This document shows, piece by piece, positions 1 through 49,589 of a stretch of 49,589 nucleotides of DNA. The notes under the pieces are model-generated. The model did not search any database. It worked only from the letters and a program-made list of their open reading frames with translations, and was not told the DNA's origin. Location: assembly GCA_011524995.1 (NCBI GenBank), contig WTJA01000116.1, forward strand, positions 1 through 49,589. Reading direction: 5' to 3'. Source of the DNA: Alphaproteobacteria bacterium (lineage in GTDB: Bacteria; Pseudomonadota; Alphaproteobacteria; Puniceispirillales; Puniceispirillaceae). Made by a program: the position numbers and the translations under genes. Each line of letters opens with the position of its first letter. The stretch's first letter is position 1.

Positions 1-755
1 GGGCGTGTTGTAAATACCTCAATATCGCGAAAGATCTCATTTTCCTCTGCCGCTGAGAAGGTGAGGCTTGCCCCCACAGATTTGCCAATCCAATTATGCT
101 GCATGAGACGCACGCGGTCAGGCCATCTATCAAGCTCTTCAATTGCTGATAACAAATCAGCTGCATAATCAGTGATTTTGAGGAACCATTGCGATAATTG
201 TTTGCGCTCAACCGCCACACCGGAGCGCCAGCCTTTCCCATCAACAACCTGTTCATTCGCCAAAACGGTTTGTTCAACAGGGTCCCAATTCACCCATGAT
301 TCTTTGCGATAAGCGAGGCCTGCTTCACGGAATTGCAGGAACATTTTTTGCTCATGCCGATAATAATCAGGGGTGCATGTCGCTAGCTCACGTCCCCAAT
401 CATAGGATAATCCCATCCGCTTGAGCTGATCACGCATCGCCGCAATATTTTCAATCGTCCATTTACCAGGGTGAACACCGCGTTCCATCGCAGCATTCTC
501 TGCCGGTAGGCCAAAGGCATCCCAGCCCATCGGATGGAGAACATTGAATCCTTTGGCTTTCCGGTAGCGCGCGACAACATCCCCAAGGGTATAATTGCGC
601 ACATGACCCATATGGATACGGCCAGAAGGATAGGGAAACATTTCCAAAACATAATATTTTGGCTTTGTGTCATCAATTTCAGAGGTAAAGGTGCCGGCCT
701 CGTCCCAAATGGCCTGCCATTTTTCTTCGATAGCGCGTGGTGAAAATTCGGTCAT
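1..755 (-). CDS. leuS: leucyl-tRNA synthetase, N-terminal part (cut by window edge)
   Basis: Charges tRNA-Leu with leucine in the cytoplasm. About 251 N-terminal residues are present, read leftward from an ATG at 755; the rest lies outside the window. The class I signature HMGH is at residues 48-51 inside [15 protein letters not shown], followed by the [16 protein letters not shown] segment typical of LeuS. The fragment stops near the start of the inserted editing domain (VFTTRP). It lies 46 bases after a DUF3576 lipoprotein gene on the same strand, a linkage I know from alphaproteobacteria, so the two are probably co-transcribed. Identification is secure; only the 3' part is missing. Confidence 0.96.
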
Positions 756-801
756 GCGTCAAACTCTTGTGAATCACGTGGAAAATAGCTGAAACGAAAG
801 A

Positions 802-1317
802 TTAGCCGTCACTTTCGACTTGTGTGGCGGCGCGAATTTCACGTGCTCTTGTCAAAACTAATTCTTCTAGGCGTAATGCCATTTCAACATCTTGGCCAAA
901 ATCAACCCAGCCTGAGCCATCAAATTGCTGGACATATACCAATACTCTAATCGCATCAGAGCGTAATTCACGGTCGAGCACAAAGAATGAGATTTTAATG
1001 CGCTCATCAGGGCGTGAGGGCAGAGAGTACCATTCTGTGATGATAGAACCGCCAAATGTATCAACGTCCTTTAACGGAACAAATGAAGCGATATCAAGGG
1101 ATGCGCGCCATAATAGCGCATTTACGGGAAGAGATGTACCAGCTGATTGGGCAGACCCAAAATCAGAGATGACAATGCCTTGCTCATCCTTGCCTGTCAG
1201 GAAGGACCCTGTGCCGTCCCCTTTATTCGCAATATCAGTATTCTCACGAATATCTAATCCTGAACAAGCCGCTAGGGATAAGAGAAATAAGGGTGCTAAA
1301 AGGAAGCGTGTGAACAT
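802..1317 (-). CDS. DUF3576 family lipoprotein
   Basis: A 171-residue putative lipoprotein of unknown function. The N-terminus has a short hydrophobic signal ending in a lipobox (LAAC, Cys at residue 18), so it is probably lipid-anchored in the envelope. The middle and C-terminal region (NALLWRASLDIASFVPL, then FGGSIITEWYS, then LTRAREIR) matches what I recall of DUF3576, whose genes commonly precede leuS in alphaproteobacteria. The same arrangement occurs here. It follows the porin terminator, so it needs its own promoter between about 1318 and 1390. LptE was considered, but LptE normally follows leuS and the sequence fits DUF3576 better. Confidence 0.85.
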   Translation of the reverse strand: MFTRFLLAPLFLLSLAACSGLDIRENTDIANKGDGTGSFLTGKDEQGIVISDFGSAQSAGTSLPVNALLWRASLDIASFVPLKDVDTFGGSIITEWYSLPSRPDERIKISFFVLDRELRSDAIRVLVYVQQFDGSGWVDFGQDVEMALRLEELVLTRAREIRAATQVESDG

Positions 1318-1341
1318 CTAGATTTCCCCAAAAAAAAGATC

Positions 1342-1373
1342 AAAAAAAGGGGCCGGATAAACCGACCCCTTTC
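1342..1373 (-). terminator. Rho-independent terminator of the porin gene
   Basis: On the minus strand the arms 1372-1362 and 1356-1346 form an 11-pair stem (AAAGGGGTCGG with CCGGCCCCTTT, one G-T wobble) around a 5-base loop, followed by an uninterrupted T run (1348-1342). It starts 22 bases after the porin stop codon, as expected for a strongly transcribed single gene. Confidence 0.9.
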
Positions 1374-1394
1374 TTATACGATAACTTTCACAAA

Positions 1395-2351
1395 TTAGAA
1401 AGCAACCTTTAGGTAAGCTGTTGTAGCTGAACCAGTTGTCTTCGCACCTAAATCAGTTGTGTAGCTTGAGTCTGTGTAAGCTAGGTTAGCTGTTAGGCCT
1501 GGTGCAACTGTGTATGTTACAGAAGCAGCTGCTTCTGATGAATCATACTGTGCGTCCTTTGAATCGTCAGCTGACTTTGAGTGAGCTTTCAATGTTAGGC
1601 CGTCCATAGCTGCGTATGAGATGCCGATACCTGTACCAGTGTGGTCATAAGTAGTTGCATCGTCTTTCTTTGTGTTTTGTGCGATTGTTACAGTTGCATC
1701 ACCCATTGTGATTGTTAGACCAACTGAAGTCGCTGTCACACCGTTGTTTAGGTCTGTTTCGTTGTCAGCTGTTTCTGAAACAGCGTATGCAATCTTAACA
1801 GATGCGCCTGCAACTTCCTGTGAGTAGCTTGCACCGTAACCAGTCTTGTCAGCTTTTGAAGATGAACCAGCGTCTTCTGTTGAGAAGCCAGCTGCGAAGC
1901 CGTTGATTGATGGTGTGAAGTATGCAATGCCGTCAGCGTCTGCAACTGCTGAGTCACCGTCGAACTCGCCTGTGCCGATTGACTTGTTCAATTCGCCGTC
2001 AGCAACGTCTGCTGATGTGTCGAATGCAGCGTCTGCACCGTCGCCACCGAAGCGGATTTCACCGAATGAACCCTTAACATACATTGACTGACCGTCAGCT
2101 GTTGAGCCTTCATCGATTGAGTGTGATGTGCCGTATGTTAGGCCGTTATCTGAGGCAAATGATGATGTGATTGTCAAATCATTTTCCAAAGATGTTGATG
2201 TTGTGTTGGCGCCAGTTGCACCGTCAACAGTTGCTGAAGTTGACCATGAGTTGTATGTGAACTTAGCTGAACCTGATAGTGAAATATCAGCAGAAGCAGC
2301 AGACACACCCATAGCTACAAGAGCTGTAGAAGCAAGAAGAATCTTACGCAT
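1395..2351 (-). CDS. outer-membrane porin (alphaproteobacterial Porin_4-like)
   Basis: Forms a diffusion pore in the outer membrane. The start is the ATG at 2351, preceded by GGAG; an upstream TTG in frame at 2363 overlaps that ribosome-binding site and is rejected. The 318-residue product begins with a Sec signal (MRKILLASTALVAMGVSAASA, cleavage expected before DISLSG). The mature part is rich in Ser, Thr, Ala, Gly and Asp, has no Cys, shows alternating beta-strand patterns, and ends in Phe (YLKVAF), the usual C-terminal signal of outer-membrane barrels. Codons such as AAC, TAC, TTC and GCT are preferred, unlike neighbouring genes, which suggests very high expression. The gene has its own terminator and an unusual tandem repeat in its promoter region. 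Confidence 0.88.
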   Translation of the reverse strand: MRKILLASTALVAMGVSAASADISLSGSAKFTYNSWSTSATVDGATGANTTSTSLENDLTITSSFASDNGLTYGTSHSIDEGSTADGQSMYVKGSFGEIRFGGDGADAAFDTSADVADGELNKSIGTGEFDGDSAVADADGIAYFTPSINGFAAGFSTEDAGSSSKADKTGYGASYSQEVAGASVKIAYAVSETADNETDLNNGVTATSVGLTITMGDATVTIAQNTKKDDATTYDHTGTGIGISYAAMDGLTLKAHSKSADDSKDAQYDSSEAAASVTYTVAPGLTANLAYTDSSYTTDLGAKTTGSATTAYLKVAF

Positions 2352-2423
2352 GTTTGTCTCCAATAGATAAATTAAGCCAAAAGCGGCTACATTTAAGTTA
2401 TGTATTAATTAGAGATTAGCAAT

Positions 2424-2429
2424 ATAATA
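2424..2429 (-). promoter_or_regulatory. candidate -10 element of the porin promoter
   Basis: On the minus strand the bases read TATTAT, about 75 bases upstream of the porin start. At the usual 17-base spacing there is no TTGACA-like -35 element; that position falls inside the right-hand tandem repeat (2441-2455). This would fit an activator-dependent promoter. The assignment is inference from spacing and composition only. Confidence 0.35.
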
Positions 2430-2440
2430 AACCTCTCATG

Positions 2441-2472
2441 TTGTGGTTTTTTTGCCATTGTGGTTTTTTTGC
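2441..2472. repeat. two tandem 15-base direct repeats upstream of the porin
   Basis: The 15-mer ttgtggtttttttgc occurs twice, at 2441-2455 and 2458-2472, separated by 2 bases (17-base period). It lies between the divergent porin (minus) and yggS (plus), about 90-120 bases upstream of the porin start and over the expected -35 region. Two identical copies this close look like a double binding site for a transcription factor; which one cannot be told from the window. Confidence 0.8.
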
Positions 2473-2510
2473 AACAGGTAGGGGCGATGTCTTGCAGAAA
2501 TCACTGTAAT

Positions 2511-2527
2511 TGTTACAAATTGTGACA
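2511..2527. promoter_or_regulatory. TGTNACA direct repeats in the porin/yggS intergenic region
   Basis: TGTTACA (2511-2517) and TGTGACA (2521-2527) lie exactly one helical turn apart, followed by TAA. A similar pair occurs upstream of the prolyl-tRNA editing gene at 26166-26184. Direct repeats with this spacing are typical of OmpR/PhoB-family binding sites, but the assignment is inference. Confidence 0.3.
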
Positions 2528-2588
2528 TAAAGTGAGAGTGATGATAGCGGGCTTATCAGTCAGCTTGGCAAAGAAGAAAGTGATGATT

Positions 2589-3260
2589 ATGAGCGATATT
2601 GCGGCATCTTTGACACAGATTCAGTCTGATATAGCGCGCGCGCAAGAGAGTGCCCCTGCGGCTGCGGCGCAGGTTAATCTTGTGGCTGTATCGAAACAAC
2701 AGCCTGATGAGAAGATAGAAGCCGCCTGTGCCGCTGGTCACAGACTATTTGGTGAAAACCGGGTGCAGGAAGCGGCCAGTCATTGGCACGATAGACGATT
2801 GCACATGCCTGACCTGCAACTTCATTTAATCGGGCCCTTACAAAGTAATAAAGCCGCAGAGGCTGTTGCCCTATTTGATGTGATTGAAACGATTGATCGT
2901 GAAAAAATCGCCAAGGCTGTTGCGGCAGAATGCCAGAAACAAGGCAAAGAGGTGACGTGCTTTGTCCAGGTTAATACAGGCAAAGAGCCCCAAAAAGCAG
3001 GTATCATGCCAGAGGAGGCTGTCGCCTTTGTCTCTCATTGTCAGCAGGTGATTGGGCTATCTGTCACAGGGTTGATGTGTATTCCGCCAGTCACGGAAGA
3101 GGCAGCCATGCATTTTGCATTATTGAAAAAGCTTGGACAAGAGGCTGGCTTGCCGCATTTATCGATGGGGATGAGTGGCGATTTTGAAGAGGCCATTGCC
3201 TTTGGCGCCGATTATGTCCGCGTGGGTTCGGCTATTTTTGGTGAGCGCCTGCCTCGCTAG
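2589..3260 (+). CDS. yggS: YggS family pyridoxal-phosphate homeostasis protein
   Basis: Cytoplasmic PLP-binding TIM-barrel protein that buffers pyridoxal phosphate; no enzymatic activity is established for the family. The ATG at 2589 (MSDIAASL) gives 223 residues, close to the usual 230; the longer reading frame back to 2532 adds 19 unconserved residues. The PLP lysine lies in LVAVSKQQP, the FGENRVQEA motif follows, and the C-terminus has SMGMSGDFEEAI and VRVGSAIFGER, the phosphate-binding segment. It converges on ribA and shares the four bases CTAG with it as overlapping stop codons. A pyridoxal kinase gene is also present further right, but not adjacent. Confidence 0.93.
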   Translation: MSDIAASLTQIQSDIARAQESAPAAAAQVNLVAVSKQQPDEKIEAACAAGHRLFGENRVQEAASHWHDRRLHMPDLQLHLIGPLQSNKAAEAVALFDVIETIDREKIAKAVAAECQKQGKEVTCFVQVNTGKEPQKAGIMPEEAVAFVSHCQQVIGLSVTGLMCIPPVTEEAAMHFALLKKLGQEAGLPHLSMGMSGDFEEAIAFGADYVRVGSAIFGERLPR

Positions 3261-4390
3261 CTATCATCTTCTTCGAAATTATGGCCTGTCTTTTCCTGTT
3301 TGGTTTTCAGATAGGCCTCATTATGCGGGTTTGTTGGTAAAGCAAGCGGCACGCGCTTTGTCACCTCAATGCCAAATTGTTGTAATTGGTTTACCTTATC
3401 AGGGTTATTTGTCATCAGCGTGACAGACACTACCCCTAATTGTTGCAACATAGCCGCTGCCGGGATGAAGACACGCTCATCTGTGGCAAAGCCTAATTTA
3501 TGATTGGCAACAACCGTGTCATGCCCCCCATCTTGCAACGCATAGGCTCTGATTTTATTCATCAAGCCAATATCGCGGCCTTCTTGTGCCAAATAGAGAA
3601 GGATACCGCCGCCTGCCTCATCCATTTTGGCAAGCGCTGTCTGAAGTTGCGGGCCGCAATCACATTTTAAAGAGCCTAGAATATCGCCTGTGATACAGGA
3701 GGAATGAAGCCTCACAAGTGGTGATGCCATCTCATCACCTTTGCCAACGATAATGGCAAAGTGATTTTCATCCCCAGCCTCAGATCGGAACATGACGATT
3801 TGAGAGGAGGGAGCCGCTGCGAGTGGCAAGCTCGCTTTGGTTGTCGGGAATAGCTGCCAATGCGCTTTGCTATCATGATGATCAGAATCAAACGCATTAA
3901 TAATCGGCATGCCATACATATCTGCCAAGCGGGCGTGATGATGCGGATCTTGTGAGGTTAGCGCCGCAATGATCGCGGTTGGCAATAATTTGGCTTGTCG
4001 CAAGATGGTTGTGGCAAGCTGGGCAAGAGACTGCGCGCCTTCTCCCATAAAGCTAATATCAGAGGATAACTCTGTTTCTTGGCCAAAGGTGATTTTAAGA
4101 ATGCGTTCAGCGCCAAGCGGCCCTGCTAGCGTCGATGCGACCTGGCGTTGGCTAGGTAGCTGGCGCCCCATCGTCTCTAAGAGCGGGCGTCTCACACATA
4201 ATAAGGGGGCAGAATCTGCGACAAGCTGCATTTGTCCTGTATCATAATCGGCAAATTCAGCAGCCCGCATCACGGCCGCGCGATTATCGGCGGTGCGGAT
4301 CATGACCATCTCCCCCCGACGTAATGCGCCAAAGGCTAGCGCGATACGATGCATCGAAGGTGATGTCGCTATATTTTGTCCCTGCGTCAT
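3257..4390 (-). CDS. ribA: GTP cyclohydrolase II with long N-terminal domain
   Basis: Opens GTP to the first riboflavin precursor with release of formate and pyrophosphate. The C-terminal half (from about residue 190) carries the RibA zinc site (SSCITGDILGSLKCDCG), the EGRDIGL motif and ALQDGGHDTVVAN. About 170-190 residues precede it, more than in E. coli RibA (about 196 in total). This N-terminal part may be a degenerate 3,4-dihydroxy-2-butanone-4-phosphate synthase-like domain; I see no clear RibB acidic motif, so it is probably not bifunctional. The ATG at 4390 is preceded by AGAGGA. The stop overlaps that of yggS. Confidence 0.9.
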   Translation of the reverse strand: MTQGQNIATSPSMHRIALAFGALRRGEMVMIRTADNRAAVMRAAEFADYDTGQMQLVADSAPLLCVRRPLLETMGRQLPSQRQVASTLAGPLGAERILKITFGQETELSSDISFMGEGAQSLAQLATTILRQAKLLPTAIIAALTSQDPHHHARLADMYGMPIINAFDSDHHDSKAHWQLFPTTKASLPLAAAPSSQIVMFRSEAGDENHFAIIVGKGDEMASPLVRLHSSCITGDILGSLKCDCGPQLQTALAKMDEAGGGILLYLAQEGRDIGLMNKIRAYALQDGGHDTVVANHKLGFATDERVFIPAAAMLQQLGVVSVTLMTNNPDKVNQLQQFGIEVTKRVPLALPTNPHNEAYLKTKQEKTGHNFEEDDS

Positions 4391-4512
4391 GACATCCTCT
4401 TGCGGCTCTTACGATAAGACTATCAAAAGTAATAGAAACTGCGATAGCTGATGCGACAAATTCTTGCCAGTTCTGTCAGAGCTATTCTATCCTATGATCA
4501 TTCATGTAAGGG

Positions 4513-5238
4513 ATGTCGAACCAAATGCCAAGTTCATCTTCACAATTACCATCAGGTCTTCGGTTAATGATCATCGATGATGATGATGCGTTGCGGCTTG
4601 TCTTGCGCCAGCAATTCGAAAGTGAAGGCATTATTGATATTGCAGAAGCGGCCTCTGTGGGGGAGATTTGGCAGATCTTAGACAGCTTTGGCCCTGATAT
4701 GTTGTTGCTTGATGTGCAAATGCCAGACGGCAATGGCTTTGATGTCTGCCAGCGTTTGCGTGATAGAGGGTTTGAAAAACCTATCCTCATGCTCACTGGA
4801 CAAGATTCAGAGACAGATATCATTCAAGGCTTAGAGGCCGGCGCTAATGATTATATCGCCAAACCTATGCGGATGGGTGAATTATTGGCGCGGATGAAAA
4901 CACATTTACGTCAGCATAAATTATCTGATGATGCGCGATTTGAAATTGGCCTATTTGATTTTATCCCGGCACAAAAAACCATCTCATTGCGGGAGACAGG
5001 TGCCAAGATCATCCTCACTGAAAAAGAAACGATGATCTTGAAGATGCTCACACGCAAAGCGCCTGAGCCCGTGAATAAGGATGAATTGCTCGCCGATATT
5101 TGGGGATTTCAACAAGGGCTTACAACGCACACGCTTGAAACACATATCTATCGGTTGCGTCAGAAATTAGCGCGGCTATCAGATGCGCCTGTGGTTGAAA
5201 CAGCACATGACGGCTATCGTCTAGCAGCTCACAGTTAA
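4513..5238 (+). CDS. OmpR/PhoB-family response regulator
   Basis: A two-domain DNA-binding response regulator of 241 residues. The receiver domain (about 16-135) has the acidic pocket D22-D25, phosphoacceptor D67 (LLLDVQMPDG), T95 and K117 (AKP). The C-terminal winged helix (about 145-238) has LTEKETMILKML, the NKDELLADIWG segment and HTLETHIYRLRQKL, which is typical for OmpR-type DNA binding. No histidine kinase gene is adjacent, so its partner is unknown. A TATGAT -10-like hexamer lies at 4493-4498. The start could also be the ATG at 4525, since the AAGGG before 4513 is unusually close. Confidence 0.93.
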   Translation: MSNQMPSSSSQLPSGLRLMIIDDDDALRLVLRQQFESEGIIDIAEAASVGEIWQILDSFGPDMLLLDVQMPDGNGFDVCQRLRDRGFEKPILMLTGQDSETDIIQGLEAGANDYIAKPMRMGELLARMKTHLRQHKLSDDARFEIGLFDFIPAQKTISLRETGAKIILTEKETMILKMLTRKAPEPVNKDELLADIWGFQQGLTTHTLETHIYRLRQKLARLSDAPVVETAHDGYRLAAHS

Positions 5239-5275
5239 GCGCATATTATCATCTTTTAATGTCTGGAAACTATGG

Positions 5276-5350
5276 TGGCTGGGGCGGTAGGATTCGAACC
5301 TACGATACACGATACCAAAAACCGATGCCTTACCACTTGGCCACGCCCCA
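5276..5350 (-). tRNA. tRNA-Gln(TTG)
   Basis: Read on the minus strand, the 75 bases fold as a cloverleaf. The acceptor TGGGGCG pairs with CGCCCCA, the discriminator is G and CCA is encoded. The T arm holds GGTTCGAATCC, and the anticodon loop is TTTTGGT with anticodon TTG, reading CAA. It lies between the response regulator and ispE. No strong promoter or terminator of its own is evident. Confidence 0.95.
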
Positions 5351-5445
5351 AATACCATCTTGCACGCCCAATTGGCGATAAGGTTCCGGCAAATTACAGT
5401 GCTTCTCTGGCTCGTGCAACAAAAAAATGAATGCTATCTAATGGA

Positions 5446-6324
5446 TTAAGACAGCTTTGTTACGACATGCCAAATTTGTAACTCTGATAAGCGTGACTGA
5501 TAGCGCATTGCGGCCTCTTCTGTGGCCAAAAGGGCAAAGCCACAAGCGCCGCTGCCTGTCATGGCTGACCCGATAAACTCATCTCCTATCTCATGGCCGA
5601 TCTGCTGACAGGCTGCAAGCATCTCTTGAATCGGGGGATAAAGCGCACAAGCCGCCTCTGTTAGATCATTACCAATGGCGAGTAACGCCTGCCACGCCCC
5701 GCGCTCTGCAAGGGCGGCGATCTGGTGGGGGTCACTCTCTTGGAAGGGCTGGCCTATCTCTTTATATTTAGCAAAGACGGATGCGGTGTCCGCATGACAT
5801 CCTGGATTTGTGAGGATGACATAAGGCAACCTCTCTGGCGATGTGAGGCGACGCGCCTCTTCGCCTTTGGCCATCATCACATGAAGGCAGGAGTCAAAAC
5901 AGGCAGGCACATCTGCGCCCAATGTGACCGATGCCTCGCGCAGCGCTTCTTGCAGTTCAGGCTCATCATCTTGGGAGAGAAAGCGCAAAAGGCAGGCCGC
6001 ATCAGCACTGCCGCCCCCAAGACCACCCCCAAGCGGGATTTGTTTATCTAATGAGATATGATAGCTGGCCTGATGGCCTGTCATCTCTTCATATAAAGAC
6101 AGCGCTTTGAAGATAAGGTTATCAGCCTCTTGTTCTAACTTTGTGGCAAAGGACCCTGTGATTGACAACTGATGCGGCGTACCTGCCTGTTGTTTTGTAA
6201 GGGTCAGATTATCGCCAAATTGTGTAAAACCAGCCAAAGAGACAAGCTGATGATAGCCAGCCTCATCACGCCCTGTGACCGAGAGGGTGAGGTTTAGTTT
6301 CGCAGGCGCATGTAAGATAGTCAT
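5446..6324 (-). CDS. ispE: 4-diphosphocytidyl-2-C-methyl-D-erythritol kinase
   Basis: Phosphorylates CDP-methylerythritol in the non-mevalonate isoprenoid pathway. The GHMP-kinase fold is evident: an N-terminal APAKLNLTL segment, the ATP-binding glycine loop PLGGGLGGGSADAA, and the C-terminal MTGSGACGFAL loop. The ATG at 6324 gives 292 residues; an in-frame TTG at 6330 is possible. It follows the TPR lipoprotein gene by 27 bases on the same strand, so it is probably the last gene of an ETF-QO/TPR/ispE transcription unit. The isoprenoid product feeds ubiquinone synthesis, which fits the quinone-linked neighbour. Confidence 0.95.
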   Translation of the reverse strand: MTILHAPAKLNLTLSVTGRDEAGYHQLVSLAGFTQFGDNLTLTKQQAGTPHQLSITGSFATKLEQEADNLIFKALSLYEEMTGHQASYHISLDKQIPLGGGLGGGSADAACLLRFLSQDDEPELQEALREASVTLGADVPACFDSCLHVMMAKGEEARRLTSPERLPYVILTNPGCHADTASVFAKYKEIGQPFQESDPHQIAALAERGAWQALLAIGNDLTEAACALYPPIQEMLAACQQIGHEIGDEFIGSAMTGSGACGFALLATEEAAMRYQSRLSELQIWHVVTKLS

Positions 6325-6351
6325 TGGCAAGAGGCTGTCACATTCTCACAT

Positions 6352-8118
6352 TTAATAGGGATCGCCTGCAAGTGGCTCTCCCCCATCTGTGTCTGCTTGT
6401 AGCAATTTCTCTTTGACCCTGGCAATCATCTCATCATCATCTGCGACGGTAAGGGTATGTTGCCATTTATACAAAGCTTCTGTCTGGCGACCCACACGCC
6501 AATAAGCATCACCAAGATGTTCCACAATCACAGGGTCACGCGGCTCTAGCTGAATGGCTTTTTCCAGCCATAGAACCGCATCATCATAGGCACCAAGCCG
6601 ATAATGCACCCAGCCCAAAGAATCTGCAAAGAAGCCTGAATTAGGGCGAAGTTCGACGGCCTTTTCAATATAGGAAATCGCCTCATCTAAGTTACGATTT
6701 GTATCCGCATACCAATAGCCGAGATAATTGAGCGTATAGGGATCATCAGGGTCAAGCGCTAGTGATGATAAAAAATAGGATTCTGCTTCCTCATCAAAGC
6801 CGCTTCGCTCAAGTGTGACAGCCAGATTGCGATGTAATCTGGCATCATCATAGGAGGTGCCTAACAGACCACGATAATAAGGTGTGGCCTCCTCATAGCG
6901 CCCTAAGCTTCGCAATAAATCACCAATGACCAATTGATAACGCTGGTTGTCAGGATGAGCGTTTAGAAAGTCACTCATATAGCCATAGGCCTCGTCATAG
7001 CGGTCAAGGCGGCGCAAATAATTCACATAGACAAGCTGTGATGGCTGAAAATAGGCGCTGTCTTGTGTCAGGGCGGCGAGATGTGGCGCGGCGCTGTCAT
7101 ATTGATTGAGATTTAAATATTCCTGCGCAATGACAAAATGGGCAGATGCCAAATCAGGTGCAATTGATAAGGATAATTGTGCGCGTGCGAGCAATAAAGA
7201 GCGAATAGCCCGCTGATAATCAAGCCAGCTTGTATCTAAGATGGATTGCGCCAAGCCACGCTCAATCGTCATCGGGGCAAGAAGCGGGTGATCCCCCTTT
7301 GTAAAGGCTGCTAAAATGGCGTCTTTATCAAAACTTGTGCTTAGATAATCCGTTATAATCTGATGGGCTGTCTCAGTCTCACCAAGGCGATGATAGGCGG
7401 CTGCGATACTAAGCTGAATATGCGAGGAATAGGCGCCAAGCGATGATAGATTTTGCAAAACAATAAGGGCTTCATCCCGTGCGCCACTCACTTCTAAGAG
7501 GTGGGCGAGCTGTACTTCCATAAAAGCAGGGGTAAGCCCATTATCAGCGGCTAAAAGCTGCGCCGTGGCATTCATATGGGTGATGGCAGCCGCTAATTGA
7601 TCTTGCGCTAATGCGGCCCATGCTTTGGCAACGCCAGCTATGACTAGACTTGTATCAGATTGGGCCAACAGATCAGAGAGCGCTATCACAGCCTCCCAAT
7701 CTTGCGCGCGCACGGCTTCAATGAGTGCTGGCTCAGAGGCGAGCGGAATGGTGAGGTTTAAGGCTTCCATGCGCCGCGCAATTTCAGCAGCCTCTTCAAT
7801 ATTCCCTGATTGATAATGCGTTAAAAAAGAATGACGCAGCAAGGCCACATTCTTGTCATCAAGGATGAGGGAATTGGTGAAAAAGCCAGTTGCTGATTGC
7901 AGATCATTGGCATAGATGGCATGACGTGCCATCAGATAATTGGAAGATAACCCTTCACTTAACGGGGCGTTAAATGCGACCTCTTCTGGGGCATTGGGTG
8001 AGGGTTGTGAGCCGCCGCCTGTTGTTTGACAGGCTGTGAGAAACAGAACGAGGCCACCCAACATCCCAGACAGAGACACTCTGTAGCTGTGGCATGGATG
8101 TGGCTTTATCTGTTTCAT
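6352..8118 (-). CDS. tetratricopeptide-repeat lipoprotein
   Basis: A 588-residue TPR protein of unknown specific role, probably anchored in the envelope. The ATG at 8118 gives a signal ending in the lipobox LTAC about 30 residues in; upstream in-frame starts (8181, 8235) would bury this signal or overlap ETF-QO. From about residue 50 to the end the chain is helical repeats; the clearest TPR units are in the C-terminal 250 residues (for example YEEATPYYRGLL, LDPDDPYTLNYLGYWY, FFADSLGWVHYRLGAYDDA). TPR arrays mediate protein-protein contact. It sits between ETF-QO and ispE in the same direction. No enzyme domain is visible. Confidence 0.85.
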   Translation of the reverse strand: MKQIKPHPCHSYRVSLSGMLGGLVLFLTACQTTGGGSQPSPNAPEEVAFNAPLSEGLSSNYLMARHAIYANDLQSATGFFTNSLILDDKNVALLRHSFLTHYQSGNIEEAAEIARRMEALNLTIPLASEPALIEAVRAQDWEAVIALSDLLAQSDTSLVIAGVAKAWAALAQDQLAAAITHMNATAQLLAADNGLTPAFMEVQLAHLLEVSGARDEALIVLQNLSSLGAYSSHIQLSIAAAYHRLGETETAHQIITDYLSTSFDKDAILAAFTKGDHPLLAPMTIERGLAQSILDTSWLDYQRAIRSLLLARAQLSLSIAPDLASAHFVIAQEYLNLNQYDSAAPHLAALTQDSAYFQPSQLVYVNYLRRLDRYDEAYGYMSDFLNAHPDNQRYQLVIGDLLRSLGRYEEATPYYRGLLGTSYDDARLHRNLAVTLERSGFDEEAESYFLSSLALDPDDPYTLNYLGYWYADTNRNLDEAISYIEKAVELRPNSGFFADSLGWVHYRLGAYDDAVLWLEKAIQLEPRDPVIVEHLGDAYWRVGRQTEALYKWQHTLTVADDDEMIARVKEKLLQADTDGGEPLAGDPY

Positions 8119-8186
8119 CACCTGTATCTTTACAGTTTGTTGCGCATAGGCTTTGTCACAAAGCGTGTCTATGCGCCCCATTTCAA

Positions 8187-9827
8187 TTACATATTCGGAT
8201 AGTTTGGCCCACCGCCACCTTCTGGTGTGACCCACCGAATATTCTGTGTCGGGTCTTTAATATCGCAGGTTTTACAATGCACACAATTCTGGGCATTGAT
8301 CTGCAAACGCGGATTATCGCCATTATCATCTCTGACAATTTCATACACACCAGCTGGGCAGTAACGCTGTTCTGGCGCATCATAAATGGCCAAATTATGC
8401 GCAATCGGCACAGTGTCATCTTTCAACGTCAGATGCACAGGCTGGTTTTCTTCATGATTTGTCCCTGACAAATAGACAGATGAGTTACGGTCAAAGCTGA
8501 CAACGCCATCTGGCTTTGGATAGTCAATTTTTGGCGCCTTATCAGCGGGTTTCAAATTGGTATGGTCAGCGTGATGGCGGAATGTCCAAGGGGCATTACC
8601 GCGCAAGATATAAGTATCAAGCGCTGAATAGACCATGCCTGCCCACAGACCTTTGGCAAAAGAGGGGCGAATATTGCGAACTTTATAGAGTTCTTTCCAC
8701 AACCATGAGCCCTCGATCTTATCAGCATACGAAGCTGGTTCAATACCGGCTGTGACATCATCTTGTGTGACCACTTCAAAGACTGCTTCAGCCGCTAGCA
8801 TCCCAGACTTCATAGAGGTATGCGTGCCTTTGATTTTCGGCACATTCAAGAAGCCTGCTGTACAGCCAACCAAACATCCGCCGGGGAATGTCAGCTTTGG
8901 CACTGACTGGAACCCACCTTCATTCAAGGCGCGGGCGCCATAAGAGACACGGCGGCCCCCTTCAAACACATCACGCACGGCTGGATGCGTTTTGAAGCGT
9001 TGGAATTCTTCAAAAGGTGAGAGATGTGGGTTTGAATAATCCAAGCCCACCACATAGCCGACAGCAACCTGATTCCCATTAAGATGATAGAGGAATGAGC
9101 CGCCATATGTATCTGTTGATAGCGGCCAGCCAACTGAGTGCCATACTGTCCCTGGCTTTGATTTTGCCGGGTCGATATCCCATAATTCTTTGATGCCAAT
9201 GGCATAAGTTTGCGGGTCTTTGCCTTCGCGCAAATTGAAGGTTTCAAACAACCCTTTTGTGAGATGCCCACGGCAGCCTTCGGCAAAGATCACTTGCTTG
9301 GCAAGCAAATCCATGCCTGGCATATATTGATCTGTTTTCTCGCCATCTTTGCCAACACCCATATCGCCTGTGCCAACACCGATAACCTCACCATTATCAT
9401 TGGTGATGACATGGGCAGCCGCAAAGCCAGGATAGATCTCAACACCCATCGCTTCGGCCTGTTCTGCTAACCAGCGGCAGAAATTACCAAGCGAGATGAT
9501 ATAGTTGCCATGATTATTCATCTGCGGCGGCGTTGGCAGTTGGAACGATCCTGATTGTGTGAGGAACATGAATTTATCTGTTTCCACCGCGGTATCAAGC
9601 GGGGCATTTTTATCTTGCCAATCAGGGATAAGTTCATTCAACGCGCGTGGTTCCAAGACCGCGCCAGACAAAATATGCGCGCCCACTTCACTGCCTTTTT
9701 CGATCAAGCAAACTTCAATATCTTTGCCTGTCTCAGCAGCAAGCTGTTTCAATCTAATCGCAGCTGATAGTCCTGAAGGGCCACCGCCAACAATCAAGAC
9801 ATCAAATTCCATGGATTCACGTTCCAT
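8187..9827 (-). CDS. electron transfer flavoprotein:ubiquinone oxidoreductase
   Basis: Inner-membrane-associated flavoprotein that passes electrons from reduced ETF (fatty-acid and amino-acid oxidation) to ubiquinone. The 546-residue length is typical. An N-terminal FAD dinucleotide motif GGGPSG is at residues 14-19, with [21 protein letters not shown] following. The C-terminal [4Fe-4S] domain has its four cysteines in CPAGVYEI and [13 protein letters not shown]. Start ATG at 9827; an internal ATG at 9812 (MEFDVL) is an alternative. No etfA or etfB lies nearby. Upstream lies a repeat-rich divergent promoter region shared with the UDG gene. Confidence 0.96.
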
Positions 9828-9846
9828 CTTCTATCCCCATCTTTTA

Positions 9847-9876
9847 CCTTTATGCTATGATGGCATAACATAAAGG
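9847..9876. promoter_or_regulatory. 30-base interrupted inverted repeat upstream of ETF-QO
   Basis: Arms CCTTTATG (9847-9854) and CATAAAGG (9869-9876) pair perfectly, then a one-base mismatch, then TATG/CATA around ATGG. It lies 20 bases upstream of the ETF-QO start. The 13-mer tatgatggcataa in its centre is repeated at 9923-9935. It looks like an operator or RNA hairpin for ETF-QO. Confidence 0.55.
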
Positions 9877-9921
9877 GGTACCCTTATATTAAGTTTGGCG
9901 TAAAACGCTTATATTATGTTG

Positions 9922-9935
9922 TTATGATGGCATAA
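9922..9935. promoter_or_regulatory. second copy of the TTATG-ATGG-CATAA palindrome
   Basis: Arms TTATG and CATAA flank ATGG. Thirteen bases (tatgatggcataa) are identical to 9856-9868. This copy lies 28 bases upstream of the UDG start, so one regulator could control both divergent genes. Regulator unknown. Confidence 0.5.
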
Positions 9936-9963
9936 AACCATCTTCATAGTATCAAAATGGCAG

Positions 9964-10833
9964 ATGGAATCCGCGTTGACAATCACAGAACCGACAAAAG
10001 ATGACTTAATCGCTGCACTTTCTTGGCAGGTGGAAGCTGGCGCTGATGAAGCCTTGTGGGATGAGCCGTCATTTGCACATGCGGTGACGATGCGCCTCTC
10101 AGATGTGATAAATCCGGAATCCAAAGACACAGCGCCTATCAAACAGCCTGTCTCTGCTGCGCCAGCGATGCCAGCGCAAGGTGAGGAAAGTGCCCCTCAA
10201 CCTGCCTCTGAGGCGCCCGCACCTGCTACGTCTCTTGCGCAGATCCAAACGCTAGAGGCGCTCAAACAAGCGATGGCTGATTTTGATAAATGCGATTTAA
10301 AGCGCACCGCTAGCCATTTGGTATTTTCTGATGGTAATCCCGCGGCCAAAATCATGGTGATTGGCGAAGCGCCTGGGCGCGATGAAGATCGCGTAGGACT
10401 GCCTTTTGTTGGCAAGGCGGGTCAAATGCTGGATCACATGTTGGCAAGCATCGGCCTGTCTCGTGATGATGTTTATATCACCAATATTCTGCCCTGGCGG
10501 CCCCCTGGTAACCGGACACCAACAAGCGAAGAAATTGCGATGATGCGCCCCTTTGTGGCACGTCATATTCAGCTGATTTCCCCAGATGTGATTTTTGCGG
10601 TTGGTGGCACCTCAGCCAAGTCTCTTTTGCAAGTATCAGACGGGATTATGAAGCTGCGCGGTAAGCGGTTTGACCTGTCCTTGCCATCCGATAATGATGG
10701 GCCAGAGGCGCGTTATCCCCTTTTGCCGTCTTTGCATCCCGCTTATTTATTACGCGCCCCTCATCATAAGGCTTTGGCATTTAAAGATCTTTTGGCCTTG
10801 CGCCAGTTGGCACGTACTACGCGCGCAAGCTAG
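9964..10833 (+). CDS. family-4-like uracil-DNA glycosylase, iron-sulfur ligands missing
   Basis: Predicted to remove uracil from DNA. The C-terminal 185 residues carry the family-4 signature: GEAPGRDEDRVGLPFVG (134-150), NILPWRPPGNRTP (174-186) and SLHPAYLLRAP with the catalytic-loop HP at 258-259. The first 100 residues are a low-complexity Ala/Pro/Glu linker. Family-4 enzymes normally bind a [4Fe-4S] cluster through four cysteines; this protein has a single Cys (C110, in FDKCDLK). The usual downstream Cys position reads MMRPF here. The fold may therefore be stabilised without a cluster. It heads the plus-strand series udg-slt-moaB-rnhB. Confidence 0.88.
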   Translation: MESALTITEPTKDDLIAALSWQVEAGADEALWDEPSFAHAVTMRLSDVINPESKDTAPIKQPVSAAPAMPAQGEESAPQPASEAPAPATSLAQIQTLEALKQAMADFDKCDLKRTASHLVFSDGNPAAKIMVIGEAPGRDEDRVGLPFVGKAGQMLDHMLASIGLSRDDVYITNILPWRPPGNRTPTSEEIAMMRPFVARHIQLISPDVIFAVGGTSAKSLLQVSDGIMKLRGKRFDLSLPSDNDGPEARYPLLPSLHPAYLLRAPHHKALAFKDLLALRQLARTTRAS

Positions 10834-10905
10834 CTTATCAAAATGATTGAAAATGAGCAGGCAATGTTCCATAAAAGTGCGAGTTGTGATTTGGTGGAAG
10901 TCTAG

Positions 10906-12657
10906 ATGATGTGGCAAGCACAAAGAAGAGTGTGGCAATTTGTGGTGGGCTTGGTGTTGCTCAGCATGAACCCAGCCTTATCACAAGATTTACCGCGTCT
11001 TCTTAGTGATGATGATGTTGCCGCTTATCAAGCTGTCTTTGAGCTGCAGGAAGCGGGCGATATCAAAAAAGCCTCTCGCATTATCCGTCAGATTGAGAAC
11101 CCTTTGCTGATGGGGCATGTGCTTTCGCAGAAATATCTACATCCAACGGCTTGGCGGTCTTCTTTTGCAGAATTATCAAGCTGGCTTGAAGAGTATCATG
11201 ATCATCCCGCTGCGAGCCGCATTAGTTGGCTTGCTAAGAAACGCAAACCAGCGAATGCTGCCACGCCAAAAGCGCCAAAGAAAGGCTATCTAAACGGCAT
11301 TGGTCATTCCGAGCCTCATAGCTATCGGGCGCGTATCCCTGCGACAACCAAAGGGCGGATTTCACCAACACAAACCAGACGCATTGCGAGCAAGGTGCGC
11401 CGCTATATCCGCAGCCGCGCCCCCACAGCAGGCAATCAATATCTGTCTGATAGAGAGACATTGCGCTATTTAACGAAATTCGAAGAAGCGCAATTGCGTG
11501 GTGAGCTCGCCCATGCCTATTTGATTTTTGGCCTTGATGATAAAGCCATTCGCACCGCGCGTCATGCGATTGGGGTGGGCCGTGACAAAGCTTGGATGGG
11601 CTATTGGTCTGGCGGCCTCGCAGCCTGGCGCTCCCAGCAATATGGCTTAGCCCATTCCTTCTTCACAACATTGGCAGAGCTTGAAAATGCCCCTGATAAA
11701 TTACGGGCAGGCGCCGCATTTTGGAGTTACCGCTCTGCGATGCGCCAAAAGCAACCAGCCGATGCGATGCGCTATCTCGATATTGCGTTAACGCTGCCGC
11801 ATACCTTCTATGGTATTTTGGCGATGCAGGTCTCTGGTCAAGATCATAAGATTGATTTCAGCCTTGTGGCTGATACAGCACCCTTTGTATCCTGGTTATT
11901 AGAGCGTCCAGGCGGACAGCGGACAGTGGCGTTATTGCAACTTGGCAATGAGCATGAAGCCGCGCGCGAGATGCGTTATCTTTATAAAGAGACACCCAAG
12001 CATCTTGTTCGTCATTTCATTCGCTTTGCGCTTGATCATAATTTAGCAGATGTGGCGTTTCGCGCAGCGGATTACCACCGCTATGAGACAGGCGAAAGCC
12101 TCTATGCTGGCTTATATCCGGCACTGCGACTAGAGGGTGATTTTGATATTGATGAAGCGCTGGTCTTCTCTATCATTCGCAAAGAATCTGGCTTTGCCAC
12201 AAAGGCGAAAAGTCGTGCGGCGGCAACAGGCATTATGCAGATTATGCCGGCAACAGCCGCCTTTATCATGCAAGATAGAAGCTTGCGGACCTCAAACCGC
12301 CATAAATTATATGATAAGAATTTCAATATCGCCTTGGGTCAAAAATATATTCGCCATCTGATTGATGAGCCACATATCGGCTTTGCCCTTGATCGTATGT
12401 TAGCGGCCTATAATGGCGGGCCGGGCAATCTGAATAAATGGCTGCGGTCGATCGATCATCGTGATGATCCGCTGTTATTTATTGAATCTATCCCAGCGCG
12501 CGAAACACGGATTTATGTGAAATCAGTGATTGCCAATCTATGGATGTATCGCCAACAATTTGAACAAGATACGCCTGCGGTTCGTCGCTTGGCCACCGCT
12601 ATGCCAGAAGATATGCAGCAGGCCTTTTTGCAACCAAAGCGACGCGTTGCCCAATAG
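10906..12657 (+). CDS. slt: soluble lytic murein transglycosylase
   Basis: Cleaves peptidoglycan glycan strands in the periplasm, leaving 1,6-anhydromuramyl ends. A Sec signal covers the first 27 residues (hydrophobic core FVVGLVLLSM, then ALSQ). A long helical superhelix region follows, and the SLT catalytic domain is at about 415-545: catalytic Glu427 in RKESGF, then ATGIMQIMPATA and AYNGGPGNLNKW. Length 583 is within the Slt70 range. Either of two consecutive ATGs (10906, 10909) could start it. It has no visible lipobox, so it should be soluble. Confidence 0.94.
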   Translation: MMWQAQRRVWQFVVGLVLLSMNPALSQDLPRLLSDDDVAAYQAVFELQEAGDIKKASRIIRQIENPLLMGHVLSQKYLHPTAWRSSFAELSSWLEEYHDHPAASRISWLAKKRKPANAATPKAPKKGYLNGIGHSEPHSYRARIPATTKGRISPTQTRRIASKVRRYIRSRAPTAGNQYLSDRETLRYLTKFEEAQLRGELAHAYLIFGLDDKAIRTARHAIGVGRDKAWMGYWSGGLAAWRSQQYGLAHSFFTTLAELENAPDKLRAGAAFWSYRSAMRQKQPADAMRYLDIALTLPHTFYGILAMQVSGQDHKIDFSLVADTAPFVSWLLERPGGQRTVALLQLGNEHEAAREMRYLYKETPKHLVRHFIRFALDHNLADVAFRAADYHRYETGESLYAGLYPALRLEGDFDIDEALVFSIIRKESGFATKAKSRAAATGIMQIMPATAAFIMQDRSLRTSNRHKLYDKNFNIALGQKYIRHLIDEPHIGFALDRMLAAYNGGPGNLNKWLRSIDHRDDPLLFIESIPARETRIYVKSVIANLWMYRQQFEQDTPAVRRLATAMPEDMQQAFLQPKRRVAQ

Positions 12658-12686
12658 GCATGCGCCCGTAGGCAAGGATGAGATCA

Positions 12687-13241
12687 ATGGGAAAGATAGA
12701 TGACACACGCCCCTTTGTTGCCGTGTCAATCGCTGTGCTAACAGTCTCTGATAGCCGCAGCTTGGATGATGATAAATCAGGTGATTTGCTTGTCTCACGC
12801 CTCACAGAGGCTGGCCATGATTTGGCCGATCGTGCCATTGTACAAGATGATGAGGCGCTTATCACAGCCCAGCTTCAACGCTTTATTGATAATAAAGAGA
12901 TTGATGTTGTCATCGCAACAGGCGGGACAGGGCTTACAGGCCGCGATGTCACACCAGAAGCCTTTCGGGCCGTCTTTGAAAAAGAGATTGAAGGGTTCGG
13001 GGAAATGTTCCGCTTTCTCTCATTTCAGAAAATCGGCACATCAACTTTGCAAAGCCGGGCTGTTGCCGGTGTCGCAGGTGGCACCTATCTCTTTGCGCTT
13101 CCAGGCTCACCGTCGGCATGTCGTGATGCCTGGGATGATTTGCTAGCCCATCAGCTTGATTACCGCCATCGCCCCTGTAACTTTGTGGAAATTATGCCAC
13201 GCTTGACAGAATCCACCATCACGCCGCGCAAACCCTCTTAA
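12687..13241 (+). CDS. moaB: molybdenum cofactor biosynthesis protein MoaB
   Basis: MoaB/Mog-fold protein that adenylylates or binds molybdopterin during molybdenum cofactor assembly. The 184-residue product shows VLTVSDSRS near the N-terminus and the molybdopterin-binding segment ATGGTGLTGRDVTPEA. PGSPSACRDAWDDLL closes the domain. The start is taken at 12687 because the AAGG before the in-frame ATG at 12678 is directly adjacent and better spaced for 12687; 12678 remains possible. No other moa or moe genes are near; its neighbours are slt and rnhB, so the position does not inform its function. Confidence 0.92.
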   Translation: MGKIDDTRPFVAVSIAVLTVSDSRSLDDDKSGDLLVSRLTEAGHDLADRAIVQDDEALITAQLQRFIDNKEIDVVIATGGTGLTGRDVTPEAFRAVFEKEIEGFGEMFRFLSFQKIGTSTLQSRAVAGVAGGTYLFALPGSPSACRDAWDDLLAHQLDYRHRPCNFVEIMPRLTESTITPRKPS

Positions 13242-13254
13242 GCGCAGGGGTCAC

Positions 13255-13938
13255 ATGGTGCAGAAGGCTGACGAGAAACCAGATTATCACCGCGAAGCGG
13301 CGTTTGACGGCACAGGCTATGTCATAGGGGTTGATGAAGCAGGGCGTGGCCCCTGGGCAGGCCCTGTCTGTGCCGCCGCTTTTTGGGTTCATCCCCGCCA
13401 TATAACAGCTTTGCCGGCAGCATTGACTGATAGTAAGAAACTAACCGCGCGCAAACGTGCGGCCATTGAAACAGATCTCACATCATCACATCATCTCTAT
13501 CAAGCAGCCTTTCGGTCAGCGGCTGATATTGATGAAGGCGGTCTTTTGCCAGCAACTTTTGCGGCAATGGCTGAGGCTGTTTGTGATGTGGCTGATAGGC
13601 TGCTTTCAACTGATCCGCTGGGATGGGGGCGCATTGCCATGATTTTGGTTGATGGCAACCTCCTCCCGCCTTTGCCCTATCCTGCTGAGGCCATCATCAA
13701 AGGGGATAGCCGCTCTCTATCCATCGCAGCTGCCTCTATCATTGCCAAAGAGACGCGTGATCGTGAAATGGCACGCTTGCATGCGGTGCATCCCTATTAT
13801 GGGTGGGATAGCAATCAAGGCTATGGAACCAAAGCGCATCAAGCCGGGATAGGCTCGCATGGGATTACACCGCATCATCGGCGGTCTTTTGCCCCGATTA
13901 AGGCCTATCTGGACGCCGCCCATAAGGGCGAGGCATAG
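13255..13938 (+). CDS. rnhB: ribonuclease HII
   Basis: Removes RNA from RNA-DNA hybrids and single ribonucleotides from DNA. The acidic active site is visible in GVDEAGRGPWAGPV (residues about 25-38), with a further Asp in ILVDGN and the IIAKETRD segment. The C-terminal half contains YYGWDSNQGYGTKAH, the usual RNase HII loop. Length 227 is typical. AGGGG precedes the ATG. It begins 13 bases after moaB, so the genes are probably co-transcribed. Confidence 0.96.
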   Translation: MVQKADEKPDYHREAAFDGTGYVIGVDEAGRGPWAGPVCAAAFWVHPRHITALPAALTDSKKLTARKRAAIETDLTSSHHLYQAAFRSAADIDEGGLLPATFAAMAEAVCDVADRLLSTDPLGWGRIAMILVDGNLLPPLPYPAEAIIKGDSRSLSIAAASIIAKETRDREMARLHAVHPYYGWDSNQGYGTKAHQAGIGSHGITPHHRRSFAPIKAYLDAAHKGEA

Positions 13939-14066
13939 CGGCTCACGCAACCGGTCTTTTTGACCCCCCTCAATTTTGCGACACAGCCATCATTTTTGCG
14001 CTTTGTCCTGTCATCATGGGGACCCGATAGGAGAGCCCAAGCGATGCGGCCACAAGATATCTGGTG

Positions 14067-14095
14067 TTCTCAGCGCCGATCACACAATATATAGT
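14067..14095 (+). promoter_or_regulatory. candidate ccrM promoter
   Basis: TTCTCA (14067-14072) and TATAGT (14090-14095) are 17 bases apart. Transcription would begin near 14102, giving a leader of about 85 bases that contains both GANTC sites. The -10 lies in a CAATA-TATAG-TATTG inverted repeat (14085-14099). Weak -35 match, so moderate confidence only. Confidence 0.4.
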
Positions 14096-14134
14096 ATTGC
14101 TTTAAAATAATGATCTAACTCATTGACTTTAATT

Positions 14135-16493
<2,359 letters not shown>

Positions 16494-16524
16494 GGGGCAC
16501 CCTCAGGCTTACAACGTCACATTA

Positions 16525-17055
16525 TTAAAATTCATATTGCTGTAAGCTAACCACAGGGCAGTCCTTGGCCGCAAGTCTCGCGCGTCCTTCAAGGCCTGTT
16601 AATTCAATGAGGCAGGCAGCACCCGCAAGAATGCCGCCAGCCTGCCTTATGAGGTTGGTTGATGCCACCAAGGTACCGCCTGTCGCTAATAAATCATCAA
16701 CAAGCAAAACACGTTTGCCTTCAAGGCCGCGGCTAGCCTGAACTGACAACCGTGCTTCGCCATATTCAAGCGCATAGGATTCTTCGAACACTTTGCCTGG
16801 TAATTTACCGGCTTTGCGGATCATCACAGTGCCTGTTTGATGGGCAAGGGCAAGCGGCAGGGCAAAGAGAAACCCTCTCGCATCAATGCCAGCAATGATA
16901 TCAGGGCGCAGGGGCTGTGTGATATCGGTGAGGGCCTCGATGGTTTTCTGAAGGATAGCCGCGTCTTCGAGGGCGGGGCTAATATCATAAAAGGTAATGC
17001 CAGGCTTCGGAAAGCCTGGCGTTTTAGAAATATGGTCATCAAGAGAAAATGTCAT
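16525..17055 (-). CDS. apt: adenine phosphoribosyltransferase
   Basis: Salvages adenine to AMP using PRPP. The PRPP-binding motif VLLVDDLLATGGT lies in the C-terminal half, with the IDARGFLFA and RKAGKLPG segments before it, as in other Apt enzymes. The ATG at 17055 (MTFSLDDH) is six bases from the strong AGGAG; the upstream ATG at 17061 abuts that site and is unlikely. Length 176 is typical. It is 28 bases downstream of glcB. Confidence 0.96.
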   Translation of the reverse strand: MTFSLDDHISKTPGFPKPGITFYDISPALEDAAILQKTIEALTDITQPLRPDIIAGIDARGFLFALPLALAHQTGTVMIRKAGKLPGKVFEESYALEYGEARLSVQASRGLEGKRVLLVDDLLATGGTLVASTNLIRQAGGILAGAACLIELTGLEGRARLAAKDCPVVSLQQYEF

Positions 17056-17083
17056 GCTCATCTCCTATCTCTTGACGGGGCGC

Positions 17084-19255
17084 CTACCCCGCTTGCTTTT
17101 TTTCCAAGCGACGACGATGCAAGACAGGCTCAGTATAGCCTGATGGCTGTTCGCGGCCTTTAAAGACAAGGTCACAAGCGGCCTGGAAGGCGATGGAGGT
17201 CTCAAACTGCCCTGCCATTGGCTGATACTCTGGATCAGAGGCATTCTGCTCATCAACAATAGCGGCCATTTTTTGCATCACCGCCATCACTTGCTCTTCG
17301 GTACAAATGCCATGATGGAGCCAATTTGCCAAATGTTGTGAGGAAATACGCAATGTGGCACGGTCTTCCATCAAGCCGACATCATTGATATCGGGCACTT
17401 TTGAACAGCCAACACCCGCATCCACCCAGCGGACAACATAGCCCAAAATCCCTTGTGCATTATTCTCCAATTCTGTGGCGATATCGGCATCTGACCAGTT
17501 TGGCCGCGGGGCAACAGGAATGGTGAGGATGTCATTGATATCAGCGCGGTCACGGCTGGCAAGCTCTGCCTGTCTCGCAAACACATCAACCTTATGATAA
17601 TGCATCGCATGCAATGTTGCCGCTGTTGGCGATGGGACCCAAGCGCAATTGGCACCTGCCATCGGATGGCCGATTTTTTGCTCGATCATATCAGCCATGA
17701 GATCAGGCATCGCCCACATCCCTTTGCCGATCTGCGCTTTGCCAGAGAAGCCGCATTCTAGGCCAATATCCACATTCCAATTTTCATAAGCGCCAATCCA
17801 AGCGGCCTGTTTCATGTCGCCTTTGCGGATCATCGGCCCCGCTTCCATTGAGGTGTGGATCTCATCACCTGTTCTGTCGAGGAAACCAGTATTGATGAAG
17901 ACCACACGATCTTTGGCAGCGCGAATGGCTTCTTTTAGGTTTACTGTTGTCCGGCGCTCCTCATCCATAATACCAATTTTCATGGTATGGCGCGGTAAGC
18001 CCAACAAGGCTTCAACCTTGTCAAAAATCTCCGTAGCAAAAGCTACTTCATCAGGGCCGTGCATTTTCGGCTTTACGATATAGATCGAGTTTTGGCGTGA
18101 GTTGCTGGCTTTGCCCTCGCTCGCTCTGGCAAAATCATGCATGGCGGCCAAGGTTGTCATAAACCCATCCATGATCCCTTCTGGAATCTCACTACCATCT
18201 GATAGGAGAATGGCAGGGTTTGTCATGAGGTGGCCTACATTTCTCACAAGCATTAAAGACCGGCCAGTAAGGCGTAACTCATCACCATTCGGCGCTGTGT
18301 AATAGCGGTCATCATTCAAAGAGCGGGTAAAGCTCTGGCCGCCCTTGACCATCTCTACCGACAAATCACCCTTCATCAGGCCAAGCCAGTTACGATAGGC
18401 AAGTACCTTATCTTCTGAATCAACAGCTGCGACTGAATCTTCACAATCCATAATGGTCGAAATCGCAGATTCTAGGATAATATCATTGATATAAGCTTTA
18501 TCGTCAGCGCCAATCGCGCCCTTATTATCGATCAAAATATCAATGTGAAGATTGTGACGCTTGAGCAAAATTGAGGTCGGCATCTGGGCGCTGCCACGAT
18601 AGCCTGTGAATTGGTCACCCTCAGCCAGATAGGTCTTAGTATCACCCACAGCGATCACAAGCACACCATCAATCACTTCAAAGCCTGTTACATCATGCCA
18701 TGAGCCCAATTTCAGAGGGGCAGCATCGGTCAAGAAGTCGCGCGCTTTGGCAATGACCTTTTGGCCACGTACAGGGTTGTAGGATTTGCCTCTCTCAGCG
18801 CCATCTGCATCAGCAATCGCATCAGTGCCATAAAGCGCATCATAAAGGCTGCCCCATCTCGCATTTGCGGCGTTTAAGGCATAACGGGCATTCATCACTG
18901 GCACAACCAATTGCGGGCCAGCAATCGTGGCAATTTCAGCATCAACCTGTGAGGTTTCAATCGAGAAGGCTGGGCCTTCTGGTACGATATAGCCAATCTC
19001 TTTCAAAAAGGCTTGATAGGCGTCTGCGTCAAGACCTGCCTCACGGTTTGCAATGAGATAGGCATCAATCTGGCTCTGCATGTCGTCACGGATAGCAAGC
19101 AACGCTTTGTTTTTCGGTGCAAGCTCATGAACAGCTTCATCAAAACCGGCCCAAAACGCCTCAGATGAGAGGGGCAGACCCTCTAATAAATCTTGATTGA
19201 CGAAATCATAGAGATCAGCAGCGATCGATAGCCGCCCAACAGAAATATAGCCCAT
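17084..19255 (-). CDS. glcB: malate synthase G
   Basis: Condenses glyoxylate with acetyl-CoA to malate in the cytoplasm. The single-chain G isoform is identified by length (723 residues) and by segments such as [35 protein letters not shown] and [22 protein letters not shown]. No isocitrate lyase gene is adjacent, so glyoxylate may come from glycolate, glycine or purine breakdown. A TATACT -10-like hexamer lies at 19299-19294 on the minus strand and a perfect palindrome lies 85 bases upstream of the start. Co-directional with apt and the MFS gene. Confidence 0.97.
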
Positions 19256-19339
19256 AATAGCCCTCTTTTAAGCATGAATGAAACGCGTCTCGTAGTATAA
19301 TGAGGATTCATCAAAAAAGAGAATGAAAAAATGATAATG

Positions 19340-19358
19340 CATTCCACATTGTGGAATG
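19340..19358. promoter_or_regulatory. perfect 9-base-arm palindrome upstream of glcB
   Basis: CATTCCACA and TGTGGAATG flank a single T. It lies 85 bases before glcB and 12 bases after the phosphohexomutase stop. The one-base centre is unsuited to an RNA hairpin with long arms and the T run follows only after several bases, so an operator for glcB is more likely than a terminator. Both remain possible. Confidence 0.6.
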
Positions 19359-19369
19359 GCTTTTCATTT

Positions 19370-20797
19370 TTATGAAGGCATGCGCCAAGTGATGCCTTGC
19401 GTCGCTAAGATGTTTTCTAATTCTGCGGTCTTTGTGGCGAGCGCTTCCTCAGACAGGCCTTCAGCACGCACAACAAGGGCAGCTTCGGTATTAGACGCAC
19501 GGATGAGCCACCAGCCTGTCTCATCTGTTATTCTAATCCCATCAATCAGCGTAATAGCCTCAGCGGGATAAGCCTCTTGCACAGCTTTTGCCACACCGTC
19601 CATGACACCAAATTTCAATTCATCCGCACATGGCACGCGGCATTCTGGGCTGGTATAGCTAGGGGGCAGCGAATCCATAAAGGCTGTGATGCTTTGGCCA
19701 GTCACAGCCATCGCGCGCAGCACACGTAAAGCGACATATAACGCATCATCAAAGCCATAATAGCCGTCTTTGATGAAAATATGACCCGACATTTCCCCTG
19801 CTAATTCACAGCCAATTTCCACCATTCGTGATTTCATATGGCTATGGCCGGTTTTCCATAAGAGAGGTGTGCCACCGGCTTGTGTGACAATCGCCATCGC
19901 AGCCTGGCTTGATTTCACATCAAATAAAATATCAGCCCCTGGGCAGCGCTGCAGATATTCAATGGCTAAAAAGGCGGTCAGCAAATCACCTGGGACTTGG
20001 CGCCCTTTGGCATCAATTATGCCAAGCCTGTCGCCATCCCCATCAAATCCTAAGCCGCATATGGCGCCGCATTCAGCCACCTTATCGCGCAAAAAGGCAA
20101 GCGTATGCGGGTCAACAGGGTCGGGGTGATGATTAGGAAAGTGCCCATCAATGGCAGTGAATAAGGTATGATGCGTCCCGGAGAGCTGGCTGGTGATTTG
20201 TTCAACCGCAGGGCCTGCCGCCCCATTCCCCGTATCCCACACCAATGTTTCTAAGGGCGCGTCGAACCCATCTAAGAGCCTGTTGCAATAATCTGCAAAG
20301 ATATCACGCGCCTGATAGCTGCCGCCATCAGCTGGACGGACACCGTCTTCTAATAATGCGCCTAGCGCTTGGATATCATCGCCAAAGAAAGAGGCATGGC
20401 GTTTAACCATTTTAAACCCATTATAATCTTTGGGATTATGTGAGCCGGTAATTTGGATAGCACCATCACAGTCTAATATACGGTCAGCAAAATAAAGCAT
20501 TGGGGTAGGGCCCACGCCAATATCACTAACTTTGGCACCGCCAGCTTGTAAGCCGCGCGCCAACGCCTCTGCGAGTTCTGGTGAGGTTAAGCGCCCATCA
20601 CGCCCCATCGCAATATGAGGGGCCTCTTTTGTCTCACTATCACGCGCGATGATATGGGCAAAACCGAGCCCAATGGCAAATGCATCGCTTGTACTCAGTG
20701 TTTGGCCAACGATGCCTCTGATATCATAAGACCGCAGAATGGTCGGATGAAAGTGATGGGTGACGCGTCCCTCATCAGTGATAGGCAAGTCTGACAT
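19370..20797 (-). CDS. phosphomannomutase/phosphoglucomutase (AlgC-like)
   Basis: Interconverts hexose 6- and 1-phosphates, supplying glucose-1-phosphate to GalU and mannose-1-phosphate for GDP sugars. The phosphoserine loop QITGSHNPKDYNG, the metal loop DGDGDRLGII and the sugar-binding GEMSGHIF segment are present. The ATG at 20797 (MSDLPITDEG) gives 475 residues, near the bacterial AlgC length; a longer frame back to 20866 runs into galU and is not supported. It starts 13 bases after galU on the same strand. Which hexose it prefers cannot be read from sequence. Confidence 0.92.
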   Translation of the reverse strand: MSDLPITDEGRVTHHFHPTILRSYDIRGIVGQTLSTSDAFAIGLGFAHIIARDSETKEAPHIAMGRDGRLTSPELAEALARGLQAGGAKVSDIGVGPTPMLYFADRILDCDGAIQITGSHNPKDYNGFKMVKRHASFFGDDIQALGALLEDGVRPADGGSYQARDIFADYCNRLLDGFDAPLETLVWDTGNGAAGPAVEQITSQLSGTHHTLFTAIDGHFPNHHPDPVDPHTLAFLRDKVAECGAICGLGFDGDGDRLGIIDAKGRQVPGDLLTAFLAIEYLQRCPGADILFDVKSSQAAMAIVTQAGGTPLLWKTGHSHMKSRMVEIGCELAGEMSGHIFIKDGYYGFDDALYVALRVLRAMAVTGQSITAFMDSLPPSYTSPECRVPCADELKFGVMDGVAKAVQEAYPAEAITLIDGIRITDETGWWLIRASNTEAALVVRAEGLSEEALATKTAELENILATQGITWRMPS

Positions 20798-20810
20798 GAC
20801 CCTATGATCC

Positions 20811-21671
20811 TTATGATTGTGCAAGCTCATCGCGAAGCCAGCGCCGTAATTCAGGCGCCATATCATCCCGCTCTAGCGCGAAGGCAAGATTGGCTTTTTG
20901 AAATCCTGTTTTTGATCCGCAATCAAAACGCGTGCCACTAAATCGTAGCCCTGTAAAAGGCTGTTTGCCAATCTGTGCGGCAAGCGCGTCTGTGAGTTGA
21001 ATCTCACCGCCAACACCCGCGCGCTGCTGGCCTAAGATATCAAATACCGCAGGCTCAATGATGTAGCGTCCAATCACAGCCAGATTAGAGGGTGCATCTT
21101 CAATCGCTGGTTTTTCAACCAGCCCTTCGATTTCAACAACTTGTCCATGAGAGGCACCAGGTGTGACAATGCCATAGGATGATGTTTCCTCGCGCGGCAC
21201 TTCCATAACAGCGACCATATTCCCGCTATCATACGCCTCTACCATTTCTTTTAACGCAGGGGCCCCCTTGACCAAATCATCAGCCAAGAGCACAGCAACA
21301 GGTTCATCGCCGATGAGATGGCGCGCGCACCATACCGCATGGCCGAGACCAGCGGGGGCTTGTTGGCGAACATAGGCCACACTACCTGGGCTCTGCATCA
21401 TCATCTGTACCGTCTGAAGCGCGGCCTCTTTGCCCTTATCAATCAGAGCAGCCTCTAATTCTACGGAATGGTCAAAATGATCTTCAATTGCTGTTTTGTT
21501 ACGACCAGTGACAAAGATAAATTCTTCAATGCCTGCCGCTGCGGCTTCTTCAACCGCATATTGAATGAGGGGCTTATCCACAACGGGCAACATTTCCTTG
21601 GGAAGCGCCTTGGTTGCAGGCAGGAACCGTGTTCCTAATCCGCCGACGGGAAAGATGGCTTTTTTAATCAT
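20811..21671 (-). CDS. galU: UTP-glucose-1-phosphate uridylyltransferase
   Basis: Makes UDP-glucose from glucose-1-phosphate and UTP. The nucleotidyl-transferase signature FPVGGLGTRFLPATKALPKE (residues 7-26) is followed by VDKPLIQYAVEEA. The sugar-binding lysine segment (GLVEKP) and LAVIGRYI follow. Length 286 is typical. With the downstream phosphohexomutase and the divergent gmhA-ugd pair it forms a sugar-nucleotide cluster. An AGGAAA site lies 9 bases before the ATG. Confidence 0.96.
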   Translation of the reverse strand: MIKKAIFPVGGLGTRFLPATKALPKEMLPVVDKPLIQYAVEEAAAAGIEEFIFVTGRNKTAIEDHFDHSVELEAALIDKGKEAALQTVQMMMQSPGSVAYVRQQAPAGLGHAVWCARHLIGDEPVAVLLADDLVKGAPALKEMVEAYDSGNMVAVMEVPREETSSYGIVTPGASHGQVVEIEGLVEKPAIEDAPSNLAVIGRYIIEPAVFDILGQQRAGVGGEIQLTDALAAQIGKQPFTGLRFSGTRFDCGSKTGFQKANLAFALERDDMAPELRRWLRDELAQS

Positions 21672-21784
21672 AACAACATTTCCTATTCCATCAGCAAAAT
21701 AGCAGATTGCTTCACGTTTGATAAACAGTCATAAAGAAACCGTCAAGAAAAGGGCGCATCAGGTCAGGGTAAGATAAGGGCGAT

Positions 21785-22360
21785 ATGCGAATGATTACAG
21801 ATTTATTACAAGAATCAGCGCGTGTAAAATTGGCGACAGCAGACACCCTGGCAGAGACCGCATCATTGGCCGCAGTGAAAATCGCACAGGCTCTGAAAGA
21901 GGGCGGCAAGATCATGTTTTGCGGCAATGGTGGTTCTGCCGGTGATAGCCAGCATCTTGCTGCTGAATTTGTGGCAACCTTGGATCATCGCAAACCAAGA
22001 GAAGGGCTCGCTGCCATTGCGCTGACAACAGATAGCTCGCTTATCACGGCGTTTAGCAATGATTTCGGGTTTGAGGGGATTTTTGACCGCCAGGTAGAAA
22101 CGCTTGGCCAGGCAGGAGATGTCTTATTTGCTATCTCAACAAGCGGTAATTCAGAAAATGTATTGCGTGCCGCACAAGTGGCGCAGCAAAAAGATATTCT
22201 TGTCATTGCTTTGACCGGACAATCAGGCGGTAAGATTGCGGCACATGCCGATATTCTGTTGAATGTCCCATCCGATAAAACAATGCATATCCAAGAATCA
22301 CATATTGCGCTTGGTCATGCGATCACGGCTGCTGTTGAAGCCGAATTGGGCTATAAGTAA
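21785..22360 (+). CDS. gmhA: sedoheptulose-7-phosphate isomerase
   Basis: First step of ADP-heptose synthesis for the LPS inner core: sedoheptulose 7-phosphate to D-glycero-D-manno-heptose 7-phosphate. The SIS domain shows the phosphate loop CGNGGSAGDSQHLAAEF with the catalytic Glu, ISTSGNSENVL, and the C-terminal QESHIALGH with the catalytic His. Length 191 matches GmhA. AAGGG is six bases before the ATG. It precedes ugd by 34 bases; gmhB lies 8 kb away. Confidence 0.92.
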   Translation: MRMITDLLQESARVKLATADTLAETASLAAVKIAQALKEGGKIMFCGNGGSAGDSQHLAAEFVATLDHRKPREGLAAIALTTDSSLITAFSNDFGFEGIFDRQVETLGQAGDVLFAISTSGNSENVLRAAQVAQQKDILVIALTGQSGGKIAAHADILLNVPSDKTMHIQESHIALGHAITAAVEAELGYK

Positions 22361-22394
22361 GACAAGGCATGAAGCCAAAGGCTAAGAGAGTAAG

Positions 22395-23711
22395 ATGAAG
22401 ATTGTTGTGATTGGAACAGGTTATGTCGGGCTTGTATCTGGCGCTTGTTTCTCAGAATTTGGGTTTGATGTGACATGCGTTGATAAGGATGCCCAGAAGA
22501 TTGCGGCCTTAAGAGAGGGTATCATTCCTATCTATGAGCCGGGTCTTGATGATCTTGTGAAACGCAATGCTGAGGCTGGCCGCCTTCACTTTGAAACAGA
22601 TTTGTCATCTCATGTGCCTGAGGCTGACGTTATTTTCATCGCTGTCGGAACACCAACAAGACGTGGTGATGGTCATGCCGACCTCACTTTTGTGTTTGCA
22701 GCGGCTGAGGAAATTGCCCAATCCCTCTCTGGTTACAGTGTAATTGTGACAAAATCGACTGTGCCAGTGGGCACAGGCCGGCAGGTCCATGACATTATTG
22801 CAAAGACAAATCCAGATGCTGATTTTGATGTGGCGTCAAACCCAGAATTTTTGCGTGAGGGGTCTGCCATTGGTGATTTCATGCGCCCGGACCGTGTGGT
22901 TGTGGGGGCAGAATCAGAGCGCGCCATTGAGATGATGCGGCAGTTATATCGGCCGCTATATCTGATTGAAACGCCGCTTTTATTTGCGAAATTAGAAACA
23001 GCTGAGCTGATTAAATATGCAGCGAACGCCTTCTTGGCTGTAAAGATTTCTTATATTAATCAAATCGCTGATCTATGTGAAAAAGTCGGCGCCAATGTGC
23101 ATGAAGTGGCCAAAGGTATGGGGCTTGATAAACGGATTGGTGCCAAATTTTTGCATCCTGGGCCTGGCTATGGCGGCTCCTGCTTTCCTAAAGATACGCT
23201 CGCCTTGGTGAAAACAGCTGAGTTATTTGACACCGAGATTCCAATGGTGGCAGGGGTTGTCGCTTATAATGATGATCGCAAATTAGCGATGGCCAAACGT
23301 ATCATGGCGGCGATGGGCGGTGATGTGAAAGGCAAGAAAATCGCCATTCTTGGCTTAGCGTTTAAGCCTGAAACAGATGATATGCGCGAATCACCAGCGC
23401 TTGCTATCCTCCCGCAGCTTTGCGCAGAAGGGGCTGAGATAGTCGCCTATGACCCAGCTGCGATGACGGAAGCAAAGCCGCTACTGCCTGCGGCCATTCA
23501 CTATGCAGAAACGGCACAAGAGGCCATTACAGGGGCTGATGCGGCTGTGGTGATAACGGAATGGAATGAGTTCCGTGCGCTATCAGCAGCGACATTCACA
23601 TCTCACATGTCAGGTGATGTGCTGGTTGATTTGCGCAATCTTTATGATGGGGCTGCGATGCAAGAAGGTGGCTTAACCTATCATTCTATCGGGCGTCCTT
23701 TGCCGGCCTAG
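22395..23711 (+). CDS. ugd: UDP-glucose 6-dehydrogenase
   Basis: Oxidises UDP-glucose twice to UDP-glucuronate with NAD. The N-terminal NAD motif GTGYVGLVSG is at residues 7-16. The middle has SNPEFLREGSAI and the catalytic Cys263 lies in YGGSCFPKD; the C-terminal domain includes LGLAFKPETDDMRESPA. Length 438 is typical. UDP-glucose would come from the nearby GalU. Cells use UDP-glucuronate for capsule or LPS uronic acids; the exact polymer cannot be told. It ends at a bidirectional terminator. Confidence 0.96.
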   Translation: MKIVVIGTGYVGLVSGACFSEFGFDVTCVDKDAQKIAALREGIIPIYEPGLDDLVKRNAEAGRLHFETDLSSHVPEADVIFIAVGTPTRRGDGHADLTFVFAAAEEIAQSLSGYSVIVTKSTVPVGTGRQVHDIIAKTNPDADFDVASNPEFLREGSAIGDFMRPDRVVVGAESERAIEMMRQLYRPLYLIETPLLFAKLETAELIKYAANAFLAVKISYINQIADLCEKVGANVHEVAKGMGLDKRIGAKFLHPGPGYGGSCFPKDTLALVKTAELFDTEIPMVAGVVAYNDDRKLAMAKRIMAAMGGDVKGKKIAILGLAFKPETDDMRESPALAILPQLCAEGAEIVAYDPAAMTEAKPLLPAAIHYAETAQEAITGADAAVVITEWNEFRALSAATFTSHMSGDVLVDLRNLYDGAAMQEGGLTYHSIGRPLPA

Positions 23712-23732
23712 GCGAAGCCTCACACGCAAAAG

Positions 23733-23757
23733 AAAAGGCGCCATCTGGCGCCTCTTT
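23733..23757 (+). terminator. bidirectional terminator between ugd and tRNA-Gly
   Basis: AGGCGCC (23736-23742) pairs with GGCGCCT (23747-23753) around ATCT. On the plus strand it is followed by CTTTC, after ugd; on the minus strand it is followed by TTCTTTTG, five bases after the encoded CCA of tRNA-Gly. It can serve both transcription units. Confidence 0.85.
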
Positions 23758-23761
23758 CATT

Positions 23762-23836
23762 TGGAGCGGGTGAAGGGATTCGAACCCTCGACCCCAACCT
23801 TGGCAAGGTTGTGCTCTACCCCTGAGCTACACCCGC
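23762..23836 (-). tRNA. tRNA-Gly(GCC)
   Basis: A 75-base cloverleaf on the minus strand. The acceptor GCGGGTG pairs with CACCCGC, discriminator T and encoded CCA. The anticodon stem CAACC/GGTTG encloses TTGCCAA with anticodon GCC. The T arm carries GGTTCGAATCC. It is a single-gene unit with a strong promoter on one side and the shared terminator on the other. Confidence 0.96.
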
Positions 23837-23855
23837 ATTTACCAAATGTTGCGTT

Positions 23856-23884
23856 GTTATAATCGAACCCAATCTAGCTGGCAA
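23856..23884 (-). promoter_or_regulatory. sigma-70-type promoter of tRNA-Gly
   Basis: On the minus strand TTGCCA (23884-23879) and TATAAC (23861-23856) are exactly 17 bases apart. The -10 ends 19 bases before the tRNA 5' end. This is the best consensus-like promoter I noticed in the window. Confidence 0.75.
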
Positions 23885-23941
23885 GCCTGTTTTTCGATAA
23901 AAACACAAAAGTCAGCTTTCAGTCTATCTGACAGGCGTGCC

Positions 23942-25078
23942 TTAGGCCGTTTGCTCTTGCAAGGCGTGCAAAAAAACCTCTGAGATATGAGCAATCTGTT
24001 CTTCACTCAAATAAGGATGCATCGGTAAGGCCAGCACCACATCACATAACGCATCAGTAATAGGTAGCGCCTTATTCGCGACAGGATAGCGAAGATAAGG
24101 GGCTTGTTTATGCATCGGGATAGGATAGTAGACCATCGTTGGCACCCCTGCCTTTTGCATCGCCTCTTGCATCGCGTCTCGGTTAACATGTTGTGGTAGC
24201 TTCACTGTATATTGGGCCCAGCTAGAGGTTGCGCCGTCACAAAGGCGCGGTGTTGCCACATGTGCCCCAAGATGCGCCTCATAGCTATCCGCGACACGTT
24301 GACGGTGGGCCAATTCATCTTTGAAAATGGACAGTTTGGACAATAATACCGCCGCTTGCATCGTATCAAGACGGGCTGTCATACCAATACGGTCATTGTG
24401 ATATTTCGTTTTGCCCATGCCATGAACACGGCATGAGACGGCAATCTCAGCAACCTCATCATCATCTGTAAAGAGCGCACCCCCATCCCCATAACAGCCA
24501 AGCGGTTTGGCCGGAAAGAAGCTGGTACATGTGACATCTGCTAATTGGCCAACAGGACGGCCATCCCATGAGGCGCCAAAAGATTGCGCGGCATCATCAA
24601 TCACCCACAGGTCATGACGTTTCGCAAAGGCTGAAATAGCTGTCATATCTGAGGGTTGTCCAAATAGCCCTACAGCCATCACACCAACCACATCAATTTG
24701 TTGTGCTGTCGCACTATCTAACGCCGCTGCAAGGCACCTTGCATCTAGGTTAAAGCTATGAGGGTCAACATCACAAAAGACGGGAATGGCACCTAAGACA
24801 GCTAATGATTCAGGGCTAGCTGCAAAGGTAAAAGAGGGTACAATCACACCTTGGCCAGGCCGGCATTTTTTGCCAAGCAACGCCAAAATAAGCGCATCAG
24901 TTCCAGAGGCGCAGCTAATCGCATGTTTGGTTCCAGCCCAGCTTGCGAGCTCGGCTTCTAATTCTTTGACTTCTGGCCCCATAATATAGGCGCCATGGTC
25001 AAGAACCTTGGTTAAACGGTCATCAATATCGGCGCGTATGCGCTCCTGCTGGGCTTTGAGATCAATAAAAGGGATCAT
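23942..25078 (-). CDS. DegT/DnrJ/EryC1-family sugar aminotransferase (WbpE-like)
   Basis: PLP-dependent aminotransferase predicted to aminate a keto sugar nucleotide. SGTDALILAL (59-68) binds PLP phosphate, DDAAQSFGA holds the PLP Asp, and K191 in FFPAKPLGCYGDGGA should form the Schiff base. The sequence resembles WbpE/WlbC, which makes the 3-amino group of 2,3-diamino-uronic acids. Support comes from the overlapping upstream gene, a WbpB/WlbA-like dehydrogenase that would supply the 3-keto substrate. Length 378 is typical. Its ATG overlaps the upstream stop (ATGA). Substrate is inferred. Confidence 0.9.
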   Translation of the reverse strand: MIPFIDLKAQQERIRADIDDRLTKVLDHGAYIMGPEVKELEAELASWAGTKHAISCASGTDALILALLGKKCRPGQGVIVPSFTFAASPESLAVLGAIPVFCDVDPHSFNLDARCLAAALDSATAQQIDVVGVMAVGLFGQPSDMTAISAFAKRHDLWVIDDAAQSFGASWDGRPVGQLADVTCTSFFPAKPLGCYGDGGALFTDDDEVAEIAVSCRVHGMGKTKYHNDRIGMTARLDTMQAAVLLSKLSIFKDELAHRQRVADSYEAHLGAHVATPRLCDGATSSWAQYTVKLPQHVNRDAMQEAMQKAGVPTMVYYPIPMHKQAPYLRYPVANKALPITDALCDVVLALPMHPYLSEEQIAHISEVFLHALQEQTA

Positions 25079-26043
25079 GTTTTGTTTAAATCCTGTAATT
25101 GATTTTGCATCTCTTCTAAGACGATTTGTACACCAAGCGCCTCATCAATATGCGTGGGCGGCAATACCCCTTCATCACAAAGGCGGATAAAGCTGCGCAC
25201 TTCATCTTTGAGTGGTTCAGATTCAGGCAAGGTGACATGAAGTGGGCTAGCCCGTTCAATCATAAATAAATCACCAGCTTGGGTTATGCTGTCTTGATAA
25301 AGTGTTAATTTTTCAGACCATGGCTTGGTATCATCAAAGACAAGAGACCCTGTTTCCCCTGTTACACTGAGCCGATGCTCCTTATAAGGGGACAGCCAGC
25401 TTGTATGCATATGCGCTGACAGACCACCCTCAAACGAGAGCGCTGTTGTCAAAATATCAACATTATTTGGTGAAATATGGCTTACCCCATGACAGATGAC
25501 TTGTGTCGGTAAGGTCTGTGACAGCGCTAAAATCAACGATAAATCATGCGGACATAAATCAAATAACGCTGATTCAGTATTGCGGATACGACCCATGGCG
25601 AGACGGTTAGCCTGAATATGTTTCGGGCGGCCAATCGCGCCTGATTCAATTTGTGTGAGCAATGTCTGAAACGCAGAATGATAGCGGATGAGATGCCCGA
25701 CCATCACTTGCTTTTGGGTCTTTGTCACAGCCTCTTTGATGGCTTGCCCGTCTGCTAAGGTAAGGGCCATTGGTTTTTCGATAAAGACATGCTTGCCTGC
25801 CTCAAGCGCTTGTACCGCAAGCGCCCGATGGGTGCTGGCATTGGTAGCCAGCATCACACCATCAATATCTTTTTGCGATAAGAGCGCATCATATGAGGCA
25901 AAATCACAAGAAAATTGAGCAGCGAAATTAGCGCCTCGTGCGTCATCAACATCACTCACGGCTGCGAGCGCGCCAAGTTCTTTGAGATTGCGAGCGATAT
26001 TGCGTCCCCACATTCCGCATCCAACAAGCGCTATTTGTGCCAT
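25075..26043 (-). CDS. Gfo/Idh/MocA-family oxidoreductase (WbpB/WlbA-like)
   Basis: NAD-dependent dehydrogenase of 322 residues, predicted to oxidise a UDP-sugar at C3. The Rossmann motif VGCGMWGRN is at residues 7-15 and the EKPMAL catalytic-lysine motif at about 92-97, followed by VGHLIRYHSAF. The ATG at 26043 has AGAGG seven bases before it; the longer frame to 26106 lacks support and would add residues ahead of the Rossmann strand. It is translationally coupled to the DegT gene through ATGA. Together they could produce a 3-amino UDP-uronate for LPS or capsule; the acetyltransferase that normally follows is not present here. Confidence 0.88.
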   Translation of the reverse strand: MAQIALVGCGMWGRNIARNLKELGALAAVSDVDDARGANFAAQFSCDFASYDALLSQKDIDGVMLATNASTHRALAVQALEAGKHVFIEKPMALTLADGQAIKEAVTKTQKQVMVGHLIRYHSAFQTLLTQIESGAIGRPKHIQANRLAMGRIRNTESALFDLCPHDLSLILALSQTLPTQVICHGVSHISPNNVDILTTALSFEGGLSAHMHTSWLSPYKEHRLSVTGETGSLVFDDTKPWSEKLTLYQDSITQAGDLFMIERASPLHVTLPESEPLKDEVRSFIRLCDEGVLPPTHIDEALGVQIVLEEMQNQLQDLNKT

Positions 26044-26165
26044 TGATGAGCCTCTTTTATCACGATGGGGTGGCATGACGGCTGAACCAGCCCTGCTACC
26101 TCTCATCTATCAGTCCTGCTAACAGGCTATAAGCAGCTTGTGAATCACCGTCAATCGTTGCTTTT

Positions 26166-26184
26166 TGTAACATTTTTTGTGACA
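26166..26184. promoter_or_regulatory. TGTNACA direct repeats upstream of the ProXp-ala gene
   Basis: TGTAACA (26166-26172) and TGTGACA (26178-26184), followed by TAAGCTGATGAT. The second half resembles the site upstream of yggS (TGTGACATAA, then TGATGAT). Period 12, not 10. Possible regulator site, weak evidence. Confidence 0.25.
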
Positions 26185-26282
26185 TAAGCTGATGATCGCA
26201 AACCAGGATTGTGACTTGTGTTTTTTCATTTAATCCCTATCTATCACAAGGAGTGAAGAGATTAGTGCCAAAGGATACCAAA

Positions 26283-26819
26283 ATGGACGCCTCATCAGCC
26301 TTTCAAGATAGCTTGCCTATCCATCCCGATGCGTTGCGCACAACTTTGCGAGAGCTTGGCCTTGCCTTTGAAGAATTTACCCATCCGCCCTTGCGTACGG
26401 TGGCTGATTCCAAAGCCTATCGTGACGGGTTTTTAACCAAAGAAGACGGCGGGGCGCATATTAAGAATCTCTATTTGCGAGATAAGAAAAAGCAAAATTT
26501 CCTCGCTGTGATCGAAGAAGATAAAGAGGTGGATTTAAAAGCACTAGGCGCGGCAATGGGGGCAGGGCGTGTCTCATTTGGAAGCGCTGATAGGTTGCTA
26601 GAACATCTCGGGGTGCGTCCAGGTGCTGTGACACCATTGGCGATGATGCAAGGTAGCAAAAGCGGTGTGACACTCGGCATTGATGAAGATGTTTTATCTG
26701 CGAAATTGGTCTATATGCATCCCTTGGTCAATGACCAGACGATTGCCATGCGCCCTGATGATTTACTGACCTTTTTAGCGCATGTTAATGTGACACCGAT
26801 TACACTCACAATAGCGTAA
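26283..26819 (+). CDS. prolyl-tRNA editing protein, ProXp-ala/YbaK family
   Basis: Trans-acting aminoacyl-tRNA deacylase predicted to hydrolyse mischarged Ala-tRNA-Pro. The ATG at 26283 has AAAGGA seven bases upstream and gives 178 residues; the longer frame from 26211 is not supported. FTHPPLRTV near the N-terminus, then AHIKNLYLRDKK with the substrate-contacting Lys, RVSFGSADRLLEHLGVRPG and the C-terminal VYMHPLVN match ProXp-ala, studied in Caulobacter. No tRNA synthetase is next to it; the downstream thioredoxin gene begins 57 bases away. Confidence 0.9.
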   Translation: MDASSAFQDSLPIHPDALRTTLRELGLAFEEFTHPPLRTVADSKAYRDGFLTKEDGGAHIKNLYLRDKKKQNFLAVIEEDKEVDLKALGAAMGAGRVSFGSADRLLEHLGVRPGAVTPLAMMQGSKSGVTLGIDEDVLSAKLVYMHPLVNDQTIAMRPDDLLTFLAHVNVTPITLTIA

Positions 26820-26876
26820 ACTACCGTACTGATGATGACCATGCCTCTGCAGAGGCATTGATAGAAAGAGACTCAC

Positions 26877-27779
26877 ATGGAACAGCTTTTCGATTCTGCC
26901 GCCGCGCCATCTTTGATCATTGATGTGGATATGAATAATTTCATGGCAGAGGTGATCGAAGCCTCAAATACCATACCTGTGATTGTTCAATTTTGGGCGC
27001 CATGGTGCGGACCCTGTAAGCAATTAGGCCCTGTTTTGGAACAGGCTGTTCAGCAATCTGGGAAGGTCAAGCTTGCGAAAATCAATATTGATGAAAATCA
27101 GCAAATTGCAGCACAGATGCGTGTCCAATCAGTGCCGACTGTTTATGCCTTTGTGAATGGGCAGCCTGTTGATGGGTTTGCCGGGGCACAAGCCCCATCA
27201 GCCATTGCGGAATTTGTTGCGAAATTAGTGGCGATGGCACCAGGTGCGCCAGATATTTCAGAAATGCTCGCACAAGGGGAAGCCGCGCTCGCAGACGGAC
27301 AAGGTGAGGTTGCTCTCGAGCTATTTCAGCAAGCTTTGGCCACATTACCAGAATCGCTAGAAGCGCTAGCCGGATTGGTGAAAGCCATGGCTGTCACAGG
27401 GGCGCTGGAAGATGCGCAGGAAATCATTGCCGCGCTTGATGAGGAACAGCTGGCAAAGCCCGTTTTGCGCGAAGCCGCCGCGGCGGTGGAACTCGCCGCG
27501 AAGGCAGGTGAGGCCGCTGGTGATTTAGCCCCTCTTGAGGCAGCAGTGGCAGCCAACCCTGATGATTTGCAGGCCCGTCAGGATTTGGCGATGGCTTGTT
27601 TTGCGGCAGGCCAGAAAGAAGAGGCGATGTCTCATTTATTGGCCTCCATCAAGCAAGATAAAGACTGGAATGAGGGTGCGGCCAAAGCCCAATTGCTAGA
27701 ATTTTTCGAGGCAATGGGTGTGGCTGATAAAGCAGTGATAAAAGCACGCCGGCAATTATCATCCTATTTGTTTTCGTAA
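26877..27779 (+). CDS. ybbN: thioredoxin-domain co-chaperone with TPR tail (YbbN/CnoX-like)
   Basis: A 300-residue protein: a thioredoxin domain (about 18-125) with the active site WCGPC (C44, C47) and cis-Pro segment VQSVPTVYAF, followed by an Ala-rich helical TPR region (about 140-300). The architecture is that of YbbN/CnoX, a holdase that protects proteins during oxidative stress and hands them to GroEL or DnaK. Unlike E. coli YbbN, which has SxxC, this one keeps a full CxxC, so it may be redox active. It leads the run trx-LON-UPF0434-DUF971. Confidence 0.92.
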   Translation: MEQLFDSAAAPSLIIDVDMNNFMAEVIEASNTIPVIVQFWAPWCGPCKQLGPVLEQAVQQSGKVKLAKINIDENQQIAAQMRVQSVPTVYAFVNGQPVDGFAGAQAPSAIAEFVAKLVAMAPGAPDISEMLAQGEAALADGQGEVALELFQQALATLPESLEALAGLVKAMAVTGALEDAQEIIAALDEEQLAKPVLREAAAAVELAAKAGEAAGDLAPLEAAVAANPDDLQARQDLAMACFAAGQKEEAMSHLLASIKQDKDWNEGAAKAQLLEFFEAMGVADKAVIKARRQLSSYLFS

Positions 27780-27850
27780 AACCTGATCTATATCGCATAT
27801 CAGAGGGTCGTGTGAGCCTTCTATGGTGATTGATTGGGGAAGAAAAAGAT

Positions 27851-28492
27851 ATGAGCCGCGGTCCATTTGAGCCACAAATTAGTGACTTGCCATCACATTT
27901 GCCGTTATTTCCGCTCTCTGGCGCTTTGTTGCTCCCAGGGGGGCGCTTGCCGCTTAATATTTTTGAGCCACGCTATTTGGCGATGGTAAAAGACGCGCTT
28001 GCTAGCCCGCATCGGATGATTGGCATGATCCAGTCGCATAAGGCCGATGATACCTTATATCAGGTCGGGTGCGCTGGTCGTATTTCAGATTTCGCCGAGG
28101 CAGATGATGGGCGCTACGTTATCACCTTAACGGGCACCTCGCGCTTTACCTATTTATCTGATCAGCTAACCGCTGATGGCTATCGTTTGGGTGAGGTTGA
28201 TTTCTCAGCCTTTCATCAAGATTTGCATCCTGATCATGCCCCTATCGATCGTGTCAAATTGGTAGATATCCTAAAGAGCTATTTTGATATTAAAGGGTTT
28301 TCAGCTGATTGGTCGCATATTGATGAATGCGAAGATGAGAGGCTTGTCACCACGCTGACAATGATTTGCCCTTTTGAGGTCTCGGAAAAACAGGCGCTAT
28401 TGGAAGCGCCTGATTTGGCACAGCGCACCGAGTTATTGATTGCGATTTTGCAAATGTCTGTGCATGGTGAAGGGGTCAGCGCACAACATTAA
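27851..28492 (+). CDS. LON substrate-binding-domain protein
   Basis: A 213-residue protein consisting of the N-terminal (substrate-binding) domain of Lon protease without ATPase or peptidase domains. LPLFPLSGALLLPGGRLPLNIFEPRY near the N-terminus is the family signature. The ATG at 27851 follows GGGGAAG; the in-frame TTG at 27830 overlaps that site. Function is not established; family members are often adjacent to a YbbN-like thioredoxin in alphaproteobacteria, as here. The gap to the thioredoxin gene is 71 bases and to the next gene 12 bases. Confidence 0.9.
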   Translation: MSRGPFEPQISDLPSHLPLFPLSGALLLPGGRLPLNIFEPRYLAMVKDALASPHRMIGMIQSHKADDTLYQVGCAGRISDFAEADDGRYVITLTGTSRFTYLSDQLTADGYRLGEVDFSAFHQDLHPDHAPIDRVKLVDILKSYFDIKGFSADWSHIDECEDERLVTTLTMICPFEVSEKQALLEAPDLAQRTELLIAILQMSVHGEGVSAQH

Positions 28493-28504
28493 GGTACAGA
28501 TTAC

Positions 28505-28702
28505 ATGACCAAAACAGACTATGATAAGGATGAGAGGCCATCTCCTATCTTATTGCAGCTTTTGGTCTGTCCTGTCACACGGGGGCCGCTTCATTATGAT
28601 AAAGCCAAACAGCAATTGATTAATGTCCAAGCCAAACGCGCCTATCCCATTCAATCAGGCGTGCCTCTTTTATGTGATACTCACGCATTACCTATGGAAT
28701 GA
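28505..28702 (+). CDS. UPF0434/Trm112-like small protein
   Basis: A 65-residue cytoplasmic protein. LLVCPVTRGPL (19-29) and RAYPIQSGVPLL (45-56) are typical of the UPF0434/YcaR group, related to the Trm112 partner of methyltransferases. Only two Cys (22 and 57) are present, so a full zinc ribbon is unlikely. It sits 12 bases after the LON-domain gene and its stop overlaps the first codon of the DUF971 gene if that starts at 28699. Confidence 0.88.
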   Translation: MTKTDYDKDERPSPILLQLLVCPVTRGPLHYDKAKQQLINVQAKRAYPIQSGVPLLCDTHALPME

Positions 28703-29058
28703 GATTCTCTATGACTACTAGCGCGCCTATTGTGACAGCATTGACCTGCCACGCCGATCGTCAACATCTCGATATTTCTTTTGATGATGGCACCTCTATC
28801 ACGCTCAGTGCTGAGTTACTGCGCGTGGAATCGCCCTCAGCAGAGGTGCAAGGCCATGGCCCTGATCAAAAACAACTCATCCGCGGCAAAGAGCAGGTTA
28901 AGATTTCACAGATGATTCCTGTTGGTCATTATGCCGTGCGGATTGAATTTGATGATGGCCACAATACAGGGATTTATTCTTGGGCGCTGCTATATGATTA
29001 TGGGCAACGCCAAGAGGCGCTTTTGGACGCCTATCGCGCGGCGCTTGCTGCACATTAG
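28699..29058 (+). CDS. DUF971 domain protein
   Basis: A 119-residue (or 115 from the ATG at 28711) single-domain protein. The VEIS-like core here (LDISFDDGTSITLSAELLRVESP) and GHYAVRIEFDDGHNTGIYSWALLYDYG match DUF971, the N-terminal domain found in gamma-butyrobetaine hydroxylase and as a free protein near Fe-S or chaperone genes. Function unknown. ATG at 28699 overlaps the upstream stop (ATGA), which suggests coupling. It converges on the UbiH-family gene with a 9-base gap. Confidence 0.88.
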   Translation: MRFSMTTSAPIVTALTCHADRQHLDISFDDGTSITLSAELLRVESPSAEVQGHGPDQKQLIRGKEQVKISQMIPVGHYAVRIEFDDGHNTGIYSWALLYDYGQRQEALLDAYRAALAAH

Positions 29059-29067
29059 GGAAAACTT

Positions 29068-30288
29068 TTACGCTGATAATTTGCCGGCAAATAAGGGCGC
29101 CTTGGCGAGCTGGCCAGTCATTGCCGCTTTTGAGATATAGGATTTGAGCGGCGATTTATTGAGCAAAATCATCCCTGTGGCTGATAAGGATTGCAGCAAT
29201 GACGGGCTACGAGATAAAAGGCGATTGAGCCCTGATGTCGCAGCGGTCAGAGCAATGATTTCAGGTTGCCGCAACGCCTGATAGCGCTGGTTAATTGAAA
29301 GATGATACGGGCCTAGCCCACGTTGTTTTGCGCTGATGATCTCAGAGACTAAAATAGCCGCATCTGCCAGTGCTAGATTATATCCCATCCCTGCGAGCGG
29401 ATGAATGCTATGTGCGGCATCGCCGGCAAGTGTGATAACCCCGGTTGAATAGCGTGGGACAAATTGCGGTGTCAGGGGAAAGGACGCGCGCGCGGTTGTC
29501 AAAGACAGCGCGCCAAATTCTAAGCCAAACGCTTTGGTAAGGGCGGTGTTAAATTCATCATCTGACATATTCAGCAAATAGGCGGCATCTGCCCTTGTGG
29601 TTGACCAGACGAGCGAGGCTTCCTGCCCAGCTAGTGGCATCAACGCCAGAGGACCGGTATCTAAAAAGCGTTGGCAGGCCCGATTATCATGCGGCAACTG
29701 ACAAGCAATATTGGCAATAATGGCACTTTGTCCCGTGGGAAGGGCACGCGGGGTAATCCCCATCATAGCGCGGATAGAGCTTTTGGCCCCATCACAAGCA
29801 ATCACGCGCTGAGCTTTGTAGATTGTGCCGTCCTCATCACAGAGCTGGGCCTCTTCTCCTGCCATCTCACAGGCCGTGATAGCTGTGCGGTGATGGGTAA
29901 AGTCTGCCTCTCCGGTAAAAGAGGCGAGCGCGGTATCAAGTGCGCCATCAAGGGCTTCATTCATTACCACATAGGCGAGTGGTGTCTCAGCCTCTGACCA
30001 GTGTAGCAACCAATCAGATTGGCCCTTTTTCTCGCGTCCCATGGCCACAGAGATTTGCGAAATAGGGATAGGAGGCGTTGCTAGCTGTTCTATCACCCCC
30101 AAGACAGATAGCATCTGATAGCCGCCAGCATGGATGGTCGTGCTCCTCCCATCAGCGGGCCGTGATGATGGATCAGGCGCAAATAAATGCACATCATAGC
30201 CAGACTGCAGCAAGGTCAAAGCCATCATCTTTCCGGTCAGGCCGCCGCCAATAACAGCGATAGGAAGCGTGTGGGTGGCAGCTGTCAT
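29068..30288 (-). CDS. UbiH/UbiF-family FAD-dependent ubiquinone hydroxylase
   Basis: Predicted flavin monooxygenase adding a hydroxyl group to the benzoquinone ring during ubiquinone synthesis. The FAD dinucleotide motif IGGGLTG (14-20), the RVIACDGAKSSIR segment with the DG motif, and GDAAHSIHPLAGMGYNLALAD near residue 290 are the three class A monooxygenase signatures. Length 406 is typical. Which ring position it modifies cannot be read from sequence. It follows gmhB's divergent promoter region on the far side; gmhB is directly upstream on the same strand, 30 bases away. Confidence 0.9.
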   Translation of the reverse strand: MTAATHTLPIAVIGGGLTGKMMALTLLQSGYDVHLFAPDPSSRPADGRSTTIHAGGYQMLSVLGVIEQLATPPIPISQISVAMGREKKGQSDWLLHWSEAETPLAYVVMNEALDGALDTALASFTGEADFTHHRTAITACEMAGEEAQLCDEDGTIYKAQRVIACDGAKSSIRAMMGITPRALPTGQSAIIANIACQLPHDNRACQRFLDTGPLALMPLAGQEASLVWSTTRADAAYLLNMSDDEFNTALTKAFGLEFGALSLTTARASFPLTPQFVPRYSTGVITLAGDAAHSIHPLAGMGYNLALADAAILVSEIISAKQRGLGPYHLSINQRYQALRQPEIIALTAATSGLNRLLSRSPSLLQSLSATGMILLNKSPLKSYISKAAMTGQLAKAPLFAGKLSA

Positions 30289-30318
30289 AAGGGTCTCTTT
30301 CGCAAATCGAAAATCATA

Positions 30319-30840
30319 TTAAGATGGTGTTACGCCAAAATGCGCAGCAAGGATAGGGGCCAGAAACCGCATCATCGGGCTATGCGGCTCATAGAGATAG
30401 CTGTGACATCCGGCATATTGCCCCGCCAAAATATCAGAGGGCCTATCGCCTATCATGACGGACTGAGCGAGGGAAATATCCCATTTTGTCGCAAGCTGAT
30501 GAAGCATGGTCGGCGCAGGCTTGCGGCAATCACACAAGCGCGCGGCAGGGTCACTCGCTTTGGGATGATGCGGGCAATAAGCGATATCGGTGATATGAGA
30601 GCCTGCGGCAGCCGCCTTATCACATAGATGATGGTGAAACGCTGTCATATCATCATATGAGAAAATCTGACGCGCAATGCCGCCTTGATTTGTAACGATA
30701 AAAATCGGGATAGCAGCCTGATGACATAGCCGTAACGCAGCCTCAACTTCTGGCATCCAGGCAAAATCCTCGATTTTATGGCAATAGCCTTTATCAATGG
30801 TGAGGGTGTTATCCCTATCAAAAAAAATGGCTGGTCTCAT
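30319..30840 (-). CDS. gmhB: D-glycero-beta-D-manno-heptose-1,7-bisphosphate 7-phosphatase
   Basis: HAD-family phosphatase in ADP-heptose synthesis, acting after GmhA and the HldE kinase. The catalytic FFDRDNTLTID is at residues 6-16 of the 173-residue protein starting at 30840. The GmhB zinc site CPHHP plus CDCRKP is present, and IGDRPSDILAG gives the metal-binding Asp. The open frame extends upstream to 30999 by 53 residues with no conserved content and into the promoter of the next gene, so the ATG at 30840 is preferred although no good Shine-Dalgarno is visible. Confidence 0.9.
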   Translation of the reverse strand: MRPAIFFDRDNTLTIDKGYCHKIEDFAWMPEVEAALRLCHQAAIPIFIVTNQGGIARQIFSYDDMTAFHHHLCDKAAAAGSHITDIAYCPHHPKASDPAARLCDCRKPAPTMLHQLATKWDISLAQSVMIGDRPSDILAGQYAGCHSYLYEPHSPMMRFLAPILAAHFGVTPS

Positions 30841-30977
30841 AACAGAGGCGGCCCTTCCCGTCACATTATAACGCTGGCACAAATCAGAGCTGTTTTGATT
30901 ATATTGCGGTTGCGCTGCTTTTTCGATAGTTTCTTCACAGTATTCACATTCTTTTATGTCTGATGGTTCCCGCAGCA

Positions 30978-32171
30978 ATGTTAAATCCTGATTTTTCAAT
31001 CTTTGACGATAATATGTTTATGCAGCTGCGCGCCCATCTCACAGATGTGGCACCACCGGCTCATATGACAGAATTAAATCTGACCATTGGTGAGCCGCAA
31101 ATGCCAGCGCCAGCGCTGTTGGTCTCTGAGATTGCCAAATATCCTGATGGCTGGCGTAGCTATCCCAAAGCTGATGGTGATGCTGCTTTCCGTGAGGATG
31201 TGCGCCATTATATGGGCTATCGATATGGGCAGGCGATTGCTGAAGCGATCAATCCAGATACACAGATTGTGCCTGTTGTCGGCACCAGAGAGCCTTTGCA
31301 TCTTTTGGGGCAAATGGTGCGCGGGGCAAAAGAGAATAGCATCGCGCTTTTGCCGAACCCTTATTATCATGCCTGGCGGGCAGGCGCGCTTGGGGCAGGC
31401 GGTGATATCTATTTCATGCCAACCTCACAACAAACAGGGTTTTTGCCTGACTTAGAGGCGCTTGATGAAGATATGCTGCGCCGGACATCTGTGTTTTATA
31501 TCTGCTCGCCCTCAAACCCGCATGGCTCTTTTGCCAGTCTTGATTATTATAAAAAGCTGATAGATATGGCGCGGCAGTATAATTTCTTGCTGCTGTCTGA
31601 TGAATGTTATGCCGATATTTGGCGCGGGTCGCCGCCTGTCAGTGCTTTGCAAGCGGCCCAAGAGTTAGGGGCCGGTTTTGATCATCTAGTGGTCTTAAAT
31701 TCTCTGTCTAAACGCTCAAATGCAGCAGGATTGCGCGCCGGATTCCTTAGCGGTGATGCTGCAGCGATTGGCCTATATAAAAAGCTGGTCGCCAATGGGG
31801 CAGCGTTATTGCCGACCCCATTATTGCGCGCGGCAGGGGCATTATATCGTGATGCGCATCATGCTGAAGCCATCCGCCAGCATTATGAGGTGAGCTTTCA
31901 GATTGCGTCTGATATTCTTGGTATCACACCGCCAGCTGGTGGGTTTTTCCTATGGCTGCCTGTTGAGGATGATCTGGCCTTTGTTCAACAAGCCTATCGT
32001 GAACAGGCCTTGCGCCTGATGCCAGGGCAATTTATGGCCTTAACCACGTCTGAGGGGAATCCTGGAACGGGCTATGTCAGAGTGGCGCTGGTGCATGACC
32101 ATGAGACGGTCACGGAGGCATGCCAGCGATTGGCAAAGCTAGACGGGTACCGGAAAAGTGAGATGTCATGA
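30978..32171 (+). CDS. class I/II aminotransferase, probable succinyldiaminopimelate aminotransferase
   Basis: PLP-dependent fold-type I aminotransferase, probably DapC of the lysine/diaminopimelate pathway. [23 protein letters not shown] and SDECYAD line the PLP pocket, and the Lys in [16 protein letters not shown] forms the Schiff base. The ATG at 30978 (MLNPDF) is preferred because related enzymes start that way; 30963 is also possible, and neither has a clear ribosome-binding site. The ATGA overlap with ftsK indicates coupling. DapF lies in the same direction 4 kb on, in support of the DapC role, which is otherwise inference. Confidence 0.85.
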
Positions 32172-34522
32172 GTGCTGATGATCATATCTCAGATGGCAAT
32201 GCGGTTGTCTCTGGCGCCGTTAAACGGTTTATTGCGCACCGCCTTCAGGAAGTGGTTGGCTTATTAGGCCTTGCCGCTGGTCTCACCTTATTGGTGATTT
32301 TAGCCACAGCAAGCCCAACAGATCCTAACTGGAATACCGCATCAGATGCGCCGATTATGAATTGGCTTGGCCCAGCAGGCGCGCATATCGCTGAGGCTTA
32401 TTTCGTGATGGTGGGACTGACGGCCTTTTTGATGCCCTTATCACTTGTGGCATGGGGGGTGCGCTTCCTCATTCATCATGGCTTGCCGCTTTGGCAATGG
32501 CGCATTCCGTTATTATTCGTCTCGCTCGGCTTTTTATCTGTGGTGCTGCATGAAATCGGGCAATGGCTAGATTATCCCGCGATTAGCGGCTTTTTTGGTC
32601 AATTTTTAATGGATAAAACCAGCCTATTATTTGGGTCTGTGACGCTGCCAGAGATGATCCCTGCATCGGTGCTTGTGGCGCTGATCTATGCTGTGATAGG
32701 CGTCCCCCTCTATAGCTGGGCATCAGCTTTCTCCGCCTATGAGGCGCGCCTCGTGAAGGGACTTCTGGGATTGCTATTCTGGCCGCTTAAAGCTGTGTGG
32801 GCAGGGGTCAAACGCCTCACAAAGCGCCAGCCAAAACCACTGCAAGACACCGAAGCAGGGGCAGAGCCAAAGACCAAGAGCAAAAAGAAAAAAGCGGCCA
32901 AAACAACCGTGCGCGCTGAGCCTGTCTTAGTGCCAAATGCGACCCCGCTCGCGCCAGAGGCACCCCCTGTTGAAAGTCGCAAGCCTGCTAAAAAAGAACA
33001 AGCCAGTTTTGATTTTGAATCACAATCAGGCTTTCAGCTGCCATCCTCGCAGTTATTGAAACAACCAACCAAAGCAGCGGCAGGTCCCGGTGATGCGGTG
33101 CTCTCGCAAAATGCCGAAGCCTTGCAAGAAGTGCTTGGTGATTTTGGGGTAAGTGGTGATATTCAAGATGTCGCTTATGGCCCGGTGGTCACACGCTATG
33201 GTTTGATCCCAGCCCCAGGCACAAAGTCACAACGCGTGATCGCGCTAGCTGATGATATTGCGCGGTCTATGTCTGCCTTATCTGTACGTGTGGCGGTGGT
33301 GCCAGGGCAAAATGTCATCGGGATTGAGTTGCCGAATGACAACCGTGAAACAGTGCTGATGCGTGATATTCTCGATCATCCCGAATGGCAGCAGAATACA
33401 GATGCGCTCCCGATTTGTTTGGGTAAGGATATTGCGGGGGCGCCAGTGGTGACTGATTTGGCAAAAATGCCCCATTTGCTCGTGGCTGGTACAACAGGCT
33501 CAGGCAAATCAGTCGGCATTAATGCCATGATTTTATCTTTGCTCTATCGCCATACGCCAGAGACTTGTCGCCTAATTATGATTGATCCCAAAATGTTGGA
33601 ACTATCTGTCTATGATGGGATCCCGCATCTTCTCTCGCCCGTGGTGACTGACCCGTCCAAAGCCGTGACATCGCTGAAATGGGCGGTGCGTGAGATGGAA
33701 AATCGCTACCATAATATGTCAAAATTAGGGGTGCGTAATATCACCGGTTATAATCAGCGTTTGGCAGAAGCGCGGGCCTCTGGTGAGGTGCTCACACGCC
33801 GTGTCCAAACTGGATTTGATGCTGAAACAGGCAAGCCTATTTTCGAAGAGCAAGCGCTTGATCTCGCGCCTTTGCCTTATATCGTGGTGATCATTGATGA
33901 GGTGGCTGACTTGATGTTGGTTGCCGGTAAAGATATCGAAGCAGCGGTGCAGCGTTTGGCGCAGATGGCACGTGCAGCGGGGATTCATGTCATTATGGCC
34001 ACACAGCGCCCGTCTGTTGATGTGATCACAGGCACGATTAAAGCCAATTTCCCTACACGGATATCTTTCCAAGTGACGTCTAAAATCGATAGCCGCACTA
34101 TCTTAGGCGAACAAGGCGCTGAGCAGCTTTTGGGTCGCGGGGATATGCTCTTCATGGAAGGGGGCGGGCGTATCAAACGTGTCCATGGCCCATTCATGGA
34201 AGATAGAGAAGTCGAAAAGGTCGCTGATTTTCTGCGGGCGCAGGGCGAGCCTGAATATGATGATCGCGTGACAGAAGACCAAGAGGAAAGTGATGCCGGG
34301 GCTGCAGCACAAGCGCAGCCGACGGGCGAATCACTCTATGACCAAGCGGTTGCTTTGGTCATAAGAGAGCAAAAAGCCTCAACCAGCTTTGTCCAGCGTC
34401 ATTTGAAAATCGGCTATAATCGGGCAGCGACCATCATTGAAGAGATGGAAGCTGCGGGGATCATCAGCAAAGCCAATCATGTTGGCAAAAGGGAGGTCTT
34501 ACTTGAAAAAGATGAAATGTAA
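32168..34522 (+). CDS. ftsK: DNA translocase FtsK
   Basis: Septum-located ATP-driven DNA pump that clears and aligns chromosome termini for dimer resolution. Four membrane spans (about 30-48, 75-99, 112-128, 165-185) are followed by a Lys/Pro/Ala-rich linker (about 215-310), shorter than in E. coli. The RecA-like motor has Walker A GTTGSGKS (441-448) and a Walker [10 protein letters not shown]. The C-terminal gamma winged helix (about 720-784) includes [15 protein letters not shown]. Length 784 is typical for alphaproteobacteria. Starts within the aminotransferase stop and overlaps the lolA start. Confidence 0.97.
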
Positions 34523-35114
34523 ACTCCTCGCTTTTTGTGGCTTATGGCTGAGCTATGTTAGCATTCATCCTGCTACGGCTGATGTTATCTCACAGGCGGA
34601 AAGATGGTTTGAAGCTATCACCACCATGCGGGCTGAATTTACTCAAGTGGCATCTGATGGCAGCGCTGCCACAGGCACATTATATTTGCGTCGTCCCTCA
34701 CAAATGCGATTGCAATATGATGGTGATGCCCAGCTGGCATTAATCGTCTCCCAAGGCTGGCTTCATGTTGATGAGCCGGTGGAAAAGCGCGTCAATAGCT
34801 ATCCGATTGGCTCCACCCCCTTTGCCCCGATGCTGCGCGAAGATATTCAATTACGCTCGCCTGATTTTGAAACCAAAACAGAGACCAAAAGCGGGGTCAT
34901 ATCTATCACCTTGTCACAAGAAACAGGTGAAGCAGCTGGCAGTTTAACCTTGGAATTTAGTGAAAGCCCTTTTGCGTTGCGTCGCTGGATTATCCTTGAT
35001 GCGGTCGGGGTTGAAACCAAAGTGACCTTGCAAAATCTTGAATTTGGGGACAAATTTAATAATTTCCTATTTGCGATTCCGCCTTATTCCTCACCATCAA
35101 GTGACCAAAATTAG
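34503..35114 (+). CDS. lolA: outer-membrane lipoprotein carrier protein LolA, TTG start
   Basis: Periplasmic chaperone that carries lipoproteins from LolCDE to the outer membrane. The TTG at 34503 lies six bases after a perfect GGGAGG (34491-34496), whereas the ATG at 34512 is 15 bases from it; I therefore choose TTG, giving 203 residues. It overlaps the last 20 bases of ftsK. A Sec signal ([15 protein letters not shown] then ATA) precedes the mature part. [24 protein letters not shown] and the C-terminal hydrophobic groove strands identify LolA. The partner DUF3576 lipoprotein and TPR lipoprotein in the window are possible cargo. Confidence 0.93.
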
Positions 35115-35149
35115 AACCCGCTAACTAGCTTTTACCTAAGAGTCCTATC

Positions 35150-35926
35150 ATGAAGATTACCAGCTGGAATATTAATTCCGTGCGCTTGCGCCTCCCTCTA
35201 TTAGAGCAGGTTTTTGCCACTGTGGCGCCTGATGTGATTTGTCTGCAAGAGACTAAATGTGTGGATGATCAGTTCCCCACAGAGGCCATTGCTGACATGG
35301 GCTATCCCTATCAGGCGTATCGCGGTGAAAAGTCATATAATGGCGTTGCCATTCTATCGCGCCTGCCCTTGCGAGATGCAAGCCATGAGTTATGGGCAGG
35401 CAAAGAGGATTGCCGTCATATTTCAGCCATCGTGAATGATATTCGGATTCATAATTTTTATATCCCTGCGGGCGGTGATGTGCCTGAACGGGATGAAAAT
35501 CCGAAATTTGGTCATAAGCTTGATTTTGTCAAAGAGGTGACCGCCTATTTTGCGGCACAAGATCAGGGGTCAGCGGTGATGGTTGGTGATTTGAATATTG
35601 CGCCTTTGGCAGAAGATGTGTGGTCAACAAAACAGCTTCGCAATGTTGTGAGCCATACAGATTTAGAAAGGGAGCGGTTACTGTCTTTGATCGCCAAAGG
35701 CGGGTGGCATGATGCGATTCGTGGCCATTTCGGTCCTGAAGAGATCCTCTATAGCTGGTGGTCTTATCGCGCACGTGATTATCGCGCTAGCAACCGCGGA
35801 CGCCGGTTAGATCATATTTTTGTGACCAACGATCTGGCTGATAAAGTCACATCTGCTGAGATTTTTGCAGAGGCGCGCGGATGGGAAAAACCATCTGATC
35901 ACGTGCCGATTTCCATCACGCTGTAA
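35150..35926 (+). CDS. xthA: exodeoxyribonuclease III
   Basis: Apurinic/apyrimidinic endonuclease and 3'-5' exonuclease for base excision repair. MKITSWNINSVRLRLP at the start, LQETKC with the metal-binding Glu, VGDLNIAP, and the C-terminal RLDHIFVTNDLADK and SDHVPISITL are the Xth signatures. Length 258 is typical. It would act after the uracil-DNA glycosylase found 25 kb to the left. It is 35 bases downstream of lolA in the same direction. Confidence 0.96.
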   Translation: MKITSWNINSVRLRLPLLEQVFATVAPDVICLQETKCVDDQFPTEAIADMGYPYQAYRGEKSYNGVAILSRLPLRDASHELWAGKEDCRHISAIVNDIRIHNFYIPAGGDVPERDENPKFGHKLDFVKEVTAYFAAQDQGSAVMVGDLNIAPLAEDVWSTKQLRNVVSHTDLERERLLSLIAKGGWHDAIRGHFGPEEILYSWWSYRARDYRASNRGRRLDHIFVTNDLADKVTSAEIFAEARGWEKPSDHVPISITL

Positions 35927-35975
35927 AATTTGCTAAGCTATCTCTCGATAAGACGATAGAAGGTCTCCCTCTCTC

Positions 35976-36830
35976 ATGACAGAGTTTTTGAAAATGCATG
36001 GCCTTGGCAATGATTTCATTGTTCTTGACGCCAGAGACAACGCCCTTGATTTAACACCAGAAGCCGCCCAGCTTCTGGCTGATCGGCGTTTTGGCATCGG
36101 TTGTGATCAGATTATGATTCTGCGCCCAGCGCGTGGCGAGGGCGATATCTTTTTGGATATGCGGAACCAAGATGGCTCAGTCACTGGCGCCTGTGGGAAT
36201 GGCACGAGATGTGTCGCAGAGCTCATCATGTCTGAGACAGGGCAAGAGGCTGTTGTGATTGAAACACAAGCCGGGTTGTTGCACGCCAGACGTCATGATG
36301 GGTTGATCGAAGTGGATATGGGGCCGGCCCAGATGGCCTGGTCGCAAATCCCGCTGGCATCCCCGTCTGATACCTTACATGTGTCCCTCGCGCCAGATGA
36401 AACAGAGACAGCGGTCTGTGTCTCAATGGGAAATCCGCATGCGGTGTTATTTGTCGATGATGTGATGCAGGTTGATGTCGCACAGCGTGGCGCTCGCCTT
36501 GAGCATCATCCTATCTTCCCAGAGGCAGCGAATATCTCATTTGCCACAATCATTGGGGAAGATAAGATAAGGATGCGCGTCTTTGAAAGAGGGGTGGGCA
36601 TCACCTCTGCCTGTGGGTCTGGGGCTTGTGCTGTTGCTGTGGCCGCCCATCGTCGCGGGCTGACAGGACGCAATGTTGAGGTCGTTCTTGATGGCGGTAG
36701 CTTATTCATTAGCTGGATAGATGATGGGACCGAGGAAGGTCGTGTTTTGATGCGTGGCCCTGCTGAAACAGCATTTCGCGGCGCCCTTGATGGCGCGCTC
36801 AAAGATATGTTAATGCGCGATGCATCGTAA
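35976..36830 (+). CDS. dapF: diaminopimelate epimerase
   Basis: Converts LL- to meso-diaminopimelate for lysine and peptidoglycan. The two catalytic cysteines are C73 (GACGNGTRC) and C213 (SACGSGACA). MHGLGNDFIVLD (7-18) and CVSMGNPHAVLFV are further family motifs. Length 284 is typical. It precedes mtaB by 30 bases, an arrangement common in alphaproteobacteria. Confidence 0.97.
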   Translation: MTEFLKMHGLGNDFIVLDARDNALDLTPEAAQLLADRRFGIGCDQIMILRPARGEGDIFLDMRNQDGSVTGACGNGTRCVAELIMSETGQEAVVIETQAGLLHARRHDGLIEVDMGPAQMAWSQIPLASPSDTLHVSLAPDETETAVCVSMGNPHAVLFVDDVMQVDVAQRGARLEHHPIFPEAANISFATIIGEDKIRMRVFERGVGITSACGSGACAVAVAAHRRGLTGRNVEVVLDGGSLFISWIDDGTEEGRVLMRGPAETAFRGALDGALKDMLMRDAS

Positions 36831-36860
36831 TAGTAGCGCCGGCAGTGATAAGGGATAGGT

Positions 36861-38141
36861 ATGAGCGCCAATCGACCACATATTGAGACATTTGGCTGTC
36901 GGTTGAATATCTGGGAATCAGAGGTTATGCGCAAACAGGCAGAGGCTGCTGGTTTGCAAAATGCAATAATCATCAATACCTGCGCAGTGACATCTGAGGC
37001 TGAAAAACAAGCGCGCCAATCCCTACGGAAATTACATCGTGATAATCCCGATGCCCAAATTATTGTCACAGGATGCGCGGCCCAGATTAATCCTGAGGCG
37101 TGGCAAGACATGCCAGAAGTCAGCCATGTCATGGGCAATCATGACAAGCTACAGGCGGAAAGCTGGCAAGCGCTGCAATCGGGTCAAGAGGCAGGATTGC
37201 TTGTCACTGATGTGATGACCATCACTGAAACAGCAAGTCATTTTATTGATAGCTTTGATGATCATACACGCGCCTTTTTGCAGGTGCAGCAAGGTTGTGA
37301 TCATCGCTGTACCTTCTGTATCATTCCGTTTGGCAGAGGCCCGTCACGTTCGGTTGGCATGGGCGCTGTGGTTGAACAGATTGAACGATTGGTGGCAGCA
37401 GGGACCAAAGAAGTGGTGCTAACAGGCGTTGATATTACGAGCTGGGGGCATGATTTACCGGGGCAGCCGCGCCTCGGTGCGTTGGTCAAAAAAATCCTTG
37501 CCCTTGTGCCAGATTTGCCGCGCCTGCGCTTGTCATCGATTGACCCTGCCGAGCCTGATCATCATCTGATGGAAGCGCTAGCGACAGAGCCTCGTTTGAT
37601 GCCGCATTTGCATTTATCAATGCAGCATGGTGATGATTTGATCCTGAAACGGATGAAACGTCGTCACCTCGCGCGTGATTTGCGCCGCTTTTGTGAAGAA
37701 GCCCGTCGTCGTCGCCCAGATGTGACCTTTGGGGCTGATATTATTGCAGGGTTTCCAACAGAAACCGAAGAGGCGCATCAGAACACGCTTTCTTTATTAG
37801 CAGAGTGTAATATCCCCCTCTTACATGTTTTTGGGTATAGCCCGCGCGAAGGCACGCCGGCTGCGCAAATGCCGCAACATGATGGCGCAACCATCAAGGT
37901 GCGCGCTAAAGAGGTGCGTGATTTAGGGGCTAAATTGCTGGCAGATGAAATGCGCACACGCCTTGGCCAAACAGATTACATGCTCGTTGAAAAAGCCAAT
38001 CAGGGGCATTTACAAAATTTCATGAAAGCCACGCTGTCAGGCGACACCCTTTATCAGGCGGGGGAGATCATCCCTGTCAGGTTACAAGAGATAAGCGGCG
38101 ATCGGTTTCTAGTAGAAGAGGTCAAAGATGAGCTGGTTTAG
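36861..38141 (+). CDS. mtaB: tRNA (t6A37) methylthiotransferase MtaB
   Basis: Radical-SAM enzyme that adds a methylthio group to N6-threonylcarbamoyladenosine at position 37 of tRNAs reading ANN codons. The N-terminal UPF0004 domain has cluster cysteines C13, C41 and C72. The radical SAM cluster is C146, C150 and C153 (QGCDHRCTFC). A short TRAM domain closes the protein. The sequence favours MtaB over MiaB: length 426 and a compact N-terminus. It overlaps ftsY by 14 bases. Confidence 0.94.
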   Translation: MSANRPHIETFGCRLNIWESEVMRKQAEAAGLQNAIIINTCAVTSEAEKQARQSLRKLHRDNPDAQIIVTGCAAQINPEAWQDMPEVSHVMGNHDKLQAESWQALQSGQEAGLLVTDVMTITETASHFIDSFDDHTRAFLQVQQGCDHRCTFCIIPFGRGPSRSVGMGAVVEQIERLVAAGTKEVVLTGVDITSWGHDLPGQPRLGALVKKILALVPDLPRLRLSSIDPAEPDHHLMEALATEPRLMPHLHLSMQHGDDLILKRMKRRHLARDLRRFCEEARRRRPDVTFGADIIAGFPTETEEAHQNTLSLLAECNIPLLHVFGYSPREGTPAAQMPQHDGATIKVRAKEVRDLGAKLLADEMRTRLGQTDYMLVEKANQGHLQNFMKATLSGDTLYQAGEIIPVRLQEISGDRFLVEEVKDELV

Positions 38142-39069
38142 TAAATTAACCGATGGGCTGAAAAAATCATCCACGAAGATGAGTGCCAGCCTCACAAGCC
38201 TCTTCACATCCAAAACCTTAGATGCCGCTTCCTTAGAAGAGCTAGAAGACGCGCTCATCGAAGCGGATATGGGCCCTAAAACAGCCATGGCGATCGCTGA
38301 AGAATTGTCAGCGATGAAATTTGAAAAAGACTCCTCACAAGAGGCCTGGCGCATTGCGCTTGGTCAGATTCTGGTCACGCGCCTAACTGATGTGGCGCAA
38401 CCGCTAGCGGTCAAAGAGGAAAACAGCCCCCATGTGATTTTGCTAGTCGGGGTCAATGGGTCTGGTAAGACAACAACCGCTGGTAAATTAGCGAGCCATT
38501 TCAAAGCACAGGGCAAAACAGTGATGCTTGCCGCGGGTGATACATTTCGCGCGGCTGCCACAGAACAATTACAAAGCTGGGGCCAGCGTACCGATACAGA
38601 GGTGGTCACAGGGCAAGAAGGCAGTGATTCGGCCGCCGTGGCCTATCAGGCGATGCAGCGTGCCACAGATGCGGGTGTTGATGTGTTGATTATCGATACA
38701 GCAGGACGCTTGCAGAATCGCAGTGAATTGATGGATGAACTAGCCAAAATTCACCGTGTGATCGGCAAATATGATGAAAGTGCACCGCATGATTCAGTGA
38801 TCGTGCTTGATGGGACAGTGGGCCAGAATGCGCTGTCTCAGACGAAGGCCTTTTCTGAGGTGGCACAGCTGACAGGCATGATCATCACAAAACTGGATGG
38901 GTCAGCAAAAGGGGGCGTGGTGCTAGCGCTGGCTGATGAATTTGGCCTGCCGGTGCATATGGTTGGTGTGGGGGAGCAGGTAGATGATCTGCAATCCTTT
39001 ACCGCACAAGAATTTGCCGCGGCCCTTGTTGGCGTACCGCAAGAGGCTCTCACACAAGAGCAGGCTTGA
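38128..39069 (+). CDS. ftsY: signal recognition particle receptor FtsY
   Basis: SRP receptor GTPase at the inner membrane. The N-terminal acidic domain is almost absent (the protein is 313 residues), as in many alphaproteobacteria. The NG domain has P-loop GVNGSGKT (108-115), DTFRAAATEQL, DTAGRLQNRSELMDEL, TKLDGSAKGG and VGVGEQVDDLQSF. AGAGG seven bases before the ATG inside mtaB supports the 14-base overlap. A strong hairpin-type terminator follows, separating it from ffh. Confidence 0.96.
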   Translation: MSWFSKLTDGLKKSSTKMSASLTSLFTSKTLDAASLEELEDALIEADMGPKTAMAIAEELSAMKFEKDSSQEAWRIALGQILVTRLTDVAQPLAVKEENSPHVILLVGVNGSGKTTTAGKLASHFKAQGKTVMLAAGDTFRAAATEQLQSWGQRTDTEVVTGQEGSDSAAVAYQAMQRATDAGVDVLIIDTAGRLQNRSELMDELAKIHRVIGKYDESAPHDSVIVLDGTVGQNALSQTKAFSEVAQLTGMIITKLDGSAKGGVVLALADEFGLPVHMVGVGEQVDDLQSFTAQEFAAALVGVPQEALTQEQA

Positions 39070-39144
39070 CGAAGAAGGCATTTATCGCCTATATACCATC
39101 CCATATTATCTGGCATTGCCTGACCCATTGACCTTAACGGGTTC

Positions 39145-39182
39145 CGTCCGTCCTTGAAGTTTTCGAGCACGGGCGCGTTTTT
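39145..39182 (+). terminator. strong Rho-independent-like terminator after ftsY
   Basis: CGTCCGT (39145-39151) pairs with ACGGGCG (39169-39175), then a C-C mismatch, then CTTGAA with TTCGAG around GTT: 13 pairs in total. TTTTT follows at 39178-39182. It lies 75 bases after ftsY and 76 before ffh. A stable structured RNA cannot be ruled out, but the T run makes termination the simpler reading. Confidence 0.75.
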
Positions 39183-39258
39183 GTTTATGCGTTTGGCAGG
39201 TGAGGGTAGGTGCTACGGCACAAGAGTAACCGCGATATTGGACAGAATGTGACATCAC

Positions 39259-40788
39259 ATGTTTGATCAGTTGAAAGATAAATTCCAATCCGTCTTTGAT
39301 GGCTTATCAAAGAAGGGCGCTTTGAGCGAAAAGGATGTCGAAGCCGCATTGCGTGAAGTACGCATGGCGTTGCTAGAGGCTGACGTCGCTTTGCCTGTCG
39401 CGCGTGAATTTATTGCGTCAATCAAAGAGAAAGCCATCGGGGCCACCGCGATTAAATCAGTGCGCCCTGATCAGCAAGTCATCAAAATTGTCCATGATGG
39501 CCTAGTAGAGTTATTAGGCGGCGATGCCGCACCTTTGACGATTGATGTCGCGCCACCTGCTGTTATCTTGATGGCTGGTTTGCAAGGCTCTGGTAAAACC
39601 ACCACAGCTGGTAAATTAGCGCTCCGCCTGAAGACCAGATATAAAAAGAATGTGATGGTCGCCTCGCTTGATATGACCCGTCCGGCCGCGCGCGAACAGC
39701 TGCGTCTGTTGGGGGAACAAGCTGAGGTTGGTATCCTGCCTGAGGCTGATAATGAAACACCTATCCAGCTGGCTCGTCGGGCGCTGCAGGTGGCAAAATT
39801 AAAAGCGCATGATGTCTTGATCCTTGATACGGCGGGTCGTTTAAGCATCGATGCTGAGCTGATGGCTGAGCTGAAGCAGATTAAGCAGGAAACAAACCCG
39901 CATGAGGTCTTGCTTGTTGCTGATGCGCTCACAGGTCAAGATGCGGTGAATACAGCGCAAGCTTTCCATGAAGAGATTGGTGTTACAGGGATTGTCCTGA
40001 CCAGAATGGATGGTGATTCACGCGGTGGTGCCGCCCTCTCTATGCGTCATGTGACTGGCCAGCCTATCAAATTTGTGGGTGTCGGCGAAAAGCAGGATGC
40101 ACTTGAAGAATTCGTGCCAGACCGTCTGGCAGGTCGTATCCTTGATATGGGTGATGTGGTGGCGCTGGTTGAAAAGGCAGCCGCTGCGATCGAAGAAGAA
40201 GAAGCGATGCGCATGGCAAAGCGCATGGCAGCTGGGAAGTTTGATATGAATGACTTCCTCAATCAATTACGTCAATTGCAAAAAATGGGTGGCCTTGGCG
40301 GCATTCTGGGCATGTTGCCTGGTATCGGCAAGATGCAAAAACAGCTGAATGCGGCGGGCATTGATGATTCTCTGCTAAAGCGTCAAGAAGCCATCATTTT
40401 ATCTATGACCAAAAAAGAACGTGTGAGCGTGGGTCTTTTGAACGCGTCTCGCCGTAAGCGCATTGCCGCTGGCTCTGGCACATCGGTGCAAGAGGTCAAT
40501 AAGGTTGTGAAGCAATATCAAGAAATGGCCAAGATGATGAAGCGCATGGGCAGCAAAGCTGGTGCCGCTGGTCTCAAGGCGATGATGGGCGGTCTTGGTG
40601 GCGGCGGAATGCCTGCTGCGGGAGGCATGCCACAAATGGATGCTGATGCGATGCAAAAAATGGCATCGCAATTGCCGCCTGGTATGGGTGGGCAGCAAAT
40701 GTTGGGTAAGGGCCTCCCAGGATTGGGTGGCTTGCCAGGGCTAGGCGGATTGCCAAGCCGTGGTGGAAAATCCAAACGAAAGAAATAA
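39259..40788 (+). CDS. ffh: signal recognition particle protein Ffh
   Basis: SRP54-type GTPase binding signal sequences and the 4.5S RNA. The N-G domain has P-loop GLQGSGKT (107-114), DTAGRLSIDAELM and TRMDGDSRGGAAL. The Met-rich M domain follows (about 300-450). The last 70 residues are an unusually Gly/Met/Pro-rich tail (GLPGLGGLPGLGGLP) ending in KSKRKK. Length 509 is longer than E. coli Ffh (453) because of this tail. It starts the ffh-rpsP-rimM-trmD-rplS run. No 4.5S RNA is visible nearby. Confidence 0.97.
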   Translation: MFDQLKDKFQSVFDGLSKKGALSEKDVEAALREVRMALLEADVALPVAREFIASIKEKAIGATAIKSVRPDQQVIKIVHDGLVELLGGDAAPLTIDVAPPAVILMAGLQGSGKTTTAGKLALRLKTRYKKNVMVASLDMTRPAAREQLRLLGEQAEVGILPEADNETPIQLARRALQVAKLKAHDVLILDTAGRLSIDAELMAELKQIKQETNPHEVLLVADALTGQDAVNTAQAFHEEIGVTGIVLTRMDGDSRGGAALSMRHVTGQPIKFVGVGEKQDALEEFVPDRLAGRILDMGDVVALVEKAAAAIEEEEAMRMAKRMAAGKFDMNDFLNQLRQLQKMGGLGGILGMLPGIGKMQKQLNAAGIDDSLLKRQEAIILSMTKKERVSVGLLNASRRKRIAAGSGTSVQEVNKVVKQYQEMAKMMKRMGSKAGAAGLKAMMGGLGGGGMPAAGGMPQMDADAMQKMASQLPPGMGGQQMLGKGLPGLGGLPGLGGLPSRGGKSKRKK

Positions 40789-40834
40789 AGAGTATTATCC
40801 GGTTTAAGCCACATTTCATGAAGGGAATAAGAAA

Positions 40835-41284
40835 ATGGCATTGAAGATCAGATTGGCACGTGGTGGCGCGAAAAAGCGTCCTTTCTATCGTATCGTTGTC
40901 GCAGAAGCATCTGCACCACGTGATGGTCGTTATGTTGAGAAGCTTGGCTTCTACAACCCAATGGTTGCCAAAGATAATGACCAGCGTTTGGTCGTAAATG
41001 GTGAGCGTGTGTCTTACTGGCTAGGCAAAGGTGCCCAAGCAACAGAACGTGTTCAAAAGCTATTGTCATCTTTGGAAATGATGCCAAAGGTTGAAATGCG
41101 TGATCAGCCAAAGAAAGCTGCGCCTGGTAAGAAGCGTGCGGAAAAAGAAGCGGCTGAAGCTGAAGCTGCTGCCGAAGCTGCCGAAGCTGCCGAAGCCGAA
41201 GCGGCTGCCGCTGCTGAAGCTGAAGCTGCGCCTGCTGAAGAAGCTCCAGCTGAAGACGCTGCCGAAGAGGCATCAGCAGAATAA
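40835..41284 (+). CDS. rpsP: 30S ribosomal protein S16 with Ala/Glu tail
   Basis: Small-subunit ribosomal protein. The first 80-90 residues are the S16 core ([20 protein letters not shown] and [10 protein letters not shown]). The remaining about 60 residues are a Lys start ([18 protein letters not shown]) running into repeated Ala/Glu, likely a helical, exposed tail. Total 149 against about 82 in E. coli. Alphaproteobacterial S16 proteins often have such extensions, but the tail here is highly repetitive at DNA level (GAAGCTG units, about 41151-41283). Confidence 0.96.
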
Positions 41285-41318
41285 GGCATCAGGCTTTGCG
41301 TGAGGATTTGTGTCGCAG

Positions 41319-41867
41319 ATGACAGACCAAAAGCCTGAACAAAGAATTGAAATTGGCGCCATTGCTTCGGCGCATGGCATCAGAGGGCAGTTCAAAGTCA
41401 AAGCCTTTCTGGACCAGCCAATGGATATTGCAGGCTTTGGGCCTGTCTATCGTGACGATGGGCAGGTGCTGACATTAAAGGCGCATAGCCACGCCAAGGC
41501 CTTTGTGATCTGTTCTGCCAAGGAGGTCACAGATCGCACACAAGCTGAATCTCTGCGGGGGAGCGTTCTTTATGTGGCGCGTAATCAGTTGCCTGACCTC
41601 GCCCCTGATGAGATATATCATGCTGATGTGATAGGGTTTACCCTGGTCGCTCAGCCTGATCAGCCTGTTGGCGAGATTGTTGGCATTCATGATTTTGGTG
41701 CTGGCACTGTGATCGAAGTGAGAATCGGCAAGAAAAAGACGATTTTCGTGCCCTTTGGTGACAGATATGAGCCGGTGATTGATGAGGCGTCGCAACATTT
41801 GACCATGCAGGTAGATCCCGCATGGTTAGAAGAGGAAACGTCGCCAGATAAGCAGGTGCCAAAATAA
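41319..41867 (+). CDS. rimM: ribosome maturation factor RimM
   Basis: Assists 30S head assembly, binding S19. Two beta-barrel domains: N-terminal with IGAIASAHGIRGQFKVKAF, and a PRC-like C-terminal barrel (YHADVIGFTLV, FGAGTVIEVRIGKKKTIFVPF). The ATG at 41319 gives 182 residues; the in-frame GTG at 41310 is only three bases from GAGGA, and the ATG is 12 from it, so the start is not certain. It sits in the usual place between rpsP and trmD. Confidence 0.94.
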   Translation: MTDQKPEQRIEIGAIASAHGIRGQFKVKAFLDQPMDIAGFGPVYRDDGQVLTLKAHSHAKAFVICSAKEVTDRTQAESLRGSVLYVARNQLPDLAPDEIYHADVIGFTLVAQPDQPVGEIVGIHDFGAGTVIEVRIGKKKTIFVPFGDRYEPVIDEASQHLTMQVDPAWLEEETSPDKQVPK

Positions 41868-41896
41868 CGCATTAGCAGCAAGAGAGGCATGGTAGT

Positions 41897-42634
41897 ATGA
41901 CAGGGAAAGCGGAAAAGGGCTGTTTTGCAGCTACGATTTTAACCTTATTCCCTGATATGTTTCCGGCCTCGCTAGGTCACTCTCTTGCGGGCCGTGCTTT
42001 GGCGAATGAGATTTGGTCGCTTGATGTGCGTGATATCCGGTCTTATGCCACCGATAAGCATCGCACTGTGGATGATGTACCGCTCGGCGGTGGTCATGGT
42101 ATGGTGTTAAAGCCAGATGTTGTGTCAGCGGGGTTAAATGATGTGGCAGATGCCCCAGGCCGCCGGATTTACTTATCGCCGCGTGGCCGCCTGCTTGATC
42201 AAGAGCTGGTCAGGGAGCTGGCTGCAGAACCTGGGCTTGTCCTAGTCTGTGGACGATATGAAGGCCTTGATCAGCGGGTGATCGACCATCATGATCTGAT
42301 GGAAGTGTCAGTCGGTGATTATATCTTATCTGGTGGTGAGGTTGCCGCACAGATTTTACTCGATGCTGTCATCCGGCTATTGCCCGGTGTGATGGGCAAA
42401 GAGATTGGCCATCTTGAAGAGAGCTTTGAGACAGGTCTGTTAGAGCATGATTTATATACGCATCCGCGTATATGGAATGGGATGGAAGCCCCTGAGATTT
42501 TAGGGTCTGGCCATCATGGTAAAATTCACGCTTGGCGCCAAAAACAGGCGATTGAGCGCACCAAAACACGTCGTCCTGACATTTATCGACGTTTTTTGGC
42601 GAAGAATGAGGAAAATAGTGGTGAATCAAGTTGA
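41897..42634 (+). CDS. trmD: tRNA (guanine-N1-)-methyltransferase TrmD
   Basis: Methylates G37 of tRNAs with a 36GG motif. The SPOUT knot lies in LSPRGRLLDQELVRELA and LVCGRYEGLDQRVIDHHDLMEVSVGDYILSGGE (here cited only by its key parts: GRYEG, VGDYILSGGE). The C-terminal domain holds the HPRIW-type segment (YTHPRIWNG) and RRPDIYRRF. Length 245 is typical. Confidence 0.97.
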   Translation: MTGKAEKGCFAATILTLFPDMFPASLGHSLAGRALANEIWSLDVRDIRSYATDKHRTVDDVPLGGGHGMVLKPDVVSAGLNDVADAPGRRIYLSPRGRLLDQELVRELAAEPGLVLVCGRYEGLDQRVIDHHDLMEVSVGDYILSGGEVAAQILLDAVIRLLPGVMGKEIGHLEESFETGLLEHDLYTHPRIWNGMEAPEILGSGHHGKIHAWRQKQAIERTKTRRPDIYRRFLAKNEENSGESS

Positions 42635-42698
42635 CAGCATAGGCCCCTGTCTGTCAAAAGAACCACCGAACAGAACCCGATGAAGGGGAGATGATGAA

Positions 42699-43073
42699 AT
42701 GAATATTGTAGAACAAATTGGTCAAAATGTTGTCGCAAGCCGTCAAGAGCAGCGCCCTGTGCCAGAATTTGGTGCTGGTGATACCGTTCGTGTAAGCGTC
42801 CGTGTTGTTGAAGGTAGCCGTGAGCGTATCCAGGCATTTGAAGGTGTCTGCATTGGACGCAAGAATAAAGGCGTTAGCTCATCATTCACAGTTCGTAAGA
42901 TTTCTTATGGCGAAGGCGTAGAGCGTGTATTCCCGCTTTATTCACCACAGGTACAGGACATTGAAGTTGTCCGCCGTGGCCGCGTTCGTCGTGCCAAGCT
43001 TTACTATCTGCGTGGCCGCACAGGTAAAGCCGCTCGTATTCCTGAAAAGGCAAGACAGAGCTCTGCATCTTAA
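42699..43073 (+). CDS. rplS: 50S ribosomal protein L19
   Basis: Large-subunit ribosomal protein at the subunit interface. The 124 residues show [29 protein letters not shown] and the C-terminal [19 protein letters not shown], the L19 signature. GGGGAGATGATGAA precedes the ATG. It ends the ribosomal run; a terminator follows 25 bases later. Confidence 0.98.
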
Positions 43074-43098
43074 TCACGTTACAGTGACAACATCCGAG

Positions 43099-43122
43099 GG
43101 GTGAGGCGCACTCACCCTTTTT
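43099..43122 (+). terminator. Rho-independent terminator after rplS
   Basis: GGGTGAG (43099-43105) pairs perfectly with CTCACCC (43111-43117) around GCGCA and is followed by TTTTT (43118-43122). It closes the ffh-rplS run. A competing weaker hairpin can form between 43112-43121 and 43126-43134, which would disrupt it; that is speculative. Confidence 0.88.
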
Positions 43123-43132
43123 ACAAAAAGGT

Positions 43133-43169
43133 GACACCCCCTTGGATAAAACCTAATAAAGGAGGTGTC
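43133..43169 (+). promoter_or_regulatory. hairpin that masks the leuC ribosome-binding site
   Basis: GACACCCCCTT (43133-43143) pairs with AAGGAGGTGTC (43159-43169) at 10 of 11 positions (one C-A mismatch), leaving a 15-base loop. The 3' arm contains the entire Shine-Dalgarno AAGGAGG (43159-43165) of leuC, whose ATG is at 43174. A stable form of this stem would block initiation, so it may be a translational control element. No known riboswitch class is recognised. Confidence 0.55.
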
Positions 43170-43173
43170 CCAT

Positions 43174-44580
43174 ATGTCTGCTCCTCAAACGTTATTTGAT
43201 AAAATCTGGCAAGCCCATCTGGTTGATCAATCAGATGATGGAACCGGTTTGATTTATATCGACCGTCACCTTGTTCATGAAGTGACAAGCCCGCAAGCCT
43301 TTGAAGGTCTGCGTAATGCGAATCGTCCCGTCAAAGAGCCTGGCCGTACCTTGGCCGTGGCTGACCATAATGTCCCGACAACAGATAGAAGTGTGGGCAT
43401 TGCTGACGAGGAATCACGCATCCAAGTCGAAACATTAGAGAAAAACGCCGCTGATTTTGGTGTGCCATATTTCGCGATGACCGATATCCGCCAAGGGATT
43501 GTTCACGTGATTGGCCCAGAGCAAGGCTTTACACAGCCTGGCATGACCATCGTTTGTGGTGATTCGCATACCGCGACACATGGGGCATTTGGCGCCTTGG
43601 CATTCGGGATTGGGACATCTGAGGTGGAGCATGTGCTTGCCACACAGACCCTTATCCAAAAGCCAGCCAAAAATATGCGTATTACCGTTGAAGGCGAGGT
43701 TGGCGATTTCGTAACTGCCAAGGATATCGTTCTTGCCATCATCGGCAAAATCGGTACCGCAGGCGGCACAGGCCATGTCATCGAATTTGCTGGCAAAGCC
43801 ATTGAGGATTTATCAATGGAAGGCCGGATGACTGTCTGTAATATGGCGATTGAAGCCGGCGCACGTGCTGGCATGATCGCCCCTGATGAGAAGACGATTG
43901 CCTATCTTGAAGGTCGTCCGATGTCGCCAACCGGTGATAATTGGGACAAGGCTGTGGCGTGGTGGCGTACATTACCATCTGATGCCGGTGCGCAATATGA
44001 CACAGAAGTGGTCTTGAAAGCAGAAGAGATCGCACCGACTGTGACCTGGGGCACAAGCCCAGAAGACGCATTGTCAATTGATGGGGCTGTGCCAAATCCA
44101 TCTGAGGTGTCGGATCAAGCAACGAAAGCCAAGATTGAACGCGCGATTGACTATATGGGTCTCTCAGCTGGTCAAAAGCTGACAGACATCAAGGTTGATA
44201 CTGTCTTTATTGGATCTTGCACCAATAGCCGTATTGAAGATTTGCGTGCTGCTGCCTCTGTGGCAGAAGGCCGGTCTGTGGCTGATGGGATGCGGGCGAT
44301 GGTTGTGCCTGGGTCTGGTCTTGTGAAAGAACAAGCCGAAGAAGAAGGTCTTGATAAGATTTTCATCGCGGCTGGCTTTGAATGGCGTGAGCCTGGCTGT
44401 TCCATGTGTTTGGCAATGAATGCCGACAAATTGGCAGAAGGCGAGCGTTGTGCTTCAACTTCAAATCGTAATTTTGAAGGGCGCCAAGGTCGCGGTGGAC
44501 GCACCCATCTTGTGAGCCCTCAAATGGCGGTTGCTGCCGCTGTCACAGGCTATCTGACTGACGTCAGAGAACTGTCATAG
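43174..44580 (+). CDS. leuC: 3-isopropylmalate dehydratase large subunit
   Basis: With LeuD isomerises 2- to 3-isopropylmalate. The [4Fe-4S] cysteines lie in IGSCTNSR and [31 protein letters not shown] is the typical active-site stretch (key parts [10 protein letters not shown] and [10 protein letters not shown]). The ATG at 43174 ([10 protein letters not shown]) is eight bases from AGGAGG; the in-frame GTG at 43165 lies inside the ribosome-binding site. Length 468 is typical. LeuD follows by 15 bases. Confidence 0.97.
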
Positions 44581-44595
44581 AAAGGGCCTCACCTC

Positions 44596-45201
44596 ATGCA
44601 AAAATTTGATAAATTATCAGGTGTTGCGGCGCCAATGGATATCATGAATATCGATACAGATATGATTATCCCAAAGCAGTTTCTGAAGACAATTAAGCGG
44701 TCTGGCTTAGGCGCTAATCTGTTCTTTGAAATGCGCTTTGACAATGATGGTGGTGAGATTTCTGATTTCATCTTGAACCAGCCAGCTTATCGCGGGTCTG
44801 AGATCATTGTCGCAGGCGATAATTTTGGCTGTGGCTCATCACGTGAACATGCGCCATGGGCGTTGCTCGATTTTGGTATTCGCTGTGTCATTTCGACTAG
44901 CTTTGCTGATATTTTCTACAATAACTGCTTCAAGAATGGCATTCTGCCAATTATGGTGTCAGCCGCTGATCGTGATGCGCTGATGGCCGATGCCCGTGAT
45001 GCTGAAAATCCAAACCTCTCAATTGATTTGGAAGCCCAGACAATCACACGGCCAAATGGTCCGGTTATTTCGTTTGAAATTGACCCATTCCGCAAGCAAT
45101 GTCTGCTTGACGGGTTGGATGATATTGGCCTCACGCTAGAGAAATCTGCCAAAATTGAAAGCTATGAGACGGGTCGTAAACAGTCTCATCCATGGCTCTA
45201 A
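44596..45201 (+). CDS. leuD: 3-isopropylmalate dehydratase small subunit
   Basis: Forms the heterodimer with Leu[15 protein letters not shown] (18-31) and [17 protein letters not shown] are the swivel-domain signatures. Length 201 is typical for this class. It lies 15 bases after leuC and ends 35 bases before a terminator-like hairpin that separates it from leuB. Confidence 0.97.
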
Positions 45202-45235
45202 GACGGCATACCCGCCGCACGATATATAGTGGTAT

Positions 45236-45263
45236 AAGGGGCCTGTCTCAGACACGCCCCTTT
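45236..45263 (+). terminator. terminator-like hairpin between leuD and leuB
   Basis: AAGGGGC (45236-45242) pairs with GCCCCTT (45256-45262); inside, TGTC pairs with GACA around TCA with a C-C mismatch between the two stems. Only TTTG follows, so termination may be partial. It would lower leuB relative to leuCD. Confidence 0.65.
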
Positions 45264-45301
45264 GCTATTTCAACGCTAAGATAAGATAAAAGGATAGGAT
45301 G

Positions 45302-46417
45302 ATGGGATCAAATCGCAAAGTGATGATTTTGCCAGGTGACGGCATTGGCAAAGAAGTGATGGCCGCCAATATCAAGGTGATTGATTGGCTCGCAAAATAT
45401 CGCTCGCTTGATTTTGATATCACCGAAGATGAAGTTGGTGGTGCGGCTTATGATGCCTATGGCACGCCTCTCAAAGATGAGACATTGGCTGATGCTATGG
45501 GTATGGATGCGGTTTTGTTCGGCGCTGTTGGTGGCCCGCAATATGACGAGCTTCCTTTTGAGCTAAAGCCAGAGCGTGGTCTTTTGGCCCTGCGCAAGGA
45601 AATGGAATTATTCGCCAATTTGCGCCCAGCAATGGTCTTCCCGCCATTGGTGGAAGCCTCAACATTGAAGCCTGAGGTGGTCTCTGGTCTTGATATTATG
45701 ATTTTGCGTGAGCTAACAGGCGGGTCTTATTTCGCTGAGCCGCGCGGTATTGAGACATTGCCAGATGGCTCAAAGAAGGGCTTTGATACCAATCTCTACA
45801 CAACAGCAGAGATTGAGCGTATCGGCCGTGTTGGCCTTGATTTGGCGCGCAAGCGTGATGGCAAATTAATGTCTGTTGAAAAATCAAATGTGATGCATTC
45901 TGGCGTCCTCTGGAAAGAAGTGATGACAGCGCTTCATGCCGCTGAAGGTGAAGGTGTCACATTGGGTCATATGTTTGCCGATAATTGCGCGATGCAGCTT
46001 GTGCGTAACCCAAAACAGTTTGACGTGATTGTCACAGATAACCTATTTGGTGATTTGCTATCAGATTGTGCGGCAATGCTCACAGGCTCACTTGGTATGT
46101 TGCCATCAGCCTCTTTGGGCGCAACAGATGACGCCACAGGCATGCGCAAAGCGATGTATGAGCCAGTGCATGGGTCAGCCCCTGATATTGCTGGTCAAAA
46201 CCTAGCCAATCCATTGGCACAGTTTTTGAGCTTTGCCATGATGCTTCGCTATAGCTTTGATCAAGGCGCAGAGGCGGATTTGGTTGAACAGGCTGTGTCA
46301 CAGGCGCTGGCCTCTGGTAAGCGGACAGGTGATATCATGGCCCCTGGCTGTGAACAGGTTGGCACAGATGGCATGACAGATGCTGTGATCGCAGCCTTGA
46401 ATGAATTGGCACGCTAG
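45302..46417 (+). CDS. leuB: 3-isopropylmalate dehydrogenase
   Basis: NAD-dependent oxidative decarboxylation of 3-isopropylmalate to 2-oxoisocaproate. [10 protein letters not shown] at residues 10-19, the [15 protein letters not shown] segment and [20 protein letters not shown] with GSAPDIAGQ are the decarboxylating-dehydrogenase signatures. Two consecutive ATGs (45299 and 45302) are available; AAGGATAGG precedes both. About 371 residues, slightly longer than E. coli LeuB. Next gene asd is 28 bases away. Confidence 0.97.
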
Positions 46418-46445
46418 CATCGGCTGAGAAGAAAAGGGTAAGATT

Positions 46446-47480
46446 ATGGGATATAAAATTGCTGTAGCAGGTGCCACTGGTGCCGTTGGTCGTGAGATGC
46501 TGAAGACATTGGCAGAGCGTGACTTTCCTGCCGATGAGGTTTTTGCACTTGCTAGTTCAAAATCAGCAGGGCGCGAGGTATCTTACGGTGATGATGATGT
46601 ACTGAAAGTGCAATCGCTTGATAGCTTTGATTTTAGCCAAGCTGATATTGCGCTCTTCTCTGCTGGTGGTGATACGGCGAAAGCCTTTGGTCCGAAAGCA
46701 GGCGAGGCTGGCTGTATTGTGATTGATAATTCATCTGCTTTCCGGATGGATGATGATGTGCCATTGATCGTACCAGAAGTGAACCCTGATACGGTTCATG
46801 ATTGTTTGCGTGACAATGGGGGCCGCAATATCATTGCCAACCCTAATTGTTCAACCGCACAATTGGTTGTGCCGCTCAAGCCGTTGCATGATGCCTATTC
46901 CATTAAGCGGGTGGTGACATCAACCTATCAGGCAACCTCTGGCGCTGGCCAAGCCGGTATGGAAGAGCTGTTCTCTCAGACCAAGGGCATTTTTGTGAAT
47001 GATGAGGTCAAGCCTGAGAAATTCACAAAGCAAATCGCCTTTAATGCGATCCCGCATATTGATGTGTTCCTTGATGATGGCTTCACCAAGGAAGAATGGA
47101 AGATGCGCGCTGAGACCAAAAAGATTTTGGATCCTGCCATTGAGGTGATCGCTCATTGTGTCCGTATTCCTGTCTTTATTGGTCATTCTGAAGCGGTCTT
47201 TGTCGAGATGGATAAGCCATTCGATGAATCTGAATTGCGGGAAATGCTACGTGAAACAGATGGGATTAGCGTGATTGATCACCGTGCAAATGAAGGTTAT
47301 GTCACACCAGTGGAATGTGCTGGCGAAGATGCCGTCTTTATTAGCCGCATCCGCCGTGACCCATCGGTACCAAATGGCGTCGTGTTCTGGTGTGTGTCTG
47401 ATAATTTGCGTAAAGGCGCTGCTTTGAACTCTGTCCAGATTGCAGAGCTTGTGGTTAGCCGCGGTGTATCAGGTCGCTAA
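46446..47480 (+). CDS. asd: aspartate-semialdehyde dehydrogenase
   Basis: Reduces aspartyl-4-phosphate to the semialdehyde for lysine, DAP, threonine and methionine synthesis. NADP motif AGATGAVGREML at residues 8-19, catalytic Cys135 in NPNCSTAQ, and the C-terminal HRANEGYVTPVE. Length 344 is typical of the leuB-adjacent Asd. Its last 26 bases overlap, on the opposite strand, the end of pdxY. Confidence 0.97.
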   Translation: MGYKIAVAGATGAVGREMLKTLAERDFPADEVFALASSKSAGREVSYGDDDVLKVQSLDSFDFSQADIALFSAGGDTAKAFGPKAGEAGCIVIDNSSAFRMDDDVPLIVPEVNPDTVHDCLRDNGGRNIIANPNCSTAQLVVPLKPLHDAYSIKRVVTSTYQATSGAGQAGMEELFSQTKGIFVNDEVKPEKFTKQIAFNAIPHIDVFLDDGFTKEEWKMRAETKKILDPAIEVIAHCVRIPVFIGHSEAVFVEMDKPFDESELREMLRETDGISVIDHRANEGYVTPVECAGEDAVFISRIRRDPSVPNGVVFWCVSDNLRKGAALNSVQIAELVVSRGVSGR

Positions 47481-48285
47481 GATCTGAGCCTATCACATTT
47501 TGAAATGAACGAAGCCCATTGGCCATCTCTAAGGTCGATGGGCTTTTGCTATCTGTGACCATGTGATTGACTAGATGGCTGGTCTGATGAAGCGCCACAT
47601 CTGCGCTCGCACCGCGCAATAAGAAACTATGAAGCATCGCGGCAAAGGCATCACCTGCGCCTGAAATGCCGTGTGGCTGGGCGCGATGAGATACGCTCAC
47701 CACCCCTGATGTGGTGAACAGGCAATCTGTCACCATCCTATGCTCATCATCTGTCAGGCCTGTAACACATAAAGAAGGCACACCAAGCTGGCGATAAAGC
47801 TGTTCGATATCTTCTTCATCAGTGAGCGGCCTGCCAGCAAGATAAGAGGCTTCGAAATGATTAGGTGTCAGTAAGGTCGCCAGCGGCAATAGCGTCTTCG
47901 TCATATGTTGGATAATGTCATCAGCCACATAAGTGCGCCCCCCATCACCAAATACGGGGTCAATCAGGACGGAAAGCTGGGGATGAGCGGCCCGCTGTGC
48001 TTTGATAAAGGGCGCAAGGACGTCAATCTGTTCAGCGCTTCCCAAATAGCCAATATGCAAGGCTGTCAGCGCCCCAGTTGGCAGGAGGCGGTCACATTCA
48101 GCAAGAAGCGCTGCCATATCCTCTGGGGACATAACCAGGCGATGAGTGGTGCCAAAACCAGGATGAGCGGCCATTGTCACCGTATCAATTGTGCCAAGCT
48201 GGAAGCCTGCCCCGTAATAGAGAGGCTGAGCGGCTTGCTGGCCAACAACACCATGTAAGACATCAGATTGGATCGATAAAATCAT
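47455..48285 (-). CDS. pdxY: pyridoxal kinase
   Basis: Phosphorylates pyridoxal (and possibly pyridoxine) in the PLP salvage pathway. The ribokinase-like fold shows the N-terminal ILSIQSDVLHGVVG with the substrate loop, LIDPVFGDGGRTY, LLTPNHFEASYL and the C-terminal catalytic GAGDAFAAML. Length 276 is close to the E. coli PdxY length of 287. It converges on asd with a 26-base coding overlap, and sits upstream of sdhC in the opposite direction. The PLP-buffering YggS is also encoded in this window. Confidence 0.92.
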   Translation of the reverse strand: MILSIQSDVLHGVVGQQAAQPLYYGAGFQLGTIDTVTMAAHPGFGTTHRLVMSPEDMAALLAECDRLLPTGALTALHIGYLGSAEQIDVLAPFIKAQRAAHPQLSVLIDPVFGDGGRTYVADDIIQHMTKTLLPLATLLTPNHFEASYLAGRPLTDEEDIEQLYRQLGVPSLCVTGLTDDEHRMVTDCLFTTSGVVSVSHRAQPHGISGAGDAFAAMLHSFLLRGASADVALHQTSHLVNHMVTDSKSPSTLEMANGLRSFQNVIGSDLSDLIHRG

Positions 48286-48366
48286 AGGAAGGCGCTTGCA
48301 ACAGAGGGGATAAACTTTTCCAAATAAGGTAAAACCTATCCTATTTTGTCAAAAACTACACGGCAT

Positions 48367-48394
48367 TTGATTGATATTTCATCTGATTTATGCT
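48367..48394 (+). promoter_or_regulatory. candidate sdhCDA promoter
   Basis: TTGATT (48367-48372) and TATGCT (48389-48394) with a 16-base spacer, about 55 bases before the sdhC start. An approximate inverted repeat AGGT/ACCT lies upstream near 48327-48337. Weak consensus match. Confidence 0.4.
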
Positions 48395-48447
48395 TTAAAA
48401 CGCCCCAAAGTAGGAAATTATCCAGACATATCTCGGAGGATAAACCC

Positions 48448-48831
48448 ATGGGTAAGGCACGGCCTTTATCACCCCATCTTCAAGTCTATCGCTTGCCATT
48501 GCCGGCTGTGATGTCAATCACACATCGTATGACAGGCGTGATTCTTGCATCAGGAACCATTTTATTGACAGCGTGGCTTGTGGCGCTGGCCTATGGCCCA
48601 CAGAGCTTTGCTTTTGCCATGATGGTTGTGGGGCATCCGCTCGGACAGCTTGTTCTGTTCGGTTATTCAGCCGCGCTATTCTATCATATGTGTAATGGTA
48701 TCCGCCATCTCAACTGGGATAGAGGCCAAGGGCTCGAGATTGAACAGGTCTATCGGTCTGGTAAGATTACCATCGCGGTCGCCCTTATCCTCACAGCCGC
48801 CCTATGGGCAGCGTTATATTCACTCATTTAA
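48448..48831 (+). CDS. sdhC: succinate dehydrogenase cytochrome b556 subunit
   Basis: Membrane anchor of complex II that binds heme b and ubiquinone with SdhD. The ATG at 48448 follows GGAGG; the longer frame to 48346 is not supported. The 127 residues start MGKARPLSPHLQVYRLPLPA, then SITHRMTG with quinone-site residues, three hydrophobic spans and the heme-ligand region FYHMCNGIRHLNWD. First gene of the sdh operon; 20 bases to sdhD. Confidence 0.95.
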   Translation: MGKARPLSPHLQVYRLPLPAVMSITHRMTGVILASGTILLTAWLVALAYGPQSFAFAMMVVGHPLGQLVLFGYSAALFYHMCNGIRHLNWDRGQGLEIEQVYRSGKITIAVALILTAALWAALYSLI

Positions 48832-48851
48832 AGCGGCAAGTGGAATAGCAG

Positions 48852-49238
48852 ATGAAACAGAAACACTCAATGCAAACCCCTCTTGCCCGCGTACGTGGGC
48901 TAGGTTCTGCCAAATCAGGCCTGTCTCATTGGTGGCATCAAAGACTAACAGCGATTGCTATGGTGCCGATTATGGTTGCCTCGCTGATTCTGGTCGCTCA
49001 AATTGGTATGCTTGATTACCAAGGCGCGATTGATTTGATGGCTAATCCATTAGCCGCCACTTTGTTACTGCTATTGGTACTAGTTGGCTTTTTCCATGCG
49101 GCCTTAGGCTTGCAGGTTGTCATCGAAGATTATGTCGGCAATGAGGGCGCCAGAATGGGTCTTATCATTGCCGTAAAAATGATCAGCTTCGCACTGGCCG
49201 TTTTATCAATTGTCTCTATTTTAAAGGTTGCGCTCTAG
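48852..49238 (+). CDS. sdhD: succinate dehydrogenase membrane anchor subunit
   Basis: Second membrane anchor of complex II. The 128 residues open with PLARVRGLGSAKSG and SHWWHQRLTAIAMVP, the alphaproteobacterial SdhD start. Three spans follow; GFFHAALGLQVVIEDYV carries the heme/quinone His and Asp-Tyr. An internal ATG (48870) is possible. It lies 65 bases before sdhA. Confidence 0.94.
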   Translation: MKQKHSMQTPLARVRGLGSAKSGLSHWWHQRLTAIAMVPIMVASLILVAQIGMLDYQGAIDLMANPLAATLLLLLVLVGFFHAALGLQVVIEDYVGNEGARMGLIIAVKMISFALAVLSIVSILKVAL

Positions 49239-49302
49239 GTCTGATATCAGACTGAGTGTGGGGTCCGGCTAACGCATAGTATTAGAAATAAGGGGTTCTC
49301 TT

Positions 49303-49589
49303 ATGAGCGCATATGAAATCACAGACCATCATTATGATGTTGTAGTAGTAGGGGCTGGTGGCGCTGGTTTGCGCGCGACACTTGGCATGGCGACATCTGG
49401 TTTGCGGACAGCGTGTATCACTAAGGTATTTCCGACCAGATCACACACTGTGGCCGCACAAGGTGGGATTGGTGCTGCATTGAATAATATGGGTGAAGGC
49501 GATAATTGGCGCTTCCATATGTATGATACGGTTAAAGGCTCAGATTGGCTGGGTGACCAAGATGCGATTGAATATATGTGCCGGGAAGC
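49303..49589 (+). CDS. sdhA: succinate dehydrogenase flavoprotein subunit, N-terminal part
   Basis: FAD-bearing catalytic subunit; about 95 residues present before the window ends. [12 protein letters not shown] is the FAD dinucleotide motif, and [17 protein letters not shown] includes the His that binds FAD covalently. AAGGGG precedes the ATG at 49303. The order sdhC-sdhD-sdhA matches the typical operon; sdhB would follow outside the window. Confidence 0.97.

Follow-up and report, generated by a model that had tools for sequence, protein, structure and literature searches.

A cluster-free family-4-type uracil-DNA glycosylase of Alphaproteobacteria as a candidate psi (HolD-like) protein

The window, as we call the whole stretch of 49,589 nucleotides that was analysed, encodes a family-4-type uracil-DNA glycosylase (UDG) that has lost three of the four cysteines expected to hold a [4Fe-4S] cluster. 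This loss is neither an oddity of the protein nor an error. The best explanation, which we hold with slightly more belief than doubt, is that of a cluster-free family-4 UDG that shares a lineage with psi (HolD) of the DNA polymerase III clamp loader and does psi's job in Alphaproteobacteria. The parts of this explanation differ in strength. A common lineage of psi and the family-4 UDGs appears well supported by sequence comparison and gene neighbourhood, the window protein is likely an active cluster-free enzyme that probably still excises or binds uracil, to judge from its residues, and that it acts as psi is close to an even call. According to the parts available of a review (PMC3290774), chi is found in alpha-, beta- and gammaproteobacteria and psi only in gammaproteobacteria, and the review does not decide whether psi elsewhere has changed too far to be detected or chi binds tau directly.

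Results

A family-4 enzyme without its cluster cysteines

The protein (Table 1) scores 123.9 bits against the Pfam UDG profile (PF03167; cut-off 24.3), its sole Pfam match at E <= 1, and 193.1 bits against NCBIfam TIGR00758 (UDG_fam4; cut-off 125.3), in agreement with a reading of the sequence alone that had called it family-4-like. The ORF translation also places the motifs where this sequence-only reading had them, at residues 134-150 (GEAPGRDEDRVGLPFVG), 174-186 (NILPWRPPGNRTP) and 258-259 (HP). Motif A is present as G134-EAPG-138 and motif B as H258-PAYLLR; in the available portion of PMC10359453 the family-4 motifs are given as GE(A/G)PG for A and as an HPA type, stated as HPAAVL, for B. 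The closest solved relative is the UDGa of T. thermophilus (1ui0; phmmer E 1.9e-34), and the match to solved enzymes begins at residues 95-97, close to the first residues of the solved chains, such that about 95 residues precede it. The gene lies between ORFs that we identified by reading as ETF-QO and SLT.

Table 1. Features of the glycosylase gene, in window positions. Row counts refer to the two sets of relatives described in the text.
Feature	Position	Strand	Remarks
Clusterless family-4-type uracil-DNA glycosylase, candidate psi (HolD-like)	9964..10833	+	289 aa
N-terminal helix and motif, residues 12-30 (L.W..E.GADEAL)	9997..10053	+	G26 in 85/85 rows
Ala/Pro-rich variable linker, residues 31-95	10054..10248	+	Block pLDDT 49-64 (residues 31-90); poorly conserved
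UDG-fold core, residues 96-289	10249..10830	+	Block pLDDT 89-98; VIA Z 28.7 to 1ui0
F107, first cluster-Cys column	10282..10284	+	F 71, L 11, Y 3 among 85
C110, second cluster-Cys column, sole Cys	10291..10293	+	Cys in 79/85
Motif A and the loop after it, residues 134-150, with E135, D142, F148	10363..10413	+	
N174-P186 NILPWRPPGNRTP, with N174 and W178 (third cluster-Cys column)	10483..10521	+	W178 in 85/85 and 52/53
M194, fourth cluster-Cys column	10543..10545	+	Cys in 52/85 and 39/53 rows
Motif B, H258-P259	10735..10740	+	H258 in 85/85
C-terminal K269...F273.D275	10768..10788	+	K...W.D in most relatives; resembles psi 'K..LWQQ'

The cluster cysteines of 1ui0, which we take to be C14, C17, C85 and C101, fall on F107, C110, W178 and approximately M194 of the window protein in a local alignment with a one-residue gap near the fourth. 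Three of the four cysteine columns of family 4 are thus occupied by Phe, Trp and Met, and the protein is without the ligands of a [4Fe-4S] cluster, as had been claimed from the sequence. A residue count agrees that C110 is the only cysteine, and with no second one anywhere in the protein, the ligands cannot be four other cysteines. A first scan of the genome contigs with the window protein alone found no relative. The genome does encode a second protein of the UDG superfamily (L002, C102:3171-3689), UDGb-like by our own label, with five cysteines, and the loss is therefore gene-specific rather than part of a general lack of such proteins. An organism-wide absence of cluster proteins is unsupported in view of these five cysteines, the cluster of L002 being itself putative.

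The fold appears to be maintained. AlphaFold with a 53-row alignment gave a mean pLDDT of 85.9, with blocks from residue 91 onward at 89-98, vs 36.6 from the single sequence, and the model superimposes on 1ui0 over 184 residues (VIA-align Z 28.7, rmsd 1.5). The predicted model suggests that the fold holds without the cluster, in line with one of two outcomes offered by the sequence-only reading, namely a fold stabilized by other means. Packing of F107 and W178 probably stands in for it. E135, D142, F148, N174 and H258 are all retained, and the first, fourth and last of these are jointly intact in 175 of 210 class rows, which argues for selection on the active site. The intact catalytic residues and the confidently predicted core make it likely that the enzyme is active and cluster-free. 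The model has a helix at residues 12-24.

Distribution and descent of the cysteine loss

Relatives came from three sets of genomes, namely 41 near ones, of which 39 gave a match, 289 of the class (274 with a match) and 249 of the phylum (182); naming the class as Alphaproteobacteria rests on named relatives, and "outside the class" denotes presumed beta- and gammaproteobacteria. The counts in Table 1 come from a first class set of 85 proteins, window protein included and with L003 (a duplicate of L001), L022 (a fragment) and L002 (no match) omitted, and from a second, named set in which the window protein joins 52 relatives. A larger set of 205 alphaproteobacterial rows was obtained from 210 by removal of the UdgX proteins L126, L128 and L135 and the UDGb-like L002 and L133; it includes the window protein and some fragments (L022 and L127 among them), and some species may be doubled via the named collection. 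Among these 205, the cluster columns hold four cysteines in a single row (L116), three in another (L113), two in 122, one in 49 and none in 32, some of the rows being fragments with gaps.

In a 65-row tree with midpoint root and some long branches, 28 clusterless and five catalytically degenerate alphaproteobacterial proteins make up one group (94/87), to which the three-cysteine L113 is sister (98/88). UdgX forms the next group out (97/88), followed by L116 and the other family-4 rows (13 rows are labelled four-cysteine, including L098, which has three). UdgX rows and UDGb-like rows each fall in a group of their own (100/100), with the alphaproteobacterial proteins and L113 outside both and among the cysteine-bearing family-4 rows. 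A tree check of this kind had been proposed together with the sequence-only reading, and it finds the loss common to one alphaproteobacterial group. Descent from a family devoid of the cluster from the start, which would have spoken against the sequence-only reading, is not what the tree shows: the group sits among cysteine-bearing family-4 rows, with the three-cysteine L113 as sister and UdgX, for which a cluster is reported, as the next group out. The view of the protein as exceptional among its relatives finds no support. Nearly the whole class shares the loss, and the local step here is the change of Cys to Met at position 194.

Membership of UDGb is ruled out by the tree. UdgX is closer, with a family-4-like fold (window model Z 26.7 to 6ajo), and is characterized by a GEQPG motif, a loop reading KRRIH and a bound 4Fe-4S cluster in the part available of PMC10359453. 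None of these is found in the window protein, which has GEAPG and WRPPGNRTP at the corresponding motifs, and this, together with the separate tree group, rules out membership.

The cluster was probably lost stepwise near the base of Alphaproteobacteria, with Cys to Met at 194 as a later, local event. The order of losses that we infer begins with an aromatic residue at the third ligand, continues with loss of the first cysteine and ends with loss of the fourth in some orders, and aromatic packing would have replaced the cluster. L113 (genome G088), a member of the class with three cluster cysteines and Trp in the third ligand column (CCWC), is a likely intermediate. L098 (G524), a protein from outside the class and otherwise a typical family-4 UDG, has Ser at the third ligand (KSRPPGNR), and loss of a single ligand therefore occurs outside the class too.

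Catalytically degenerate relatives

E, N or H is missing from 33 of the 205 alphaproteobacterial rows, including order-mates from among L089-L093 (one of the 33, L127, is a fragment without the active-site region). All 33 keep a C-terminal K/R...W/F/Y, with Trp in 29, and the N-terminal Gly of the G26 column is kept in 21 and falls in a gap in the other 12. A protein retained after loss of its active site must do something else. A renewed search of 16 alphaproteobacterial genomes without a match, using the UDG-only profile A1 at E <= 1, gave matches in 11 and none in five; four of the 11 resemble degenerate family-4 proteins (L306, L308-L310) and the best match of the remaining seven is UDGb-like. 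One genome, G130, holds both the four-cysteine L116 and a degenerate clusterless protein, L134, whose neighbour on the other strand is a rimI-like gene.

Degenerate forms are also present outside the class. L195-L197 and L218 (family f176) and L198 (f193) are catalytically degenerate family-4 proteins adjoining rimI, and the first four also carry psi-like N-termini. These five are candidates for an unrecognized psi in their families. In the tree, L195-L197 and L218 are nested with the rimI-linked UDGs L106 and L107 (96/83) and L098 and L103 (95/89), and degeneration of a UDG in the rimI-linked slot has therefore happened outside the class.

Proteins bridging psi and the family-4 glycosylases

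No Pfam psi profile matches the window protein at E <= 1, and the link to psi, which the sequence-only reading did not raise, runs through other proteins. Two of these, L158 and L201 from the same genus, exceed the cut-off of the Pfam psi profile (PF03603; 26.4 and 25.3 bits vs 22.2), and both genes are matched by profile A1 (E 9.0e-9 and 7.9e-9, respectively). For L201 there is in addition a TIGR00758 match of E 0.0013, under the cut-off of that profile; it comes from a genome (G508) that is not psi-positive in the genome search. L202 is the same protein as L158.

Iterative searches connect the two families in one direction. Starting from 14 canonical psi sequences with an inclusion threshold of 1e-2, the search took in L201 and L202, then degenerate alphaproteobacterial proteins and then UDG ORFs. 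By round 6 it matched 236 UDG ORFs (E <= 10), and neither reversed decoys nor other ORFs came under the threshold. (L148 is one of the 20 psi ORFs, but the psi alignments and this 14-row seed do not include it.) At an inclusion of 1e-3 the same search goes no further than L201 and L202, and six rounds from a UDG seed reached L158 (1e-14) and never canonical psi. Neither a rimI control nor five column-shuffled psi alignments recruited any UDG. A reversed-psi control took in reversed ORFs only (up to 134), the database containing reversed copies of psi and UDG. Whole-profile comparison by hhalign of psi with the UDG sets was mostly weak (probabilities 20.2, 33.8, 4.4, 26.7, 24.6 and 85.8); the highest value is for psi vs the degenerate alphaproteobacterial proteins, and reversed controls gave 0.1-0.3. 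In the structural comparison of the window model, psi (solved in 1em8_B and 3sxu_B) is not among the best 50 of 850 chains (Z >= 2), a result that excludes nothing.

It is by its N-terminus that psi binds the clamp loader, according to the portions available of PMC3197488 and PMC3290774. Some relatives from outside the class start with peptides of the type RQRAMLDEMGVRLW (L106), near the RRDWQLQQLGITQW of psi (L142). When an HMM of 19 psi N-termini was searched against 5,490 ORFs, scanning whole ORFs and with psi loci excluded from the ranking, the top match was L202, which is the same protein as the training row L158; the next seven were all UDG ORFs (L201, L197, L218, L196, L195, L097 and L106), followed by a non-UDG ORF. 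Two of these, L097 and L106, have four cysteines and intact motifs. Comparison by hhalign of the psi N-termini with those of 13 UDGs from outside the class, picked and cropped by eye in a manner that favours the alignment, gave a probability of 96.6 (E 6.1e-10) and a score of 33.1, with a maximum of 11.8 and none as high in 60 column shuffles. The N-terminus of the window protein and its class is not significantly similar to the psi peptide (R...L..MGI..W type; hhalign 11.1, 2 of 60 shuffles as high) or to the other UDG N-termini (9.8, 6 of 60).

The f177 genomes G344, G375, G379, G439, G454, G496 and G542 gave no match to profile A1 at E <= 10. Weak matches of this profile elsewhere were not counted: L204-L213, L215-L217 and L219 resemble other UDG-like families by eye, L214 is a helicase-like ORF and L199 has a UDGb-like look.

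Gene neighbourhood

A rimI-like ORF is found in 17 of the 20 psi loci. In the 16 that were measured, with spans taken from stop to stop as throughout for rimI adjacency, it is adjacent and on the same strand in all and follows psi in 15. The same gene adjoins the UDG on the same strand in five of 12 loci from outside the class (L098, L102, L103, L106 and L107), as well as the degenerate UDGs L195-198 and L218 and the bridging proteins L158/L202 and L201. It lies ahead of its partner in these loci, apart from L102, where the order is that of holD-rimI; the pairing is common to psi and the outside-class UDGs, and the gene order is not. All four rimI products tested exceed the TIGR01575 cut-off. 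No rimI was found at L097, L099-L101, L104, L105 or L108, or at the UdgX loci L190-L194. In the alphaproteobacterial proteins it neighbours none of 80 named loci and, among 203, L134 alone. The window gene, flanked by ETF-QO and SLT, follows the pattern of its class, in which one or the other of these neighbours the UDG gene in 65 of the 80 loci.

Distribution of chi, psi and the glycosylase

Across the 249 phylum genomes, chi was found in 233, PF03603 psi in 20 and a match to the window protein in 182. None of the 20 psi-positive genomes has such a match, where 14.6 would be expected, the exclusivity covering the UDG type of the window protein and not all uracil glycosylases. The pattern is strong, yet it may reflect few events or a single historical one. 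Neither psi nor the UDG was matched in 47 genomes, 42 of which have chi, and profile A1 later matched five of the 47 below 1e-7. Within the class, chi is present in 252 of 289 genomes, and its co-occurrence with the UDG is uninformative, both being near-ubiquitous. The genome of the window has chi (L139) and no PF03603 match at E <= 0.001. Its chi retains the W-x6-F pair of the chi surface, a motif that is strict in 28 of 31 chi loci and apparent on reading in the other three.

Discussion

The window protein shares GEAPG..ED, N174, HPAYLLR and the overall fold with the family-4 UDGa enzymes (1ui0; S. tokodaii 4zbx; T. maritima 1vk2), and differs from these in lacking three of four cluster cysteines and in having about 95 extra N-terminal residues. 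Its likeness to psi/HolD (PF03603; E. coli 3sxu_B and 8giy_F; P. aeruginosa PA4679) is of another kind and runs via the bridging proteins, through the N-terminal peptide and rimI neighbourhood of the family-4 proteins from outside the class and through the C-terminal K...W motif. A long and flexible N-terminus is described for P. aeruginosa psi in the part available of PMC3197488. The window protein differs from psi in its complete UDG core, where the catalytic residues are intact, and in having no rimI neighbour. The alphaproteobacterium Bradyrhizobium diazoefficiens has a further UDG-superfamily protein, BdiUng (5gn2), which is distant from the window model (rank 41, with 16% identity and a Foldseek TM of 0.36 normalized by query length). 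This protein is presumably also cluster-free, with the motif GQDPA rather than GEAPG.

On our preferred reading, the window protein represents the alphaproteobacterial, cluster-free form of a family-4 UDG lineage that also gave rise to HolD/psi, canonical psi being a shrunken and catalytically dead member of the family. In Alphaproteobacteria, which have chi and no recognized psi, proteins of the window type would then most likely perform psi's role. The N-terminal helix (residues 12-30 with its motif) is proposed as a tether that would bind DnaX (tau/gamma) in the clamp loader, and the core, with the C-terminal K269...F273.D275 as a proposed chi-side element, would bind chi, which in turn binds SSB. 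Binding of both chi and DnaX by the window protein is thus predicted, and a uracil-recognizing enzyme would ride on the lagging-strand machinery. The most explicit form of this proposal takes psi to be a degenerate family-4 UDG and the undegenerate, cluster-free glycosylase of Alphaproteobacteria to be a bifunctional psi that couples lagging-strand DNA coated with SSB to uracil recognition; we regard it as evenly balanced between right and wrong.

The same protein may instead be an active, cluster-free family-4 glycosylase of general base-excision repair with no role at the clamp loader, in which case the N-terminal helix would be a tail for binding DNA or some other partner and psi would have arisen from a UDG only outside the class. 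We consider this a possible reading, though a somewhat doubtful one. It accounts for the intact active-site residues, for the retention of the UDG in 18 of the 20 chi-negative alphaproteobacterial genomes listed (of 37), for an N-terminus without significant likeness to that of psi and for the absence of rimI linkage in the class save at L134. It has difficulty with the 33 degenerate rows, which are hard to explain as repair enzymes when every one keeps the K/R...aromatic motif and 21 the N-terminal Gly, and with the presence of chi without PF03603 psi in the genome of the window, chi itself being found class-wide.

The degenerate relatives, together with the absence of UDG motifs from canonical psi, could also be taken to mean that cluster loss destabilized the active site and left a pseudo-enzyme, incapable of uracil excision and serving only as a structural subunit of the replisome. 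For the window protein this is improbable, since E135, D142, F148, N174 and H258 are all kept, the 175 of 210 rows with E, N and H intact point to selection on that site, and the core is modelled with high confidence. That the missing cysteines stem from an assembly or sequencing artefact, or from a pseudogene, might be suspected with a draft genome of 132 contigs; the frame is open over its 289 aa with all motifs, and relatives from many genomes carry the same substitutions, which rules out sequence error as the cause and makes this explanation barely conceivable. We therefore return to the cluster-free glycosylase with a share in psi's lineage, and plausibly in its function, as the preferred account.

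In the literature covered (mostly non-subscription papers, among the matches listed), psi/HolD or HolC was never joined to a uracil-DNA glycosylase, and a clusterless alphaproteobacterial UDG clade was not found. The present analysis puts forward a specific protein as candidate psi in Alphaproteobacteria and in certain lineages beyond the class, and it gives psi a likely evolutionary origin. A direct test is possible, e.g. in Caulobacter. If the proposal is true, the replisome of many bacteria may include a uracil glycosylase, which would be the bacterial counterpart of D4 of vaccinia virus. D4 is a UDG of family 1. It doubles as part of the viral processivity complex in replication, according to the parts available of PMC1936997 and PMC10253040, and is a parallel in function, but viral and from another UDG family. 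Apart from psi, a DNA-repair enzyme whose [4Fe-4S] cluster has been lost across nearly a whole class, and for which partial intermediates exist, should be useful for asking what such clusters are for.

The intergenic region

A palindrome is found within 9847-9936, between the ETF-QO and UDG genes, with arms at 9847-9859 and 9864-9876 that are 92% complementary. A near-copy of its core is located at 9920-9935 (16 nt, 94%), and the two elements are possibly an operator for the divergent genes.
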